Shown one piece after another: positions 1-64,000 of a stretch of 64,000 bases of DNA. The DNA is from Nitratifractor salsuginis DSM 16511. GTDB lineage: Bacteria; Campylobacterota; Campylobacteria; Campylobacterales; Sulfurovaceae. A model generated the notes under the pieces. That model was not told the DNA's origin and searched no databases. It saw only the letters and a list, made by a program, of their open reading frames with translations. The position numbers and the translations under genes were made by a program. The stretch's first letter is position 1, and each line of letters starts with the position of its first letter. The stretch spans positions 620,001 through 684,000 of the forward strand of contig NC_014935.1 of assembly GCF_000186245.1 (NCBI RefSeq), read 5' to 3'.

Positions 1-270
1 GAAGGGGTGGGCCTCTTCGAGCCGATCCACGGCTCCGCCCCCGACATCGCCGGCCAGGGGATCGCCAACCCCATCGCCACCATCGCCAGCGCCAGTATGA
101 TGCTTCGCTACGCCCTGGGCGAAGAGAGTGCGGCCGACCGGATTGACACCGCCATCAAAAAGGCCCTGGCCGAAGGCTACCGCACCCAGGATATCGCCGC
201 CTTCGACGCCAAAGAGGTGGTGAGCACTTCCGAGATGGGAAGCATCATTGCCGATTACGCGGCGAAATAA
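1..270 (+). CDS. leuB: 3-isopropylmalate dehydrogenase, C-terminal part
   Basis: Partial gene: the frame is open from base 1 and stops at TAA 268-270, so only about the last 89 residues are present. The protein oxidatively decarboxylates 3-isopropylmalate in leucine biosynthesis in the cytoplasm. The visible stretch has the family signature [15 protein letters not shown] followed by [16 protein letters not shown], the conserved C-terminal domain of the LeuB/isocitrate dehydrogenase family. The other LeuB-fold enzymes (isocitrate, tartrate dehydrogenase) are less likely because the [13 protein letters not shown] wording is typical of LeuB. A REP-like repeat starts 1 base after the stop. Confidence 0.93.
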
Positions 271-271
271 T

Positions 272-300
272 TGTAGGGTGCGCCCCGCGCACGCTGGATG
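272..300 (+). repeat. REP-like repeat, left copy flanking the RAYT
   Basis: A 29-nt word beginning TGTAGGGTGCGCCCC and ending GCACGCTGGATG. It recurs at 944-972 with one mismatch (G at 287, A at 959). The core GGTGCGC...GCGCAC is partly self-complementary. An inverted piece of the same word (GGCGCACCCTAC) lies at about 413-424. Placement on both sides of a REP-associated transposase is the usual arrangement of RAYT and its REP sequences. Confidence 0.75.
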
Positions 301-478
301 AAAGACGCCGTACTGAATGAACGGTTCAATTACCCGGAATAAAAGATCACACGATCGCCCTCAGCCATTTCCGACGACTATTCGGCAGATGTCATTCGAT
401 TCGGTGCGCACGGCGCACCCTACGGGTCATTTCGCCATATTTTCTCTCCATGTCCATTGAGCCTGATATGCTTTTGAG

Positions 479-948
479 ATGGCAAATTATCGACGCGTTT
501 TTCTGGATGGATACAGCTACTATTTGACAATTGTCACTTATCGGAGAAATCCAATTCTCATCGACAATCTTTCTCTGCTTCGCTGTGCATTTGCCTACAG
601 CAAAGAATGCTTCGATTATCGCATCGACGCTATCGTCATCCTGCCCGACCATTTTCATATGATCATCACTTCAAAACGTGCAGATGAATATCCTGCTATC
701 ATTTCGACAATCAAACGGTACTTCAGCCAATATTGTGATCCGAAACATTACGTGCACATGGCACAGTCAGCCAGCCGATACAGGCGGCGGCTCAAACCGA
801 TCTGGCAAAAGCGTTTTTTCGAACATACCATCCGCAACGAAAAGGATTTTTTGAAAAAATCCGCTATATGTATCACAATCCGGTCAAACATGGCTACGTT
901 GTCCATCCTGAACATTGGACTTATAGCTCATTTTCGAAACATCTGTAG
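479..948 (+). pseudogene. REP-associated tyrosine transposase (RAYT), frameshifted
   Basis: Y1-type (HUH) transposase of the RAYT/TnpA-REP family, which acts on REP palindromes. The first part has LPDHFHMII, containing the HxH metal-binding pair, and IKRYFSQYC with a candidate catalytic tyrosine. The frame then changes near 847-859, where a T6 run is followed by G and an A6 run. In another frame the family's C-terminal block resumes (YHNPVKHGYV, WTYSSFSKHL) and stops at TAG 946-948. That stop codon lies inside the right-hand REP copy. Read without the shift the ORF runs to 988 with a meaningless tail. It is either a recent null allele or a product of slippage at the homopolymers. Confidence 0.8.
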
Positions 949-972
949 GGTGCGCCCCACGCACGCTGGATG
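944..972 (+). repeat. REP-like repeat, right copy flanking the RAYT
   Basis: Direct repeat of 272-300 with one base difference over 29 nt. It contains the stop codon of the restored RAYT frame (946-948), so the repeat and the transposase 3' end overlap. Confidence 0.75.
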
Positions 973-983
973 CTTTTTGTTGT

Positions 984-989
984 TATAAT
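984..989 (+). promoter_or_regulatory. Putative -10 box for cca
   Basis: Perfect TATAAT about 60 nt upstream of the cca start, directly after the right REP copy. No convincing -35 hexamer is seen, as is common in Campylobacterota promoters. Confidence 0.45.
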
Positions 990-1048
990 GGTCGTATGAA
1001 AGTTTTATGCCTGAGCGAGCTACCAAATCCCCCAATGATCGATAACCA

Positions 1049-2194
1049 ATGACCACTCTCCGAGCCCCCGATTTCCTCACTCCTTTCCCCCACAAACTTC
1101 AAAAACAGATCCACGAGGTAGAGCACTTTCTCTCTACGCATTACAGCGCCCGCTGCCGGATCGTGGGGGGTGCGGTGCGGGATCGGCTGCTGGGGCGGCC
1201 GGTGAAGGATGTGGATCTGGAAGTCTATGGACTGGAGCTGCCACGTTTCGAAGAGGCGATGGAGCGGCTGGGGGCCTCGGGAGTGGGGAAGAGCTTTTTT
1301 GTCTATAAATACGGAGACCTGGATATCGCGCTGCCAAGGCGGGAGCGCAAGGTGGCCGAGGGGCATCGGGGCTTTGCCGTGGAGCCGGCCTTCGATGAGC
1401 GGGAGGCGACCCGGCGGCGGGACTTTACCGTCAATGCGCTGATGTATGACCTGCAAGAGGGGAAGATCCTCGACTACTGGGGCGGTCTGGAGGATCTGGA
1501 GGCGAAACGGCTGCGCTGTGTCGATCCCGAAACTTTCGTGGAGGATTCTTTGCGGGTGTTGCGGGGGATGCAGTTCGCGGCGCGGCTGGGCTTTCGGATC
1601 GAGGAGGGAACGTGCCGACTCTGCCGGGGGGTTGATCTGGGCGATCTGCCGGGGGCGAGGATCTTCGGGGAGTTTGGGAAGATGTTTGGGGGAGTCTGGT
1701 TGCACTATGGCCTTTATGCTCTGGAATCGATGGAAATTTCTCAAAAGCTCTGGGGGCAGGGATTGGACCGGGCCGCCTTTTTCGCCGCCGCCCGGAAGAT
1801 GGCCCGCTATCCGGCCCAGGCGCCGGAGGGAATCCGCCCCTACTGTTTTTTGGCGATCTACGCTCAGCATTCTGCTGTGCCGATCGGGAAGATTTTGGAC
1901 GCCGTCGATGCGCCCAATCGCTACCGCCGGGCTCTGGAGAGGCTCCCCAAGCTGCCCCCGAAAGTTCCCCTCTCTTTCGTCGCCGACCTGGCCCGGAAAG
2001 AGGGGGTGAAACATTCACCCCTGGCCTGCTATCCACAGGTGCGGGAGGCAGCAAAGCGTTTGGGGGTTTGGGAGTCCGCCTTTGAAATCGGAGTGACGCC
2101 GCGGGAGCTGATGGCCCGGGGCTTCCGGGGCAAAGCCCTGGGAGAGGAGCTGGAGCGTCGGCGCCGGCAAAAGATCGAAGCTTTGGAGGATTGA
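1049..2194 (+). CDS. cca: CCA-adding tRNA nucleotidyltransferase / poly(A) polymerase family
   Basis: Class II nucleotidyltransferase that adds or repairs the 3' CCA of tRNA. The order of motifs is that of the family: GGAVRD at residues 40-45, the two-metal carboxylates in DVDLE (D54, D56), RRRDFTVNAL at 122-131, and a neck region with EDSLRVLRGMQFAARLGF. The C-terminal half is helical and divergent. At 381 residues it has a normal length for the family. The start at 1049 follows a TATAAT box and has only a weak ribosome-binding site. The stop is 1 base before the next gene, so the two are probably co-transcribed. A poly(A) polymerase role cannot be excluded from sequence alone. Confidence 0.9.
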   Translation: MTTLRAPDFLTPFPHKLQKQIHEVEHFLSTHYSARCRIVGGAVRDRLLGRPVKDVDLEVYGLELPRFEEAMERLGASGVGKSFFVYKYGDLDIALPRRERKVAEGHRGFAVEPAFDEREATRRRDFTVNALMYDLQEGKILDYWGGLEDLEAKRLRCVDPETFVEDSLRVLRGMQFAARLGFRIEEGTCRLCRGVDLGDLPGARIFGEFGKMFGGVWLHYGLYALESMEISQKLWGQGLDRAAFFAAARKMARYPAQAPEGIRPYCFLAIYAQHSAVPIGKILDAVDAPNRYRRALERLPKLPPKVPLSFVADLARKEGVKHSPLACYPQVREAAKRLGVWESAFEIGVTPRELMARGFRGKALGEELERRRRQKIEALED

Positions 2195-2195
2195 G

Positions 2196-2963
2196 ATGGA
2201 GCTATCGCTTTGTTTTAGCGGAGGAGCCTTGCGGGCGGCAGCTCAGATAGGGGTTTTGCGCTTTTTGGAAGAGCAGGGGGTGAGGGTCCGGGCGGTCTCG
2301 GGCAGCAGCGCCGGATCGGTGATGGCCCTCTTGAGCGCGGCGGGGTGGGAGAGTCGACAGATCGAAGCGTTTTTGCGTTCGATCCGCCGGCGGGATCTCT
2401 TCCGCCTGGGGGGTAAACCGGGGCTCTTTTCCCTCGACGGGGTCGAGGAGCGGCTGCGCGAAGCTCTGGGCACACTGGATTATGCAGAGCTGTCGATCCC
2501 CTGTTTCACCTGCGTGACCGGATTGGACCGGGCGCAGACCCGTTATCTGAGCACAGGGGACCCCATCGCCAATGTCGTCGCCTCTTCGGCGCTGATCCCG
2601 ATCTTCGGGCCCCGGAAGATCGGGGAGGAGTGGTATATCGACGGGGGCTTCAGCGACAATCTGCCGGTAAAGCCGCTTCTGGATTTCGATGCCCCGGTGC
2701 TGGCGATCAATGTCAATCCCCTCGAAGGAGAGCCCCCTGGAAATTTCCGCTCACTGCTGATGCGCTCCCTGATGATTATGCTCAACTCCAATATCCGCCC
2801 CTCCCGGGAGTTGGCACACGCCTATCTGGAGGTGAAGGGAGTTGCCGGAATGGGGCTTTTTGACTTTGACCGGATCGACGAGGCGATCGACGCGGGCTAC
2901 CGGGAGATCGAGAGTACCTGGGATGATCTGAAACAATCCCTGTTTACGTCCCGAGTGCTATAA
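2196..2963 (+). CDS. Patatin-like phospholipase family protein (RssA-like)
   Basis: Serine lipase/acyl hydrolase of the patatin family, 255 residues. It has the oxyanion-hole glycine run SGGALRAAAQIG at the N-terminus, the nucleophile elbow GSSAG at 36-40 (Ser38), and the catalytic Asp149 in the DGG motif, so both dyad residues are present. No signal peptide is seen, so it is probably cytoplasmic or peripheral to the inner membrane. It starts 1 base after cca. Its stop codon overlaps the -10 box of the downstream trk genes. The physiological substrate is not predictable. Confidence 0.88.
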   Translation: MELSLCFSGGALRAAAQIGVLRFLEEQGVRVRAVSGSSAGSVMALLSAAGWESRQIEAFLRSIRRRDLFRLGGKPGLFSLDGVEERLREALGTLDYAELSIPCFTCVTGLDRAQTRYLSTGDPIANVVASSALIPIFGPRKIGEEWYIDGGFSDNLPVKPLLDFDAPVLAINVNPLEGEPPGNFRSLLMRSLMIMLNSNIRPSRELAHAYLEVKGVAGMGLFDFDRIDEAIDAGYREIESTWDDLKQSLFTSRVL

Positions 2964-2964
2964 T
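2959..2964 (+). promoter_or_regulatory. Putative -10 box for trkA-trkH
   Basis: TATAAT overlapping the stop codon of the patatin-like gene (2961-2963), 36 nt upstream of the trkA ATG. It suggests that trkAH has its own promoter. Confidence 0.45.
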
Positions 2965-2999
2965 AATTGAGCTCGTGAAATCCTTTTAGGAGTCCTTGA

Positions 3000-4319
3000 A
3001 TGGATATCATTATCGCCGGAGCCGGCAAGGTCGGCTACAACCTGGCACGTACGCTCTCCCCTGTTCACAATGTTACGGTCATCGACCGGAATGCCGAAGC
3101 GTTGGCTCGGCTCCAGGAGAGTCTCGATATTCTTCCGGTCAACGGGGATATTGAAGACCCCAGAACCTATCGGAAACTGATCGACAAGGAGGCAGATCTC
3201 TTCATCGCCGTGACCGATATGGATGAAGCCAACCTTATCTCCACGCTGATCGCCGGGGATACCATTGAAGTCAAGCGCAAATTCATCCGCCTGCGCAACG
3301 AGTTTTTCGCCAAGAGCTCCATCCGGGAAAAGCTGGGGATCGACGAAGCGGTCTTCCCCCTGGAGTTGACCTCCAATACTGTAGAGCAGCTCTTCGCCTA
3401 TCCTCGGGCCAACAATGTCAAGAGCTTCGCCTACACTCCTCTGAAACTCATCTCTCTTCGTGTCAGTGTGGAGGCGGAGTTGCTGACGCTGGAGCCGGAG
3501 GGCTTTGCCGTGGTGGGCGTGGAGCGGGAGAAGGAGTTTTTCATCCCCGAAGGGGGCAGTGCCGAAGTAAAAACCGGCGATCTGGTCTATCTTTTTGGGG
3601 ATGAAGAGCGGATCAAAGCCCTCTGTCCCCGCCTGGAGGTGGAAGCTCCCGAGAGTATCGAGCGCTGTGTCGTCTTCGGCGGCGGGGATCTGGGGATCTC
3701 CATCGCCCGGAAACTGATCGAACACGGCAAAGAGGTCAAGCTCGTCGAAGAGGATCTCAAGCAGTGCCATATCGCCGATGAAGCTCTGGAGGGTGAAGTG
3801 ATGACCCTGAGCTGCAAATACGGGACGGCGGAGCTCTTCGAAGAGGAGGGATTGGCCCATGCCGATATGCTGATCGCGGCGACGGGCAACGACGAATACA
3901 ATATCATCAAATGCCTCGAAGCCAAAGAGCACGGGATTCAAAAGGTGGTGGCCGTCAACAACGAGATGGAGTACTACAACCTGATGCACAGCCTGGGCCT
4001 GGTGGTCGTGCGGGGGCCCAAGATGAGTGCCTATCATACGATCGTCGAGCGGATCCACTCCAGCCATGTGGTGACTGAGCGGAAATATTGCGGCGGACGG
4101 GGGGTCATCCTCCTACGCAAGGTTTTTCCGGGCTCCGTTTTGGAAGGAAAAAAGATCAAGCCCTACCGAAGCACGGGAGAGGCTTTGCTCTATCTGATCC
4201 GGGAAAAGGAGATGATCCGCTTTACCGAAGCGATGAAGCTGATGGCCGAAGATGTGCTGATCGCCTTCGCCCACGAAGAGGAGACGGAAAAACTGGAGCA
4301 GTGGTTCCATGGACTTTAA
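3000..4319 (+). CDS. trkA: Trk potassium uptake system, peripheral NAD-binding subunit
   Basis: Cytoplasmic regulatory subunit that forms the gating ring of the Trk/Ktr K+ channel. Two tandem RCK units are visible. The first begins MDIIIAGAGKVGYNLARTL with the GxGxxG-type NAD motif and an acidic residue ending strand 2 (VIDRN). The second begins CVVFGGGDLGISIARKL near residue 221. Each is followed by a TrkA-C-like segment. The length of 439 residues matches TrkA. The ribosome-binding site AGGAGTCC precedes the ATG. The last 11 bases overlap trkH, so the two subunits are translationally coupled. Confidence 0.95.
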   Translation: MDIIIAGAGKVGYNLARTLSPVHNVTVIDRNAEALARLQESLDILPVNGDIEDPRTYRKLIDKEADLFIAVTDMDEANLISTLIAGDTIEVKRKFIRLRNEFFAKSSIREKLGIDEAVFPLELTSNTVEQLFAYPRANNVKSFAYTPLKLISLRVSVEAELLTLEPEGFAVVGVEREKEFFIPEGGSAEVKTGDLVYLFGDEERIKALCPRLEVEAPESIERCVVFGGGDLGISIARKLIEHGKEVKLVEEDLKQCHIADEALEGEVMTLSCKYGTAELFEEEGLAHADMLIAATGNDEYNIIKCLEAKEHGIQKVVAVNNEMEYYNLMHSLGLVVVRGPKMSAYHTIVERIHSSHVVTERKYCGGRGVILLRKVFPGSVLEGKKIKPYRSTGEALLYLIREKEMIRFTEAMKLMAEDVLIAFAHEEETEKLEQWFHGL

Positions 4320-5751
4320 GAGTATCTTCAAAGTCCTGGCCCTCATCGGTATGGCGGTGGGAGCCTTTTTCGCCACGGAGATCCCGGTAGCGATCTACTA
4401 CGAAGAGCCTGTGGATAAATTGATGCTCTTTTTGACGATCTTCTTTCTCATCAATGCGGGAATCTTTTTCATCCTGAAAAATCACAAGGTGGATTTGAAG
4501 ATCCGTGAAAGCATCCTTTCGGTCAATCTACTCTGGATCCTTTTGGGGATTGGCGGGGGGATTCCCCTGTGGCTCTATACCTATGTCTCTCCTGCTTCAG
4601 CCTTTTTCGAAGCGGTCAGCGGTTTTACCACCACCGGGGCGACGGTCTACAGCGATATCGAGTCGCTGCCCCACTTCATTCTCTTTCATCGGAGTCTGAT
4701 GCACTGGATGGGAGGAATGGGGATCATCGTCCTGGGCGTGGGACTGCTCTCTATGATCAACCCCTCCGGCAGCCTTAGCCTCTTCAAAGCCGAATCGACG
4801 GGGATTCAGATCGAAAAGCTCCGCCCCAAGATCAAGGATACGGCGCTGAGCCTCTGGGGGATCTATCTGGGGTTGACGATCCTCGATATGCTGCTGTTGA
4901 AATTTTTGGGGATGAACTGGTTCGATGCCCTCAACCACGCCTTCTCGACCCTCTCCACAGGAGGCTTTTCGACCAAAAACGATTCCCTGGGGGGCTTTCA
5001 CAGCGATGCCATCATCTGGGTGACGACGGTCTTTATGCTCCTCGCCGGGATCAACTTCCTCGCCCATCTGCGCCTGCTCTACCGGGATTTCAGCGGATAC
5101 AAGAGTGAAGAGGTGCGCTGGTATCTGATCGTCTTTTTTGTTCTTTCCATCTTTTTGACCCTCACCCACGAGATCGACGATTCGGCTCAGCTCTGGTTCT
5201 CGGCGACCCACTCCTTTTTCACAGTCGCTTCGGTGATGACGACGACCGGTTTCGCCTCCACCAACTACGGGGTCTGGGGCCATCCCGCCATCGCTTTGAT
5301 CTTCCTGGCGATGCTCGTAGGCGGAAACGCCGGCTCCACCGCCGGAGGGGTCAAGGTGATCCGCTACGTGGTAATCATCAAGACCCTCTTCGCCGAGCTC
5401 AAGCGGATCCTCCATCCCAGGGCGCTCATCGCCGTCTATGTGGACGGCAACAAGCTCAAGGAGAATGTCATCGCTTCCACCTTCGGCTTTTTCATTCTCT
5501 ACATCTTCACCAATGTACTGCTCTCCCTTTACCTCTACGGCCGGGGATTTGACGCGATGACCTCCATTTCGGGGGCGCTGGCGATCGTGGGCAATATCGG
5601 CCCCGGCTTCGCCCAGGTCGGCCCGGCGGATAACTTCGGATTCTTCAGTGATATCGACAAGATCATTCTCTCCATCGGGATGATCATCGGGCGTCTGGAG
5701 TGCTATACGGTCTATGTTTTACTGAGTCTCTCCTTTTGGAAAAAGTTTTAA
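4309..5751 (+). CDS. trkH: Trk potassium uptake system, membrane channel subunit
   Basis: Inner-membrane K+ channel subunit of the TrkH/KtrB superfamily, 480 residues, with about 10-12 hydrophobic segments arranged as M1-P-M2 repeats. Selectivity-filter-like turns are visible: SGFTTTGATVY after the first pore helix, STLSTGGFSTKND, MTTTGFASTNYG, and a final SGALAIVGNIGPGF. Overlap with trkA by 11 nt shows coupling. TrkH rather than KtrB is favoured by the length and the two-RCK TrkA partner. Confidence 0.95.
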   Translation: MDFKSIFKVLALIGMAVGAFFATEIPVAIYYEEPVDKLMLFLTIFFLINAGIFFILKNHKVDLKIRESILSVNLLWILLGIGGGIPLWLYTYVSPASAFFEAVSGFTTTGATVYSDIESLPHFILFHRSLMHWMGGMGIIVLGVGLLSMINPSGSLSLFKAESTGIQIEKLRPKIKDTALSLWGIYLGLTILDMLLLKFLGMNWFDALNHAFSTLSTGGFSTKNDSLGGFHSDAIIWVTTVFMLLAGINFLAHLRLLYRDFSGYKSEEVRWYLIVFFVLSIFLTLTHEIDDSAQLWFSATHSFFTVASVMTTTGFASTNYGVWGHPAIALIFLAMLVGGNAGSTAGGVKVIRYVVIIKTLFAELKRILHPRALIAVYVDGNKLKENVIASTFGFFILYIFTNVLLSLYLYGRGFDAMTSISGALAIVGNIGPGFAQVGPADNFGFFSDIDKIILSIGMIIGRLECYTVYVLLSLSFWKKF

Positions 5752-5782
5752 AAAATATCGTGTCAGGTAAGAAGGAGATAGT

Positions 5783-6943
5783 GTGAAAAGATTGCCTTTG
5801 GATATCGATTATTACAAAGCGCTCCGCCACGAGCTTCACAGGATGCCGGAGCTGGGATACAAGGAACACCGGACCGCGGAGCGGATCTGCGGGGAACTGG
5901 AGGAGTATAATATCCCCTACGAAAAGGGGATCGGGGGGACCGGGATCGTCGCCTGGATCGACAAAGGAAAGCCCGGTAGCGCCATCGGTCTGCGGGCCGA
6001 TATGGATGCTCTGCCGATCGAGGAGGAGACGGGACTCCCCTACGCTTCCAAGGAAAAGGGGGTGATGCACGCCTGCGGGCACGACGGTCACGTGACGATG
6101 CTGCTGGCGGCGGCCAAACTCCTCAAAGAGTCGGTGGACTTCGACGGGCGGGTCGTCCTGATCTTCCAGCCGGCGGAAGAGGGGGGCGCCGGAGCCAAGG
6201 CGATGATCGACGACGGGCTTTTCGAGCGCTTCCCGATGGATCGCATCTACGGCTTGCATACACGGCCCAGCGAACCCTTTGGTACCTTTCTCATCAAAGA
6301 GGGGCCGGTGATGACTTCGGTGGATACCTGGGAAGTGAAGATCCGGGGACGTTCGGGCCACAGCTCCCAGCCCCATCGCGCCGTCAATCCCATTCTCGTC
6401 GCCGCCCATCTGGTCCAGGGGATCAAAGAGATCTCTGCGACCTCCATCGACCCCGCCAAGGCCCACGTCGTCACCGTAGCGACGATCGAGAGCGGCGTCG
6501 CTTTCAATGTGATCCCCGATACCTGCCGGATCGGCGGATCGGTCCGGGCTTTCGATCCCGAAGTGCAGGAGACGGTGGAGCAGAGGATCCGGGAGCTCGC
6601 CAGCTCGATGGCGGCGGGGTTCGGTGCCGAGGCGGAAGTCGACTACGAATACCGCTACCCTCCGACCATCAACACCTACACCCGTTCAGCCTACCGCTCA
6701 GCCGCTTCCTGTGTCGGCCCCGAGCGGATCAAGAGTGATTTCCCCTCCAGTATGGGGTCGGAGGATTTCAGTTTCTACCTGCAAAAGGTCCCCGGAGCCT
6801 ATGTCTGGCTCGGGAGCAAAAGCGATCCGGAAGCCGAAACGATCCCGCTCCACTCATCGCGCTACGATTTCAACGACGATCTGATCGAGATCGGGGTATG
6901 CTATTGGGTCGGGTTGGTTCGTGAAGAGTTGGGAAAGGAATGA
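5783..6943 (+). CDS. M20 family amidohydrolase (hippurate hydrolase / N-acyl amino acid amidohydrolase type)
   Basis: Zinc-dependent amidohydrolase of the M20D group, 386 residues. Motifs in order: the N-terminal HELHRMPELGYKE block, GLRADMDALPIEEETG, MHACGHDGH (metal-binding Cys/His of this subgroup), QPAEEGGAGAKAMIDDG with the catalytic Glu, and a dimerisation domain with GHSSQPHRAVNP. A GTG start is chosen because AAGGAGATA lies 6 nt upstream. It could cleave hippurate, N-acetyl amino acids or similar amides; the family does not fix the substrate. Its TGA stop (6941-6943) forms the first unit of a heptamer-type repeat. Confidence 0.88.
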   Translation: MKRLPLDIDYYKALRHELHRMPELGYKEHRTAERICGELEEYNIPYEKGIGGTGIVAWIDKGKPGSAIGLRADMDALPIEEETGLPYASKEKGVMHACGHDGHVTMLLAAAKLLKESVDFDGRVVLIFQPAEEGGAGAKAMIDDGLFERFPMDRIYGLHTRPSEPFGTFLIKEGPVMTSVDTWEVKIRGRSGHSSQPHRAVNPILVAAHLVQGIKEISATSIDPAKAHVVTVATIESGVAFNVIPDTCRIGGSVRAFDPEVQETVEQRIRELASSMAAGFGAEAEVDYEYRYPPTINTYTRSAYRSAASCVGPERIKSDFPSSMGSEDFSFYLQKVPGAYVWLGSKSDPEAETIPLHSSRYDFNDDLIEIGVCYWVGLVREELGKE

Positions 6944-7016
6944 GTAATTGAGTAACCGAGTAATGAGTAACCGAATAACGAGTTCCTGAGCCTCAACGCT
7001 CAGTGCTCAACTCTCA
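6942..7016 (+). repeat. Heptamer-type arrays after the M20 gene
   Basis: Two short tandem arrays. The first has GAGTAAT/GAGTAAC-type units with an occasional extra base, 6942-6986. The second is CTCAACG-CTCAGTG-CTCAACT, 6992-7012. The first array overlaps the stop codon of the M20 gene. The second ran into the original 3' end of the gene now starting at 8471, before the insertion sequence separated them. Confidence 0.8.
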
Positions 7017-7049
7017 CTACTTCTCTCCGGCTTTTCATCCTCTTCTTCG

Positions 7050-7057
7050 GAATTTTC
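7050..7057 (+). repeat. Target site duplication, left, of IS copy 1
   Basis: GAATTTTC, repeated exactly at 8104-8111 on the other side of the element. Eight bases is the usual duplication of IS256-family elements. Confidence 0.9.
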
Positions 7058-7081
7058 GACTTAAAGCGGGTTTTCGGGTTG

Positions 7082-8024
7082 CTATTTCATTGCTTTTTCT
7101 AGGAAATCAGTGATGAGTTTCTTCTTCATAGAGTCTCCAATACCCCGATGGATTTTCAATAAAGCTTTCATAGGAGAGAAGAGTCCACCATCCAAAGTAT
7201 TGGTTGTATTGGCTATGCCAAGATGAGGATGGGTTTTATACGTGAAGAGATAAGGAAGATTGCGTTCAAGACTTCGATAGGCCGAGCGGAGTCGATCATG
7301 GGTGTAATGCCATCCACGTGGAGAATCGTCAGGGGTTTTCTCTTCATAGAAATCTTTGTGCCGTTGGAGCCAGGCTTCCAGCATATAGCGGAAACGGCAG
7401 GGGGTTGTCTGTCCAAGATAGGAAGCGATACGCTTGAGATCCCTAGAGGCTTGATAGGTAGGTCTGCGCGTCAGATAACGAGTGAGAATGGCTTGTTGAT
7501 GGAAATGGCACATTTGAACCGGAAGGTCGGCAAAGAGCCCAAACAATCCCCGTCGGCCATCGACGGTGACGGCCTGGATGATAAAGCCCTGATCCAGAAG
7601 GCTTTGCCGAAGCATCGCATATTCATTGAGCGTCTCAGTCTGAATGAAACGATACGCTACCAGTTGGCCACTCAGGATATCTTTAGCTACAAGAACACCA
7701 AAGCCCTCTCCCCGTTTTCCGAAGAATGTCGCATCGATAACCAAAGTGACCGGTCTGGGATGTGGTGAAGTCTTTGGCGGTTCATAGCTATGAATCTGAC
7801 GTTGAATCCACTCCCGATCCTTATGATAGGTCCGGGATAAGGCTTTGAGGGTTTGGTGCTCATAGAAGTAGGCAGTAAAGAGTCGTTTTCTGAGGCGGGA
7901 GGGACGTCTACGAGAAGAGAAGCTCTGCCGGCAACTTTGGCAAAAATAGCGCTGAATTCCTGCTCTTTTACCATTCTTTTTCGTCGCTTTTGAACCACAG
8001 ATAGGGCACTTTTTTACAAGCCAT
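7082..8024 (-). CDS. IS256-type transposase with frameshift/slippage site, copy 1
   Basis: DDE-type transposase. The main frame (stop 7082-7084) is open up to a stop at 8042-8044 but has no ATG, GTG or TTG upstream of its zinc ribbon (CPICGSKATKK, later RYFCQSC). An ATG at 8022-8024 is followed by GCT TGT and a run of six A on the coding strand (8010-8015). Removing one A joins MACKK to CPICG exactly. Catalytic carboxylates are likely in VIDATFFGKRG, VTVDGRRGLFG and the late N-x-LDGG block; CHFHQQ is also typical of the family. About 313 residues if the frames are joined. Production probably needs slippage on the A6 run, or else both copies are dead. Confidence 0.8.
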
Positions 8025-8036
8025 CTGTAAAAAAGT
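8008..8036 (-). promoter_or_regulatory. Hairpin enclosing the transposase start codon and A6 slip site, copy 1
   Basis: Perfect 11-bp inverted repeat (ACTTTTTTACA / TGTAAAAAAGT) with a 7-nt loop that holds the ATG of the transposase. The A6 slip run is in one arm of the stem. Such a hairpin can hide the start codon in read-through transcripts and may stimulate slippage. The role is inferred from position. Confidence 0.6.
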
Positions 8037-8096
8037 CCTTTTTAGGCACCATATTACCGAAGGTTTAAAGGATTTTTAGCAACCCGAAAAACCGCT

Positions 8097-8471
8097 TTAG
8101 CTCGAATTTTCGCTTTCTCTCTGTTCCCGCATCGCCTCCATCAGGCCGCCGTCATCTTCGAGATCGCCCTCCTGTACCAGCTCTTTCTCCATCCAATCCT
8201 GCATCATCCCCAGTTGCATCCCTACCAGGTCGATATCGTAGCGGCGGGCGTTGGGGGAGGGGAGCCACTGGGCCACGAAATTGTCCCGGCCTGATTTGTT
8301 GACGCTTTCGATGAGAAATTCGGCATACTCCCGGACACTCTGGGCTTCGAAGGTCTCGTTGGTTTCGTCGTTGTGGACTTTGATGATGAACCCTTCGGGT
8401 TCCAGAGAGACGATCTCCGCGGTGACGGTCAGGAGGCTGCCGCCCTCTACCGGTTCATTGTCGTAAGCCAT
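8097..8471 (-). CDS. Conserved hypothetical protein with 3' end replaced by the insertion sequence
   Basis: Acidic soluble protein of 124 residues, family not recognised. Start chosen at ATG 8471 (MAYDNEPVEGG) because AAGGAGAAACA lies just upstream; the longer open frame to 8594 has no ribosome-binding site. The N-terminal part looks beta-rich (LTVTAEIVSLEPEGFIIKV). IS copy 1 entered at the 8-bp site 8104-8111, and the element supplies the TAA at 8097-8099. Joining the flanks without the IS restores a tail EEEDEKPERSSES and a TGA near 7008, so only a charged tail of 13 residues was lost and the protein may still work. Confidence 0.7.
   Translation of the reverse strand: MAYDNEPVEGGSLLTVTAEIVSLEPEGFIIKVHNDETNETFEAQSVREYAEFLIESVNKSGRDNFVAQWLPSPNARRYDIDLVGMQLGMMQDWMEKELVQEGDLEDDGGLMEAMREQRESENSS
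8104..8111 (+). repeat. Target site duplication, right, of IS copy 1
   Basis: GAATTTTC, an exact match to 7050-7057. It lies within the coding sequence of the disrupted hypothetical gene. Confidence 0.9.
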
Positions 8472-8556
8472 TGTTTCTCCTTGATCTTTTTTGCTTGATA
8501 TGAATATGGCGAAAGTGTAGCACAGCCCGGAGGCGGGGGAGTTGATCTGCCTCAGC

Positions 8557-9369
8557 TCAGGCGGCTTTCGGGCCGAAACGCCGGTAGAGGGCATCGGCGA
8601 TCAACCCGGTGGCTCCGACGAGGATGATGCAGGCCCCGGAGGTGAGATCATAGCGGTAGCTGAGCCAGAGGCCCGCCAGGGTGAAGAGAGCAGCGAGCAG
8701 GGCCGAGCGGATCATCATGCCGTAGAGAGTGGAGGAGTGGTGCTGGGCGATATGGGTGGGGATGGTCATCAGTGCGATCACCAGGATCAATCCCACGACC
8801 TTTATGGCCGCAACTACGGTGAGAGCCGAGAGGATCAGCAGCAGGGTATAGAAGCGGGAGCTTGGGATGCCCCGAAGCTCGGCGTATTCACTATCGTAGC
8901 TGATTGCCAGTAGCTCCCGATACCAGCGATGGACGAAAAAGAGTACTCCCAGCAGCAAAAGGCCCATAAACCAGAGGTCCCGATGCTCCACCGCCAGGAT
9001 CGAGCCGAAGAGATAGCTCATGAGGTCTACGTTATAGCCGGGCGTCAGGTCGACGAAGATCACCCCGAGGGCCATCCCCACAGCCCAGATCATTCCGATA
9101 TAGGTATCGCTGAGATGGCGCCGGCGGAAGGTGAGCCAGGCGAGCAGCAGTGCCGTGGCGATTGTGAAGAGGGAAGCCCCCAGAAAGATGGGCAGGGAAA
9201 AATAGATCGCCAGGCCGATCCCCCCATAGGAGCTGTGGGCGATGCCGCCGGTGAGGAAAACGAGGCGGTTGACGACGATCAGCGAACCGATGATCCCCGC
9301 GGCCAGGCTCACCAGGATCCCGGCGAGTAGGGCATTTTGCATAAAGGTGTAATGGAAGATTTCAGTCAT
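8557..9369 (-). CDS. znuB: Metal ABC transporter permease (ZnuB/MntB family)
   Basis: Inner-membrane permease of the ABC-3 family, 270 residues with about 8 hydrophobic segments (for example NALLAGILVSLAAGIIG, YNVDLMSYLFGSILAV, VVAAIKVVGLILVIALM). It forms the channel of a zinc or manganese importer together with the two upstream genes. Its ATG overlaps the stop of the ATPase gene by 4 nt (ATGA), so the three genes form an operon. Zinc is favoured only because the binding protein has a His-rich loop; manganese or iron is possible. Confidence 0.88.
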   Translation of the reverse strand: MTEIFHYTFMQNALLAGILVSLAAGIIGSLIVVNRLVFLTGGIAHSSYGGIGLAIYFSLPIFLGASLFTIATALLLAWLTFRRRHLSDTYIGMIWAVGMALGVIFVDLTPGYNVDLMSYLFGSILAVEHRDLWFMGLLLLGVLFFVHRWYRELLAISYDSEYAELRGIPSSRFYTLLLILSALTVVAAIKVVGLILVIALMTIPTHIAQHHSSTLYGMMIRSALLAALFTLAGLWLSYRYDLTSGACIILVGATGLIADALYRRFGPKAA

Positions 9370-10169
9370 GAATCCTTCTCCTTTCCCCCGTGCTGTTCAC
9401 AGTCGCAGCTCTTCTGCGAAAGCATCTGCATCAGCTCCACTTCGCAGAAGTGATCTCCTTCGGGTGGTTTGAGATGGATGGGGGCGTTGCGCAGATCGTG
9501 GGTGTAGGCGGTGCGGTTGAGGTAGACCACCTTGTCGGCATAATCGGTGATCACCGAAAGATCGTGGCTGACGACAAGAATGCTGAGGTCTTTGCTCAGC
9601 TCTTTGAGCAGGGAGAAGATCTGCTGCTGCCCTTCGACATCGATGCTGGAGGTGGGTTCGTCGAGGATGAGCAGTCGGGGGTGGGCGCAGAGGGCCCGGG
9701 CGATCATAACCCGCTGGCGCTGCCCCCCGGAGAGGTCGCCGATACGGCGATGCATATAGGCTTCCATGCCCACCTTTTCCAGGGTGGAGTAGGCGCAACG
9801 CTTCTCGATATCGTTGTAGCGGACGGGGAAGAGCCGCTCCCACCAGCCTGCCGCTTCCCGATGTTGTTTGGGATTGCCCATCATCACCACGTCGAGGACC
9901 CGGATGGGGAACTCCAGATTGACGTTGGTGTTCTGGGGGACGTAGCCGATCTCTTCCCGTGCCTCTTTGGGGGATTTCCCCAGGACGGTGATCTGTCCGC
10001 TTTGGGGTTCGAACTGTCCCATGATGAGCTTGAGCAGGGTGGATTTTCCTCCGCCATTGGGTCCGATGATGGCGACGAACTCCCGCTCTCCCACTTCCAG
10101 GCTCACCTCCTTCAGGACCGGTTCCCGGTCGTAGGCGAAACTGACCTTTTCGACTTTGAGGATCTTCAT
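9366..10169 (-). CDS. znuC: Metal ABC transporter ATP-binding protein (ZnuC-like)
   Basis: Cytoplasmic ATPase of the metal importer, 267 residues from the ATG at 10169 (MKILKVEKVSF). The longer frame to 10223 overlaps znuA and is not needed. Motifs: Walker A GPNGGGKST, Q-loop YVPQNTNV, signature LSGGQRQR, Walker B LLILDEPTS and the switch His in VVSHD. The C-terminus has extra Cys/His (DCEQHGG). Overlaps of 4 nt with both neighbours show translational coupling. Confidence 0.92.
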   Translation of the reverse strand: MKILKVEKVSFAYDREPVLKEVSLEVGEREFVAIIGPNGGGKSTLLKLIMGQFEPQSGQITVLGKSPKEAREEIGYVPQNTNVNLEFPIRVLDVVMMGNPKQHREAAGWWERLFPVRYNDIEKRCAYSTLEKVGMEAYMHRRIGDLSGGQRQRVMIARALCAHPRLLILDEPTSSIDVEGQQQIFSLLKELSKDLSILVVSHDLSVITDYADKVVYLNRTAYTHDLRNAPIHLKPPEGDHFCEVELMQMLSQKSCDCEQHGGKEKDS

Positions 10170-11032
10170 GGTGCTTTCGGTCCTGCGATCGCTTCGGCGA
10201 GCTTCAGCAGTGTGGCTTCCCAATCTTCGGAGAGGGGGGAGATTTTGATGACAGGGATTCCCAACTCTTTGGCGAGAACCAAAGCGCTTTTGTCGGAAAA
10301 TTCGGGTTGGACGAAGATGGCGCGGACCTTTGCCCTTTTGGCTTCGTCGATCAGTCTCATCAGCTGTCGGGGCTTGGGCGCTTTGCCTTCGATCTGCACG
10401 GGGAGTTGGCGTAGACCGTAATCCCGGGCGAAATATCCCCAGGAGGGGTGCACGACCATAAAGGCGGTTCTCTTGGGAAGATGAGAGAGTTTGGCGGCGA
10501 TACGGCGATCCAGGGCTTTGAGACGCTCTTCGAAAGCCTGGAGATTTTTGCGATATTCGCTTGCGTGCCCGGGGTCTTCGCTCTCCAGGGCCTTTTCGAT
10601 CATCGGAGCCATCTTTTCCACATTTCTCACCGAGAGCCAGATGTGGGGATCGAGACCCTCGTTCTCGTGCCGGTGTGCTGTAGGTTCATATTTTCCGTGA
10701 TGGTGCCCGCTTTGCATTGGGATCTTTTGGACCGCTTTGGAGAGGTCGATGACCCTGAGATTCGGATTTTGGGAGAGAAAACGGGGCAGCCAGGCTTTTT
10801 CGAACTCTACACCGATGGCGAAATAGAGATCGGCATCGCTGATGGAGCGCATTTGGGAGGGTTTGGGTTCGTAACTGTGGGGAGAACTGCCCGGGGGGAC
10901 CATGACGGTGATGTCGGCATAAGGCCCGGCGATCTGTCTGACGAAATATTTCTCAGGAACGATGCTGACGACGATATCGAGTTTTGCATGCAGGAATAAA
11001 ACAGTGAAGAGAAAAAGAGACAACAATCGCAT
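10166..11032 (-). CDS. znuA: Metal ABC transporter substrate-binding protein (ZnuA-like)
   Basis: Periplasmic cluster A-I binding protein, 288 residues, with a signal peptide (MRLLSLFLFTVLFLHA). Metal-ligand candidates are His52 in GSSPHSYEP, the His of LDPHIWLS and the His of MVVHPSWGYF. A His-rich loop (SGHHHGKYEPTAHRHENEG, about residues 108-126) precedes LDPHIW, as in zinc-specific ZnuA proteins. First gene of the operon. A -10-like TATAAT lies about 30 nt upstream. Confidence 0.9.
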   Translation of the reverse strand: MRLLSLFLFTVLFLHAKLDIVVSIVPEKYFVRQIAGPYADITVMVPPGSSPHSYEPKPSQMRSISDADLYFAIGVEFEKAWLPRFLSQNPNLRVIDLSKAVQKIPMQSGHHHGKYEPTAHRHENEGLDPHIWLSVRNVEKMAPMIEKALESEDPGHASEYRKNLQAFEERLKALDRRIAAKLSHLPKRTAFMVVHPSWGYFARDYGLRQLPVQIEGKAPKPRQLMRLIDEAKRAKVRAIFVQPEFSDKSALVLAKELGIPVIKISPLSEDWEATLLKLAEAIAGPKAP

Positions 11033-11062
11033 AGGGAATTCCTCGGCTTTTATAATAGTCGG

Positions 11063-11068
11063 ATTATA
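11063..11068 (-). promoter_or_regulatory. Putative -10 box for znuACB
   Basis: TATAAT on the minus strand about 30 nt upstream of the znuA ATG. No clear Fur/Zur operator palindrome could be defined by eye. Confidence 0.4.
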
Positions 11069-11112
11069 TCCAATCAGGAGAATTGATGTCCGGGAAGAGA
11101 AACGAAAAAGAT

Positions 11113-11142
11113 GAGAAAAGGCGGGGCCTAGGTAGAGGCCCC
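11113..11142 (-). terminator. Terminator of the tRNA array
   Basis: Minus-strand stem GGGGCCT / AGGCCCC (7 bp, loop 6 nt, 11123-11142) followed by GCCTTTTCTC. It lies about 80 nt downstream of tRNA-Asp and ends the tRNA transcript. Confidence 0.65.
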
Positions 11143-11220
11143 TAAACTATTTTATAGTTTGACATAAAGGAGGAGGAATCACTATAAAATAAATCAATCA
11201 AAAGGAGAAAAAATGAATCG

Positions 11221-11297
11221 TGGCGCGGCGGACGAGACTCGAACTCGCGACCCCCTGCGTGACAGGCAGGTATTCTAACCGACTGAACTACCGCCGC
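11221..11297 (-). tRNA. tRNA-Asp (anticodon GTC)
   Basis: Acceptor GCGGCGG pairs with CCGCCGC. The anticodon arm carries CTGTCAC with anticodon GTC, and the T-arm contains GTTCGAGTC. The 3' CCA is encoded (77 nt). Last gene of a four-tRNA array. Confidence 0.95.
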
Positions 11298-11305
11298 ATC
11301 CTGGA

Positions 11306-11381
11306 TGGTGGTCGCTAGTGGACTCGAACCACTGGCATCCACCTTGTAAGGGTGGCGCTCTACCAACTGAGCTAAGCGACC
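11306..11381 (-). tRNA. tRNA-Val (anticodon TAC)
   Basis: Acceptor GGTCGCT pairs with AGCGACC, the D-arm is TAGCTCAGTTGGTAGAGC, the anticodon loop is CTTACAA with anticodon TAC, and CCA is encoded; 76 nt. Confidence 0.95.
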
Positions 11382-11404
11382 GGGCAGGCAACTCCCGAAT
11401 CTTT

Positions 11405-11480
11405 TGGCGACCCTTAGAGGATTTGAACCTCTGTGTCTACGTGGAAAACGTAGCATCCTTGGCCACTAGATGAAAGGGTC
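11405..11480 (-). tRNA. tRNA-Glu (anticodon TTC)
   Basis: Acceptor GACCCTT pairs with AAGGGTC, the anticodon stem CTACG/CGTAG encloses the loop TTTTCCA with anticodon TTC, and CCA is encoded; 76 nt. Confidence 0.94.
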
Positions 11481-11518
11481 ATCTAGTCCAAACAGTCATC
11501 AAAAAAGTTGTTACCTGG

Positions 11519-11594
11519 TGGTGACCCGTCTTGGATTCGAACCAAGGGCCCACTCCTTAAAAGGGAGTTGCTCTACCAACTGAGCTAACGGGTC
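11519..11594 (-). tRNA. tRNA-Lys (anticodon TTT)
   Basis: Acceptor GACCCGT pairs with ACGGGTC, the D-arm is TAGCTCAGTTGGTAGAGC, the anticodon loop is CTTTTAA with anticodon TTT, and CCA is encoded; 76 nt. First gene of the array, 62 nt after the stop of cinA. Confidence 0.95.
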
Positions 11595-11656
11595 GTAAAC
11601 AAAAAGCCGTTAGTGGCTTTAAGTGGGCAGAATTATAGCCCACAATTTTTCCCCTG

Positions 11657-12811
11657 TCAAGAGTTTTCGGAAAAAAATTTGAAAATTTTTTCTTTTTCGT
11701 TTCGCACGATAAATGAGAGGGCGTAGAGGACGCTTTGATCCTGGATGGCGTTGCGGTCTCCGTGGAGCTGCAGGCGGGCGGTATGGGGCCCCCGGGCATC
11801 TCGAAGGCAGAGGTAGACGGTGCCGACCGGTTTGCCCGGGACGGCTCCCGTGGGGCCGGCAATCCCGCTGATGGCGACGGCGAGATCGGCGGGGACTCGC
11901 TCTCTGGCTCCGGCCGCCATCTCCAGCACGCACTCCCGGCTCACGGCGCCGTAGTCTCTCAGGGTCTCCTCTCGGACGCCCAGCCATCCGCTCTTGATCC
12001 GGTTGGCATAGGTGACGTAGCTTCCTTCCAGGATGTCGGAAGCGCCGGGTTCGGAGGTAAAGGTCGCAGCCAGGCGTCCGCCGGTGCAGCTCTCGGCGAA
12101 GGTGATCTTGCGGCCGGTCGCCGAAAAGTATTGAATGAGGGATTCGACGAGGGAGGGCCCCGGGATCATCTGCTCTTGCCAGGGGGCCAGGGAAGCTTCG
12201 AGATCATCGAGGGACTCTTCCCCCCGGAGTTCCAGGCGATACCATCCCGGCAGGATCGGGACGATGCCGAGATTTTCGACTTCACGCAAGGCCAATTCCC
12301 TCAAAGCCTGGGGAAGTCGCTCGGATTCACGCAGCGGGTCGACAATCCCCAGGTCTTCGGGAAGCGGGTCGGTCTCGGTGAAGAAGTGATAGATGCGATG
12401 GGCGACGGGCTCCAGGAGGATGGGCGGCAGAGTTTGCCAGGGGAGGAGCCGCAGGACGTTGACGGCGCGTCCCTGGAGGCGGTAGCGATAGCTGTCGGGC
12501 TCTACCGCTTCGGCGGAGGCGGGGAGGAGCATCCCCTCCCGGGTCTCGAGGGCCTCATTGCCCAGGGTGCAGAGTATCCGGCCCGCCAGGGCGAAGCTCT
12601 CCTCCGTGGCGGCGATCAACAGATCCCCCCTGGGTTCCTCCAGGATCTTTTGGAGCAGGAGAGGCAGATCGGGATCCAAGGGTTTTATCCTGAGCTCCCG
12701 GACAGGCTTCAGTCCTTTTTGTGCCAGAGCTCTGTGCAGATAGGCAGGCAGGGTCGGGTGGGCGGAGAGGGATTCTCCAAGATAGAGCAGGGTCAATCCA
12801 CGGGGCATCAT
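11657..12811 (-). CDS. cinA: CinA family protein (C-terminal nicotinamide-nucleotide amidase domain)
   Basis: 384-residue protein. The C-terminal 150 residues are a clear CinA/PncC domain (TFAESCTGGRLAATFTSEPGAS..., GAVSRECVLEMAAGAR, VAISGIAGPTG, KPVGTVYLCL), which deamidates NMN to NaMN in pyridine nucleotide recycling. The N-terminal half would be the molybdopterin-binding-like (COG1058) domain, but its motifs are weakly preserved, so that domain may be divergent or inactive. AAGGAGAAATG places the start at the first or second of two ATGs. It lies upstream of the tRNA array on the same strand. Confidence 0.82.
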   Translation of the reverse strand: MMPRGLTLLYLGESLSAHPTLPAYLHRALAQKGLKPVRELRIKPLDPDLPLLLQKILEEPRGDLLIAATEESFALAGRILCTLGNEALETREGMLLPASAEAVEPDSYRYRLQGRAVNVLRLLPWQTLPPILLEPVAHRIYHFFTETDPLPEDLGIVDPLRESERLPQALRELALREVENLGIVPILPGWYRLELRGEESLDDLEASLAPWQEQMIPGPSLVESLIQYFSATGRKITFAESCTGGRLAATFTSEPGASDILEGSYVTYANRIKSGWLGVREETLRDYGAVSRECVLEMAAGARERVPADLAVAISGIAGPTGAVPGKPVGTVYLCLRDARGPHTARLQLHGDRNAIQDQSVLYALSFIVRNEKEKIFKFFSENS

Positions 12812-12892
12812 TTCTCCTTTGGAGTATCGGTTTGCTATACATTGTGGAGTAATTGGGCCATTCTGTCAAGAGGAGGCCGGAGATGAACTCGA

Positions 12893-12898
12893 TATAAT
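12893..12898 (+). promoter_or_regulatory. Putative -10 box for galU
   Basis: TATAAT about 36 nt upstream of the galU start, in the divergent gap with cinA. Confidence 0.45.
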
Positions 12899-12933
12899 CC
12901 CCACAATAAACGCTCAAAATACAAGGTAATGTG

Positions 12934-13761
12934 ATGATCCGAAAATGCCTCTTCCCGGCGGCGGGCTACGGGACCCGCTTTCTGCCGGCGACCAAAGCGA
13001 CCCCCAAAGAGATGCTTCCCATCCTGACCAAGCCTCTGATCCAGTATGGAGTCGAAGAGGCCCTGGCGGCGGGGATTCACACGATGGCTATCGTCACCGG
13101 CCGGGGCAAGCGCGCCATCGAAGACCATTTCGATATCTCCTACGAGCTGGAGCATCAGATCAAAGGGACGAGCAAAGAGCCCCTTCTTCGTGAAATTCGT
13201 GACGTGATCGAGCATTGTACCTTCTCCTATACCCGACAAAAAGAGATGAAAGGGTTGGGACACGCCATTCTCACCGGAGAGACCCTGATTGGTCAGGAAC
13301 CCTTTGCCGTGATCCTGGCCGATGACCTTTGTGATCACGAGGAAGGGGATCCGGTCCTCAAGCAGATGGTGGAGCTTTTCAACCGTTTTCGATGCTCCAT
13401 CGTCGCCATCGAAGAGGTTCCTGCCGATCAGACCCACAAATACGGCATTATCGCCGGCGAAGAGATCGAAGAGGGGATCTATCGTGTGCAGAATATGGTG
13501 GAGAAGCCCGACCCCAAAAAGGCCCCAAGCAACCTGGCCATTATCGGCCGCTACATCCTTACTCCCGACATTTTTGACAAAATACGCCGAACGAAGCCCG
13601 GCAAAGGAGGGGAGATCCAAATCACCGATGCTTTGCTCAAGCAAGCGGGTGAGGGAAGGGTGATCGCCTACCGTTTCAAAGGCAGACGTTTCGATTGCGG
13701 ATCGGTGGACGGATTCGTGGAAGCGACGAACCACTTTTATGAGAAGTACCGGGCTAAGTAG
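12934..13761 (+). CDS. galU: UTP--glucose-1-phosphate uridylyltransferase
   Basis: Makes UDP-glucose from UTP and glucose-1-phosphate for envelope polysaccharides. It has the GalU N-terminal nucleotide motif FPAAGYGTRFLPATKATPK, ILADDLCD with the metal Asp, and the sugar-binding block VEKPDPKKAPSNLAIIGRY. About 275 residues, the usual length. ATG 12934 is preferred over the GTG 3 bases earlier because AAGG lies 7 nt before it. Heptamer arrays follow in the gap after the gene. Confidence 0.95.
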   Translation: MIRKCLFPAAGYGTRFLPATKATPKEMLPILTKPLIQYGVEEALAAGIHTMAIVTGRGKRAIEDHFDISYELEHQIKGTSKEPLLREIRDVIEHCTFSYTRQKEMKGLGHAILTGETLIGQEPFAVILADDLCDHEEGDPVLKQMVELFNRFRCSIVAIEEVPADQTHKYGIIAGEEIEEGIYRVQNMVEKPDPKKAPSNLAIIGRYILTPDIFDKIRRTKPGKGGEIQITDALLKQAGEGRVIAYRFKGRRFDCGSVDGFVEATNHFYEKYRAK

Positions 13762-13770
13762 GAAAGTATA

Positions 13771-13812
13771 ATGGAGAATGGAAAATTGAGGATGGAGAAT
13801 GGAGAATTTTGG
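13771..13812 (+). repeat. ATGGAGA heptamer array ending in ATTTTGG
   Basis: Six consecutive 7-bp units: ATGGAGA, ATGGAAA, ATTGAGG, ATGGAGA, ATGGAGA, ATTTTGG. The last unit is in register and is the same word that ends the unrelated ACTAGTA array at 40544-40550. A small stem AGAGAG/CTCTCT lies just downstream. Confidence 0.85.
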
Positions 13813-13889
13813 AGTAAGAGAGGCTTTTATGCTCTCTGGATGATTCTCATCCGGTTTTTCAATAGACAAACAACCAAACAATAAAACTT

Positions 13890-13913
13890 CTCAACACTCA
13901 ACACTCAACTCTC
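13890..13913 (+). repeat. CTCAACA heptamer array
   Basis: CTCAACA, CTCAACA, CTCAACT and a partial CTCC in tandem. With the array at 13771 it brackets a roughly 75-bp spacer without a gene; together they fill the galU-ileS gap. Confidence 0.8.
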
Positions 13914-13992
13914 CCAATGACCAGTGACCTTATGCCCTTTTTGATAAAGGTGCCGCAGAGTGGTGCGGAGATGCCCATTTCCTGAGAGATTT

Positions 13993-14020
13993 TTGCTCCT
14001 AAACCTCTTTAAGATATAAT
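13993..14020 (+). promoter_or_regulatory. Putative ileS promoter
   Basis: TTGCTC and TATAAT separated by 16 nt, 35 nt upstream of the ileS ATG. Confidence 0.55.
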
Positions 14021-14055
14021 CCCCTCAATTTCATAAGCTCCAAGGATGTGCCCAG

Positions 14056-16812
14056 ATGGATTACAAAGAGACTTTGCTGCTTCCTAAAACCGATTTCCCT
14101 ATGCGGGGAAATCTTCCGAAAAACGAGCCCCTTCGCTATACCAAATGGTTTGAAGAGGGCGCCTACGATCGGATGAAAGCCAACCGTGAGGGGCGTAAGA
14201 TGTTTACCCTCCACGACGGCCCTCCCTACGCCAACGGCGAGATCCACATCGGCCACGCCCTCAATAAGATCCTCAAAGACATCATCGTCAAACACCACTA
14301 CTTCCAGGGTGAAGCGGTACGCTACACCCCGGGCTGGGATTGCCACGGCTTGCCCATCGAACAGAAGGTCGAGGAGCGCATCGGCAAAGCGAAAAAAGAT
14401 GCGATGCCCGTCAGTGAGTTTCGGGCACTCTGCCGGGAGCATGCCGCCAAATACATCGAGATCCAAAAAGAGGGTTTCAAATCCCTGGGGGTCATCGGCG
14501 ACTGGGAAAACCCCTACGTGACGATGGATTTCGCCTTCGAGGCCAACATTTACCGCACCCTCTGCGACGTGGCCAAAAAGGGACTGCTGGTGGAGCGCAA
14601 CAAGCCGGTCTACTGGTCCTGGGCGGCCGAGAGCGCCCTGGCCGATGCCGAGGTGGAGTATAAGGACAAAGAGGATTACTCCATCTATGTCGCTTTCGAA
14701 CTTTCCGACAAGGCCAAGGAGGAGCTGGATATCCACGGCAAAGCAGCGGTGGTGATCTGGACCACGACCCCCTGGACCCTGCCCGCCAATACCGGGATCG
14801 CCCTAGCGCCCGAAGAGAATTACGTGCTCACCGACGACGGGTACATCGTGGCCGAGAGCCGCTACGACGCCCTGATCGAGGAGGGAGTGGTCTCGGGCCA
14901 CGCCGTGCGCAGATTCTCGGCCAAAGAGTTGGAGAACAAGCTGGCCATCAACCCCCTTAATGGCCGGCCCTCCCAGATCATCCTGGGCGAGCATGTGGAG
15001 CTCGACGGCGGGACCGGAGCGGTTCACACCGCCCCCGGCCACGGAGAGGATGACTATTTTGCCGGGCTCAAATACGGCTTGGAAGTCTTGATGCCGGTCG
15101 ATGACCAGGGACGCTACGACGAGAGCATCGTAGGCCATCAGCTCCTCCCCGAGCCGGAGAAGTTCGTGGGGATGCATATCTTTGACGCCAACGAAAAGAT
15201 TCTGGAACTCCTGGGGGACGCACTGCTCAAATCGAGCAAGTTCACCCACTCCTACCCCCACTGTTGGCGGACCAAGAAGCCGGTGATCTACCGGGCGACC
15301 AAGCAGTGGTTCATCGCGGTGGATGCCAAGCCGGAGGGGTCCGAAGAGACCCTGCGCGGCCTGGCGCTCAAGGGGATCAAGGAGACAACCTTCTACCCCG
15401 ATTGGGGACGCAACCGCCTGCGCTCGATGGTTGAGGGGCGGCCCGACTGGTGTATCTCCCGCCAGCGTACCTGGGGAGTGCCCATCGCCTTTTTCCGGGT
15501 CAAAAAGACCAAAGAGGTGATCCTGGACGAAAAGGTGCTCAACTTCATCGCCGCCATCTTCGAGCGAGAGGGGTGCGACGCCTGGTACGACCGCCCCATC
15601 GAAGAGCTCCTCTATCCCGGCAGCGGCTACAAACCCGAAGAGCTGGAGAAGGTCAACGACATCCTCGACGTCTGGTTTGACAGCGGTTCGACCTGGAACG
15701 CCGTGCTCAAATCCCGCCGCTACGACGCCGGAGAATTCCCCGCCGATATGTATCTGGAGGGGAGCGACCAGCACCGGGGTTGGTTCCAGAGCTCTCTGCT
15801 GCTGAGTTCGGCGATCAATTTCCATCCCCCCTACCGCTCCATCCTCACCCACGGCTTCACCGTCGATGAGAACGGGGAGAAGATGTCCAAATCGAGGGGC
15901 AACGTCGTTGCGCCCCAGAAGGTCACCCAGCAGTTCGGTTCGGAAATCCTGCGGCTCTGGGTGGCGCTGAGCGACTATCAGAGCGACTTGAAGATCAGCG
16001 ACGGCATCCTCAAGCAGACGGCAGAGCAGTATCGCAAGATCCGCAATACCTTCCGCTTCCTCTTGGCCAATGTCAACGATCTCAAGGCCCTGCGCCCCGT
16101 CGAAGAGCTGGGAGAGCTGGACCGCTGGATCCTCGCCGAAGCGGGCGAAGTCTTCGCCGAGGTCAAAGGCTCCTTCGACGCTTATGAATTCTCCCGGGGA
16201 TTCTCACGGCTCAACAATTTCCTGACCAATGAGCTCAGCGGGATCTATATGGATATCTCCAAAGACCGGCTCTACTGTGACGCTCCCGACGCTCCCGGCC
16301 GCCGGGGTGCCCAGACGGCGATGGCGATGATCGCCCGCAGTATGCTGGCCCTGATCGCCCCCACGCTCACCTATACCGCCGACGAGGTGTTGGAGTATGC
16401 GCCGGCGGTGATCAAAGGGGAGTGGAACGACGTCTTCGATATGGAGTATACGCCGCTGCCCGAGCTGAGCAAGCCCTTCGACGACGGAGTGCTCCTGGCG
16501 GCCAGAGAAGCTTTCAGCGAAGCGGTGGACTGGCTCAAGAAGGAGAAGGTGATCAAAGCGACCCTGGAGCTGGCCATTGCCGGTCCGGTGGAGCAGTTAC
16601 CGCTTCAGAATCCCAAGGATCTGGAAGATTGGTTCGTGGTCAGTGCCGTGGCACCGGAGTTGGAGACCGAAGAGTTGGGGAGTTTCAGTGTGGACGATCT
16701 GCGCTTTACGATCCATCGGGCTCCGGCACAGAAATGCCCCCGCTGCTGGCGCTACAGTTCTACCGGTGAAGAGAAGCTCTGCGAGCGCTGCGCCGAGGTG
16801 ATGGATGCCTGA
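14056..16812 (+). CDS. ileS: Isoleucyl-tRNA synthetase
   Basis: Class I aminoacyl-tRNA synthetase charging tRNA-Ile, 918 residues, normal length. It has the HIGH motif in [27 protein letters not shown], the editing domain with the [13 protein letters not shown] block, the KMSKS loop in [10 protein letters not shown], and the C-terminal zinc-binding site CPRCWRY...CERC, which marks the bacterial-type enzyme. The stop overlaps the start of a small membrane-protein gene by 8 nt. Confidence 0.97.
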
Positions 16813-16927
16813 TCTCTCCCAGCCCGTCACTCCGGGAGTCATCATCGGCTCCATCGGATTCATCGCGCTCTGTGTCGTGATCGGTTTGGGGGTAGTGGCC
16901 TATTACAAGAAGAGAATTAAGCGTTGA
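16805..16927 (+). CDS. Small single-pass membrane protein
   Basis: A 40-residue [14 protein letters not shown] then a hydrophobic segment of about 22 residues ([20 protein letters not shown]), ending AYYKKRIKR. The positive C-terminus predicts an N-out, C-in inner-membrane protein. It overlaps the ileS stop by 8 nt, which suggests translational coupling. Its TGA stop (16925-16927) lies in a heptamer repeat. No family is recognised. Confidence 0.55.
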
Positions 16928-16983
16928 ACGCTGAGGGTTGAAAGGGCCGCCTTCGGCAGCAAACCGAAATTTCTATTTATTAT
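16923..16983 (+). repeat. Composite element: GTTGAAC array, hairpin, inverted AATTTCGG
   Basis: Units GTTGAAC, GCTGAGG and GTTGAAA are followed by GCCGCC-TTC-GGCAGC (3-nt loop, one mismatch) and then CCGAAATTTC, the reverse complement of GAAATTTCGG seen at 42303 and 56158. Same architecture as 41079-41205 but shorter. Confidence 0.7.
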
Positions 16984-17386
16984 TTTCTACTTTTTTCTCG
17001 TTTCCTTCATTTTCTTCCAAACCTACTGCTGAAAAGACTTCGGAGAAGGCTTTGCGCACGGCGCTGGGCCCCTGGGAAGGGTCCCGGTGGATCTTGGTCG
17101 ATTCGAAGACCTGCATCGCTTTGCTGTGACGATACTTCTCGTTGGCTTTTTCCCGCTCTTTTACCTCTTTGACCATCTTTTTATACTCTTGTTTCTCCGC
17201 TTCGGTCGCGTTCTTTTCATTGAAGAAGGGAAGGGTGCCGAAGATACTGGGGCCCTCTTTGAGGGTACGGTGAGGAAGTTTGGTCGATTCGAAAACCGCC
17301 AGCGGGGCGCTGATGGGGCGGGCGGTGAGCATCGTGAACGAAGCGGCGATCAAGACAAAAAGAATTTTTTTTGACGAGCTGGGCAT
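16973..17386 (-). CDS. Hypothetical exported protein
   Basis: 137 residues with a signal peptide (KKILFVLIAASFTMLTARPISA) and a charged, helical, probably coiled-coil middle (EKQEYKKMVKEVKEREKANEK). A short motif is repeated: VFESTKLPHRTLKEGPS near the N-terminus and VFESTKIHRDPSQGPS later, so the protein may be an internal duplication. No family is recognised. The 3' end overlaps the composite repeat. Confidence 0.6.
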   Translation of the reverse strand: MPSSSKKILFVLIAASFTMLTARPISAPLAVFESTKLPHRTLKEGPSIFGTLPFFNEKNATEAEKQEYKKMVKEVKEREKANEKYRHSKAMQVFESTKIHRDPSQGPSAVRKAFSEVFSAVGLEENEGNEKKVENNK

Positions 17387-17446
17387 GGATCCAGTCCTTT
17401 TTTGAGAACTATCATACCCTAAAGGGACTCAGAGAACAAAGCTCCC

Positions 17447-18268
17447 TCAAAGCTCCTTGATGAAGGCGTCGGGGTTGAACTCGTGTCGGGCGTTGGGGAG
17501 GACCTGCTGTGCATCTTCGCGGGTGGCGAAGGGGCCGACGAGGAGGCGTTTCATCCCCTGGATGCCCGGCACCGAGCGGTAGTCGTAGCCCAGGGCGGTA
17601 ATGTGGGCGAGCCATTTGGGATCGGGTCTGCCCCGGAAGGAGCCGACCTGGATGAACCAGCGGCCGTGGTCGGCAGTGACCTTCTTAGGCACGCTGTAGC
17701 ACTGTTTGCACTCGGCGTTGGTGGAGGCGATGCGGATCGGGGCGATGGGTTTGAAGCTGCCCTCGGGGCCCTCCTCGGGGAGCCAGCGCCGGCAGATACG
17801 GATACGGGAACGGTAGTAGGGGCTTGTGATCGAACTGATCTTGACCCCCTGTTTTTCGTTGGCGGCATGCTCGAATTTTCCGTCGCCGATATAAATCCCC
17901 ACGTGGGTAATCTGCCCGGTCTTTCTGGGGGTGGTGTCGAAGAAGATCAGGTCGCCGTATTTGAGCCCGCTGACGGGGACCTTTTTGCCCACTTTGGCCT
18001 GTTCCCGGGCGACGCGGGGGACGTGCTTCATATTCATACTGGCGTAACAGTAGTAGACCAGCCCCGAGCAGTCGAAGGCGTCGGGCCCTTCTTCGGCCCA
18101 GACATAGGGTTTGCCCAGTTGGTCGTCGAGGAGCTCTTTGAGCGCCTCTTTGTGGGGTTTGTGGTAGCGGACCTTGGGTTTGTGGATGGTGTAGTCGTAT
18201 TTGGGGCCGCAACCGGCAAGGAGAAGGAAGAGTGCGACGAGAAAAAGCGCGGGATAATATTTTTTCAT
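17447..18268 (-). CDS. NlpC/P60 lipoprotein with SPOR domain
   Basis: Predicted lipoprotein (lipobox LLLAGC, Cys20). An NlpC/P60 peptidase domain spans about residues 40-160, with catalytic Cys67 in DCSGLVYY and His122 in THVGIYIGDG. A C-terminal SPOR domain (GRWFIQVGSF ... LLVGPFATREDAQQVL) binds denuded septal glycan. It probably cleaves the gamma-D-Glu-diaminopimelate bond of peptidoglycan during division or remodelling. 273 residues; the 53-residue gene just upstream is on the same strand. Confidence 0.9.
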   Translation of the reverse strand: MKKYYPALFLVALFLLLAGCGPKYDYTIHKPKVRYHKPHKEALKELLDDQLGKPYVWAEEGPDAFDCSGLVYYCYASMNMKHVPRVAREQAKVGKKVPVSGLKYGDLIFFDTTPRKTGQITHVGIYIGDGKFEHAANEKQGVKISSITSPYYRSRIRICRRWLPEEGPEGSFKPIAPIRIASTNAECKQCYSVPKKVTADHGRWFIQVGSFRGRPDPKWLAHITALGYDYRSVPGIQGMKRLLVGPFATREDAQQVLPNARHEFNPDAFIKEL

Positions 18269-18295
18269 ATAGGCATTATAACACGCCGGGATGGA

Positions 18296-18457
18296 TCAAT
18301 CTTTGAGCATATCGTTGATCCGTTTGGTGTCGGGGTCTTCGTTGGGGTCTTTTTTGGGTTTGCGCATCTCCCGGAAGAGGAGATAGAGCAGTGTCGCGGC
18401 GATCAGGACGATCGCGATATGCAGGGAGAGATAGCGGGGATCGAGGATCATATCCAT
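18296..18457 (-). CDS. Small membrane protein
   Basis: A 53-residue ORF with one transmembrane segment (LHIAIVLIAATLLYLLF) and a charged Lys/Asp-rich cytoplasmic tail (KPKKDPNEDPDTKRIND). AAGGAGTC lies upstream of the ATG. It sits between queA and the NlpC lipoprotein on the same strand, 12 nt after the queA stop. Function unknown. Confidence 0.65.
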   Translation of the reverse strand: MDMILDPRYLSLHIAIVLIAATLLYLLFREMRKPKKDPNEDPDTKRINDMLKD

Positions 18458-18469
18458 TTTTGACTCCTT

Positions 18470-19501
18470 TTAGAGGATGAGCATGGCGTCGCCGTAGCTG
18501 TAGAATCGGTACCCTTCTCGGATCGCTTCCCGGTAAAGCTCGAGGGTCTTTTCCCGCCCGATAAAAGCGCTGACGAGCATGATGAGGGTGCTCTTGGGCA
18601 GGTGAAAATTGGTCAGGAGGTGGTTGACCCTCCGGGGAGGATTGCCCGGGTGCAAAAAGAGATCACACTCCCCCTCGGTACGGCTCGTGCGGGCGAAATA
18701 CTCCACGGTGCGGGTGACGGTGGTGCCCACGGCGAGCAGGGGAGCGTCGCCGCGCAGGTACTCCGCCGCCTCGGGAGGGATGCGGAAATATTCCGAATGC
18801 ATGGGGTGCTCGAGGATCTTTTCGCTTTCCACGGGCTTGAAGGTGCCGGCTCCCACGTGCAGGGTGAGGGTGTAGCAGGGGTGAGTGCTTTTGAGACGCT
18901 CCAGCTGCTCGGGGGTGAAGTGGAGCGATGCGGTCGGGGCGGCGACGGCCCCGGCCTCTCTGGCGAAGAGGCTCTGGTAGTGCCGAGTATCTTCGGGGGT
19001 ATCCTCCCGGTTCATATAAGGAGGCAGAGGCACGTGGCCGATGCGCTCCAGGATCTCTACCAAACGGGAAAAATCTAGCTCCTTGTCCTCTTGATAGAAA
19101 CGCACTCTGCGGGCACCGTCAGGCAGGAGGGCGCGCACCTCGGCCTGTAGCCCCTCATCGAAACTCAGGCGCGTCCCCTCACGCACCCGCCCCCGGATCA
19201 TCGCCAGGTATTCGTTGTCCGGCAGCGGCTTGTTGAGCAGGAGCTCTACGCGGCCGCCTGTGGCTTTGGTGCCGTAGAGCCGTGCTTTGATGACCCGGGT
19301 ATCGTTGAGGAAAAGCGCCGTCTCAGAGGGGAGGAAGCGCTCCAGATCGCGGAAACGGGCGTGGTGGATGCTCCCGTCACGCCGGTCGAAGACCAGCATC
19401 CGGGCGGCGTCGGGAGGTTCGACGGGCTGAGTGGCTATCTGCTTGGGGGGAAGGGTATAGTCGTAACTCTGGGTCAGCCAATCAAGCTCGTCAGCTTTCA
19501 T
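18470..19501 (-). CDS. queA: tRNA preQ1(34) S-adenosylmethionine ribosyltransferase-isomerase
   Basis: Queuosine pathway enzyme that transfers ribose from SAM to preQ1 in the tRNA wobble position. 343 residues from ATG 19501; the open frame further upstream overlaps tatC and is rejected. Family blocks are visible: YDYTLPPKQIATQPVEPPDAARMLV, LFLNDTRVIKARL, ASLHFTPEQL, LHVGAGTFKPV, NFHLPKSTLIMLVSAF. Overlaps the 3' end of tatC by 11 nt. Confidence 0.95.
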   Translation of the reverse strand: MKADELDWLTQSYDYTLPPKQIATQPVEPPDAARMLVFDRRDGSIHHARFRDLERFLPSETALFLNDTRVIKARLYGTKATGGRVELLLNKPLPDNEYLAMIRGRVREGTRLSFDEGLQAEVRALLPDGARRVRFYQEDKELDFSRLVEILERIGHVPLPPYMNREDTPEDTRHYQSLFAREAGAVAAPTASLHFTPEQLERLKSTHPCYTLTLHVGAGTFKPVESEKILEHPMHSEYFRIPPEAAEYLRGDAPLLAVGTTVTRTVEYFARTSRTEGECDLFLHPGNPPRRVNHLLTNFHLPKSTLIMLVSAFIGREKTLELYREAIREGYRFYSYGDAMLIL

Positions 19502-20615
19502 GGGATTCAGAGCCTTTCTCCAGGGCTTCGAATTCCCGCTCGGCCTTTTCGAACTCATCCTCTTCCTCTTCTTCGTCATCCTCCTTTTCTTCGGGCTTGT
19601 AGGGGTTGACATAGTGGACGATGAGGATCGAGAGGCCATAGAGCAGGATCAGCGGTGCCGCCATCAAAAGCTGGGTGAGCACATCCGGCGGGGTCAGGAA
19701 GGCTGCCAGGAGGAAAATAATGACGATGGCGTATTTGAAGTAGTCTTTGAGGGTCTTGTCGGTGATGAGCCCAAGTAGGGCCAGGAAGTAGGCGACCACC
19801 GGCAGCTCGAAAGCGATCCCGAAGCCGATGAGGATTTTGGTGAAGAAGCCCACGTAGTCTTCGATATTGATCAGTGGCGTATAGAGGAAGGAGCCGAAGG
19901 TGATGAGGAATTGGAATCCGAAGGGGGTGACGACGTAGTAGGCGAAGAGGACCCCGATCAGGAACATCACCGATCCGCCGACGACAAAGGGGAGGACCAT
20001 CTTTTTCTCATTGTCGTAGAGACCGGGAGCGATGAAGAGCCAGAGCTGCCAGAGGATCACCGGCATCGCCATCAGGATCCCGGCAAAGAAGGAGACTTTG
20101 AGGGCGACGAAGAAGGCCCCGCCCACCTGGTGGGTGGTGATCATTCCGTTAAAGCTCTTTTCGCGGAGGTTCTGGTTGACTGCCTGGCGGGTGAGGTTCT
20201 CCTCTTTGACCAGGGCTTTGCGCAGGATCCGGCTGTTGCGCGCCAGCTCCTCCGCGGCGGAGGCCGCCTGGCTCAGAAGCTTTTGCAGTTTGGGGTTTTG
20301 GGTGGCCTGGGAAGCTTCGGCCAGAGTACGGTGGAGCTTCTCGGCGCTTTGGGCGTGGTCGCTCAAAAGAGCGGGGCTTTTGGAAGGGGCCAGCGTGGCG
20401 TTGTGCTCGTTGCCAGAGATCTTCCACGTCCCCATCTCCCGTTTTTCGACGATTTTGCCGACCTGGATCAGGGCATTGTTGAGGGGTTTGGTTATCCATC
20501 CGAGAATGGCGTTGTGAAAGGTGAAGGCGATGATGAAGCCGACAAAGACGGCGAGAACGGAGATGGCCAGGCGTTGGCGGAGTTCCGCCAGGTGGGGTTT
20601 CATACTCTCAAACAT
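19491..20615 (-). CDS. tatC: Sec-independent protein translocase TatC with large periplasmic insert
   Basis: Core receptor of the Tat pathway for folded proteins. It has the conserved N-terminus MKPHLAELRQRL, TM1 at about 16-33, and the TM2 region from 165 (VPVILWQLWLFIAPGLY-type block, conserved to LYDNEKK). The first periplasmic loop is far longer than usual: residues about 52-155 form a polar, Ala/Leu-rich, probably helical insert. The protein has 374 residues, where about 250 is typical. The C-terminal tail is strongly acidic (DDEEEEEDEFEKAEREF). Its ATG overlaps the tatB TGA by 1 nt. Confidence 0.93.
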   Translation of the reverse strand: MFESMKPHLAELRQRLAISVLAVFVGFIIAFTFHNAILGWITKPLNNALIQVGKIVEKREMGTWKISGNEHNATLAPSKSPALLSDHAQSAEKLHRTLAEASQATQNPKLQKLLSQAASAAEELARNSRILRKALVKEENLTRQAVNQNLREKSFNGMITTHQVGGAFFVALKVSFFAGILMAMPVILWQLWLFIAPGLYDNEKKMVLPFVVGGSVMFLIGVLFAYYVVTPFGFQFLITFGSFLYTPLINIEDYVGFFTKILIGFGIAFELPVVAYFLALLGLITDKTLKDYFKYAIVIIFLLAAFLTPPDVLTQLLMAAPLILLYGLSILIVHYVNPYKPEEKEDDEEEEEDEFEKAEREFEALEKGSESHES

Positions 20616-21172
20616 CAGGCGTTCGCTTCATTATCGAGGTGTTTGAACCCGGCAGGCCGGGATGATTCTTTGGGGCTGCTTTCGGGGCCCTTGTCCTCGA
20701 CGGAGGGAGTTTCGGCCGTTTGTGCCTCCGCGGAGTTTTCCGCCTCTTCGAGGGCTTTGCGGGCCATCTCTTTGTATTCGGTAACCCCCGGACGCTGAGA
20801 TGTTTCGCCGGTCGGTTCATCCTCTTCCAGGAGATCATCGACCGATTCGTTGAGCCGATCGGTCGGCATACCGCTTCGGGCGATCTCAATCGCCTCTTGC
20901 AACTCATCGGTATGGTTGGAGATGGCGTTTTTGAAGCCGCTGATATCCGAGCCGACTTCGCTGAGGCTTTGACGATAGCTTAGCGCCTCTTCCTTGAGCT
21001 CCTTGAGATGGAGCTCCTCTTCAAAGGTGCTCTTGGCTTCGTTGATGGTCTTGCGGACACTGTTGAAAAACTTGGCGATCTGCACCATCGCCTCGGGGAG
21101 TTTGTCCGGCCCCAGAAAGAGGATGGCCACCAGGGCGATCACCAATATTTCGCTGAAACCCATTCCAAACAT
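20615..21172 (-). CDS. tatB: Sec-independent protein translocase TatB
   Basis: Tat receptor partner of TatC. 185 residues: a single N-terminal TM helix (MGFSEILVIALVAILFLGPDKLP) with the TatA/B hinge FLGPDKLP, an amphipathic helix (MVQIAKFFNSVRKTINEAK), then a long charged tail. The E in TM position 8 and the long tail favour TatB over TatA. No tatA is visible next to it. First gene of tatB-tatC-queA. Confidence 0.92.
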   Translation of the reverse strand: MFGMGFSEILVIALVAILFLGPDKLPEAMVQIAKFFNSVRKTINEAKSTFEEELHLKELKEEALSYRQSLSEVGSDISGFKNAISNHTDELQEAIEIARSGMPTDRLNESVDDLLEEDEPTGETSQRPGVTEYKEMARKALEEAENSAEAQTAETPSVEDKGPESSPKESSRPAGFKHLDNEANA

Positions 21173-21238
21173 GGGACTCCTTCTATCCCCGTCTTTCGGG
21201 GAGAAATTGGGTCAATTTTACCCAAAAAAATTATGTTA

Positions 21239-21252
21239 ATGGAGAATGGAGA
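21239..21252 (+). repeat. ATGGAGA dimer
   Basis: Two ATGGAGA units, the same word as at 13771 and 45897, in the gap between tatB and hemW. The 59 bp up to the palindromic repeat at 21312 show nothing recognisable. Confidence 0.6.
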
Positions 21253-21311
21253 ACTTATGGATGGATTTTTAAGGTATTAAACTGGATAGTATTATTCTCA
21301 TTCCGGACTGC

Positions 21312-21424
21312 GCTTTCACTCGATAGCTCTGGCAGTCGCAAACACCTGCGGTGCCCCTTCGGGGTTGAGTGCTCCTTTGTCGCCATCGAGTGAAAGCTCC
21401 ATTGCAAACATCGGGTTAATGGTC
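21312..21424 (+). repeat. 113-bp palindromic repeat element, copy A
   Basis: Nearly identical to 43909-44021 (4 differences in 113). Outer arms GCTTTCACTCGAT (21312-21324) and ATCGAGTGAAAGC (21385-21397) are perfectly complementary. An inner hairpin CCCC-TTC-GGGG is followed by TTGAGTGCTCC. Less conserved similarity continues upstream of the block. No ORF, no transposase. It could be a REPIN/MITE-like element or a structured RNA. It lies between divergent-end tatB upstream DNA and the 3' end of hemW. Confidence 0.85.
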
Positions 21425-21475
21425 ACGCGGAGTAATAACTTCGGCAATGGTTTCATAGAACAGCATAATTATGCA

Positions 21476-22528
21476 CTAATCCATCAGAAAGAGGACGAGT
21501 TCATCGGCTAGAAAGAGATCGGGGTTGCGGTAGCCGCCGGGACGGGTGAGGAGTTTGCCCTCCCTGACCAGCAGTCGGGCCCGTTCCCGTTCCGAAGGGC
21601 TGAGCCAGGCTTCGTCGACACCCAGTCGGGAGCGCAATCCCAAAAAGAGGCGCTCGGTCTTGAGATCTTCCGCGGAGAGGATCTCGGTCCGATGGGAGAG
21701 CGGGTTCGCCAGGTAGCGATCCAGGGCGGTAGGGGGGTAGTAGCGGCGGTCCTGCCGGAAGCCCACCGCTCCCGCCCCCAGCCCGATGTAGTCTTTTAGC
21801 TGCCAATAGCCCAGATTGTGGCGGCAGGGATCGCCGAAATTTGAGATCTCGTACTGGGGCAAGCCCCGCTCTTCGATCGCCCGGGCCATCCATCGGGCCA
21901 GGGCCACATTCTCCTGGCGTACGTCAGGCGTTTGGGCGAAGGGGGTGCCTTCTTCGATGGTCAGCTCGTAGGCGGAGAGGTGACCGACGGGAAGGTCCGA
22001 GGCGATGTCGAGATCCCGATTGAGCAGCTCACGGTCATCTCCGGCGCAGTTGTAGATCAGATCGAGGGAGAGGCGCTTGAAGCCTATGTCGGCAGCACGC
22101 TCCACCGCTTCGATTGCCTGCCGGGGTGTGTGGGCCCGCCCCAGGCGCTTGAGCTTGTCGGGGTCGAAGCTCTGGACCCCGAAACTGATCCGGTTGATCC
22201 CCAGCGCTTTCATTCCCTTCAGCCACGTGTCCGAAGCGGAGTTGGGGTTGGCTTCGCAATTGAGCTCCGCTTCGGAGGCCAGGTAGGGTTTGAGGGTTTC
22301 AAAAAGAGGGGCGTAGAGTTCGGGTGGGACCGTGCTGGGGGTTCCGCCGCCGATGAAGAGAGTTTCGATGGAGCCGGGGGTCGCCTCGAAGCGCTCCAGT
22401 TCAAAGAGGAGTTGACGGTGCAGCGCCTTCATATAGTCCGGGCGGGTATCAAAGCGCCCGGTATAGGAGTTGAAACTGCAATAATGGCATTTGGAATCGC
22501 AGTAGGGGATGTGAATATAAAGCAGCAT
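21476..22528 (-). CDS. hemW: Radical SAM heme chaperone HemW
   Basis: Coproporphyrinogen III oxidase-like radical SAM protein, 350 residues, thought to load heme rather than oxidise coproporphyrinogen. The cluster motif CxxxCxxC is at Cys10, Cys14 and Cys17, without the fourth cysteine of true HemN (HemN has CxxxCxxCxC; here C17 is followed by SF). Other blocks: LFIGGGTPST, ISFGVQSFD, and LSAYELTIEEGTPF. Divergent from rppH. Confidence 0.9.
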   Translation of the reverse strand: MLLYIHIPYCDSKCHYCSFNSYTGRFDTRPDYMKALHRQLLFELERFEATPGSIETLFIGGGTPSTVPPELYAPLFETLKPYLASEAELNCEANPNSASDTWLKGMKALGINRISFGVQSFDPDKLKRLGRAHTPRQAIEAVERAADIGFKRLSLDLIYNCAGDDRELLNRDLDIASDLPVGHLSAYELTIEEGTPFAQTPDVRQENVALARWMARAIEERGLPQYEISNFGDPCRHNLGYWQLKDYIGLGAGAVGFRQDRRYYPPTALDRYLANPLSHRTEILSAEDLKTERLFLGLRSRLGVDEAWLSPSERERARLLVREGKLLTRPGGYRNPDLFLADELVLFLMD

Positions 22529-22643
22529 ATTTTGGAGAAAACTCCTCTCGTTTCAAAAGGCTGTAATGCCTTTTCCGTTAAAATAGTAGCAAAATAATTG
22601 TGCTTCGTCCGCTAGTGCGGCAGGCACGGCAAGCGGGTTGACA

Positions 22644-23120
22644 ATGGGAAAATATAAAGAGTATCGGCCCAATGTGGCCGCCATTGTACTCTCGCCGAAC
22701 TATCCGGAACGCAAAGAGTTTATGATCGCCCGACGCAAAGGGATGCGCAAGGGGTGGCAGTTTCCCCAGGGAGGGATCGACGAGGGCGAATCTCCCCGGG
22801 AAGCGCTGCTGCGTGAACTGAAGGAGGAGATCGGAACCGACGAAGTAGAGATTATCGCCGAGTATCCCGAGTGGATCAGCTACGATTTTCCCAAAAAGAG
22901 TCGGAACCCCAGACGTTACCCTTTCAAAGGGCAGCGCCAGAAGTATTTTCTGGTCAAGCTCAAAGAGGGGGCGAAGATCGATCTCAACTCCTTCGAAGCA
23001 CCGGAGTTTGAAGAGTACAAATATGTGGAGATGGACGAACTGTTCCGCCGGATCACCTTTTTCAAACGAAGGGTCTATCGGCAGGTGGTCGACTATTTCA
23101 TCAAAAAAGGATTGTTGTAG
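22644..23120 (+). CDS. rppH: RNA pyrophosphohydrolase (Nudix)
   Basis: Removes pyrophosphate from 5'-triphosphate RNA, starting decay; in this phylum also described as (di)nucleoside polyphosphate hydrolase NudH. The Nudix box is complete at about residues 43-65 (GGIDEGESPREALL then RELKEEIG). The N-terminus KYRPNVA-type and WQFPQGG are RppH hallmarks. ATG 22644 fits homologues better than the upstream TTG at 22638. Stop abuts lysC with no gap. Confidence 0.9.
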   Translation: MGKYKEYRPNVAAIVLSPNYPERKEFMIARRKGMRKGWQFPQGGIDEGESPREALLRELKEEIGTDEVEIIAEYPEWISYDFPKKSRNPRRYPFKGQRQKYFLVKLKEGAKIDLNSFEAPEFEEYKYVEMDELFRRITFFKRRVYRQVVDYFIKKGLL

Positions 23121-24326
23121 ATGCTCATCGTACAGAAATACGGCGGAACCAGTGTCGGAAGCCTGGAACGCATCGAAAATGTCGCCAAGCGAGTGGCCAA
23201 GGCACGGGAAGAGGGGAATGATCTGGTCGTGGTCGTCTCGGCTATGAGCGGGGAGACCAACAAGCTCATCGACTATGCCCACCACTTCTCCAAGACCCCT
23301 TCCAAGCGGGAAATGGATATCCTGCTCAGCTCCGGCGAGCGGGTCACTGCTTCGCTTTTGGCCATCGCTTTGCAGGAGATGGGCTACGACGCCATTGCGA
23401 TGACCGGCCGTCAGGCGGGGATCAAGACCGACGGCACCCACACCTATGCCCGAATCGAGTCGATCGATACTTCCGCCATCGAAGAGCGGATCAAAGAGGG
23501 CAAGATCGTCATCGTCGCCGGTTTTCAGGGGATCAATGAGAAGGGAGAGGTCACGACCCTCGGCCGGGGCGGCAGCGACCTCAGCGCTGTGGCGCTGGCG
23601 GGGGCCCTGCACGCCGATGCCTGTGAAATCTATAGCGACGTCGACGGCATCTACACTACTGATCCGCGTATTGAACCCAAAGCCAAAAAGCTCGATTACA
23701 TCTCCTACGACGAGATGCTGGAGCTCTCCAGCCTGGGAGCGAAGGTTTTGCAGAACCGCTCCGTGGAACTGGCCAAGAAGATGGGGGTCAAGATCATCGC
23801 CAAGAGTTCGTTCAGTGACGGACCGGGTACAATTATCGCAGAGGAGAATGAAGCAATGGAAGCAGTTTTGGTCAGCGGAATCGCACTAGATAAGAATCAG
23901 GCAAGGGTCTCCTTGCGGGATGTGGAGGATCGTCCCGGGATCGCGGCGGAGATCTTCAACCGCCTGGCCGATGAGCAGATCAATGTCGATATGATTATCC
24001 AGAATGCCAGCAAAGAGGGGAAGACCAACCTCGGTTTTACCGTCCCCCAGAGTGAGCTGGAGGCGGCCAAGAAGGTCATCGGCAGCTTCGAGAAGGATTT
24101 CGGCGAAGCCGATTACGATGAGAATGTCTGCAAAGTCTCCATCGTCGGGGTCGGGATGAAGTCCCACAGCGGCATCGCCGCCAAAGCCTTCAGCGCGATG
24201 GCCGAGAATAACATCAACATCGAGATGATCTCCACCAGTGAGATCAAGATCTCGATGATCGTCGACGAAAAATACGGCGAATTGGCGGTACGGGTGCTCC
24301 ACGAGACCTACGAACTGGATAAATAA
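23121..24326 (+). CDS. lysC: Aspartate kinase
   Basis: First step of the aspartate pathway (Lys, Thr, Met, DAP). 401 residues: a kinase domain with KYGGTSVG at the N-terminus, SAMSGETNKLID and TLGRGGSDLSAVALA, followed by tandem ACT domains for feedback control (SLRDVEDRPGIAAEIF and VSIVGVGMKSHSGIAAK). First of lysC-hobA-holB-folP, an order conserved in Campylobacterota. The DAP made downstream also uses dapB at 55361. Confidence 0.96.
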   Translation: MLIVQKYGGTSVGSLERIENVAKRVAKAREEGNDLVVVVSAMSGETNKLIDYAHHFSKTPSKREMDILLSSGERVTASLLAIALQEMGYDAIAMTGRQAGIKTDGTHTYARIESIDTSAIEERIKEGKIVIVAGFQGINEKGEVTTLGRGGSDLSAVALAGALHADACEIYSDVDGIYTTDPRIEPKAKKLDYISYDEMLELSSLGAKVLQNRSVELAKKMGVKIIAKSSFSDGPGTIIAEENEAMEAVLVSGIALDKNQARVSLRDVEDRPGIAAEIFNRLADEQINVDMIIQNASKEGKTNLGFTVPQSELEAAKKVIGSFEKDFGEADYDENVCKVSIVGVGMKSHSGIAAKAFSAMAENNINIEMISTSEIKISMIVDEKYGELAVRVLHETYELDK

Positions 24327-24871
24327 TGCAGCAGCTCCTGGAGTGGACCCTGGAGGCGATCCGGGCTGAGAATTCCGATTTCAGCTGGATGGAGGAGTTT
24401 CGCTTCGACTGGGTCCCCCCCGCCAAAAGTGCCGTCTCTCGGCTCCTGGAGGGGCAGAGTATGCTGCTGCTGACCGATCCGGCCCGGGAGTGGTTCGCTC
24501 ATTATGTCCTGGGCTCCATCAACAACCCCCAGCGCCGCCGCCCCTTTCTCCCGGTCTATCCCCTGAAGCAGCTTTTCCCCAACCTCCCGGAGATCGAGAG
24601 TTCCCAGGATCAGCAACTGCTGGAGGATATGCTGGAGATCTCTTTTCCCGAGGGGTATTTTTTCTGGTATATCGGCGAGGGGAGCCACCGCTACGCCAAG
24701 ATCGCCCTGAGTAACGAAGGGAATTTCCTCTGGCTTTTGGATGAGCAGGTCCCGGGGAGCTTTTCCCTGCGCCGGCACGACCCGCTCCTGGATATCAAGC
24801 TCCTGCAACTCTATCGCCTCTTCGACCGGACGGTGGAGGCGGCCCTCTTCAATGAGGTGGCGTTGGATTGA
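24326..24871 (+). CDS. hobA: DnaA-associating initiation protein HobA
   Basis: Tetrameric structural partner of DnaA at oriC, known from Helicobacter (HP1230) and relatives and functionally similar to DiaA. 181 residues; recognised by family look (FPEGYFFWYIGEGSHRYAKIAL) and above all by its fixed place between lysC and holB. Start overlaps the lysC stop by 1 nt; TGATG overlap with holB. No enzymatic motif is expected. Good marker that the host is a Campylobacterota member. Confidence 0.85.
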   Translation: MQQLLEWTLEAIRAENSDFSWMEEFRFDWVPPAKSAVSRLLEGQSMLLLTDPAREWFAHYVLGSINNPQRRRPFLPVYPLKQLFPNLPEIESSQDQQLLEDMLEISFPEGYFFWYIGEGSHRYAKIALSNEGNFLWLLDEQVPGSFSLRRHDPLLDIKLLQLYRLFDRTVEAALFNEVALD

Positions 24872-25509
24872 TGGATTGGCTCAAAAGCCGGGTCCTGGTG
24901 ACCTCCGCCCCCTTCGAAAGCCTTGCCGAGGAGATCGGAGAATCGGTTCAGCGTATGGGAGCAAGGCTCATCCCCATCCTCAGGGAAGGGAGCTTCAAGG
25001 TCGAGGATGTCTCCCTGGCCCTGGAAAAGGCTTATCTGGCCAGCGAAGAGCCCCAGGTGATCCTGCTGGGGGGTGACAGCTTCAGCGACGTAGTGCAGAA
25101 CAAACTCCTCAAAGTGATCGAAGAGCCTCCCCCCAACAAGAGTTTCATCCTCCTTTTTCGCTCCAAAGCTTCAGTGTTGCCCACGATCCGCTCCCGCCTG
25201 CCCATCACAGTGATGGATCGGGGAAGGGCGGATGTCGAGCTGGAGCTCGACGTGAAAAACCTGGAGATCGCTTCGGTCTATGACTTTCTCCAAAAACACA
25301 ACCGCATCGGGGCTGCGGAGGCGCGTCCCCTGGTGGAGGCTCTCCTGAAAAAGGCCATCGAGAGCGGAGCGTACGATCTGGACGAGCGGGCGCTGGATAC
25401 TTTTCGGGATGTCGTGAGGGCCCTGGATGTGGGATCGCCGGGCTCCTTTGTCCTGACCACGGTGCTGCTGAAGCTTTTGGCCAAACGCAAGCGCCGGCAG
25501 AAACGCTGA
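24871..25509 (+). CDS. holB: DNA polymerase III subunit delta' (short form)
   Basis: Clamp-loader subunit. At 212 residues it is much shorter than the E. coli protein (334), as in Helicobacter. Visible: VILLGGDSFSDVVQNKLLKVIEEPPPNKSF, the delta'/gamma block with NKLLK-EEPP, and FLLFRSKASVLPTIRSR with the SRC-like Arg. The Walker A is absent, as expected for delta'. ATG 24871 is used, within TGATG shared with hobA; a TTG sits 3 bases earlier. Confidence 0.85.
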   Translation: MDWLKSRVLVTSAPFESLAEEIGESVQRMGARLIPILREGSFKVEDVSLALEKAYLASEEPQVILLGGDSFSDVVQNKLLKVIEEPPPNKSFILLFRSKASVLPTIRSRLPITVMDRGRADVELELDVKNLEIASVYDFLQKHNRIGAAEARPLVEALLKKAIESGAYDLDERALDTFRDVVRALDVGSPGSFVLTTVLLKLLAKRKRRQKR

Positions 25510-25520
25510 AAGGAGTGCTG

Positions 25521-26663
25521 ATGGAGCTTTATCGGATCGGAATCGTACGGGAACGCAAGCGGGTCCTCCGGGAACTCGGTGTCGAGAGCGGCGGGGTGAA
25601 GATTATGGCGGAGAAGATGCAGACCCTCTGGATCAAGATCCGCCGTCTGCGCACACCCGCCGCCAACATCCTCAAGCAGGATGCCCTGAGTATCGGCGCC
25701 GACCTGGCGGTGCCGAGCGGTGTGATCACCTGCGAGACGGAGTATGTGGATGCCCTGCTCATCGCTACCCGCGCCCAATTGCGGACCTTGGCTCGCAAAG
25801 AGCGGGCCCAACCCTTCGGCCTGAAGCGTCTGGCGGGGGAGTTGGAGGGCTTTTTGAATGAGCCCGGAGAGCCGGTGAAGATTATGGGGGTCCTCAATGC
25901 CAACGAGGACAGCTTTTACGCCGGAAGCCGCTTTCTGGGTGAGGCGGCCGTTGAGAGGATCGAGGCGATGATCGGGGAGGGCGCGGCGATCATCGACATC
26001 GGCGGCGTCTCCTCCCGCCCCGGATCGGAGCCGGTCTCTGCCGAAGAGGAGCTGGAACGGGTGCGCCCCATCTGTGAGGCGCTCGAGCGCTCAGGCCTGA
26101 CGGAGAAAGCCCTCTTCAGTATCGACAGCTATACCCCTGCGGTGGTGGAGTATGCTCTCCAAAAAGGCTTCGGCCTCATCAACGATATCACCGGCGCGAC
26201 GGATGAGCGCATTATCGCCCTGGCCAAGGCTTACCAGGCGCGGCTCTGCATTATGCATATGCAGGGCACCCCCCAGACGATGCAGCTCGATCCCCACTAC
26301 GAGGATGTGACCGCCGAGGTGGATGCCTTTTTCACCGAGCGGATCGAAGCGTGCGAAGCGGCGGGCCTGTCGAGAGATCAGTTGATCTTGGATGTGGGGA
26401 TCGGTTTCGGCAAAACCCTGGAGCACAATCTGGAACTTCTGCGCAACCACGCCAATTTCCTGCGCCACGGATGCGAACTGCTCATCGGCGCGAGTCGCAA
26501 ATCGATGATCGACAGGATCATCCCCACCCCCACCGAAGCCCGTCTGCCCGGGACTTTGGCTATCCATCTCAAAGCGGTGGAGAACGGCGCCACCATTGTC
26601 CGTTGTCACGACGTGGCCGAGCATCGGCAGGCCTTGGCGGTTTGGGAAGCGATAGGACTTTGA
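25521..26663 (+). CDS. folP: Dihydropteroate synthase with N-terminal extension
   Basis: Condenses p-aminobenzoate with the pterin pyrophosphate in folate synthesis. The TIM-barrel domain starts near residue 115 (IMGVLNANEDSFYAGSRF) and continues with GAAIIDIGGVSSRPG, FSIDSY, LINDITGA, CIMHMQGTPQTMQ, LILDVGIGFGKTLEHN and IGASRKSMIDRI. The first 110 residues are the extra domain typical of Campylobacterota enzymes. AAAGGAG sits 5 nt before ATG 25521. The end of this gene marks the left border of the AT-rich restriction island. Confidence 0.93.
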   Translation: MELYRIGIVRERKRVLRELGVESGGVKIMAEKMQTLWIKIRRLRTPAANILKQDALSIGADLAVPSGVITCETEYVDALLIATRAQLRTLARKERAQPFGLKRLAGELEGFLNEPGEPVKIMGVLNANEDSFYAGSRFLGEAAVERIEAMIGEGAAIIDIGGVSSRPGSEPVSAEEELERVRPICEALERSGLTEKALFSIDSYTPAVVEYALQKGFGLINDITGATDERIIALAKAYQARLCIMHMQGTPQTMQLDPHYEDVTAEVDAFFTERIEACEAAGLSRDQLILDVGIGFGKTLEHNLELLRNHANFLRHGCELLIGASRKSMIDRIIPTPTEARLPGTLAIHLKAVENGATIVRCHDVAEHRQALAVWEAIGL

Positions 26664-26771
26664 GGGATGGAAGATCGAAAATTTCTCTTAATTTTTTATC
26701 TATAAAATATAAAGTTAGATTTTTTTTAGATTGAGCTATGATATCTCATAAAATAAAATGGAGTTTATAAG

Positions 26772-28802
26772 ATGGCAAAAGTGCAATCAGTTGAACCTAA
26801 TATCGCAGATTTAGTTAATGGATGGTTGAAGTCTTATAAGTTGCCTTACAAGCTTGAACAAGAATCTCTGAACAGCGAAATTGATAAGGCTTTGGATGAA
26901 TACTACTCTAAAAGCGGAGGTAAGGGTGGGAATCGTCCTGATGCTAAACTTTTATTGCAAGATAAACAACTCAATTATTACCCAGTTCTTATTGAGTATA
27001 AAGGTTATAAAGGCAAGCTTGTAAAACTTGATGCTGACGGTCAGGTTGACAATATGACTGCAAAAAATGAGCCAAATTTTAATAATATTAAAAACTATGC
27101 TGTCAATGGAGCGGTTCATTATGCAAATGCTGTTTTACATCACACAAGTTATACTGATATTATCGCTATTGGTGTGACAGGCTACAAAGACAGCTCTGGT
27201 AAGCTACAGCATGAAATTGGTGTGTATTTTGTTTCAAAAGACAATTTTGGAGTTGGTCAAAAAGTAGGAGATTATACGGATCTTTCTTTTTTGGCTCCTG
27301 AATATTTTGATGATTTTATTGAAAAAGTAAAATCATTGAGTTTGTCAGATGAAGAATTAGAGAGAATTAAAGCACAGAGAGAAAAAGAAATTGATACCAG
27401 TTTACGCAAACTCAATCAGGATATTTACGAAAACGAAAAGGGTTTGTCTGAAAATGATCGTGTTTATCTTGTTGCCGCATCCATTATTGCCACATTGGGG
27501 GTTCCTAACAAAGTGGCACCTCTTGAAAAGTCAGAATTGAAATCATTAACCGAAGAGGGGAATCGTGACGGTGATATTATTGTTAGAAAAATTCGGGCGT
27601 TTTTAAAACATAAAAATATCCCGGAAGGCAAAAAGGAATTGATCGTCAGAACGCTCTCAAACACTTTATTAACGGAGAATATCAATAAGCCTGTCGATGG
27701 AGAAAGCCAGTTAAAACGTGTTTTTAGCAAGATAGTTGATGACTTGGGAATTTATTATAAAATTGGTTTAACTACTGACTTCACAGGTAAGCTGTTCAAT
27801 GAAATGTACGGGTGGCTAGGCTTTTCTCAAGACAAACTAAATGACGTGGTTCTTACCCCTTCCTATATTGCAAATCTCTTGGTAAAGCTTGCACGAGTGA
27901 ACAAAGATTCCTATGTATGGGACTTCGCTACGGGTTCAGCAGGTTTATTGGTGGCAGCTATGAATGAAATGATTAACGATGCAAGAAACACCATTGCATC
28001 TCCGGAAGAACTTGCGCATAAAGAAGCTAAAATCAAAGCAGAACAGCTCCTTGGATTAGAGGTCCTTTCCAATATTTATATGTTGGCAATTTTGAATATG
28101 ATTTTGATGGGCGATGGTAGCTCCAATATTCTTAATGAGGATTCACTTACCTTTGATGGGAAATATGGCTATGGTAAAACTAATGAACGATTCCCAGCCG
28201 ATGCATTTATCCTCAATCCCCCCTATTCGGCCGAAGGTAATGGTATGGTCTTTGTGGAAAAGGCCTTGAATATGATGAATAAAGGTTATGCCGCCATCAT
28301 CATTCAAGGCTCAGCGGGTTCAGGAAAAGCTAAGGAGATTAACAAACGCATACTTAAAAAACATACACTAATTGCCAGTATAAAGATGCCAAGTGATCTT
28401 TTCATCGGTAAATCGAGTGTACAAACCTATATTTATGTGTTTCGTGTCAATGAAGCGCATCACAAAGATGAAAGGGTAAAGTTTATTGATTTTTCCAATG
28501 ATGGTTATACTCGATCCAATCGTAAAAGAGCTAAAAATAATATTAAAGATACAGACCGTGCCAAAGAACGTTACCAAGAGCTCGTGGATTTGGTAAGATT
28601 TGGTAAAAGCAAACTGAATATATTGACCGAAAATGAATATTACGAAAACACGATTGATCCTGATAACGGTGCGGACTGGAATCAATCTATTCCAATAGAT
28701 ACCAAACCAACATTGGAAGATTTTAAACGCACTGTAAGCGATTATTTGGCATGGGAAGTCTCTCAACTTTTAAAGAAACAAGGAGATACTTCGGGAAAGT
28801 AG
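26772..28802 (+). CDS. BcgI-like restriction-modification subunit (nuclease plus N6-adenine methylase)
   Basis: Single-chain R-M protein of 676 residues. An N-terminal PD-(D/E)xK nuclease is suggested by P56-D57 and E75-Y-K77 (in RPDAKLL ... PVLIEYKG). A helical linker follows, then an N6-adenine DNA methylase with motif I DFATGSAGLL (384-393) and motif IV NPPY (482-485). Such fusions pair with a separate specificity subunit, as the next gene provides, giving a Type IIB/IIG (BcgI) enzyme. Base composition is far richer in A+T than the neighbours, and codon use differs, which points to horizontal transfer. A Type I HsdM alone would lack the nuclease domain. Confidence 0.85.
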   Translation: MAKVQSVEPNIADLVNGWLKSYKLPYKLEQESLNSEIDKALDEYYSKSGGKGGNRPDAKLLLQDKQLNYYPVLIEYKGYKGKLVKLDADGQVDNMTAKNEPNFNNIKNYAVNGAVHYANAVLHHTSYTDIIAIGVTGYKDSSGKLQHEIGVYFVSKDNFGVGQKVGDYTDLSFLAPEYFDDFIEKVKSLSLSDEELERIKAQREKEIDTSLRKLNQDIYENEKGLSENDRVYLVAASIIATLGVPNKVAPLEKSELKSLTEEGNRDGDIIVRKIRAFLKHKNIPEGKKELIVRTLSNTLLTENINKPVDGESQLKRVFSKIVDDLGIYYKIGLTTDFTGKLFNEMYGWLGFSQDKLNDVVLTPSYIANLLVKLARVNKDSYVWDFATGSAGLLVAAMNEMINDARNTIASPEELAHKEAKIKAEQLLGLEVLSNIYMLAILNMILMGDGSSNILNEDSLTFDGKYGYGKTNERFPADAFILNPPYSAEGNGMVFVEKALNMMNKGYAAIIIQGSAGSGKAKEINKRILKKHTLIASIKMPSDLFIGKSSVQTYIYVFRVNEAHHKDERVKFIDFSNDGYTRSNRKRAKNNIKDTDRAKERYQELVDLVRFGKSKLNILTENEYYENTIDPDNGADWNQSIPIDTKPTLEDFKRTVSDYLAWEVSQLLKKQGDTSGK

Positions 28803-28819
28803 ATTCCCCACTTAACAAA

Positions 28820-29908
28820 ATGCTAGAAGATGTTGAGTGGGGTAAGTTTAGATTAGGTGATTTATTTGATATTGAGAGCACTTCAAGCTTTAATAAGGAT
28901 AAGCTTACTGTTGGTGATGAGTATGACTATGTGACGAGAACTTCACAAAATCAAGGTATATTGCAGTCAACGGGATTTGTGAATGAAGAAAATCTTAATC
29001 CGGCTGGAGTTTGGAGCTTGGGGCTTTTGCAAATGGATTTCTTTTTTAGACGGAAGCCTTGGTACGCTGGACAATTTGTAAGAAAAATTATCCCCAAAAT
29101 GGAGCTTGACGAATATTCGATTCAATGGATGTCTACAGTTTTAAATAAGCAGAGAAAGAAACTCTTATCTGTTTTAGTAAGAGATTTAGACGAAGCCTTT
29201 AAAAATACACTAGTTGAACTGCCAATAAAAAATGGAGAAATCAACTTCGACTTTATGGGTCATTTTATTGCAAAGATAGAAGCAGATCGTATCAAAAAAC
29301 TGGATGCATATTTGTCTGCAACAGGATTTAAAGATTATTACCTAACTTCGGAAGAGCAGAAGGCTTTAGATGACTTTGAAGATGGGGATATTGATTGGGG
29401 TGAGTTTAAGTTAGGTGATTTGTTTTATATAGAGAGTACACAAAGTTTTAATAAAGATAGACTTACTGTTGGTGATGATTATGACTATGTGACGAGGACT
29501 TCACAAAATCAGGGTATATTGCAATCAACAGGATTTGTGAATAAAGAAAACCTTAATCCTGGGGGAGTTTGGAGTTTAGGGCTGTTGCAAATGGATTTCT
29601 TTTTTAGACAAAGACCTTGGTATGCTGGGCAATTTGTAAGAAAAGTTACCCCTAAAATAGAGCTTAGCCAATATTCGGTTCAATGGATGTCTGCAGTTTT
29701 AAATAAGCAGAAAAAGAAACTGTTGTCTGTTTTAGTAAGGGATGTGAATGAAACTTTTAAGAATATATTGGTTGAATTACCAATAAAAAATGGTGAAATC
29801 GACTTCGACTTTATAGAATGCTTTACATCTGCTATTCATAAATTGGTAATAAAAGATGTTGTGGAATATACAAATCAAAAAATTACAGCACACGACCAAA
29901 TAGTTTAG
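28820..29908 (+). CDS. Specificity subunit with two near-identical target recognition domains
   Basis: HsdS/BcgIB-type S subunit, 362 residues from ATG 28820; the frame stays open to 28751 inside the upstream gene but without a start signal near it. Two tandem copies of a TRD are separated by 186 codons. Copy 1 starts WGKFRLGDLFDIEST and copy 2 WGEFKLGDLFYIEST; both contain YDYVTRTSQNQGILQSTGFV and ELPIKNGEI. The linker (AYLSATGFKDYYLTSEEQKALDDFE) is helical. Two matching TRDs predict a symmetric (palindromic half-site) target. The copies are also similar at the DNA level, so duplication is recent or kept by conversion. Confidence 0.88.
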   Translation: MLEDVEWGKFRLGDLFDIESTSSFNKDKLTVGDEYDYVTRTSQNQGILQSTGFVNEENLNPAGVWSLGLLQMDFFFRRKPWYAGQFVRKIIPKMELDEYSIQWMSTVLNKQRKKLLSVLVRDLDEAFKNTLVELPIKNGEINFDFMGHFIAKIEADRIKKLDAYLSATGFKDYYLTSEEQKALDDFEDGDIDWGEFKLGDLFYIESTQSFNKDRLTVGDDYDYVTRTSQNQGILQSTGFVNKENLNPGGVWSLGLLQMDFFFRQRPWYAGQFVRKVTPKIELSQYSVQWMSAVLNKQKKKLLSVLVRDVNETFKNILVELPIKNGEIDFDFIECFTSAIHKLVIKDVVEYTNQKITAHDQIV

Positions 29909-29991
29909 TTAAACTTATATTATGTGTACTTACCGTAAGGCTTAAAACTCCAAACGCTATATACTTACACAGTAATTTATAATTATTCTTT

Positions 29992-30024
29992 CAACTTGAG
30001 GCCTGAAAGCCCATACTTGTGACT
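29992..30024 (+). repeat. Possible degenerate TTGCGAC-type hairpin element
   Basis: CAACTTGAGGCCTGAAAGCCC followed by ATACTTGTGAC resembles the elements at 48148 and 37013 (ACTTGA, a short stem, then a TGTGAC word). Match is partial. It lies at the right edge of the AT-rich restriction island. Confidence 0.35.
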
Positions 30025-30025
30025 T

Positions 30026-30472
30026 TTAATAAGGTGCAAAAACGATCCACCCCGCTACGGCGCGCTCCAGGACTTCGGCGACGCCTGCCTGGCGGTAGAT
30101 GATCCCGTCGATATACTCTTTTTTCTTCCATCCCATCGTTTTCATCGTGTTGAGGCAGCCGACCATCTCTACGTCGTAGCCGTCCATAAGCGATCGGAGG
30201 CGTTTGAGGGTTTTGGGATCGTAATCTTTGCGGATGACCCGCATGCCGGAGCTGTAGAAGACCATCGCTACCTGTAGGCTCTCCGGCGGATATTCATTGA
30301 GGACATTGTTGATGGCGCCGATGATGTGGTTGACGACGTGAATGTCATCCGTCTTGACGGGGACCACCCATTTCCTGGGATGGTCGAAACTGGGCTGCGG
30401 GTCGGAAAACTGCATTTTCGCGACGAGAGAGAGTGGCAGCAACAATATCAAAATCCAGAGCAGACGTCTCAT
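30026..30472 (-). CDS. DsrE-family exported protein
   Basis: 148 residues with a signal peptide (MRRLLWILILLLPLSLVAKM). The mature part looks like a DsrE/F-like fold (VVNHIIGAINNVLNEYPPESLQVAMVFYSSGMRVI) with a conserved cysteine in VGCLNTMKTMGW. DsrE-like proteins carry sulfur on such a cysteine; periplasmic single-domain forms are widespread in sulfur-oxidising Campylobacterota, but no partner is nearby. Convergent with the restriction island, divergent from ligA. Confidence 0.75.
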   Translation of the reverse strand: MRRLLWILILLLPLSLVAKMQFSDPQPSFDHPRKWVVPVKTDDIHVVNHIIGAINNVLNEYPPESLQVAMVFYSSGMRVIRKDYDPKTLKRLRSLMDGYDVEMVGCLNTMKTMGWKKKEYIDGIIYRQAGVAEVLERAVAGWIVFAPY

Positions 30473-30488
30473 CGATCTTCCTTTGTGA

Positions 30489-32549
<2,061 letters not shown>

Positions 32550-32612
32550 AGTAGGTGCTTGTGCTTTATGAGCGATAAGCCTCATCTCTTTTGGATTGAT
32601 CGCTAGCCGGAA

Positions 32613-34334
32613 TTATTCCGCCTCCATCGCCCCTGCAAGTCTTTGATAGGCAGGGCAAGTCTCCTCCAAAGCTTCTATCGTATCGAGACAGACGACCTGT
32701 CCCTTTTCCAAAACAGCGATTTTGTCGGCCCGTTTTACGGTACTGAGGCGATGAGCGATGATGAGGGTGATGCGGTCCTGTGAAATTTTGTCGATGGCCT
32801 GAGTGATGAGTCGCTCGCTTTCATTATCCAGAGCACTGGTCGCTTCGTCGAAGATAATGATTTTGGGGTCGTTGTAGAGGGCTCTGGCGATGGCGATGCG
32901 CTGGCGCTGACCACCGGAGAGATTGGTGCCATGCTCTTCGAGTAGGGTGTCGATTCCTCCCATTACCTGGACGAATTCCCAGGCATTGGCCATTTTGAGT
33001 ACCTGGGCAACCCGCTCGGGATCGATCGGATTGCCATAGGCGACGTTGGCTGCGACACTGTCGTGAAAAATATAGACTCTTTGGGTAACAATGGAGATCC
33101 CTTTCCTTAAAGAGGGGAGGGCATACTCCTTCAGGGAATGGCCGTCGATCAGGATCTCTCCTTTCTGCGGATCGAAGAAGCGTACCACCAGATTGACCAA
33201 TGAACTTTTTCCACCTCCGCTGGGGCCGATGAGAGCCAGTTTCTCTCCTCGATTAACTGTGAGGCTCACGCCCCTGAGTGCCTCTGTTTCGCCATAGGAG
33301 AGATAGACATTTTCGAAGCGGAGTTGATTCGCTTCCGTGAGTTCCAGTGTGCCTTCCGAAGCGACTTGAGGTTTTTGATCCAGAAGAAAGAGGATCCGTT
33401 CGCAGGCGGCCAGAGCGTTTTGAAGCTGGTTGATAATGTTGGTGATCCGTTTGATAGGGCTGTAGAGCATAAAAAGTGCCGTCATAAAGGAGAAGAAGGC
33501 TCCTGTACTCATAGTCCCGTCGATGACTTCCTGTCCCCCGATGTAGATAACGAAAGCGATCCCTATCGCTCCCAGGAGCTCCATCACCGGACTGCTCATC
33601 AAAGAGGTGCGGATCGATTTCATCGTGAGGCTGTAGTAGTCGCGGTTCTCTTTGGCGAAGCGACCATGCTCGAAATCCTCGGTGGCGTGGGCTTTGATGA
33701 TTTCGATATTGTTGAGAATTTCGGCCAGTCGGGAGGTCAGGTCGGAGGTCTTTTCCTGGGTTTTGTGTGAGAGCCTCTTGAGGCGTTTGGCGATGAGGGC
33801 GATTGGCAGGATTGCCGCAGGCAGAAAGACCAGAGCATAGAGTGCCAGATGGGGGCTCTGGTAGATGACGACTCCCAGCAATCCCACAGCTGTCAGTGTC
33901 TCCCGGGCGAAAACAGGCAGTAAAGTCGAGACGATGTTCTTAAGACGTTCGACGTCATTGATATTCCGGCTGATGAGCTCCCCAGAGCGGAAGCGCTGAA
34001 AGAATCCCAAATCGAGTGAGAGCATCACTCGCATCATCCGGTTGCGGATCCGGCGAATAATATCCTGTCCGATGTGTTCGGTGTAGTAGGATTGAAGAAA
34101 GTTTCCTCCCGCTTTCATCGCATAGACGAGGATGATCAGCCAGGGGAGGGTATGAAGGGCCGCTTCATCTTTTTTGAGGAAGATCTCGTCGAGGACCGGT
34201 TTGACCAGATAGGCGGAGGCAGATGTGCCCGCCGCGGCGAGGATCATACCGATGACCGCCAGGATAAAATAAGTGATGTAGTCTTTCCAGTAGGGGAAGA
34301 CCAGACGGCGGAAAACGACTTTGATCTCTTTCAA
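32613..34334 (-). CDS. msbA: ABC exporter, MsbA-type lipid flippase
   Basis: Half-transporter of 573 residues: a six-helix membrane domain (DYITYFILAVIGMILAAAGTSASAYLV and others) fused to an ATPase with Walker A GPSGGGKSS, signature LSGGQRQRIAIARAL, Walker B IIIFDEATSALD and H-loop IIAHRLST. Likely flips lipid A-core or a related lipid as a homodimer. Other exporters of this class have the same layout, so the substrate is inferred. Convergent with ligA; 12 nt downstream of trpS. Confidence 0.82.
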   Translation of the reverse strand: MKEIKVVFRRLVFPYWKDYITYFILAVIGMILAAAGTSASAYLVKPVLDEIFLKKDEAALHTLPWLIILVYAMKAGGNFLQSYYTEHIGQDIIRRIRNRMMRVMLSLDLGFFQRFRSGELISRNINDVERLKNIVSTLLPVFARETLTAVGLLGVVIYQSPHLALYALVFLPAAILPIALIAKRLKRLSHKTQEKTSDLTSRLAEILNNIEIIKAHATEDFEHGRFAKENRDYYSLTMKSIRTSLMSSPVMELLGAIGIAFVIYIGGQEVIDGTMSTGAFFSFMTALFMLYSPIKRITNIINQLQNALAACERILFLLDQKPQVASEGTLELTEANQLRFENVYLSYGETEALRGVSLTVNRGEKLALIGPSGGGKSSLVNLVVRFFDPQKGEILIDGHSLKEYALPSLRKGISIVTQRVYIFHDSVAANVAYGNPIDPERVAQVLKMANAWEFVQVMGGIDTLLEEHGTNLSGGQRQRIAIARALYNDPKIIIFDEATSALDNESERLITQAIDKISQDRITLIIAHRLSTVKRADKIAVLEKGQVVCLDTIEALEETCPAYQRLAGAMEAE

Positions 34335-34346
34335 ACAGTGTATCCT

Positions 34347-35309
34347 CTAGAGGATGCCCACGGCATCGCGCACGATGGCGATCTTCTCTTCGGCTACGGC
34401 CCGGGCTTTGGCGGCGCCGCTTTCCAGGATGGCGAAGACCTCTTCGGGGTGTTCGAGGTAGTAGGCTCTCTTTTCGCGTGCCGGGGCGAAGTGGTCCCAG
34501 ATGAGCTCTTTGAGCTCCTTTTTAAAGTGGCCGTAGCCGTATTCGCCACTGCGGTAGCGCTCGGCCAGCTCCGTTTTGCCCTGCTCATCCAGAAAGAGGC
34601 TTGCCAGGGCATAGACGTTGCAGTTTTCAGGGTCGAGGGGCTCTCCCAGGGGAGTGGAGTCGGTGACGATCTTGTTGCAGCGTTTCTGCAGGGCTTTCTC
34701 TTCCATAAAGATCTCGATGGTATTGCCGTAGCTCTTGGACATCTTGGCCCCGTCGATACCGGGGACCACGGCGACGGACTCTTCGACCATCGCTTCGGGG
34801 ATGGTAAAGATCTCTCCGTGCTCGTTGTTGAATTTGATGGCGATGTCCCGGGTCATCTCCAGGTGTTGGATCTGATCCTTGCCTACAGGGACCTTCTGGG
34901 CGTCGTAGAGGAGGATGTCGGCGGCCATCAGCACGGGATAGCTAAACAGGGCGTGGCTGGGAGCGATCCCCTTGGCCACCTTATCCTTATAACTGTGGGC
35001 CCGTTCCAGCAGCCCTACGGGAGTGTAGCGGGAGAGGATCCAGTAGAGCTCCAGCACCTCTTTGGCGTGGCTCTGGACCCAGAAGACGGTCTTGTCGGGA
35101 TCGATCCCCAGGGCGAGGAAATCCACGGCGACTTCAAAGGTGTTTTGCTTGAGCTCTTTGAGGTCGGCTCCGCCGCTGAGAGCGTGGTAATTGGCGATAA
35201 AGGCGAAGAGCTCGTGCTCCTTTTGGAGTTTGAGCATCTGGGCGATGGCGCCGAAGTAGTTGCCGATGTGGAGTTTGCCGGAGGGTTGGATACCGGAGAG
35301 TACACGCAT
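34347..35309 (-). CDS. trpS: Tryptophanyl-tRNA synthetase
   Basis: Class Ic synthetase, 320 residues from ATG 35309 (MRVLSGIQPSGKLHIGNYFGA, with the HIGH-equivalent HIGN). KMSKS is in GAKMSKSYGN. VPVGKDQIQHLEMTRD and SYPVLMAADILLY are also family blocks. The in-frame extension to 35444 is GC-driven and has no start signal. A TATAAT lies about 35 nt upstream, so the gene has its own promoter and may be followed by the exporter gene in the same transcript. Confidence 0.96.
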   Translation of the reverse strand: MRVLSGIQPSGKLHIGNYFGAIAQMLKLQKEHELFAFIANYHALSGGADLKELKQNTFEVAVDFLALGIDPDKTVFWVQSHAKEVLELYWILSRYTPVGLLERAHSYKDKVAKGIAPSHALFSYPVLMAADILLYDAQKVPVGKDQIQHLEMTRDIAIKFNNEHGEIFTIPEAMVEESVAVVPGIDGAKMSKSYGNTIEIFMEEKALQKRCNKIVTDSTPLGEPLDPENCNVYALASLFLDEQGKTELAERYRSGEYGYGHFKKELKELIWDHFAPAREKRAYYLEHPEEVFAILESGAAKARAVAEEKIAIVRDAVGIL

Positions 35310-35343
35310 GGTTGCTGATCCTGTCGGGATAAAATTTTTCGTG

Positions 35344-35349
35344 ATTATA
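35344..35349 (-). promoter_or_regulatory. Putative -10 box for trpS
   Basis: TATAAT on the minus strand, 34 nt before the trpS ATG. The 220-nt der-trpS gap also holds a GAGCCG/CGGCTC stem, but no T-box motif or Trp-rich leader peptide is seen. Confidence 0.45.
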
Positions 35350-35530
35350 TCCAAAAGGGCAGCGGGGAACCGCTCAGAGCCGTCGGCAGCCGGCTCCGGG
35401 GTAATGAGGAGGTAAGCGATCGCCCCTACAATAGCGGTGTCCAAAGAGACTTTTGGACACGATCTACTCCGTCCTATCCATTTCCTGTTTTTTTATCATT
35501 CCTGTCCTTTGATTGCCCCCGACGGGGGCT

Positions 35531-36919
35531 CTACTCCTCCTCGTCGGAACGTTCGCCTCTTTTGCGGGCGACGATTTCGAGGGGGACTCCTTCGAAATCG
35601 AATTGCTCTCTGAGGGTGTTGGCGAGGTAGCGGATGTAGCTGAAGTGCAGGAGCCCCGGTTTGTTGACCACCAGGGCGATGCGGGGGGGCTTGGTGGCGT
35701 ACTGGGTGGCGAATTTGATGCGCACCACCTGGCCGTGGTGGCTGGGGACGTGGTGGCGGCGGATGGCGTATTGGATCGCTTCGTTGAGTTTGGAGGTGGG
35801 GATGCGCTGTTTGTAGCGCTCGTAAATCGCCGTGATCTGATCGAGGATCTTGGAGACCCGCTGCTTGGTCTTGGCGGAGACGGTGATAATCGGGGCGTAG
35901 TGGAGGAATTTCAACTCGTCGCGGATATCCTGGATCGCCTCTTTGTACTCCTTTTCCCCGCGGATGTCCCACTTGTTGACGACGATCAGGGCGCCGAGCT
36001 TGTATTTGTCGATGAGGCCGGCGATCCGCTCATCGAGCTCCGTCACACCGGTGGTGGCGTCGATGAGCAGCAGGGCGATATCGGCCTCCTGGAGCATCTT
36101 TTCGGTGCGTCCCAGGGCGTATTTTTCGATGCCGAGGATCTTGGAGCGGCGGCGGATTCCCGCGGTGTCGACGAAGGTGATCTCATAATCGCCGTGAATA
36201 ATGGTCTCATCGACGGGATCGATGGTGGTGCCGGCCACTTCGCTGACGACGGAGCGCTCTTCACCCAGCAGGGCGTTGAGCAGGGAACTTTTGCCGACAT
36301 TGGGGCGGCCCAGGATGGCGACTTTGATCTTGCGATCCTCTTCTTCCTGGGGCTGTTCTGCCATCTCCAGGAGTTGCTCGAGGCTGAAGTCTTCGTCGGC
36401 CTGTAGGGATTGCGCCGTCTTTTCCGCAGGCGGAATGTAGCGCTCGAGCCATTTGTAGAGGGGATTGAGCTTGCGATTGTGGCTGACGGAGATGGGGAAA
36501 ACATTCTCCGCGCCGAACTCGATGAATTCCCAGAAGCGCTCCTGCTCTTCCTTGTCATTGTCGATCTTGTTGACGATGAGGGCGATGGGTTTGTCCAGCG
36601 CCTGCAGCTCGTAGAAGAGTTTTTTATCCTCTTCGTCGGGGAGTTTTTTGCCGTCGACCATATAGAGGATGACGTCAGCCTCTTTGGCGGCTCGTTTTGA
36701 CATCTCCGCCACTTTGGAGAAGAGGGCATCGCTCTCGTCGATCCCGCCGGTATCGAGGAGCTCGAACTCCCGGTCTTCGCTGATGGTGACGATGTTTTTC
36801 TTGATGTCCCGGGTGGTGCCGCTCACATCGGAAGTGATGGCGTCCCGTTTGCGGGCCAGACGGTTGAAGAGGGAGCTTTTCCCTACATTGGGGCGGCCCA
36901 GTATGGCGACTTTTTTCAT
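35531..36919 (-). CDS. der: Ribosome biogenesis GTPase Der (EngA)
   Basis: Tandem GTPase needed for 50S assembly, 462 residues. Two G domains each start with GRPNVGKSS (about residues 8 and 206) and carry DTGGID / DTAGIR and NKID / NKWD motifs. A C-terminal KH-like domain follows (RIALVVNKPGLLHFSYIRYL). An acidic segment links the G domains. The protein ends in a charged tail (RKRGERSDEEE). Confidence 0.97.
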   Translation of the reverse strand: MKKVAILGRPNVGKSSLFNRLARKRDAITSDVSGTTRDIKKNIVTISEDREFELLDTGGIDESDALFSKVAEMSKRAAKEADVILYMVDGKKLPDEEDKKLFYELQALDKPIALIVNKIDNDKEEQERFWEFIEFGAENVFPISVSHNRKLNPLYKWLERYIPPAEKTAQSLQADEDFSLEQLLEMAEQPQEEEDRKIKVAILGRPNVGKSSLLNALLGEERSVVSEVAGTTIDPVDETIIHGDYEITFVDTAGIRRRSKILGIEKYALGRTEKMLQEADIALLLIDATTGVTELDERIAGLIDKYKLGALIVVNKWDIRGEKEYKEAIQDIRDELKFLHYAPIITVSAKTKQRVSKILDQITAIYERYKQRIPTSKLNEAIQYAIRRHHVPSHHGQVVRIKFATQYATKPPRIALVVNKPGLLHFSYIRYLANTLREQFDFEGVPLEIVARKRGERSDEEE

Positions 36920-37012
36920 AGATAAATCCTATTAATTTTTTGATGATGGAGAAATGGAAGCAGGCATTTCTATATGTTTGATGTAATTATAGCGGAAAGG
37001 GAAATCAGTCAT

Positions 37013-37056
37013 TAGTCGCAAGTCACAGGCACAGGGCTTTGTCCCTCAAGTCGCAA
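37013..37056 (-). repeat. TTGCGACTTGA hairpin element
   Basis: On the minus strand the order is TTGCGACTTGA, a short stem AGGG...CCCT, TGTGCCTGTGAC, TTGCGACTA. The same order recurs at 48148-48190 and 40600-40643, while the stem sequence differs in each. Two GTCGTTA-type heptamers (37064-37086) follow on the plus strand. Confidence 0.75.
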
Positions 37057-37063
37057 CTTTGTG

Positions 37064-37142
37064 GTCGTTAGTCGTTGGTCATTGGGATATATGTTGATAA
37101 TTATCCGATGTTTCAATACTCAACACTCTATTCTCCATTCAT
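37064..37142 (+). repeat. Heptamer words GTCGTTA and AATACTC
   Basis: GTCGTTA, GTCGTTG, GTCATTG at 37064-37084, then AATACTC, AACACTC, TATTCTC, CATTCAT at 37115-37142. All have 7-bp period and run to within a few bases of the MscS stop codon. Confidence 0.65.
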
Positions 37143-37149
37143 CGGTTGC

Positions 37150-38370
37150 TCATTGCTTGGTTACTTGGTTATCCGGCAGTTTCTCCACATAGATCGACTG
37201 GGAGGGGAAGGCGAAGTCGGTGCCATTTTTTTCCACGATCTCCATAATTTTCAGATTGATATCTTCTCTGATTTCCAGATACTTTTCCCAATCCGAAGTA
37301 TTGGTGAAGGTGTAGATGAAGATCCCCAGGTCGCTGGGGTTGAAGCGGTCGAAACGGACCATAAGGGTCTGGTCGTGGGCGATCCCCGGATGGGTCTGGA
37401 GCATTTCGCGGATCTCTTCGGCGATTTGGCGGATGGTTTCCCCGGGGGTGTCGTAGGTGAGTCCGATGCTCATCTTGATGCGCCGGATTCCCCGGCGGGA
37501 GAAATTCTCTATGTTGGTATTGGCGACGATGGAGTTGGGGACGACGACAAAGGATTTTTCGAAGGTGCGGATCTTAGTGGTGCGCATCCCGATATCTTCT
37601 ACGATCCCTTCGACGCCGTTGACTTTGATCCATTCGCCGATTTTGATCGATTGGTCGAGCATCAGGGCGATGGAGCCGAAAAGGTTGGCGGCGGTATCTT
37701 TGGCCGCCAGGGCGAAGGCCAGACCGCCCAGTCCCAGGGAGGCGAGAAAAGCACTGACATTGATCCCGAAATTGTAAAGCACGCTGACCAGTCCGGTGAA
37801 GATGATCAGAAAACGGATGATGCGCACCAGAAATTCGCCCAATTCCCGGGAGAGATGAGGATTTTTATCACTGTAATCATCCAAAAATTTCTGGAGAGCA
37901 GGGGTGAAAGCGTAGAAGACCCAATAAATATCCACGATCAGAAGCGTACTCAAAAAGAGCTGGGTGTAACGGTTGTCCAGGAAAAGAAATTGAAAGGCGA
38001 GATCGAAGGCGATGATGACAAAAAGGAAGCGGATGGGCCGTTTGAGTTCATTGACGATGATATCGTCCAGTTGCGTTTCCGTCTTGTGTGTCAAATAGAG
38101 GAGAAAGCGGGTGATGTGACGGGTGAGGATTTTGCGTAATAAAATGACGAAAGTAAAAGCGAGAAAGGCTGCGAGAATATTCCCCAACGGAATCCCCAGG
38201 ATCGTCTTGGCCATATAGTGGCCTATCGGACCGGTATAGAGTTTGTTGATGTATGGTTGCACCTCCTGGAAGAATCCCCGATCGATGTTTTTGAGCAGCT
38301 CCTGACTGGTCTGGGTAACCTGTTGGATCGCGATCGATGCATTTTGCTCCACCGTGGATATTTTTGCCAT
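37150..38370 (-). CDS. MscS family mechanosensitive ion channel
   Basis: 406 residues, inner membrane, with four or more hydrophobic segments. The last (VLYNFGINVSAFLASLGLGGLAFALAAKDTAANLFGS) is the pore-lining TM3 with the Gly/Ala packing pattern of MscS. The beta domain follows (GVEGIVEDIGMRTTKIRTFEKSFVVVPNSIVAN). It probably releases solutes on hypo-osmotic shock; some relatives signal or conduct other ions. Confidence 0.92.
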   Translation of the reverse strand: MAKISTVEQNASIAIQQVTQTSQELLKNIDRGFFQEVQPYINKLYTGPIGHYMAKTILGIPLGNILAAFLAFTFVILLRKILTRHITRFLLYLTHKTETQLDDIIVNELKRPIRFLFVIIAFDLAFQFLFLDNRYTQLFLSTLLIVDIYWVFYAFTPALQKFLDDYSDKNPHLSRELGEFLVRIIRFLIIFTGLVSVLYNFGINVSAFLASLGLGGLAFALAAKDTAANLFGSIALMLDQSIKIGEWIKVNGVEGIVEDIGMRTTKIRTFEKSFVVVPNSIVANTNIENFSRRGIRRIKMSIGLTYDTPGETIRQIAEEIREMLQTHPGIAHDQTLMVRFDRFNPSDLGIFIYTFTNTSDWEKYLEIREDINLKIMEIVEKNGTDFAFPSQSIYVEKLPDNQVTKQ

Positions 38371-38451
38371 ACTTCACCTCTGTTAGTTTGACGATCATTC
38401 TACAATTTTTCGATTGAATGGGAGATATAATGTCTGAAACGGAGGTCGATT

Positions 38452-39177
38452 ATGTGGAGACTATTTGTAGGATTGATCGTTGCAGGTCTTTTGCTTATGA
38501 CACTGGAGGCCAAAACCTGGGAGTATCGCATCACCTCTCCCCTCTTTGGAACTCTGGGGAGTGTCCAGATAAGGGAGAACAATACATCGCAGAAGGGTTA
38601 TCGCATCGTAGCGGAGGCGAAAACCCACGGCATCGCCGCCACGCTGACCCGGCATCGACATTGGCAGGTTCTCTCGGAAGGGAAGTGGAAGGGGCTGAGG
38701 CGGGTTCCCCACCATTACAGCTACCAAGAAGAGGATAAAAAGAAAAAGAAGATTCACGATTATTCCATCGATCCGGTTCATCGGAAGGTGGAGAAAAGTA
38801 CCCGTGAGTGGAAGAGAGGCAAGCTAAGGAAAAAGGAGCGTTCAAAGCTTCCCTACTATAGTGATGAGGACCCGGCGACACTGCTTTTTAACCTTCTTTC
38901 CCATCCTCAGATGCTCAAAAGCGGCCGCTACCGTGTCGTGGGTGCCGAAAAAAACGGCGGCTATATCACCGTGACTGTTCCGGACGAGCGGAATGCCGCA
39001 TCCGAACGTTCCCGACTCAGAGTCGGTAAGCAAGAGAAGATCGTCTATATTGTCATCCCCCAGAAAAAGAAGAGCAGCCGCAAAATCGTCGCGGCGGTCT
39101 CTACCGATGGAGAGTTGGATGCCGCCTATACCGTCGCCGTTCCCGTGATCGGGGTTCTCTATATGAAACGCCGCTGA
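38452..39177 (+). CDS. DUF3108 family exported protein
   Basis: 241 residues with a signal peptide ([20 protein letters not shown]). The mature part is beta-rich and very basic, with a Lys-rich insert ([15 protein letters not shown]). The layout [19 protein letters not shown] ... [13 protein letters not shown] resembles DUF3108 outer-membrane or periplasmic proteins. Function unknown. It lies between the MscS gene and kdsA. Confidence 0.65.
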
Positions 39178-39232
39178 GGGGCCGGAGAGATTTGGGTATG
39201 ATTCGAAGAGAATTCAGTGCAAGGAACGATTA

Positions 39233-40033
39233 ATGATTCTGATCGCCGGACCCTGCGTCATCGAAAACCGGGAGAATATCTTCCGGATCGCCGAGGCGTT
39301 GATGCCCTACCACGAGGATTGTACCAAGGAATTCTACTTCAAGGCCAGCTTCGACAAGGCCAACCGAACCTCTCTCGATAGTTTTCGAGGCCCCGGACTC
39401 GAAGAGGGGCTCAAGATCCTCCAGGAGGTCAAAGAGCGCTTCGGTTACTCCATTCTGACCGATATCCACGAGCCCGCCCAGGCTGCGCCGGTGGCCGAGG
39501 TGGCCGATGTGCTGCAGATCCCCGCCTTTCTCTGCCGGCAGACCGACCTGCTCGTCGCCGCGGCCAAGACCGGGGCCAAGGTCAACATCAAAAAGGGGCA
39601 ATTCCTCGCTCCCCAGGCGATGGAGTACTCCGTGGCCAAAGTCCTCAAAACCCGGGGATACGAGGGCGAAGTGAATTACGAGGCTTCGGAGAAATACGGA
39701 GTTTGGCTCACGGAGCGGGGCACGACCTTCGGTTACGGAAACCTGGTAGTCGATATGCGCTCTTTCCCCATCATGCGCCGATTCGCTCCGGTGGTGTTTG
39801 ACGCGACCCACTCGGTGCAGATGCCGGCCAGCGGCGGGGCCACCAGTGGCGGCGACAGCCGATTCGTCCCCACCCTGGCACGGGCGGCTGCGGGAGCGGG
39901 AGTGGACGGCTTCTTCTTCGAAACCCATTTCGACCCCTCCGTCGCCTTGAGCGATGGGCCCAATATGATAAAATTGCAAGACCTCGAGCGTCTGATTCCC
40001 CAGATCGACGCCATTCGCAGTATCGTAGAATAA
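39233..40033 (+). CDS. kdsA: 3-deoxy-8-phosphooctulonate synthase
   Basis: Makes KDO-8-phosphate from arabinose-5-phosphate and PEP for LPS. 266 residues; blocks [50 protein letters not shown] and FDATHSVQ. First of kdsA-ribH-nusB, a typical Campylobacterota order; the next start is 9 nt after the stop. Confidence 0.96.
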
Positions 40034-40042
40034 AGGAACAGT

Positions 40043-40513
40043 ATGAACATCGTCGAAGGAAACCTTCGGGTCGACCCAAGCAAAAAGGTCGCCATTATCT
40101 CCGCACGCTTTAATCATTTCATCACCGATCGCCTGGTAGAGGGGGCCAAAGATACCTATGCCCGCCTCGGCGGTGATCCCGAGAGCCTGGATCTGATCCT
40201 GGTACCGGGGGCCTTTGAGATCCCCTTCGCCCTGGACCGGGCGCTGGCTTCGGGCAAATACGACGCCGTCTGCTGCCTGGGCGCGGTGATCCGGGGAGCG
40301 ACGCCCCACTTCGACTATGTCTCCGCCGAAGCGACCAAGGGCATCGCCAACGTCACCCTCAAATATGCCAAGCCGGTCTCCTTCGGCGTGCTCACCGTCG
40401 ACAGCATCGAGCAGGCCATCGAACGGGCCGGCACCAAAGCGGGCAACAAAGGGGGCGAAGCGATGAGCAGCCTGATCGAGATGATCAACCTCTATGATGT
40501 AATGAGTAACTAG
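40043..40513 (+). CDS. ribH: 6,7-dimethyl-8-ribityllumazine synthase
   Basis: Penultimate step of riboflavin synthesis; forms a capsid-like oligomer. 156 residues with [30 protein letters not shown] and the catalytic His region; [20 protein letters not shown] completes the family pattern. The last codons and the TAG stop (40511-40513) overlap a heptamer array, so the C-terminal MSN residues are part of the repeat. Confidence 0.96.
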
Positions 40514-40570
40514 AAACTAGTAACTAGTAACTAGTAACTAGAAATTTTGGTATGCGTTGCTTTGCAACGC
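40509..40570 (+). repeat. ACTAGTA heptamer array, ATTTTGG, hairpin
   Basis: Units ACTAGAA, ACTAGTA x3, ACTAGAA, then ATTTTGG in register (40509-40550). TAT and the hairpin GCGTTGC-TTT-GCAACGC follow (40554-40570, 7-bp perfect stem, 3-nt loop). The array overlaps the ribH stop codon. Confidence 0.9.
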
Positions 40571-40599
40571 TTTCGTTAAATATAATAAATATAAAAAAC

Positions 40600-40643
40600 T
40601 TGCGACGTGAGGCGGCGTAGCCGCCGTGCTTGCGTCGTGCGAC
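40600..40643 (+). repeat. TTGCGAC-type hairpin element upstream of nusB
   Basis: TTGCGACGTGA, then the stem GGCGGC-GTA-GCCGCC (6 bp, 3-nt loop), then GTGCTTGCGTCGTGCGACC. Same order as 48148-48190 and 37013-37056. It ends 16 nt before the nusB start and could affect its expression. Confidence 0.8.
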
Positions 40644-40658
40644 CAAAAAAGGTGAAAT

Positions 40659-41090
40659 ATGGCGACACGACATCAGGCTAGACGGGCGGTAGTGGGTCTG
40701 CTCTATGCCTACGATCTGGGCAATGACGGGATCGAAAAGTTCAGTGAAGAGATCCTGGAGAGTGACAAGATCCGCAACAAGCAACGGGAATTTTCCATGC
40801 GGCTCTTCAAAGGGACCATCGAAAATCTCGACAAGATCGACGAAGAGATCCAGAAACATTTGGAGAGCTGGGACTACTCCAAGATCGGCAAAGTCGAAAA
40901 GGCGATCCTCCGCCTGGGAGCCTACGAAATCCTCATCGAGGGAACCGACCGCCCCATCATCATCAACGAAGCGGTGGAACTGGCCAAAGAGTTGGCCGAC
41001 GAGAAATCCCCGCAATTTATCAACGGGGTCCTAGATGCTGTCGGGAAACCGGTAGCGAAGCCGGAGGCGGCTTCGAATAATGAGGAATGA
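40659..41090 (+). CDS. nusB: Transcription antitermination protein NusB
   Basis: RNA-binding antitermination factor for rRNA operons, 143 residues. N-terminal RHQARRAVVGLLYAYDLG and C-terminal AILRLGAYEIL ... INEAVELAKELADEKSPQFINGVLDAV are the NusB core. A short tail follows (KPVAKPEAASNNEE), whose last residues and TGA stop fall inside the AATGAGG array. Confidence 0.95.
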   Translation: MATRHQARRAVVGLLYAYDLGNDGIEKFSEEILESDKIRNKQREFSMRLFKGTIENLDKIDEEIQKHLESWDYSKIGKVEKAILRLGAYEILIEGTDRPIIINEAVELAKELADEKSPQFINGVLDAVGKPVAKPEAASNNEE

Positions 41091-41205
41091 GGAATTAGGA
41101 ATGAGGAATTATGGTCAGCGTTGCAGGGCAACGCACTATATTCAAAAAAGAGGTGTCGCGAAGCGACAAGAACCGAAATTTCTCATTTCTCATTTCTCAT
41201 TTCTC
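41079..41205 (+). repeat. Mirror-symmetric composite heptamer element
   Basis: Left arm: AATGAGG, AATGAGG, AATTAGG, AATGAGG, AATTATGG (41079-41114). Then hairpin GCGTTGC-AGG-GCAACGC (41118-41134) and hairpin TGTCGC-GAA-GCGACA (41154-41168). Right arm: CCGAAATTTCTC and three further ATTTCTC units (41173-41205), which read on the other strand as AATGAGA-type units followed by AATTTCGG. Both arrays therefore point inward. It fills the nusB-mqnC gap and covers the nusB stop codon. Confidence 0.9.
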
Positions 41206-41231
41206 ATTCATACGCATAAAGGAGCCCATTT

Positions 41232-42275
41232 ATGCGTATGACCATCGACGAGGCGGTGGATCTGATCCGGAACGCCGATCTCAAAGAGTTGGGGCGGATG
41301 GCCTATGCCCGCAAAAAGGAGCTGCATCCCAAAGGGGTGACGACTTTCGTGGTGGACCGCAACATCAACTACACCAACGTATGCTGGGTCGATTGCAAAT
41401 TCTGCGCCTTTTACCGCCACGAGAAGAATGACGACGCCTACATCCTGAGCTTCGAGGAGATCGATCAAAAGATCGAGGAGCTTCTGGCCATTGGGGGGAC
41501 CCAGATCCTCTTTCAGGGAGGGGTGCATCCCAAGCTGGAGATCGAGTGGTACGAGGATCTGGTGGAGCATATTCATAAGAAATATCCGCAAATAACCATC
41601 CACGGCTTCAGCGCCATCGAGATCGACTACATCGCCAAACGTTCCAATATCTCCATCCGGGAGGTGCTCCGCAGGCTCCACGCCAAAGGGCTGGCCTCCA
41701 TCCCCGGGGCCGGAGCGGAGATCCTCAGCGACCGGGTGCGGGATATCATCGCTCCCAAGAAGCTGGACAAGGATACTTGGCTGGAGGTCCATCGCGAAGC
41801 CCACAAGCTGGGGATCAAATCCACGGCGACGATGATGTACGGCACCGTGGAGACCGACCGGGAGATCGTGGAGCATTTCGATCATATCCGCCGGCTCCAG
41901 GATGAGACGGGGGGATTTCGGGCCTTTATTATGTGGTCTTTCCAGGGCAAAAACACCCGACTGGTCGAAGAGATCCCCGAGATCCGCAAACAGTCGGCCA
42001 ACCGCTATCTACGGCTCCTGGCGGTCGCCCGGCTCTTCCTGGACAATGTCCCCAACATCCAAAGCTCCTGGGTCACCCAGGGCAGCTACATTGGACAGAT
42101 GGCACTGCTCTGGGGAGCCAATGACCTGGGCAGCACGATGATGGAGGAGAATGTAGTCTCCGCCGCCGGGGCCAGCAACCGGATGAACCAGGAGGAGATG
42201 ATCCGCCTCATCCGCGACATCGGCGAACGCCCCGCCAAAAGGAACACCGCTTATGAAATTCTCGAATATTTTTGA
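41232..42275 (+). CDS. mqnC: Cyclic dehypoxanthinyl futalosine synthase
   Basis: Radical SAM enzyme of the futalosine menaquinone pathway, used across Campylobacterota in place of the classical Men route. 347 residues; cluster cysteines Cys51, Cys55, Cys58 in CWVDCKFCAF, preceded by VVDRNINYTNV, with GGTQILFQGGVHP and IPGAGAEILSDRVR. AAAGGAGCCC precedes the start. The TGA stop (42273-42275) merges with an AATGAGG array. Other menaquinone genes are not in the window. Confidence 0.95.
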   Translation: MRMTIDEAVDLIRNADLKELGRMAYARKKELHPKGVTTFVVDRNINYTNVCWVDCKFCAFYRHEKNDDAYILSFEEIDQKIEELLAIGGTQILFQGGVHPKLEIEWYEDLVEHIHKKYPQITIHGFSAIEIDYIAKRSNISIREVLRRLHAKGLASIPGAGAEILSDRVRDIIAPKKLDKDTWLEVHREAHKLGIKSTATMMYGTVETDREIVEHFDHIRRLQDETGGFRAFIMWSFQGKNTRLVEEIPEIRKQSANRYLRLLAVARLFLDNVPNIQSSWVTQGSYIGQMALLWGANDLGSTMMEENVVSAAGASNRMNQEEMIRLIRDIGERPAKRNTAYEILEYF

Positions 42276-42372
42276 ATGAGGAATGAGGAATGAGGAATGA
42301 GGAATTTCGGAAGGCGGTGCAGTGGCTCCGCTCAATTTTTACTCAGCGCTCAACGCTCAGCGCTCAACGCTC
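42275..42372 (+). repeat. AATGAGG array, AATTTCGG, decayed stem, CTCAACG array
   Basis: Four AATGAGG units (42275-42302), AATTTCGG (42303-42310), an imperfect stem GCGGTGC-AGT-GGCTCCGC, then CTCAGCG, CTCAACG, CTCAGCG, CTCAACG (42342-42369). First base shared with the mqnC stop. Confidence 0.85.
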
Positions 42373-42418
42373 GATATTGAAGATTATTACAGCGATTTTT
42401 ATAGTTCAAGGAACAATT

Positions 42419-43657
42419 ATGGCCGCAACACTGATGCACGTTACCGTCAAAGGGGTCAAGATCCCCGTCGTCTTCGAAAAGGAGAAACGCCTTCCCCTGG
42501 CGTCGATGGAGCTTGTGTTCCGCGATAGCGGGTCCCTAGCCGATACGGTGCCGGGGATCGCACGCTTCAGCGCCGGGATCCTGGGAGAGGGGACCCGCAA
42601 AGAGGGGGCCATCGCCTTCGCCGAGGCTCTGGAGAACCGGGCGGTGCAGCTGCACGCCGATACGGGTCGGGAGACCTTCGTCCTCTCTCTCGAAGCACTC
42701 AAGAGTGAATTCGACTTTGGTTTGGGGAAACTTTCCGAGCTGCTGCGTGACCCCAACCTGACTCCCGAAGCCTTCAAAAAGGTGCAGACCCAGACCCTGG
42801 GCAAGCTGCGCCAAAAAGAGAGCGACTTTGACTACATCGCCGCGACCAAGCTGCGCTCGATCCTCTTCGAGGGGACTCCGCTGGCCCATCCGGCACTGGG
42901 AACTCCCGAAAGCATCAGCCATCTGAAATTGGAGCAGGTCGAGAGCTATCTGAAGGATCATCTGCATCTGGAGAATCTTATCGTGGTCATCGGGGGCAAG
43001 TTCACTCCCGAGGAGGTGAAAAAGGCGGTCGAAAAGGCGGCTGAAGCACTGACTCACGGAGAGGTGGCCCCCATCCCCCATTTCAGCGCCAACGACAAAG
43101 AACGCGAAGTCGTCACCCCCGAAGAGACGGACCAAGCCTATATCTACTTCGGAGCCCCCTACGCGATGGAGGCCAATGATACCCACCGGGTTTACGGCAA
43201 AGTGGCGGCTTTCATCCTGGGAAGCGGGGGGTTCGGCAGCCGCCTGATGGAGGAGGTGCGGGTCAAGCGGGGCCTGGCCTACTCCGCCTACGGCCGTCTG
43301 GCAGTCCAGCGCACCCACAGCTATTTCAGCGGATACCTCCAGACCAAACTCGAGAGTCAGAAAGAGGCCCAAAAGGTGGTCAAGGAGGTGGTCGACCGTT
43401 TCCTCAAAGGTGGGGTCAGCGCCGAGGAGCTGGAGAGCGCCAAAAAGTTCTTTTTAGGCAGCGAGCCCCTGCGCACCGAGACCCTCTCCCAGCGTATGAG
43501 CCGGGCTTTCCACGAGTATTACGACGGATTGGGGCTTGAGTGGTCGGCCAAAGAGCTGGAGATGATCCGGACGATGAAGCTGGAGGATCTGAATGCCTTT
43601 ATTCACGCCCATCCTGAGATCGGGAAGTTGAGTTGGTCGATCGTCACGAAAAAGTAG
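42419..43657 (+). CDS. M16 family peptidase-like protein lacking the zinc motif
   Basis: 412 residues from ATG 42419 with AAGGA before it; the in-frame region up to 42290 is repeat DNA. Two M16 half-domains are visible, with the second half block GSGGFGSRLMEEVRVKRGLAYSAYG. The HxxEH zinc site is replaced (GIARFSAGILGEGT), so this is probably a non-catalytic M16 protein, as in the partner subunits of M16B pairs. No signal peptide is clear. The place directly after mqnC matches other Campylobacterota. Confidence 0.85.
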   Translation: MAATLMHVTVKGVKIPVVFEKEKRLPLASMELVFRDSGSLADTVPGIARFSAGILGEGTRKEGAIAFAEALENRAVQLHADTGRETFVLSLEALKSEFDFGLGKLSELLRDPNLTPEAFKKVQTQTLGKLRQKESDFDYIAATKLRSILFEGTPLAHPALGTPESISHLKLEQVESYLKDHLHLENLIVVIGGKFTPEEVKKAVEKAAEALTHGEVAPIPHFSANDKEREVVTPEETDQAYIYFGAPYAMEANDTHRVYGKVAAFILGSGGFGSRLMEEVRVKRGLAYSAYGRLAVQRTHSYFSGYLQTKLESQKEAQKVVKEVVDRFLKGGVSAEELESAKKFFLGSEPLRTETLSQRMSRAFHEYYDGLGLEWSAKELEMIRTMKLEDLNAFIHAHPEIGKLSWSIVTKK

Positions 43658-43680
43658 TTTAGCGGTTTCCCTCTTCATTT

Positions 43681-43730
43681 CTTTTTCTTTGTTTTGCGAC
43701 AAAGAAAAAGGAAACGAAGCAAAGAAAAAG
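43681..43730 (+). repeat. CAAAGAAAAAG inverted and direct repeat
   Basis: CTTTTTCTTTG (43681-43691) and CAAAGAAAAAG (43700-43710) form an 11-bp perfect stem with an 8-nt loop. CAAAGAAAAAG recurs at 43720-43730. Not a clear terminator by itself. Confidence 0.7.
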
Positions 43731-43737
43731 AAAACGC

Positions 43738-43758
43738 AAGGGACTGACGTCCTTTTTT
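43738..43758 (+). terminator. Terminator after the M16-like gene
   Basis: AAGGGAC-TGAC-GTCCTT stem (one G-T pair) running into T6. Located 80 nt after the stop codon. Confidence 0.6.
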
Positions 43759-43908
43759 GATCTTCCAATGATATATAAGCTCATTTGACATAAAAGATTT
43801 CCTAATCCAAAACTTCAAGAATATTGCAAATTGTTTATAAAACTTCTTCTAACCCTACTTTATTCTGTAATATTCTAAAGAGTAAATATGATTTTCACTC
43901 CAACCAGA

Positions 43909-44021
43909 GCTTTCACTCGATAGCTCTGGCAGTCGCAAACACCTGCGGTGCCCCTTCGGGGTTGAGTGCTCCTTTGTCGCCATCGAGTGAAAGCTCCATC
44001 GCAAATATTGGATTAATGGTC
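43909..44021 (+). repeat. 113-bp palindromic repeat element, copy B
   Basis: Same element as 21312-21424; the four differences are all in the last 25 bases. Here the outer arms are 15 bp (43907-43921 with 43982-43996). It ends 32 nt upstream of the recG start, so it lies in the recG 5' region and could be transcribed with it. The remaining bases 43759-43906 hold nothing recognisable. Confidence 0.85.
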
Positions 44022-44053
44022 GCCGGTGTAATAATAATCTATAAAGAGTGGGT

Positions 44054-45874
44054 ATGGAAGAGGTTGAAGCGAAACGGTTGTTCCAAAAGCTCAAAATCCG
44101 GACTCTGTTGGACCTGGCGCTGATTTTGCCGAGTTCCTATGAGGATACCCGGCTTGCTTCCAGGATCGAGCCGGGGCGGGTGCAGACCTTTGAGGCGCAG
44201 GTGGAGGATCGCCGGATCCGGGGGGGGCGGATGCAGGTGCGTTTTTTTCTCCCCGCTCTCGGTCGGAGGATCAGCGGGCAGTTTTTCAAAGCCACACCCT
44301 ACCATCAGCGTCTCTTCGAACCCGGAAGCCGCCATATCATCCACGGCAAAGTCTCCCTTTTTAACGGGTGGCCCCAGATCGCCCAGCCCCGCTCCCTCAA
44401 AGAGTATGGGCGCATCTTCCCCCGATACAAAACGGTGCTCAAAGAGTCTCAGATGCGGGCTTTGATCGAGAATTATGTCACCGAACGCAATCTTTTTGCC
44501 GAGGGGCTGCAGAGTGAGGAGGTGGGATTGCTGATGCGTCTTCATTTCCTCGAGCGCTACAGCGAGGCCGGAGCGCCCCCGCCTCAGATCGAGGGAGAGG
44601 TTGTGGGGCAGCTCAAGTTCATCGAAGCCTACAACCACCTGCGCAAGCTTCGCTCCAAACGCCACGACTATCCCGCCCTCAAGGCGCTAAACCGGCCTAT
44701 CGAACCTTTTGTCGAAACCCTGCCCTTTACCTTGACGCCGGATCAACAAAAAGTGATCGCCGAGATCCAAAAGGACCTCTCCCAAAAGGAGAAGGCGGCG
44801 CGGCGTATGATCATCGGGGATGTGGGCAGCGGCAAGACGATGGTGATCCTGGCGGCGGCGGTGATGGCGGGTGGTGATCGCTCCGTGCTGATGGCGCCCA
44901 CCTCCATCCTGGCGAGGCAGCTCTATGAAGAGGCGTGCAAATATCTCCCCCGGGAGCTCAAAGTGGCTTTGGTGATGCAGGGCAATAGCGAAGGGGATTA
45001 CCGGGAGGCTGATTTTATCATCGGCACCCACGCACTGCTCTATCTGGAGGATCTGCCCGAGGCGGCTCTGGTGATGGTGGATGAGCAGCACCGCTTCGGC
45101 ACCAAACAGCGGGCATTGCTGGAGGCGTTGGTAAGCCAAGGGGAGCGCCGCCCCCACTATCTGCAATTCTCCGCCACCCCCATCCCGAGGACCCAGGCGA
45201 TGATGGAGTCGGAGCTCATCGATGTGAGCCTCATCACCCAAACTCCTTTCGAGAAGGAGATCCACTCCCGGGTAATCGGCCGGAGTGACTTTCCCGAGCT
45301 GTTGCGGCACATCGAAAAGGAGTTGGAAGAGGATCATCAGGTGCTCATCGTTTACCCCCTGGTGGAGGAGAGCGAGCAGATCCCCTATCAATCGATCGAC
45401 GAGGCGAGGGGCTTTTGGGAGAAGCGCTACGAGGGAGTCTATGTGACCCACGGCAGGGACAGGAACAAAGAGGAGATTCTGCTGGAGTTTCGGGAGCAGG
45501 GCAAAATCCTCCTGGCAACCACGGTGATCGAAGTGGGGATCAGCCTGCCCAGATTGACGACCATCGTCATCGTGGGGGCAGAGCGCCTGGGTTTGGCGAC
45601 GCTCCATCAGCTTCGGGGAAGGGTGGGACGCAACGGTTTGAAGAGTTGGTGTTTTCTCTATACCAACCTTCAGAGCAGTGAGCGGCTGGAGAAGTTCTGC
45701 CGAACGAAGAGCGGCTTTGAGATCGCCCGGCTGGATCTGGCTTATCGCGACAGCGGTGATATCGTCGACGGCACGATCCAGAGCGGTCAGAAATTCCGCT
45801 GGCTCGATCTGGCGGAGGATGAGGAGATCGTGCGACGGGCGAAGGAGAGACTTAATAACGGAATAACCGAGTAA
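44054..45874 (+). CDS. recG: ATP-dependent DNA helicase RecG
   Basis: Reverses stalled forks and processes branched DNA. 606 residues; the N-terminal wedge domain is short, as in other Campylobacterota (E. coli RecG has about 693). Motifs: Walker A GDVGSGKT, DEQHRFG (DExH variant), FSATPIPRT, and the RecG C-terminal block QLRGRVGR. ATG 44054 is preferred to GTG 44048 because AAAGAG sits about 5 nt before it. Its TAA stop lies in a GAGTAAC-type array. Confidence 0.94.
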   Translation: MEEVEAKRLFQKLKIRTLLDLALILPSSYEDTRLASRIEPGRVQTFEAQVEDRRIRGGRMQVRFFLPALGRRISGQFFKATPYHQRLFEPGSRHIIHGKVSLFNGWPQIAQPRSLKEYGRIFPRYKTVLKESQMRALIENYVTERNLFAEGLQSEEVGLLMRLHFLERYSEAGAPPPQIEGEVVGQLKFIEAYNHLRKLRSKRHDYPALKALNRPIEPFVETLPFTLTPDQQKVIAEIQKDLSQKEKAARRMIIGDVGSGKTMVILAAAVMAGGDRSVLMAPTSILARQLYEEACKYLPRELKVALVMQGNSEGDYREADFIIGTHALLYLEDLPEAALVMVDEQHRFGTKQRALLEALVSQGERRPHYLQFSATPIPRTQAMMESELIDVSLITQTPFEKEIHSRVIGRSDFPELLRHIEKELEEDHQVLIVYPLVEESEQIPYQSIDEARGFWEKRYEGVYVTHGRDRNKEEILLEFREQGKILLATTVIEVGISLPRLTTIVIVGAERLGLATLHQLRGRVGRNGLKSWCFLYTNLQSSERLEKFCRTKSGFEIARLDLAYRDSGDIVDGTIQSGQKFRWLDLAEDEEIVRRAKERLNNGITE

Positions 45875-45926
45875 CCGAGTAATGAGTAACCGAAGAATGG
45901 AGAATGGAGAATGGAAGATGGAAGGT
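45868..45926 (+). repeat. GAGTAAC and ATGGAGA arrays after recG
   Basis: CGAGTAAC, CGAGTAAT, GAGTAAC (45868-45890), then ATGGAGA, ATGGAGA, ATGGAAG, ATGGAAG (45897-45924). The first unit contains the recG stop codon. Both word types recur elsewhere (6942, 13771, 50362). Confidence 0.85.
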
Positions 45927-45959
45927 GATTTTGGATTTTGAATTGAAAAAATCGTAGCA

Positions 45960-45965
45960 CTTAGC
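45960..45965 (+). repeat. Target site duplication, left, of the IS481-type element
   Basis: CTTAGC, repeated at 48118-48123. Six bases fits IS481-family elements, which make duplications of variable length. Confidence 0.75.
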
Positions 45966-46164
45966 TGTCAGGTTTCACCACGTTGTTGAAGCCAGAGCAG
46001 TGTGTCGGCTTTGAACATCTCAGGAGATTTCCTGAATAGATCAGATTCCAGATTATACCAGTAGCGCAATGCTTCAAAAGGTGTTTTGACTTTCAATTCC
46101 TTTCTGAGTCCTCCGTGGCGTCTGGTAAAGAGATAGTAAAGAAGGAACTTATCCAAATCCATTA

Positions 46165-46172
46165 TCATCTGC
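46165..46172 (+). repeat. Target site duplication, left, of IS copy 2
   Basis: TCATCTGC, identical to 47219-47226; both lie within the split transposase gene. Confidence 0.92.
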
Positions 46173-46196
46173 GACTTAAAGCGGGTTTTCGGGTTG

Positions 46197-47139
46197 CTAT
46201 TTCATTGCTTTTTCTAGGAAATCAGTGATGAGTTTCTTCTTCATAGAGTCTCCAATACCCCGATGGATTTTCAATAAAGCTTTCATAGGAGAGAAGAGTC
46301 CACCATCCAAAGTATTGGTTGTATTGGCTATGCCAAGATGAGGATGGGTTTTATACGTGAAGAGATAAGGAAGATTGCGTTCAAGACTTCGATAGGCCGA
46401 GCGGAGTCGATCATGGGTGTAATGCCATCCACGTGGAGAATCGTCAGGGGTTTTTTCTTCATAGAAATCTTTGTGCCGTTGGAGCCAGGCTTCCAGCATA
46501 TAGCGGAAACGGCAGGGGGTTGTCTGTCCAAGATAGGAAGCGATACGCTTGAGATCCCTAGAGGCTTGATAGGTAGGTCTGCGCGTCAGATAACGAGTGA
46601 GAATGGCTTGTTGATGGAAATGGCACATTTGAACCGGAAGGTCGGCAAAGAGCCCAAACAATCCCCGTCGGCCATCGACGGTGACGGCCTGGATGATAAA
46701 GCCCTGATCCAGAAGGCTTTGCCGAAGCATCGCATATTCATTGAGCGTCTCAGTCTGAATGAAACGATACGCTACCAGTTGGCCACTCAGGATATCTTTA
46801 GCTACAAGAACACCAAAGCCCTCTCCCCGTTTTCCGAAGAATGTCGCATCGATAACCAAAGTGACCGGTCTGGGATGTGGTGAAGTCTTTGGCGGTTCAT
46901 AGCTATGAATCTGACGTTGAATCCACTCCCGATCCTTATGATAGGTCCGGGATAAGGCTTTGAGGGTTTGGTGCTCATAGAAGTAGGCAGTAAAGAGTCG
47001 TTTTCTGAGGCGGGAGGGACGTCTACGAGAAGAGAAGCTCTGCCGGCAACTTTGGCAAAAATAGCGCTGAATTCCTGCTCTTTTACCATTCTTTTTCGTC
47101 GCTTTTGAACCACAGATAGGGCACTTTTTTACAAGCCAT
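46197..47139 (-). CDS. IS256-type transposase with frameshift/slippage site, copy 2
   Basis: Same protein as copy 1; the base difference at 46455 is silent in the main frame. The A6 run (47125-47130) and the start-codon hairpin (47123-47151) are unchanged. That both copies keep six A argues that the shift is a fixed property of this element and not a fresh mutation in one copy. Confidence 0.8.
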
Positions 47140-47151
47140 CTGTAAAAAAGT
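47123..47151 (-). promoter_or_regulatory. Hairpin enclosing the transposase start codon and A6 slip site, copy 2
   Basis: Same 11-bp stem and 7-nt loop as at 8008-8036. Confidence 0.6.
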
Positions 47152-47218
47152 CCTTTTTAGGCACCATATTACCGAAGGTTTAAAGGATTTTTAGCAACCC
47201 GAAAAACCGCTTTAGCTC

Positions 47219-47226
47219 TCATCTGC
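47219..47226 (+). repeat. Target site duplication, right, of IS copy 2
   Basis: TCATCTGC, identical to 46165-46172. Confidence 0.92.
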
Positions 47227-48117
47227 TTTAGATTTTCATAGTTCTGTACTTTGATGGTTCGCTCTTTAATCAGACCATTGGCTCGTTCGACCATTCCGTT
47301 GGTTTGTGGAGTGAAGGGTTCCGTGAGACGATGGGTGATCTTTAACGCTTTGCAGAGCTTGTCGAAGCGATGGTTTCCGGTCGGTTCCTTTCGTCCCTGA
47401 CTGAATCGGTCGGTAAATTCCATTCCGTTATCGGTCAGGATATGAGTGATCCTAAAAGGGAAGAAGCGTTGACACTCTTCGAGGAAATCCATTGCACTAC
47501 CGGCACTTCGGCTTCGGTAGACCTTGTAGTACATCAAGCGTGTCGCACGATCGATGGCTACAAAGAGATAGTATTTGACTCCATCGATCTTTGGCAGATA
47601 GGTCACATCCATATGGACAAAGCCCGGAGCATACTCTTTGAACTTCTTTGCCTTGGCTCGCTTCTCTTCGGGAACACGGCTGATCTTCAATGTTTTGAGC
47701 GTTCGGTACACGGCAGATCGACTGATACCGGGAAACACACTTCGTAGGATCTCTACCAGATCATCCAGGGGCATCCAGGTACAGGTTCGCACGATGCGTA
47801 CAATTTCCCGCTCCAGGTTATTTAGCGCATAATGAATCGTATGGGGCCGACTGCTACGATCTTGTGTCTCTTGACGGTTCCGCCACTTACTGATTGTCTG
47901 AATACTGACACCGAAACGTCGGGCCAACTCTTGATTGCTTGCCTTGGATTTCTGTATACTTTGGCGTATATGCGAGTTGGTCCTCGCATTGCAATGATAG
48001 TGCTGTTTCATCTCTCCTTTGCCTTATTCTGAGATGTCTCAGCCTATCACTCCTCTCTTGAATTTCAAATTGAACCCAAGCTCACACCTTCCATCAACAA
48101 CGTGGTGAAACTGGAGA

Positions 48118-48123
48118 CTTAGC
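48118..48123 (+). repeat. Target site duplication, right, of the IS481-type element
   Basis: CTTAGC, identical to 45960-45965. Confidence 0.75.
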
Positions 48124-48147
48124 AGATAGCACGTAACACAATTCTTC

Positions 48148-48190
48148 TTGTGACTTGAGGGGCGGAGCCCCGTGCCTGCGACTTGCGACT
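48148..48190 (+). repeat. TTGCGACTTGA hairpin element
   Basis: TTGTGACTTGA, stem GGGGC-GGA-GCCCC (5 bp, 3-nt loop), GTGCCTGCGACTTGCGACTA, then ACGACTA. The outer words match 37013-37056 (minus strand) base for base over most of their length, while the stem sequence differs. Confidence 0.8.
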
Positions 48191-48250
48191 ATCTTACGAC
48201 TAATTAAGCAAAAGTAGGTTACAAAGTAGCAGAAAATATCGGGAGAGCAG

Positions 48251-50362
48251 ATGAACAGAGAGGTCGAGCGTCAAGAGGTCGAGAGTGTCTGTACCTACTG
48301 CGGGGTGGGGTGTGATATTACCGGGGTGGTGGAGAACAACCGGATCGTCAAAGTCTATGCCCAGAAAGATGGAGTAGTCAGCCAGGGCAAGCTTTGCATC
48401 AAGGGCAAATACGGCTTTGATTTTGTCGAGGCGGCAGACCGGGTGCGCATTCCTCGGGTGCGCCGGAGTTTTCTGGAGCGAAACCCTGAGTTGGCGGAGC
48501 GTTACGCCGAGCGGCTGAAGCCTCTGGACGAGACTTGGATGGAGACGGATCTGGAGACTGCCACCGATATCGCCGCGGCAAAGCTGGCGCAGATCAGGGA
48601 GCGCTATGGTCCCAAAAGTTTCTGCGCCATCGGCGGGGCGCGAACCAGTTGTGAAAGCGCCTATGCCTTTCAGAAATTCTGCCGGGAGACGATGGGATCG
48701 CCTCACGTGGATAACTGCGCCCGGGTCTGTCATTCTCCCAGCCTCAAAGGGATGCGGGCTACCATCGGCGAAGGGGCCGCGACCAACCCCTACAACGATA
48801 TCTATGAAACGGAATTTATCATCGTCATCGGCTCCAACACCATCGAAGCCCATCCCATCGTCGCCAACCGCATTGTGGATGTGGCCCGCACCCAGAACAA
48901 TCTGGCGGTGATTGATGTCCGCCGCACCAAGCTCTCCAAGCTGGCCAAACACGACTGTATCATCCCTTTTGAAGCCAATCTGATGGTTTTGAATATGATG
49001 GCTCGGGTGATCATCGAAGAGGAGCTTTACGACGAGGAGTTTATTGCCAAGCGCACCAAAAATTTCGAAGAGTACAAAGAGAAAATCCTGAACGACCCCT
49101 ATGCCGACCCCGCCTTTTTCAAGCAAGTCGAGGGGTATGAATATTTGGCGAAGATGATCCCCAATATCGCCAGGGAGTACGCCCTCAAGCGTTCTATGAT
49201 CTTTTGGGGCCTGGGGATCACGGAGCACATCGACGGTTCCTATGCGGTGATGGCCCTGACCCATCTGGCCCTGCTGACGGGCAATATCGGCAAGAGCGGG
49301 GCGGGCTTGATGCCGCTGCGGGGGCAGAACAATGTGCAAGGCGCCTGCGATATGGGCTGTCTGCCCTATTATGCTCCCGATTACCGTCCTCCCAGGGAGG
49401 TGGGGCTGATGACACCCCAGCTTATCGACGCGATGCAGCGGGGAGAGATCAAGGCGCTTTTGAATATGGGAGAGGATCTGGCCCATATCCACCCCAATCT
49501 CAACAAGATCGACCGGGCCTTGGAGCAGCTCGATTTTCTTATGGTCCAGGAGCTCTTTATGACCGAGATCGCCCAGCGTGCCGATATCGTGGTGGGGGTC
49601 AAATCGGCCTACGAGAAGACCGGGGTCTATGTCAACGCGATGCGCCGGCTTCACCTCTCTCAGCCTCTGGTGCAGAGTGATCTGCCCGACGATTGGGAAG
49701 TGCTGACATTAATGGCGAAGAAACTCGGTGACGGAGCAAACTTCGATTTCGCTTCCAGCGAGGATGTCTGGAACGAAGTGCGCCGGGAAGCCCCCGAGCG
49801 TTTCAGCGGTGCCGCCTACTATCGGTTGGAGCGTCACCGCAAGCGGGGTATGCAGTGGCCCATCTACCACGAGGATACCCCGATCCTGCATCTGCTCGAT
49901 TTCCGGACTGAAGACGGCCTGGGGCGTTTCGTCTACCGTCAGTGGCAAAAGCGGGGGATGGTCGAGGAAATATTGGAGGGGCGTTTCTACCGAGATTCTC
50001 TAGAAGGGTACTACCTCACCACCGGACGGACCCTGGCCCACTACAACAACGCCGCCCAGACCAAACGCAGCCAACGCCTCAAAAGCCGATATGACGAGGA
50101 TATCCTCCTGGCCAATTCCGAAGATGAGGAGCGTTTCGGGGAACGGGTGATCCTACGTTCGGAGCACGGGGAGAGCGAAGCGCTCAAGGTGGCTTACAGC
50201 GACGCTATCCGCCCCCGGACCCTCTTTTGTACTTTCCATCACGCCAAAAGCCGGATCAATACCCTTTTCGGGGATGAATCGGATGAGCTGATCCTCACCG
50301 CTCGATTCAAATCGGTCAAAGTGGAAGTGATCCCCGTGGGAGAAGCGTGGGCGGGAAGTTGA
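48251..50362 (+). CDS. Molybdopterin oxidoreductase, formate dehydrogenase-like (Cys type)
   Basis: 703 residues, DMSO reductase superfamily. An N-terminal 4Fe-4S site is formed by Cys14, Cys17, Cys21 and Cys49 (CTYCGVGC...KLCIKG). The active-site block HVDNCARVCHSPSL places Cys160 where selenocysteine stands in E. coli FdhF, followed by His161 as in formate dehydrogenases. GLGITEHIDGSYAVMAL and LRGQNNVQGACDMG are FDH-like. No TAT signal, so it is cytoplasmic. No iron-sulfur, membrane or maturation genes are adjacent, so its electron partner is unknown. Nitrate reductase NasA or another formate-type oxidoreductase is possible. Confidence 0.82.
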   Translation: MNREVERQEVESVCTYCGVGCDITGVVENNRIVKVYAQKDGVVSQGKLCIKGKYGFDFVEAADRVRIPRVRRSFLERNPELAERYAERLKPLDETWMETDLETATDIAAAKLAQIRERYGPKSFCAIGGARTSCESAYAFQKFCRETMGSPHVDNCARVCHSPSLKGMRATIGEGAATNPYNDIYETEFIIVIGSNTIEAHPIVANRIVDVARTQNNLAVIDVRRTKLSKLAKHDCIIPFEANLMVLNMMARVIIEEELYDEEFIAKRTKNFEEYKEKILNDPYADPAFFKQVEGYEYLAKMIPNIAREYALKRSMIFWGLGITEHIDGSYAVMALTHLALLTGNIGKSGAGLMPLRGQNNVQGACDMGCLPYYAPDYRPPREVGLMTPQLIDAMQRGEIKALLNMGEDLAHIHPNLNKIDRALEQLDFLMVQELFMTEIAQRADIVVGVKSAYEKTGVYVNAMRRLHLSQPLVQSDLPDDWEVLTLMAKKLGDGANFDFASSEDVWNEVRREAPERFSGAAYYRLERHRKRGMQWPIYHEDTPILHLLDFRTEDGLGRFVYRQWQKRGMVEEILEGRFYRDSLEGYYLTTGRTLAHYNNAAQTKRSQRLKSRYDEDILLANSEDEERFGERVILRSEHGESEALKVAYSDAIRPRTLFCTFHHAKSRINTLFGDESDELILTARFKSVKVEVIPVGEAWAGS

Positions 50363-50403
50363 TGGAAGATGGAAGATGGAAGATGGAAGATGGAAGATGG
50401 AAT
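50362..50403 (+). repeat. ATGGAAG heptamer array
   Basis: Five ATGGAAG units and a final ATGGAAT, starting on the last base of the TGA stop (50360-50362) of the formate dehydrogenase-like gene. Confidence 0.9.
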
Positions 50404-50431
50404 GCGTTGAGAATTTTTATTTGAGAAGAAG

Positions 50432-50776
50432 ATGAAGCGTAATCTTTTGCGGCAGTTCGGTAACGATGCGGAGGAGTTGGCGACCTGCTTTCTGGAGGAG
50501 GCGGGTTTTCGGATCATAGAACGTAACTACTATGCTCGCAAGTTGGGGGAGATCGATATCATTGCCGAGCGATCCGGTATCCTCCACTTCGTTGAAGTCA
50601 AAAGCGCTTCCCAGGATTTCGACCCGATCTATAATCTTACCCCCACCAAACTGCGCCGGGTCATCAACTCGGCGCAATACTATCTCAAAGAAAAGGGGTT
50701 GGATCTTCCTCTTTGCATCGACGCGCTCATCGTGCGACGAGGTGAGATGGAGTTGTTGGAAAATATTACACTGTAA
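50432..50776 (+). CDS. yraN: YraN family (UPF0102) nuclease-fold protein
   Basis: 114 residues, PD-(D/E)xK-like fold related to Holliday junction resolvases. Typical blocks: GNDAEELATCFLEEAGFRIIERNYYARKLGEIDII and FVEVKSASQ with the ExK pair. Cellular role is unsettled. A decayed second copy lies at 52801-53123. Its 3' end overlaps the convergent EAL gene by 11 nt. Confidence 0.92.
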   Translation: MKRNLLRQFGNDAEELATCFLEEAGFRIIERNYYARKLGEIDIIAERSGILHFVEVKSASQDFDPIYNLTPTKLRRVINSAQYYLKEKGLDLPLCIDALIVRRGEMELLENITL

Positions 50777-52571
50777 TCTTCTGTTCGTCGGGATGAGTCA
50801 GCAGGTATTGGAACTCTAGCTGAGACATCGGCTTGGCGAAATAGTAGCCCTGGAAGAGGTCGACTCCCATCTGCTGAAGCAGTTTTGCCTGATCCCGGGT
50901 TTCAATCCCTTCGGCGACGAGATTCATTCCCAGGCTGTGCCCGAGTTTGGTGATACTGGAGATGATGTGCTGCTTGCTTCGATCCTGGACCATATTGTCG
51001 ACAAAGCTCTTATCGATCTTGAGGGTATCGATGGGAAACTCCGCCAAATGGGAAAAGGAGGAGTAGCCGGTTCCAAAATCATCGAGGGCGACCTTGATAC
51101 CCATTTGGTGTAACTTTTCCAACCGCTCCCGAGTCAAAATGGGATTGTGCATCGAGGCATATTCAGTGATTTCATATTTGATGCCTGAATCCCCGATATC
51201 GTATTGGTAGAGCACCCGGTTGAGATGATTCATAAACTCTATGCTCTCCAGTTCCCGCAGTGAGAGATTGATATTGAGTTGAATCGGTAGAAAGCCCGAA
51301 TGGTTCCAGTGGGTGAGCATACGCAGGGTCTCTTCGAGCACGTAATAGCCGATATCGATAATCAGACCGCTTTTCTCGGCAAAAGGGATAAACATACCCG
51401 GATGACGCATCCCTTCTATGTGCTTCCAGCGCAGAAGCACTTCGGCTCCGGCCAGACGAAGATCTTGGCTGCTAAAGATGGGTTGGAAATAGAGTTTAAA
51501 TTCGCGATTCTTCAAACCCTCTTTGATCTCACGGCTGAGAGTCAGTACGGCATCGGATTGGAGCAATTTGTCTTTTTGGGCGATGACGGTATGGCCTGAA
51601 CCCTCTTCCTGCGCCTTGGCCAAGGCGGCAAAAGCACTGTTGAGAAGGTCATTTACCGTTGCATGCTCGGGAAAGAGACTGACGCCTGTGGAGAAGGAGA
51701 GTCTGAACATCTCTTTTGCCGTGCTCTTGATCTGTTCAACCAATTTGCCGAAGCGGCTGATCGTCAGATGGATGCTGTGGATATCTTTTGGTTGATCAAG
51801 AATGAGTACGAAGGTCGAGTAGTCGAAATGGTATCCTTTGATATTTCCTTCCTCTTCCATCTCCCGGATGGCGTTGGCAATATGGGAGAGAATCCGTTCC
51901 ATATCGTTGTATCCAAGCGCTCCACGTAAACGGCTGACATTGTCCATTTCCAGAACAATGACGGCAAAACGGGTTCTACGGGTGCTGCTTGCAATACGGG
52001 ATCCGATGTCGGCGAAGGCTTTATAACGGTTGGGTAAGCCACTGAAGCTATTGGTATTTTGAAGTTTAACCAGAGATTGTTCGCAGCTCGTATCACGAAC
52101 GACAACAATATCCATATGCTGATTGTCTTCGGACTTGATCGAGCTCACTTTGACTTGTACCTGGCCGGTGCCCTCTTTGTCAAGTTGTAGTGTAAAGAGA
52201 CTGGCGTGCTCGGTTTTGCGTTTGCGGTGACGGTGAATTAGCTCGTCGAGGGGGAGCCATTCCTGTTCTTGGGGATTGTAGTAGCGGAAGGTTTCTTTTG
52301 TTATCTCTTTAAGGTTTTGTCCTCTATCGATCGGATAGAGCATTTTTGCGGCATTATTGGCAAAAACGATATGATAGGTTCTATCGACAATAATGACTGT
52401 CTCTTCTGCGGTTTGGCACGTCTTTTTAAATGCTTTAAATTCTGCAGTATTTATGAAAGAACGGGTTTTCTTTTTTTTACGATAAAAGAGTAGGAGAGCC
52501 GCTAAAACACTGCCCGCCAGAATTCCCGATCCTATTGCCCATTCCGGTATATTTGCCCATTTTTGGAACAT
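50766..52571 (-). CDS. PAS, degenerate GGDEF and EAL domain protein
   Basis: 601 residues. An N-terminal TM segment (WAIGSGILAGSVLAALLLFY), a PAS-like region at about 45-165 and a GGDEF-like domain in which the signature is lost (YHFDYSTFVLI at that position), so it is probably not a cyclase. A C-terminal EAL domain keeps most catalytic positions: EVLLRW (EVL for EAL), NINLS, ITEYAS, ALDDFGTGYSS, LKIDKSFV, VAEGIET, QGYYFAKP. Predicted c-di-GMP phosphodiesterase, controlled by PAS and possibly by GTP binding to the relic GGDEF. Confidence 0.88.
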   Translation of the reverse strand: MFQKWANIPEWAIGSGILAGSVLAALLLFYRKKKKTRSFINTAEFKAFKKTCQTAEETVIIVDRTYHIVFANNAAKMLYPIDRGQNLKEITKETFRYYNPQEQEWLPLDELIHRHRKRKTEHASLFTLQLDKEGTGQVQVKVSSIKSEDNQHMDIVVVRDTSCEQSLVKLQNTNSFSGLPNRYKAFADIGSRIASSTRRTRFAVIVLEMDNVSRLRGALGYNDMERILSHIANAIREMEEEGNIKGYHFDYSTFVLILDQPKDIHSIHLTISRFGKLVEQIKSTAKEMFRLSFSTGVSLFPEHATVNDLLNSAFAALAKAQEEGSGHTVIAQKDKLLQSDAVLTLSREIKEGLKNREFKLYFQPIFSSQDLRLAGAEVLLRWKHIEGMRHPGMFIPFAEKSGLIIDIGYYVLEETLRMLTHWNHSGFLPIQLNINLSLRELESIEFMNHLNRVLYQYDIGDSGIKYEITEYASMHNPILTRERLEKLHQMGIKVALDDFGTGYSSFSHLAEFPIDTLKIDKSFVDNMVQDRSKQHIISSITKLGHSLGMNLVAEGIETRDQAKLLQQMGVDLFQGYYFAKPMSQLEFQYLLTHPDEQKITV

Positions 52572-52800
52572 TCTTATAGTTCTCTTTCTTCGATTGCTTT
52601 TTGAATGATACTATTAAAAATTTCCAAAAACTATTAGTAAATAAATTTGGAAATAATTTATAGAGTTTTTTAAGATAACCAATTGTATGTAAAATAATAG
52701 ATAGCAGCAAAAAGTATTGTAAACCTCAGATTTCAAATTATTAAAAAAATTTTTTACTATTGAGTGAAAAAGTTTGCTTCAACGTTAGAGACAAGGAATA
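52572..52800. other. AT-rich gap upstream of the EAL gene
   Basis: About 230 nt with many A/T runs and no ORF or repeat that I can support. Promoter signals for the minus-strand EAL gene must lie here, but none stands out. Confidence 0.5.
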
Positions 52801-53123
52801 AAGCATAATCTTTTGCTGCAGTTTGATAATGAGTTTCAAAGTATGGACGATGTATCTTCCAAAGGAGAGATAGTGAAATGAAACGATTATGACCATAAAT
52901 TGGGCAAGATTGGAATTCTAACTGTGAAATTCCTATGCGCCACTTCTTTTAGTTAAAAATGCTTCCAAAAATCTTGATTCGATGTATAATTGTATAATTT
53001 TGTGAGCAAGAAACCAACAAGTTATTGTCCCGCTTCAGTATTATGGCGAATAAGAGGTGGATGACCTATTTCCCATCCATCGTGATACGGAACGAGATCG
53101 AGCGGCTGGAGAATATCAGATAA
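52801..53123 (+). pseudogene. Decayed copy of yraN
   Basis: Degenerate, full-length relic of yraN. Frame pieces align in order with the intact gene at 50432: KHNLLLQFDNE with KRNLLRQFGND, NDYDHKLGKIGI with RNYYARKLGEIDI, the DNA words around GCTTCC and CGATNTATAAT in the middle, and SIVIRNEIERLENI with ALIVRRGEMELLENI at the end. Several stops and frame changes interrupt it, and it is richer in A+T. The PAS/EAL gene lies between the two copies. Confidence 0.75.
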
Positions 53124-53143
53124 TCAGATAATAAGGAAGTGAC

Positions 53144-53926
53144 GTGTCATTGAGAATCGAGTGGGGTGATGAAGAGCTCCAAAAATTTCACGAGCAGGGC
53201 TTTTTACTCTTCCGGCAGGCGGTGGAGCCGGAGCGCTGTGATGCGATCAGAGGGATCGCCCACGTCCATTTGAAGTACCGGATCCCTCCTCTGGAGATGG
53301 AATCGGAATATATCGGTATCGACAAGAAGAAGTATCGGGAGACGGTGCGGAGGCTGCGGCAGGTCTACGATCGGGACATTCTTTTCCGGGAGTGGATGCG
53401 TGAACCTGCCATCCGCCCTTTGCTGGCGGAGCTATTGGAGGAAATGCCGGTTTTGGTGACGGCCCATCACAATTCGATCATGACCAAGATGCCCCACAGC
53501 AGCACCCCGACCCATTGGCACCGTGACGAACGTTATTGGCACTACCGGGACGACCGCCTGCTCAGTGTCTGGCTGGCATTGGGCCGTGAAACCCAGCAGA
53601 ACGGTGTCCTGGAGTTTATCCCGGGCTCCCACCGGCAGGAATTTTCGCCCGAATCTTTCGATGAACGGGATTTTTTCCGGGACGATTACGCTCCCAACCG
53701 GCCCTGGATCGAGGGGCGTGTGCGTTTCACGCTGGAGAAGGGGGATCTGGTCCTCTTCCATTGCCGACTCCTTCATCGGGCGGGGGCCAATCGAAGCGAA
53801 GCGCCGAAAATTTCCTTCGTCTATACGGTCAAAGCTGTGGGAAATGAGCCGATTCCCGGGACACGCTCCGCGCTTTTTCCGGAGTATCCGCTTCCTCTCG
53901 AGACACCGGAAATAAAATCGGAGTAA
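53144..53926 (+). CDS. Phytanoyl-CoA dioxygenase (PhyH) family protein
   Basis: 260 residues, Fe(II)/2-oxoglutarate oxygenase fold. The facial triad is likely His and Asp of THWHRDERYWHYR and a later His in FHCRLLHRAGANRSE; VLEFIPGSHRQEF is a PhyH hallmark, and Arg in HRAGANRSE may bind 2-oxoglutarate. GTG start with AAGGAAG upstream. Substrate unknown; PhyH relatives act on lipids and secondary metabolites. Followed by trxA. Confidence 0.82.
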   Translation: MSLRIEWGDEELQKFHEQGFLLFRQAVEPERCDAIRGIAHVHLKYRIPPLEMESEYIGIDKKKYRETVRRLRQVYDRDILFREWMREPAIRPLLAELLEEMPVLVTAHHNSIMTKMPHSSTPTHWHRDERYWHYRDDRLLSVWLALGRETQQNGVLEFIPGSHRQEFSPESFDERDFFRDDYAPNRPWIEGRVRFTLEKGDLVLFHCRLLHRAGANRSEAPKISFVYTVKAVGNEPIPGTRSALFPEYPLPLETPEIKSE

Positions 53927-54003
53927 ATTTCTCTGGTATCTACCAAACATTACACGAAACTGGGTATAATCAACCTCGCAAATCACTACATAAAGGAAGA
54001 ATA

Positions 54004-54324
54004 ATGGGTAAATATGTTGAACTGACCAAAGACAACTTCGATGACACCATCAAAGAGGGCGTTGTTCTCGTAGATTTTTGGGCTCCCTGGTGTGGACCCT
54101 GCCGGATGATCGCACCTGTGATCGAGGAATTGGCCGAGGAGTATGAGGGCAAAGCGACCATCGCCAAAGTCAATACAGACGAAGAGCAGGAGATCGCCAT
54201 CAAGTACGGTATCCGCTCCATCCCCACCATCCTCTTCTTCAAAAACGGGGAACTGGTCGATCAGATGGTCGGTGCCGCCGGCAAGCAGGTCTTCAAAGAG
54301 AAGCTCGACGCTCTGCTGGCCTAA
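54004..54324 (+). CDS. trxA: Thioredoxin
   Basis: Cytoplasmic disulfide reductase, 106 residues. Active site WCGPC at 29-33 (Cys30, Cys33), [13 protein letters not shown] near the C-terminus with the conserved cis-Pro in IRSIPT. AAGGAAGA precedes the ATG. Followed by its reductase. Confidence 0.97.
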
Positions 54325-54410
54325 GGCCTTCTTGGCCGATCGTCGGCCGAGAGTTTGCCCCGTTTCGTCTCGGCGAAGCGATGCAAGCTTTCATAAACAA
54401 GGGAGAGATG

Positions 54411-55361
54411 ATGCTCGATTGTGCCATTATCGGAGGAGGGCCGGCCGGTTTGACCGCGGGGCTCTACACCACACGCGGCGGACTCAAAGAGGTCGTCATG
54501 TATGAGATGGGAATGCCGGGAGGGCAGATCACTCAGAGTAGTGAAATCGAGAACTATCCCGGTGTCTTCCGCGAAGATCCCCCTTTGACGGGAATGGAGT
54601 TGATGGAGCCCTGGCCCAAGCAGTGTATGCACTTCGGTCTCAAACATGAGATGAAAGAGGTTCAGCGGGTGCGTCGAAGCGAGGCTGGGCACTTTATTGT
54701 CGAACTCAGCGGCGACGAGTCGGTCGAAGCGAAAACGGTGATCGTCTGCACCGGCTCCACTCCGAGACGCGCCGGGTTCAAGGGCGAAGAGGAGTTCCTC
54801 GGCCGTGGGGTCAGTACCTGCGCTACCTGCGACGGCTTCTTTTACAAAGATAAAGAGGTCGCCGTGCTCGGAGGTGGGGATACCGCACTCGAAGAGGCGC
54901 TTTACCTAGCCAATATTTGCTCCAAAGTCTATGTGATCCATCGTCGCGACACCTTCCGCGCCGCGCCTCCGACCGTGGAGCGGGCGATGAAGAATCCCAA
55001 GATCGAGTTTATCCTCAATGCGACCGTCGAAGAGGCCTTCGGCGACGCGATGGGCCTCGAAGGGGTCAAGATCCGCTTCAAAGACGGCCGCGAAGAAGTG
55101 CTGAAGGTTCCCGGCCTCTTTGTCTTTGTCGGGAACAACGTCAACAACAAGGTTCTCAAGCAGGAAGACGGCAGCTTCCTTTGTGACGTCAACGAACAGG
55201 GGCAGGTGATCGTCGATCTCAATATGCATACCTCCGTACCGGGCCTTTTCGCCGCGGGAGATCTGCGGATCGAAGCCCCCAAACAGGTGGTCTGTGCCGC
55301 GAGCGACGGCGCCATTGCGGGTATGCAAGCCCTTCACTATATTCAGGAGAACGAACTCTAA
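54411..55361 (+). CDS. trxB: Thioredoxin reductase
   Basis: NADPH-dependent flavoprotein that reduces thioredoxin, 316 residues. FAD motif [17 protein letters not shown], redox pair CATC (Cys137, Cys140) and NADPH motif [18 protein letters not shown] 54411 is used, with GGGAG 5 nt upstream. The frame further upstream has no support. Stop overlaps the dapB start by 1 nt. Confidence 0.95.
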
Positions 55362-56128
55362 TGATCAAAACAGGAATTCTCGGAGCAACCGGCCGAATGG
55401 GAGCCCATCTCATCAAGAACGTTATGGAAGATGACACGCTGGAGCTTTCGGCTGTCCACGTCTATGATGAGCTGAAGCAGGAGCTTCCCGAAGGGGTTTT
55501 GGCTACCAACAGCATTCCCGAAATGCTCAAAGTCTGTGACGTCGTCATCGACTTCTCCGCTCCGGCGGCAACCCAGGAACTCTGCGAAGCGGCGATGGAG
55601 AATCCGACCGCACTGGTGATCGCAACGACCGGATTGAGTGTCCATCAGCAAAATCTCATCGAAGAGGCGTCCAAGAAGATGCCGGTGCTCTACGCTTCCA
55701 ATATGTCGGCAGGCATCGCTCTGCTCAAACAGTTGGTACAGCAGGTCTCTTCCACCCTCAAGGATTTCGATATCGAGATCGTCGAGATGCACCACCGCCA
55801 CAAAGTGGATGCACCCAGCGGGACGGCGTTGACCCTTGCCGAGTTCGCAGCCAAGGGCCGCGGCCTCGATCTGGAAAAGGTGCGCGTCAGCGGCCGTGAC
55901 GGCCAGATCGGCCCCAGGAGCAAGGACGAGATCGCCGTGATGGCCCTGCGGGGCGGCGATATCGTCGGCCGCCATACGGTGGGCTTCTATAACGATGGAG
56001 AATATATCGAGCTGACCCACGTGGCCACCAGCCGGGAGACCTTCTCCAAAGGGGCGATCCGCGCCGCCAAATGGCTCGTAGATCAGGAGCCCGGCCTCTA
56101 CAGCATCAACGACTGCCTGGGCATATGA
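55361..56128 (+). CDS. dapB: 4-hydroxy-tetrahydrodipicolinate reductase
   Basis: Lysine/diaminopimelate pathway reductase, 255 residues. NAD(P)-binding GATGRMGAHLI at the N-terminus, ATTGLS, the catalytic block EMHHRHKVDAPSGTAL and FLGRTVGFY-type ending. Starts on the last base of trxB. The TGA stop is followed at once by a heptamer array. Confidence 0.95.
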   Translation: MIKTGILGATGRMGAHLIKNVMEDDTLELSAVHVYDELKQELPEGVLATNSIPEMLKVCDVVIDFSAPAATQELCEAAMENPTALVIATTGLSVHQQNLIEEASKKMPVLYASNMSAGIALLKQLVQQVSSTLKDFDIEIVEMHHRHKVDAPSGTALTLAEFAAKGRGLDLEKVRVSGRDGQIGPRSKDEIAVMALRGGDIVGRHTVGFYNDGEYIELTHVATSRETFSKGAIRAAKWLVDQEPGLYSINDCLGI

Positions 56129-56129
56129 T

Positions 56130-56257
56130 AATGAGGAATGAGGAATTAGGAATGAGGAATTTCGGTATGCAATGCGATAGCATTGCTCTTTTTGAGAAGG
56201 AGACGTTGCAAAGCAATGTAACCCGCAACTATTCACTATTCACTATTCACCATTCAC
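56130..56257 (+). repeat. Composite heptamer element, two hairpins
   Basis: AATGAGG, AATGAGG, AATTAGG, AATGAGG, AATTTCGG (56130-56165). Then hairpin GCAATGC-GATA-GCATTGC (56169-56186) and hairpin ACGTTGC-AAA-GCAATGT (56203-56219). It ends with TATTCAC x3, CATTCAC (56230-56257). Same plan as 41079-41205 but with a different right-hand word. Confidence 0.9.
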
Positions 56258-56279
56258 CAGACTCCGAAGGAGAAAGATA

Positions 56280-57644
56280 ATGTGTGCCGTTGTGGGAGTT
56301 TTCGGGAGTGACACCGCTGCCAAGATCGCCTATTACGCCCTTTTTGCTATGCAGCATCGGGGGCAGGAGTCTTCGGGGATCAGCAGCGCCGACGGGGAGA
56401 AGATTCGTCTGATCAAAAATCGCGGGCTGGTGACCGAAGTCTTCGACGAAGAGAGTTTTCAGCTTTTGGAAGGGCGCTGCGCCATCGGGCACAACCGCTA
56501 CTCCACGGCCGGTAAGGACTCGGTGCTGGATGCCCAGCCGGTCTTCGCCCGATACAAACTGGGGGAGATCTCCGTCGCCCATAACGGCAACCTGGTCAAC
56601 AAGATGGAGGTGCGCAACCGCCTCATCGAGCGGGGAGCGATCTTCCAGACCGATATGGATACGGAGAACATCGTCCATCTGATCGCCAAGAGCCAGGAAG
56701 ACCATCTCGTCGACCGGATCAAGGATATGCTCACCAAAATCGAAGGGGCCTACTGCCTGATCATTCAGAGCCGATCGAAGATGTTTGTCATCCGCGACCG
56801 TTTCGGGATCCGTCCCCTGAGTCTGGGGCGGCTGCCCGACGGCGGATGGATCGCCGCCAGTGAAACATGCGCCTTGGATCTTGTCGATGCCGAGTTTGTC
56901 CGGGATGTGCGCCCGGGTGAAATGCTGATCTTCGAAGAGGGCAAAGAGCCGGTGAGCGAGCAGATCTTCGAACCCGACTACCGCCCCTGCGCCTTCGAAT
57001 ATATCTATTTCGCCCGGCCCGACAGCATCATCGACGGGAAGAATGTCTATGAAACCCGGGTGAAGATGGGGCATAACCTGGCCAAAGAGCAGCCCGCCGA
57101 CGTGGACCTGGTCCTGCCGGTGCCTGACAGCGGGGTGGCGGCTATGGGCTTTGCCGAAGGGCAGGGGCTGCGCTTCGAAATGGGGATCGTGCGCAACCAT
57201 TATGTGGGCCGGACTTTTATCGAGCCGACCCAGCAGATCCGGGATTTGAAGGTCAAGCTCAAGCTCTCTCCCATCAAATATCTGATCGAGGGGAAACGAG
57301 TCGCCATCGTCGACGATTCCCTGGTGCGGGGAACCACTTCCCGACAGATCGTGCGGATGCTCCGCCACGCCGGAGCGAAAGAGGTGCATATGCGCATCGC
57401 CGCTCCCGAGATCAAATTTCCCTGCCGCTACGGGATCGATACTCCCACCCAGGCGGAGCTGATCTCCACCCGCTATACGCCTCAGGAGATCGCAGAGTAT
57501 ATCGGGGCCGACAGCGTAGGCTTCCTTTCCCTCGACGGTTTGGTCGATGCCCTGGGCCGTGACCGCAACTACTCCCTGGTGAGCTTCGACGGCAACTATT
57601 TTGCCGGGGGATGCACCGAATCGCCCAGCTGCGGCGGAGAATAA
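56280..57644 (+). CDS. purF: Amidophosphoribosyltransferase
   Basis: First committed step of purine synthesis, 454 residues. The start MCAVVGVFG puts the nucleophile at Cys2, so there is no propeptide. Glutaminase blocks IGHNRYSTAG and SVAHNGNLVN; the PRPP motif VAIVDDSLVRGTTSRQI. C-terminal YFAGGCTESPSCGGE. GAAGGAG precedes the ATG. Confidence 0.96.
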   Translation: MCAVVGVFGSDTAAKIAYYALFAMQHRGQESSGISSADGEKIRLIKNRGLVTEVFDEESFQLLEGRCAIGHNRYSTAGKDSVLDAQPVFARYKLGEISVAHNGNLVNKMEVRNRLIERGAIFQTDMDTENIVHLIAKSQEDHLVDRIKDMLTKIEGAYCLIIQSRSKMFVIRDRFGIRPLSLGRLPDGGWIAASETCALDLVDAEFVRDVRPGEMLIFEEGKEPVSEQIFEPDYRPCAFEYIYFARPDSIIDGKNVYETRVKMGHNLAKEQPADVDLVLPVPDSGVAAMGFAEGQGLRFEMGIVRNHYVGRTFIEPTQQIRDLKVKLKLSPIKYLIEGKRVAIVDDSLVRGTTSRQIVRMLRHAGAKEVHMRIAAPEIKFPCRYGIDTPTQAELISTRYTPQEIAEYIGADSVGFLSLDGLVDALGRDRNYSLVSFDGNYFAGGCTESPSCGGE

Positions 57645-57647
57645 TCC

Positions 57648-58625
57648 TTGGCTTGCGGTACGAAGGGGATACAGCCCCTCTACACCTTCGGGCGTTATCT
57701 CAAAGAGCGTTTCGGTGAGAGGGTGCGCAAAGTCCCGGTGGGGCTGAGCGGATTTACCTGCCCCAATATCGACGGGACTGTTGCCAAAGGGGGATGCACC
57801 TTCTGCCTCAATGAATCGTTCAGTCCCAACCTCGCCCAGAACGCCGGCAAAACCTTTCTCAACCTCAATTCACCCCACAATCCGATCCTCGATCGCCAGC
57901 TTGCCGAACTTCACCAGCAGGTCACCCGCACCCAGGAGCTTTTCCGCCGAAAAGAAAGGGTGAAGAAATTCCTGGTTTATTTCCAGGCCTTTACCAACAC
58001 CTATGCCCCATTCGAGACCCTTCGGACCCTTTATGAACGGGCCCTGGCTTATCCGGGGGTCGTGGGACTGAGCATCGGGACCCGGAGCGACAGTGTTACC
58101 GATGAGACCCTGGAGTATCTGGCCGAGCTCTCCAAAGAGTATGAGATCTGGATCGAATACGGGATCCAGTCGATCTATGATGAGACCCTCCGGAGAATCA
58201 ATCGCGGACACGATGCCCTCAATGTGGAACAGGCGATCAAAAAGGCCAAAGACAAGGGGCTCAAAGTCTGCGGCCACCTGATCTTCGGCCTTCCTGGTGA
58301 GGATAAGCAAATGATGCTCGATTCCGCCAAAGCTGCCTATGACTGGGGGATCGACTCGGTCAAATATCACCCTCTGTATGTAGTAAAGCAGACCCTGTTG
58401 GCCAATGAATATAAACGGGGAGAGTTCACTCCCATCACCCGCGAAGAGTATATCGAGGTACTCATCGAAGCCCTTCGCCTCAAACCCGCAGATGTAAGCA
58501 TCCAACGTATGACCGCCGGAATCCAGGATGAGACACTCCTGGCCCCTGATTGGTGCGGTGAAAGCAAAAATGCCCAAATGGCTGTGATTCGCAAAGAGTT
58601 GGAAAAGGCGGGATTTTGTTTCTGA
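57648..58625 (+). CDS. Radical SAM protein, TIGR01212/YhcC family
   Basis: 325 residues. Cluster cysteines Cys38, Cys50 and Cys53 in FTCPNIDGTVAKGGCTFC, the unusual long spacing of the YhcC group. PVGLSGFTCPNID, IEYGIQSIYDETLRRINRGHD and LIFGLPGE are family blocks. A TTG start 3 nt after purF is accepted because no ATG or GTG lies before the conserved N-terminus. The reaction is not established. Confidence 0.85.
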   Translation: MACGTKGIQPLYTFGRYLKERFGERVRKVPVGLSGFTCPNIDGTVAKGGCTFCLNESFSPNLAQNAGKTFLNLNSPHNPILDRQLAELHQQVTRTQELFRRKERVKKFLVYFQAFTNTYAPFETLRTLYERALAYPGVVGLSIGTRSDSVTDETLEYLAELSKEYEIWIEYGIQSIYDETLRRINRGHDALNVEQAIKKAKDKGLKVCGHLIFGLPGEDKQMMLDSAKAAYDWGIDSVKYHPLYVVKQTLLANEYKRGEFTPITREEYIEVLIEALRLKPADVSIQRMTAGIQDETLLAPDWCGESKNAQMAVIRKELEKAGFCF

Positions 58626-58694
58626 GTGCCGGGTGTGCTTGAGAATATTTGGATGAGATAATATATTTCGGGATAGACTCGAAATAGGAAGGAA

Positions 58695-58726
58695 GCCCCT
58701 CCTCTGCAAAGAGGAGGGGCTTTTTT
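58695..58726 (+). terminator. Rho-independent terminator
   Basis: GCCCCTCCTC-TGCAAA-GAGGAGGGGC, a 10-bp perfect stem, followed by T6. Ends the trxB-dapB-purF direction and separates it from the convergent DUF505 gene. Confidence 0.92.
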
Positions 58727-58763
58727 ATTTTGGGGGAATTGTGAAGAGTTCCCCGCAAAGTTT

Positions 58764-60713
58764 TTAGCTGTTGAGAAGCTCGTAGGCTTCCAGGATGTCC
58801 AGGCCGGCCTCGTTGATGCTGGTGTGGCCGATGAACTTGGCGTTACGGGCCACGGTGAGCGCCTTGTTGAAGGTCTCGGGATCGAGACCAGAGATCTTGA
58901 TCGCCTCTTTGATGTTTTTGGGCAGGATACGCACTTTGCGCTCCTTGACATAGAGGTTGCCCACTTCGTGCAGCGCGTCGAGGACCCGGACTACCAGGGG
59001 GTTGAGGGCATTGCCGAAGGATTCGGGAGTGCCGCTAAGTGCCCGCTTGATGAGGTGGCCCGCTTCGGTGACGACGACACCGCCATCGGGCAGGAGCTCG
59101 ACAAATCCGCGTGCCTCGAGCTTGTTGAGCCCGTAGGTGACCTCCTCTTTGAGGGTGGGGTCGAAGTCTTCGTAGAGGCTCTCGACGAAATAGCCCCGCT
59201 CGGGGAGCTTGTGCAGGATCTGCAGCTCGAAGCGGGTGATGTGGGGCTTGCGCTCCACGTTATATGCCAGGTCGGCATAGATCTCGCCCGAATGGGTGGG
59301 GGCGCCGCCGCCGACGAGGTGCTCGGCCTTGGCCGCTTCGTACCACTCCAGGTTGGGTGCGCCGAATTCGCTCTCACGGATGGTGATCGCTTTGACAGCG
59401 GGAGCGCTGATTTCGCGGAAGCCTTTCTCTTTCTGCTCTTCGAAGACCAGACGTCCCTCCGGGGTCATATCGTAATAGAGTTTGCCATCCTCACTCAGTT
59501 TGGCTTCGACGAGGCTGAAGCTCTTGAGGGTCATCAGAGACTCTTCGATCACATCCATCAGCTTCTCAAGCCAGTGGTTGCCTTTTTCGTAGAAACTCTT
59601 GAAGAGTTCTTCAACTGTGAGGGCTTCGGCGAATTTCTTCTTGAGCTCCTCTTTTTTCTGATAACCCATATCCTCATTGAGCCGGCGTCCGTAGTGCTCT
59701 TTGACCGCTTTGTACTCTTTGAGGGGGAGATCCAGCAGGTAGTGGCGGATCTCTTCGGGGGCCGGGAGCACTTCGGGGTTGGACTCGTGACGCTTCATCA
59801 CTTCGTCGATGCCTCTGAGGATCTCGACATCCAACGCTTCGAGATCGAAGGTCCTGGCAGGCAGATAGGCTTGCTCTCTGAGGATATGGAGCACCTCTTC
59901 GAGGGCTTCGCCGCCGGGAAGGAGTTTGCCTTCGGCATCGATGAGGGCCAGGCTCTCCATCAGCTCTTTCTCTTTGTCGTTGAGGGCCTCGAAGCCATTG
60001 TCGAGATAGTATGCCAGCACATGCAGGTAATCTTCGCTGATCACGGCGTCATAGGGATAGGCCATATGGGTGATGGCGTTTTTGACCGCTTTGCCCAGAC
60101 GGTTGAGGCTGAAGATGTCGGTATTGGGCACACTGTAGCTCAACAGCCGCATCGACTCCAGCAGCTCCGCTTCGCGTCCCTCGTAGTCCAGGCCGTTCTT
60201 CTCGGCGGGGCCTTCGGGCATGGAGACGATGAAGTTGGCCAGGTTCTGGGTGATCTCCAGCTTGGGATGGGAGTGGAGATAGATGTCGTAGAGCGCCTCG
60301 GCATAGTCGTTGAGCTTGGTGCATTCGCCGCAGTGCTCGTCACGGACTTTTTCGGCGAATCCACGCTCGGTTAGCGCCTCTTCGGCGACGGGACCGACGA
60401 AGCCGCCGTTTTTCATAGCGGCTTCGATCATCGCGATGGTTTCGCTACCGATCCAGCGGTATCCCTCTTTCCAGTTGGCGGGGATGTCCAGTTTGCCGTT
60501 TTGGATCATTTCGTCGAGGAGGTAGACGAGGTTGCGTCCCCAGTAGGAGAGGCGGAATTCCACTTTGCTGCTCCCCATTTCGAGCAGGTTGGCCAGATTG
60601 AGTTCATTGTAGGGTTCCCGCTCGGCAGCCACAGAGATTTGGCAGTGGGTTCCTTTGTTTTCTTCGCCCAGCACATTGTAGAGTGCGACAGCATGTTCTT
60701 TCTTGATCAGCAT
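58764..60713 (-). CDS. DUF505 family protein
   Basis: 649 residues, soluble, acidic. Resembles DUF505, a family seen mainly in Aquificales, vent Campylobacterota and some archaea. The C-terminal third looks like tandem winged helices (LHKLPERGYFVESLYEDF, LNKLEARGFVELLPDGGVVVTEAGH), and a CGEC pair occurs in DEHCGECTKLN. Role unknown; a regulatory or nucleic-acid function is suggested only by the helix pattern. AAAGGAG before the ATG. Last of the YfdX-DUF1931-HdeD-DUF505 unit, 241 nt after hdeD. Confidence 0.75.
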   Translation of the reverse strand: MLIKKEHAVALYNVLGEENKGTHCQISVAAEREPYNELNLANLLEMGSSKVEFRLSYWGRNLVYLLDEMIQNGKLDIPANWKEGYRWIGSETIAMIEAAMKNGGFVGPVAEEALTERGFAEKVRDEHCGECTKLNDYAEALYDIYLHSHPKLEITQNLANFIVSMPEGPAEKNGLDYEGREAELLESMRLLSYSVPNTDIFSLNRLGKAVKNAITHMAYPYDAVISEDYLHVLAYYLDNGFEALNDKEKELMESLALIDAEGKLLPGGEALEEVLHILREQAYLPARTFDLEALDVEILRGIDEVMKRHESNPEVLPAPEEIRHYLLDLPLKEYKAVKEHYGRRLNEDMGYQKKEELKKKFAEALTVEELFKSFYEKGNHWLEKLMDVIEESLMTLKSFSLVEAKLSEDGKLYYDMTPEGRLVFEEQKEKGFREISAPAVKAITIRESEFGAPNLEWYEAAKAEHLVGGGAPTHSGEIYADLAYNVERKPHITRFELQILHKLPERGYFVESLYEDFDPTLKEEVTYGLNKLEARGFVELLPDGGVVVTEAGHLIKRALSGTPESFGNALNPLVVRVLDALHEVGNLYVKERKVRILPKNIKEAIKISGLDPETFNKALTVARNAKFIGHTSINEAGLDILEAYELLNS

Positions 60714-60835
60714 TGTTTTGCTCCTTTTGGATGTTTTGTTGAGGGTATTGTAGTGGGAAATTTGGAAAAGTCATTGCTACCCGGGTTGCATTGAGGTTCG
60801 TTTATTAGTGTATTGGTGTATTTGTTATTGGGAGA

Positions 60836-60951
60836 GTTGAGCGTTGAGTGCTGAGCGTTGAGAAAATGGATAGAGAATTATTAGGACAACGGATAGTATT
60901 TGTAGCTGATTTCTCAATCCAAAATCTTTCATCCGGCCGCAAGGCGGCTGG
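60836..60951 (+). repeat. GTTGAGC array and GCCGC hairpin
   Basis: GTTGAGC, GTTGAGT, GCTGAGC, GTTGAGA (60836-60863) and, 70 nt on, GCCGC-AAG-GCGGC (60936-60948; 3-nt loop, extended by outer C-G pairs). It lies inside the hdeD-DUF505 gap and could end or slow transcription there. Confidence 0.75.
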
Positions 60952-60954
60952 CGC

Positions 60955-61521
60955 TTAGGACTTCTCCTGCTCGCTTTTGGCGGCGCTGGAGAGGCCGAGG
61001 AGCATCACGCCGTCGAAGAAGAGGCTGATTCCCACCAGCAGACCCACCAACCAAAGAGTTTTGATCGGATTGGGGATGGCGGTGAAAAAGATGATGCCCA
61101 ACGCCAGCGACAAGATAGAGTTGAGCAGGGCGATCCACCAGTTGGCTGCCGGGCGGAGCTTCATCGCCAACATAAAGTTGGTAAAAGCGTCCACGAAGAA
61201 GTAGGCGCTAAAGATGATTCCCAGAGCGATGACTCCCGGCAGAGGATTGACGATCAGCAGGGCACCTGTGACGGTGAAGAGCAGAAACTTCAACCAGCCC
61301 AGCCAATCTTTTTTGTTGAGCTGCCATGTCTGGATTCCGACGAGAAATCCGCTGAAGAGCAGCAGCCATCCGAAGAAGATCGCTGTGGTCATCGACATGA
61401 TCTCAGGGTAAAAGACTCCTACGAGTCCGAGGATGATGAAGATGACGCCATAGATCTTCGTGTATTTACTGAATTTTTCCAGATCCTGAACGTTGTCTGT
61501 GAATTGTTTGATGTTTAACAT
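60955..61521 (-). CDS. HdeD/DUF308 family membrane protein
   Basis: 188 residues with about six TM segments in three hairpin pairs (YGVIFIILGLVGVFYPEIMS, MTTAIFFGWLLLFSGFLVG, FLLFTVTGALLIVNP and others). HdeD is an acid-resistance membrane protein in enterobacteria; here the name reflects only the family. AAAGGAAT precedes the start. It is 22 nt after the DUF1931 gene. Confidence 0.82.
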   Translation of the reverse strand: MLNIKQFTDNVQDLEKFSKYTKIYGVIFIILGLVGVFYPEIMSMTTAIFFGWLLLFSGFLVGIQTWQLNKKDWLGWLKFLLFTVTGALLIVNPLPGVIALGIIFSAYFFVDAFTNFMLAMKLRPAANWWIALLNSILSLALGIIFFTAIPNPIKTLWLVGLLVGISLFFDGVMLLGLSSAAKSEQEKS

Positions 61522-61543
61522 CGCTATTCCTTTGGGACCCGGA

Positions 61544-61993
61544 TCAGAGGGTCAGATCCATGATCCGGCCGGCACGCTCGATCAGCTCGTGGTTGACCCG
61601 GCGGCTTTCGCGGTCGATCTCTTTCATGATGCGGGCCATGACCACGAGGATCGCTCCGGTGAGTTCGGGCAGCTTGGCTTCGAGGTCAGCTGCGAGGGGA
61701 TACTTCAGAGGAGGGATGGTGGTCAGATAGTTGAGCACATCCTGAACGTCGATCTCCTCTTCGAGCTTTTTGAACTCGATGATGGTCTCCTGCAATCCCT
61801 TGGTGATGGGGAGGTCGGCTTCCCAAATGATGTCACGGCCGTTGAGGTTGGCGTTGCGCTCCGCGGCGATGAGGAAGTCGACCAGTTTCTTTTCGATGAT
61901 GTCGGTGATCTCTTTCGCATGCCCCTTGTCGATGTCCAGAGAGGCCGCTTTGCGGAAGAGTGCTTCGAGTTTTGTATATCCGAGTATTGCCAT
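61544..61993 (-). CDS. DUF1931 histone-fold protein
   Basis: 149 residues. Matches the bacterial family typified by Aquifex Aq_328, a single chain with two histone-fold units. LFRKAASLDIDKGHAKEITDIIEKKL and NGRDIIWEADLPITKGLQETI resemble the archaeal-type helix-strand-helix; a second unit spans about 75-149. Archaeal and bacterial histone folds bind or organise DNA, but DNA binding of this group is not assured. Ends in IMDLTL. AAGGATC before the start. It sits between YfdX and HdeD. Confidence 0.82.
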   Translation of the reverse strand: MAILGYTKLEALFRKAASLDIDKGHAKEITDIIEKKLVDFLIAAERNANLNGRDIIWEADLPITKGLQETIIEFKKLEEEIDVQDVLNYLTTIPPLKYPLAADLEAKLPELTGAILVVMARIMKEIDRESRRVNHELIERAGRIMDLTL

Positions 61994-62071
61994 GGTTGAT
62001 CCTTTTTCTTGTTGTTAGGTGTTTATTGCGTCATTGTAGCGGAACTTTGGGCCTTCTCGGGCCCTCATCCC

Positions 62072-62989
62072 TTACTTGTGAAGGGTTTTGACCGCTTTCT
62101 CTTCGAACTCTTTGAGTTTGGCGATCAGATTTTCGAAGAGTTTTTCCGCTTTGTTCTTGCCGCGGATCTCTTTTTCGATCTTCTCGATGGCTTCATTGAG
62201 CATCTTGTAGGTCGTGTCCGAAGTACTGGTGTATCCCAGAGCTTCGGCTTTTTTCAGAGCGGCTTTGGCCGCATCGAGGTACGCCAGGGCCAGTTTCTTG
62301 TCGGTTTTGGCGACTTTGCTGGCTGCGACGATGAGATCCTGTGCCTCTACGATACCCAGAGGAGTGACCACATCCACCTCGACGAAGGTACTCAGAGCCG
62401 TGGCGAGCACTTTTTGTGCCTCGGCGACCTTGCCTTCATGCAGGAATCTCGCCGCCAGTTTCAACGCGGCAGGGTAGGAAGCCAGAGGCATATTGATGGT
62501 GATGAGGTCGATTTCGTCTTTCAGAGTCTGGACGATGATCCGGGCATCCTGAACACGCTTTTTCTCCAGCAGGGCGATGGAGGTGATGACGGCATTTTCC
62601 ACGTCATAGGCCGTACCGGGAAATTCGCTGACGACTACCGATGCGTTCAGAGGCAGAAGGGCCGGAGCGTTGGGATGGCTCAGGACCACTTCCATTTTGC
62701 CGATGGCTTTTTCCAGAGACTTGATGGCTTCATCTTTTTTGTTCTGGCTCAATTGCACCAGGGTCTGCTGGGTCAAAGCGACTGCTTCGACGGCCTCTTT
62801 GACGATCTTGACATCCGCTTTTTGGGCGTTGGCCCGGGCTTTGGCATTGCGTACCGCAGCGTTCTTGACGCTTTGGCTGCTCGCTTTTTGTGCGACTTGG
62901 GCTTTGGGCGCCGCTTTGGTCTCGGCGGCCGAGAGACCGCTGCTCAGCAAAGCCAGGGCAGCGACCGAAGAGAGAAGAACCTTTTTCAT
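62072..62989 (-). CDS. YfdX family periplasmic protein
   Basis: 305 residues with a signal peptide (MKKVLLSSVAALALLSSGLSA) and an Ala/Lys-rich linker. The mature part is all-helical with the YfdX block ALAVEFPGT-like GTAYDVENAV and ISIPLASYP-like NMPLASYPAALKLAARFLHEGK. In enterobacteria YfdX is induced by EvgA and linked to acid and antibiotic tolerance, acting as a periplasmic chaperone. GGAGGTATCAA precedes the start. First gene of the four-gene unit, divergent from the 63187 gene. Confidence 0.82.
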   Translation of the reverse strand: MKKVLLSSVAALALLSSGLSAAETKAAPKAQVAQKASSQSVKNAAVRNAKARANAQKADVKIVKEAVEAVALTQQTLVQLSQNKKDEAIKSLEKAIGKMEVVLSHPNAPALLPLNASVVVSEFPGTAYDVENAVITSIALLEKKRVQDARIIVQTLKDEIDLITINMPLASYPAALKLAARFLHEGKVAEAQKVLATALSTFVEVDVVTPLGIVEAQDLIVAASKVAKTDKKLALAYLDAAKAALKKAEALGYTSTSDTTYKMLNEAIEKIEKEIRGKNKAEKLFENLIAKLKEFEEKAVKTLHK

Positions 62990-63186
62990 TTGATACCTCC
63001 TGGGTAATTTTTTGATTTTTCTACTCTGAAAGTTTAGTCTATCTCACTAATCTAGAATGCTACACAGGTAGCAAACTCTCAAAAGTCGCATCGAAAATTG
63101 CCAAAAAGCTTCAGGGGTTAAAAAGAGATAAAAAGAGAGTGTATAATAGTTGCGATCAAGCAAAAAAACGAAAAAGAGGAGTTCCT

Positions 63187-63438
63187 ATGATTGAGTTTGT
63201 AAAAAAGATGACCGAGTGGATGCTGGAAAAAGAGGGTGAATTGGCGAAGAAGTGCGCCATCGATCCTCAGGTGATCGAGCAGCAGATCGAAAAGATCGAA
63301 GCCAAGAAAGAGGAGCTCCACCGCCAATGCCAGGAGAATGAGGAAGAACTCGAACACATCCTCACCCGGCTCAAATGGCTCAAGGCCGAAGCGCTCAAGT
63401 GTGATGTGAAACCGAACGAGAATACAGGCGGAGCGTGA
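63187..63438 (+). CDS. Hypothetical coiled-coil protein
   Basis: 83 residues, mostly one charged helix (VIEQQIEKIEAKKEELHRQCQENEEELEHILTRL reads as a coiled coil; shown here only in outline). Two or three cysteines. ATG 63187 follows GAGGAG; the upstream open frame has no start signal. It ends 4 nt before the next gene. Family not recognised. Confidence 0.65.
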   Translation: MIEFVKKMTEWMLEKEGELAKKCAIDPQVIEQQIEKIEAKKEELHRQCQENEEELEHILTRLKWLKAEALKCDVKPNENTGGA

Positions 63439-63442
63439 GACG

Positions 63443-64000
63443 ATGGCGAGCATTTACGGTATTTTCCATCGGAGCCTGAGAGATCTGATCCGTTGGCCGG
63501 TGTTGCGGGAAGTGCTGGTGACCGGATTGCCACTGATGCTGATCTGGCTGGCCATCGGCTGGGTCGTCTGGACCCCGTTGCTGCATGTGAGCACCTGGAT
63601 CATCAGTTGGGTCCCTTTCAGTATCGTCAAAGCCAACGGAGCCCTGTTGATCCTCTTTTTGATCTGGGCTCTGGCGGTCCTGGTCTCCTATGCGTTCATT
63701 ACGGCAATGATCGCTCCGATCTTCTTCCGGAAGATGAAGCGGGGGTATTACTACTACTCTTTTGGCGTGCTGTTGTTGCTTGCCGCCGGATGGGCCTGGC
63801 TCATCATCGCCAACTGGGGGCTTCTCAACAAAGCCATCGCCGACAAACTCCTGGTCTGGCTCCCCTTTCAGACGGTGGCGGAGGGGAGTGCGATGCTGCT
63901 CAACTTCTACATCCTCTACGGCTTTTACATTTTGAGCCTCTTTCTGGTCCTTTCGTTGTTCCGGAAAGATTTTCTCGAAACGGTCCGCGAGATCAATTAC
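63443..64000 (+). CDS. EI24-like membrane protein, N-terminal part
   Basis: Runs off the window after 186 codons. N-terminal IFHRSLRDLIRWPVLREVL then at least four TM segments (TGLPLMLIWLAIGWVVW, LLILFLIWALAVLVSYAFITAMIAP, FGVLLLLAAGWAWLIIANW, YILYGFYILSLFLVLSLF). The start resembles the EI24/CysZ-type family of Campylobacterota, so a transport or membrane-integrity role is possible. Tentative. Confidence 0.6.
   Translation, partial: MASIYGIFHRSLRDLIRWPVLREVLVTGLPLMLIWLAIGWVVWTPLLHVSTWIISWVPFSIVKANGALLILFLIWALAVLVSYAFITAMIAPIFFRKMKRGYYYYSFGVLLLLAAGWAWLIIANWGLLNKAIADKLLVWLPFQTVAEGSAMLLNFYILYGFYILSLFLVLSLFRKDFLETVREINY

What the first reader, a model, noticed from the sequence alone, without database searches (positions are those of the whole stretch)
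41079..41205. Mirror-symmetric composite element of heptamers and hairpins
Four to five AATGAGG-type units point inward from the left and ATTTCTC units (AATGAGA on the other strand) from the right. Each array is followed on its inner side by an AATTT(C)GG-type word (AATTATGG on the left). Two perfect stems with 3-nt loops lie between. No ORF. The symmetry resembles a mobile or recombination-made unit more than simple slippage.
Basis: seen in the sequence. Interest (0 to 1): 0.8.

Follow-up and report, generated by a model that had tools for sequence, protein, structure and literature searches.

The report
Gene-less heptamer stem-loop repeat, S23p-linked
A short mirror-image DNA repeat between two genes of a deep-sea bacterium turns out to be one of roughly 300 scattered seven-letter repeat arrays, many in mirrored pairs, whose gene-carrying versions, in at least four bacterial phyla, enclose a small protein of unknown function, which links two old puzzles and makes both testable.

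Summary
Window 41079-41208 (Nitratifractor salsuginis, between nusB and mqnC) is four AATGAGG-type heptamers, AATTATGG, a 7-bp hairpin, a spacer, a 6-bp hairpin, CCGAAATT and four inverted AATGAGA heptamers. It folds into a 31-bp stem (RNA z -9.7). It is not chance and not plain slippage: period-7 arrays are far commoner than other periods, cluster at four units, and neighbouring arrays point inward (131 convergent, 3 divergent pairs). The same grammar, [AATKAGG]4-AATTNNGG-hairpin, occurs in Clostridia, Bacteroidota and Verrucomicrobiota. The new finding is the gene-bearing form: 59 of 76 PF05635 genes (23S rRNA intervening-sequence protein, S23p) sit between convergent arrays of matching word (control ORFs 6 of 119). 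Of 133 sampled arrays, 84 carry exactly a word that flanks an S23p gene in the genus. Array abundance tracks S23p copy number; Y1 transposases and reverse transcriptases do not. A published Coxiella rRNA intervening sequence has the same anatomy. I read the element as a gene-less member of an intergenic, IVS-like two-component repeat system, working like REPIN-RAYT but without RAYT. The S23p link is shown by association; how copying works is not shown.

The parts
41079..41109 (+). left arm: AATGAGG-AATGAGG-AATTAGG-AATGAGG plus AAT; contains the nusB stop codon (TGA 41088-41090)
   Evidence: the same order of unit variants occurs at four genomic loci
41107..41114 (+). inner word AATTATGG (RRTTNNGG class)
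   Evidence: the AATTNNGG form follows [AATKAGG] arrays in other phyla
41118..41134 (+). hairpin 1, GCGTTGC-AGG-GCAACGC
41154..41168 (+). hairpin 2, TGTCGC-GAA-GCGACA
41173..41180 (-). inner word of the right arm, AATTTCGG on the minus strand
41178..41208 (-). right arm: four AATGAGA units on the minus strand, pairing with the left arm as a 31-bp stem
   Evidence: the same word flanks an S23p gene in relative G009 (L350)
40659..41090 (+). upstream gene frame nusB (name by conservation and general knowledge); its last codons and stop lie in the left arm
   Evidence: relatives compared
41232..42275 (+). downstream gene mqnC (radical-SAM menaquinone biosynthesis enzyme by conservation; name from general knowledge)
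42274..42372 (+). second gene-less composite: [AATGAGG]4-AATTTCGG-hairpin, then inverted GTTGAGC-type array; its arms do not fold together (z -0.6)
40505..40564 (+). AACTAGT array, AATTTTGG and hairpin GCGTTGC-TTT-GCAACGC, single-sided
56130..56258 (+). third composite: AATGAGG arm with the same unit-variant order, hairpins, inverted GTGAATA-type arm
   Evidence: z -4.6
13770..13913 (+). fourth composite: AATGGAG arm with TTTTGG end, inverted GTTGAG-type arm

Best explanation
The element is a gene-less (non-autonomous) member of a two-component repeat system. The parent form is an intergenic relative of the 23S rRNA intervening sequence (IVS): a ~120-aa four-helix-bundle gene (PF05635, S23p/IVP) between two inverted arrays of about four heptamers, with hairpins beside many of the arms. 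Each gene carries its own word on both arms, and the same words appear as gene-less arrays scattered through intergenic DNA. It works like REPIN-RAYT: a resident, largely vertically inherited gene flanked by its repeat, plus dispersed inverted repeats without the gene. SHOWN: anatomy, four-unit grammar, convergent polarity, gene-bearing copies, word sharing, co-distribution with S23p, gain at nusB-mqnC relative to relatives, copy-number change by whole heptamers, and word change on both arms at one site. INFERRED: that S23p (a pentamer in Xanthomonas, per PMC4990558) recognises its own arms as single-stranded DNA or RNA hairpins and promotes their copying or homogenisation. Copying is probably done by host replication or recombination, since the complete genome has no RVT_1 reverse transcriptase and several array-rich relatives show no Y1 transposase. 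The transcript of this copy may be an RNase III target between nusB and mqnC, as in rRNA IVSs (inference only).
For: Gene-bearing forms: flanking inverted repeats, mostly heptamer-periodic, score >=30 for 59 of 76 PF05635 genes against 6 of 119 control ORFs; the highest-scoring controls lie in the same IVP loci. Genes come from Campylobacterota, Clostridia, Bacteroidota and Verrucomicrobiota. Identity of the protein: Pfam PF05635, TIGR02436, PDB 2rld. In this genome the five S23p loci carry AATGAGG, GATTTTG, AGTAACCG, GTTGAGC and AAGTCGC. Word sharing: 84 of 133 arrays match exactly, and 129 within one mismatch, a word flanking an S23p gene of the genus, against 15.8 and about 66 for shuffled words (the 133 include the arms of the one S23p gene in the sample). 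Co-distribution: Nitratifractor genomes with 4-8 PF05635 genes have arrays; G003, G004 and G012 (none) and G008 (one gene, no heptamer arms) have none found. Follow-up test on arbitrary stretches: G027 (5 genes) 11 arrays per 100 kb; G015, G039 and G033 (0 genes) 0 in 160 kb. RVT_1 and Y1_Tnp do not co-vary. Conserved grammar. Empty against occupied site. Same-site S23p genes 79-81% identical with different words, AAGTCGC or AACTAGT. Published match: Coxiella IVS with S23p, tandem heptamers upstream of it varying in number between strains, and a 28-bp stem (PMC4990558). Published match: Xanthomonas has mostly four-unit heptamer arrays with 70-75 convergent pairs (PMC4692102) and an S23p.
Against: No step of copying was observed, and no clear target-site duplication was seen at the one clean filled/empty site (L270 1677). 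S23p alone is not sufficient: G038 and G031 have S23p genes with arms but few dispersed arrays. Some genomes reached through array-bearing loci gave no PF05635 hit (6 of 20; mostly draft MAGs, completeness not given). Only 28 of 74 gene-less pairs have alignable arms, so many mix two words. Wobble-pair bias does not support RNA-level selection. The co-distribution statistics are not corrected for phylogeny. The Coxiella authors conclude that S23p is probably not made there.
Confidence: 0.72

Rival explanations
1. Replication slippage at polymerase-stalling hairpins: a polymerase stalls before a hairpin on either strand and repeatedly slips by seven bases, building inward-pointing arrays without any dedicated protein.
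For: Unit number changes by whole heptamers between close relatives; a few arrays are very long (about 21 and 13 units); arrays lie 5' of hairpins on both strands.
Against: It does not predict a mode at four units, one unit-variant order shared by four loci, a conserved AATTNNGG end in several phyla, or linkage to PF05635.
Confidence: 0.13
2. REP/REPIN-type elements spread by a RAYT or IS200-like Y1 transposase.
For: Inverted hairpins in pairs; this genome has nine PF01797 matches, including a frameshifted RAYT-like gene at window 479-950 flanked by GTAG hairpins.
Against: Array-rich G002, G005, G006, G007 and G010 have no Y1_Tnp match; the heptamer element has no GTAG or CGTC foot; the genes found inside the arms in two phyla by the blind scan are PF05635.
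Confidence: 0.06
3. Selected regulatory structures: bidirectional terminators, mRNA stabilisers or gyrase-type sites kept by selection, with S23p as a passenger.
For: Hairpin plus T-run follows several arrays; the elements are intergenic; the transcript folds strongly.
Against: Gene-less pairs lie between divergent (22), co-directional (36) and convergent (13) genes without preference for convergent ones; no wobble-pair bias for the transcribed strand; the word turns over fast at one site.
Confidence: 0.07

Closest known systems
23S rRNA intervening sequences with S23p/IVP (Coxiella, Leptospira; PMC4990558)
   Same: S23p gene inside terminal inverted repeats; tandem heptamers upstream of the gene (GACAGAT x3 plus GACAGAA in Coxiella) that vary in number between strains; 28-bp stem
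   Different: Those lie in rRNA helices and are excised by RNase III; the system here is intergenic, has several words per genome, and this copy has no gene
Convergent four-unit heptamer repeats of Xanthomonas (GGGAATC; PMC4692102)
   Same: Most arrays have four units, 70-75 convergent pairs per genome, intergenic, starting close to the 5' neighbouring gene
   Different: Other word; that paper discusses G-quadruplexes; no S23p link, inner word or hairpin was noted in the part read
REPIN-RAYT systems
   Same: Dispersed paired inverted repeats plus a resident gene flanked by the same repeat
   Different: PF05635 instead of a Y1 transposase; tandem heptamers instead of GTAG palindromes
TAACTGA repeats of Beggiatoaceae, Cyanobacteria and Bacteroidetes (PMC4679880)
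   Same: Intergenic heptamer arrays shared by distant phyla
   Different: Other word, described mostly as lying just upstream of start codons; only one inverted repeat and no associated gene reported in the parts read
STRR and SDR repeats of cyanobacteria (Mazel 1990; Elhai 2008; from memory, papers not held)
   Same: Heptamer tandem repeats with embedded hairpin elements and nested insertions
   Different: Not compared here by sequence

Membership tests
23S rRNA IVS / S23p element | S23p (PF05635) ORF inside the element | tested here: not met
   No room for it in 41109-41178 and no PF05635 match in the window; five sibling loci in the same genome have one, one of them broken
23S rRNA IVS / S23p element | terminal inverted repeats forming a long stem | tested here: met
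   31-bp stem
23S rRNA IVS / S23p element | tandem heptamer units in the arms (Coxiella) | tested here: met
   Coxiella
23S rRNA IVS / S23p element | location in helix 25 or 45 of 23S rRNA | tested here: not met
   Lies between nusB and mqnC
23S rRNA IVS / S23p element | RNase III excision | not testable with these tools
   needs RNA experiments
Convergent four-unit heptamer repeats (Xanthomonas type) | four units, convergent pair, intergenic | tested here: met
   definition
REPIN-RAYT | resident RAYT (Y1) needed for the repeats | tested here: not met
   array-rich relatives without a PF01797 match (draft genomes)
REPIN-RAYT | GTAG/CGTC foot on the palindromes | tested here: not met
MITE | terminal inverted repeats and empty orthologous sites | tested here: met
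MITE | target-site duplication | tested here: inconclusive
   only a 2-bp overlap at the L270 1677 site

The most novel reading that the evidence does not exclude
S23p/IVP proteins, long known mainly as passengers of rRNA intervening sequences, are the protein half of a widespread REPIN-like system. Each paralogue keeps and spreads its own heptamer word as inverted four-unit arms, without any transposase or reverse transcriptase of its own, in at least four bacterial phyla.
Probability: 0.5. Interest if true: 0.9.

Novelty: new variant of a known kind. Interest (0 to 1): 0.78.

Why it matters
Heptamer repeats are the commonest class of long simple repeat in many bacterial genomes (Mrazek 2007, as cited in PMC4679880) and have no accepted origin. 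S23p/IVP is a protein family whose function is unknown. The linkage suggests each explains the other, and turns both into a testable two-component system. It would also recast rRNA intervening sequences as the special case of a general intergenic element, and add a non-RAYT example of a gene-plus-dispersed-repeat population. In the open-licence literature searched here, the only paper that turned up with both S23p and heptamer repeats describes the one Coxiella IVS.

Tried and rejected
RVT_1 reverse transcriptase as the array maker: none in the complete genome and no co-variation. Y1/RAYT transposase: no co-variation. Selection for RNA pairing on the transcribed strand: the +/- strand energy difference of this copy suggested it, but wobble-type mismatches are not in excess over all elements. 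Terminator role: gene context shows no convergent bias. Rfam: only sub-threshold chance hits in 40000-44000, none at the element. A single 4-kb query for orthologous sites was swamped by another repeat. Elhai 2008 is not held.

Full report
WHAT IS THERE. The window is C1:620001-684000 of a 2,101,285-bp single-contig genome, which matches Nitratifractor salsuginis E9I37-1T (PMC3156401). The element spans 41079-41208 between nusB and mqnC. It has four heptamers, an inner word, a hairpin, a spacer, a second hairpin, the inverted inner word and four inverted heptamers. As RNA it forms a 31-bp stem holding two hairpins, -58.2 kcal/mol, z -9.65; as DNA z is -6.9.

NOT CHANCE, NOT PLAIN SLIPPAGE. In 464 kb, 68 period-7 arrays were found against 0-7 for other periods and 0 in block-shuffled sequence. 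Lengths peak at 30-32 nt, that is four units plus three bases. Neighbouring arrays within 250 bp, oriented by the G-rich strand, were convergent 32 times and divergent never in this genome. Adding Nitratifractor relatives, other Campylobacterota, Clostridia, Bacteroidota and Verrucomicrobiota the totals are 131 and 3. The Verrucomicrobiota sample is too small and too dense to show the rule on its own (3 convergent, 1 divergent). The unit order AATGAGG-AATGAGG-AATTAGG-AATGAGG recurs at four loci, so arrays are copied rather than made afresh each time. From the 400-kb evenly spaced sample (57 arrays) I extrapolate to about 300 arrays genome-wide.

OTHER PHYLA. Hits lie in Clostridia, Bacteroidota, Verrucomicrobiota and Campylobacterota. 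Many show [AATKAGG]4-AATTNNGG followed within a few bases by a hairpin whose sequence differs by lineage. Of 190 such array ends, 126 are followed by a perfect hairpin against 6 expected.

OCCUPIED AND EMPTY SITES. At nusB-mqnC most of the more distant family members and the array-free Nitratifractor relatives G008 and G012 have gaps of about 10-20 bp. The array-bearing relatives have longer inserts with quite different stacks of arrays. G003, also array-free, has a longer gap without arrays. Between close relatives G001, G002 and G007, arrays gain or lose whole units, change word while the neighbouring hairpin stays, and one composite of about 79 bp is present or absent.

THE GENE-BEARING FORM. 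Genes normally lie outside the arms. Searching for the opposite, an ORF enclosed by converging arrays, gave the same ~120-aa protein in Nitratifractor, a Eubacterium and another Clostridia MAG. It is PF05635, the 23S rRNA intervening-sequence protein, TIGR02436 four helix bundle protein, with solved relative 2rld. Over 76 distinct PF05635 genes from four phyla, 59 have flanking inverted repeats scoring 30 or more against 6 of 119 control ORFs; the top controls lie in the same IVP loci. Most repeats are heptamer arrays; a few have period 8 or 9. The five S23p loci of this genome carry five different words, each on both arms, and one is a broken gene. In the AATGAGG copy the array supplies the start codon and the first residues (MRNEEPK), and its far arm ends in AATGTCGG plus a hairpin like the gene-less elements.

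WORDS AND CO-DISTRIBUTION. Of 133 sampled arrays, 84 match exactly a word that flanks an S23p gene of the genus and 129 match within one base; shuffled words give 15.8 and about 66. The 133 include the two arms of one S23p gene. Genus genomes with 4-8 PF05635 genes have arrays; G003, G004 and G012 with none, and G008 with one gene lacking heptamer arms, have none found. G012 is 73% complete. I then took arbitrary stretches of complete genomes: G027 (five genes) has 11 arrays per 100 kb, G038 and G031 (two and one) about 1-2 per 100 kb, and G015, G039 and G033 (none) 0 in 160 kb. Spearman rho between gene copies and array density in loci fetched for other reasons is 0.76, not corrected for phylogeny. 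PF01797 and PF00078 do not co-vary.

HOW IT LIKELY WORKS. S23p genes occupy conserved sites over species and even families, with proteins 54-98% identical, yet the word differs between species while both arms match within one. That is the logic of REPIN-RAYT: a resident gene with its own repeat, plus a dispersed gene-less population. I infer that S23p binds its own arms and favours their copying or homogenisation by host enzymes. Published facts that fit: the Coxiella IVS has three GACAGAT units and one GACAGAA before the S23p start, unit number varies by strain, and its ends form a 28-bp stem cut by RNase III; Xanthomonas S23p is a pentamer (PMC4990558). Xanthomonas also has mostly four-unit heptamer arrays with 70-75 convergent pairs (PMC4692102).

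WHAT WEAKENS THE CASE. Copying was not observed. S23p with arms occurs in genomes with few dispersed arrays. Six of 20 array-bearing genomes of other lineages gave no PF05635 hit. Most gene-less pairs mix words. RNA-level selection was tested and not supported. Literature coverage is limited to open-licence papers; one key paper, on cyanobacterial SDR repeats, could not be read.

Noticed in passing
window 262-985: RAYT-like Y1 transposase gene (ORF from 479; the conserved C-terminal part continues in another frame after about 850, so probably frameshifted), flanked by GTAGGGTGCGC palindromes on both sides: an ordinary-looking REP-RAYT unit beside the heptamer system.
   Followed up: partly
window 43656-43775: A strongly inverted-repeat sequence (TTTCTTTTTCTTTG...CAAAGAAAAAG...); about 80 bp of it matches dozens of places in relatives at 86-96% identity but only itself in 464 kb of this genome.
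   Followed up: partly
window 41211-41243: CATACGCATAAA-GGAGCCCA-TTTATGCGTATG: an inverted repeat that puts the likely mqnC ribosome-binding site in a hairpin loop.
   Followed up: no
G000 C1:99209 and C1:1878340, C1:448660 (L097, L101, L013): Very long arrays of about 21 and 13 AATGAGG units and 11 AGTGGGT units, unlike the usual four; candidate hypervariable loci.
   Followed up: no
window 40600-40650 and 37056 (minus strand): Another dispersed palindrome family, TTGCGACKTGAGG..CCGTGCTTGCGA, that also borders the S23p gene at C1:615677 and so probably belongs to that gene's AAGTCGC word family.
   Followed up: partly
L268 2237, L146, L215: A double-hairpin unit GGAGGCGGGACTTTAGTCCCGC...GCAGGGCTCAAGCCCTGCCTCC follows array ends in this genus; its first half (AGGCGGGACTTTAGTCCCGC) also does so in other Campylobacterota.
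   Followed up: no
relatives G001-G013, G031: S23p genes recur at about ten conserved genomic sites, including one shared with G027 of another family, which suggests long residence or site preference.
   Followed up: partly
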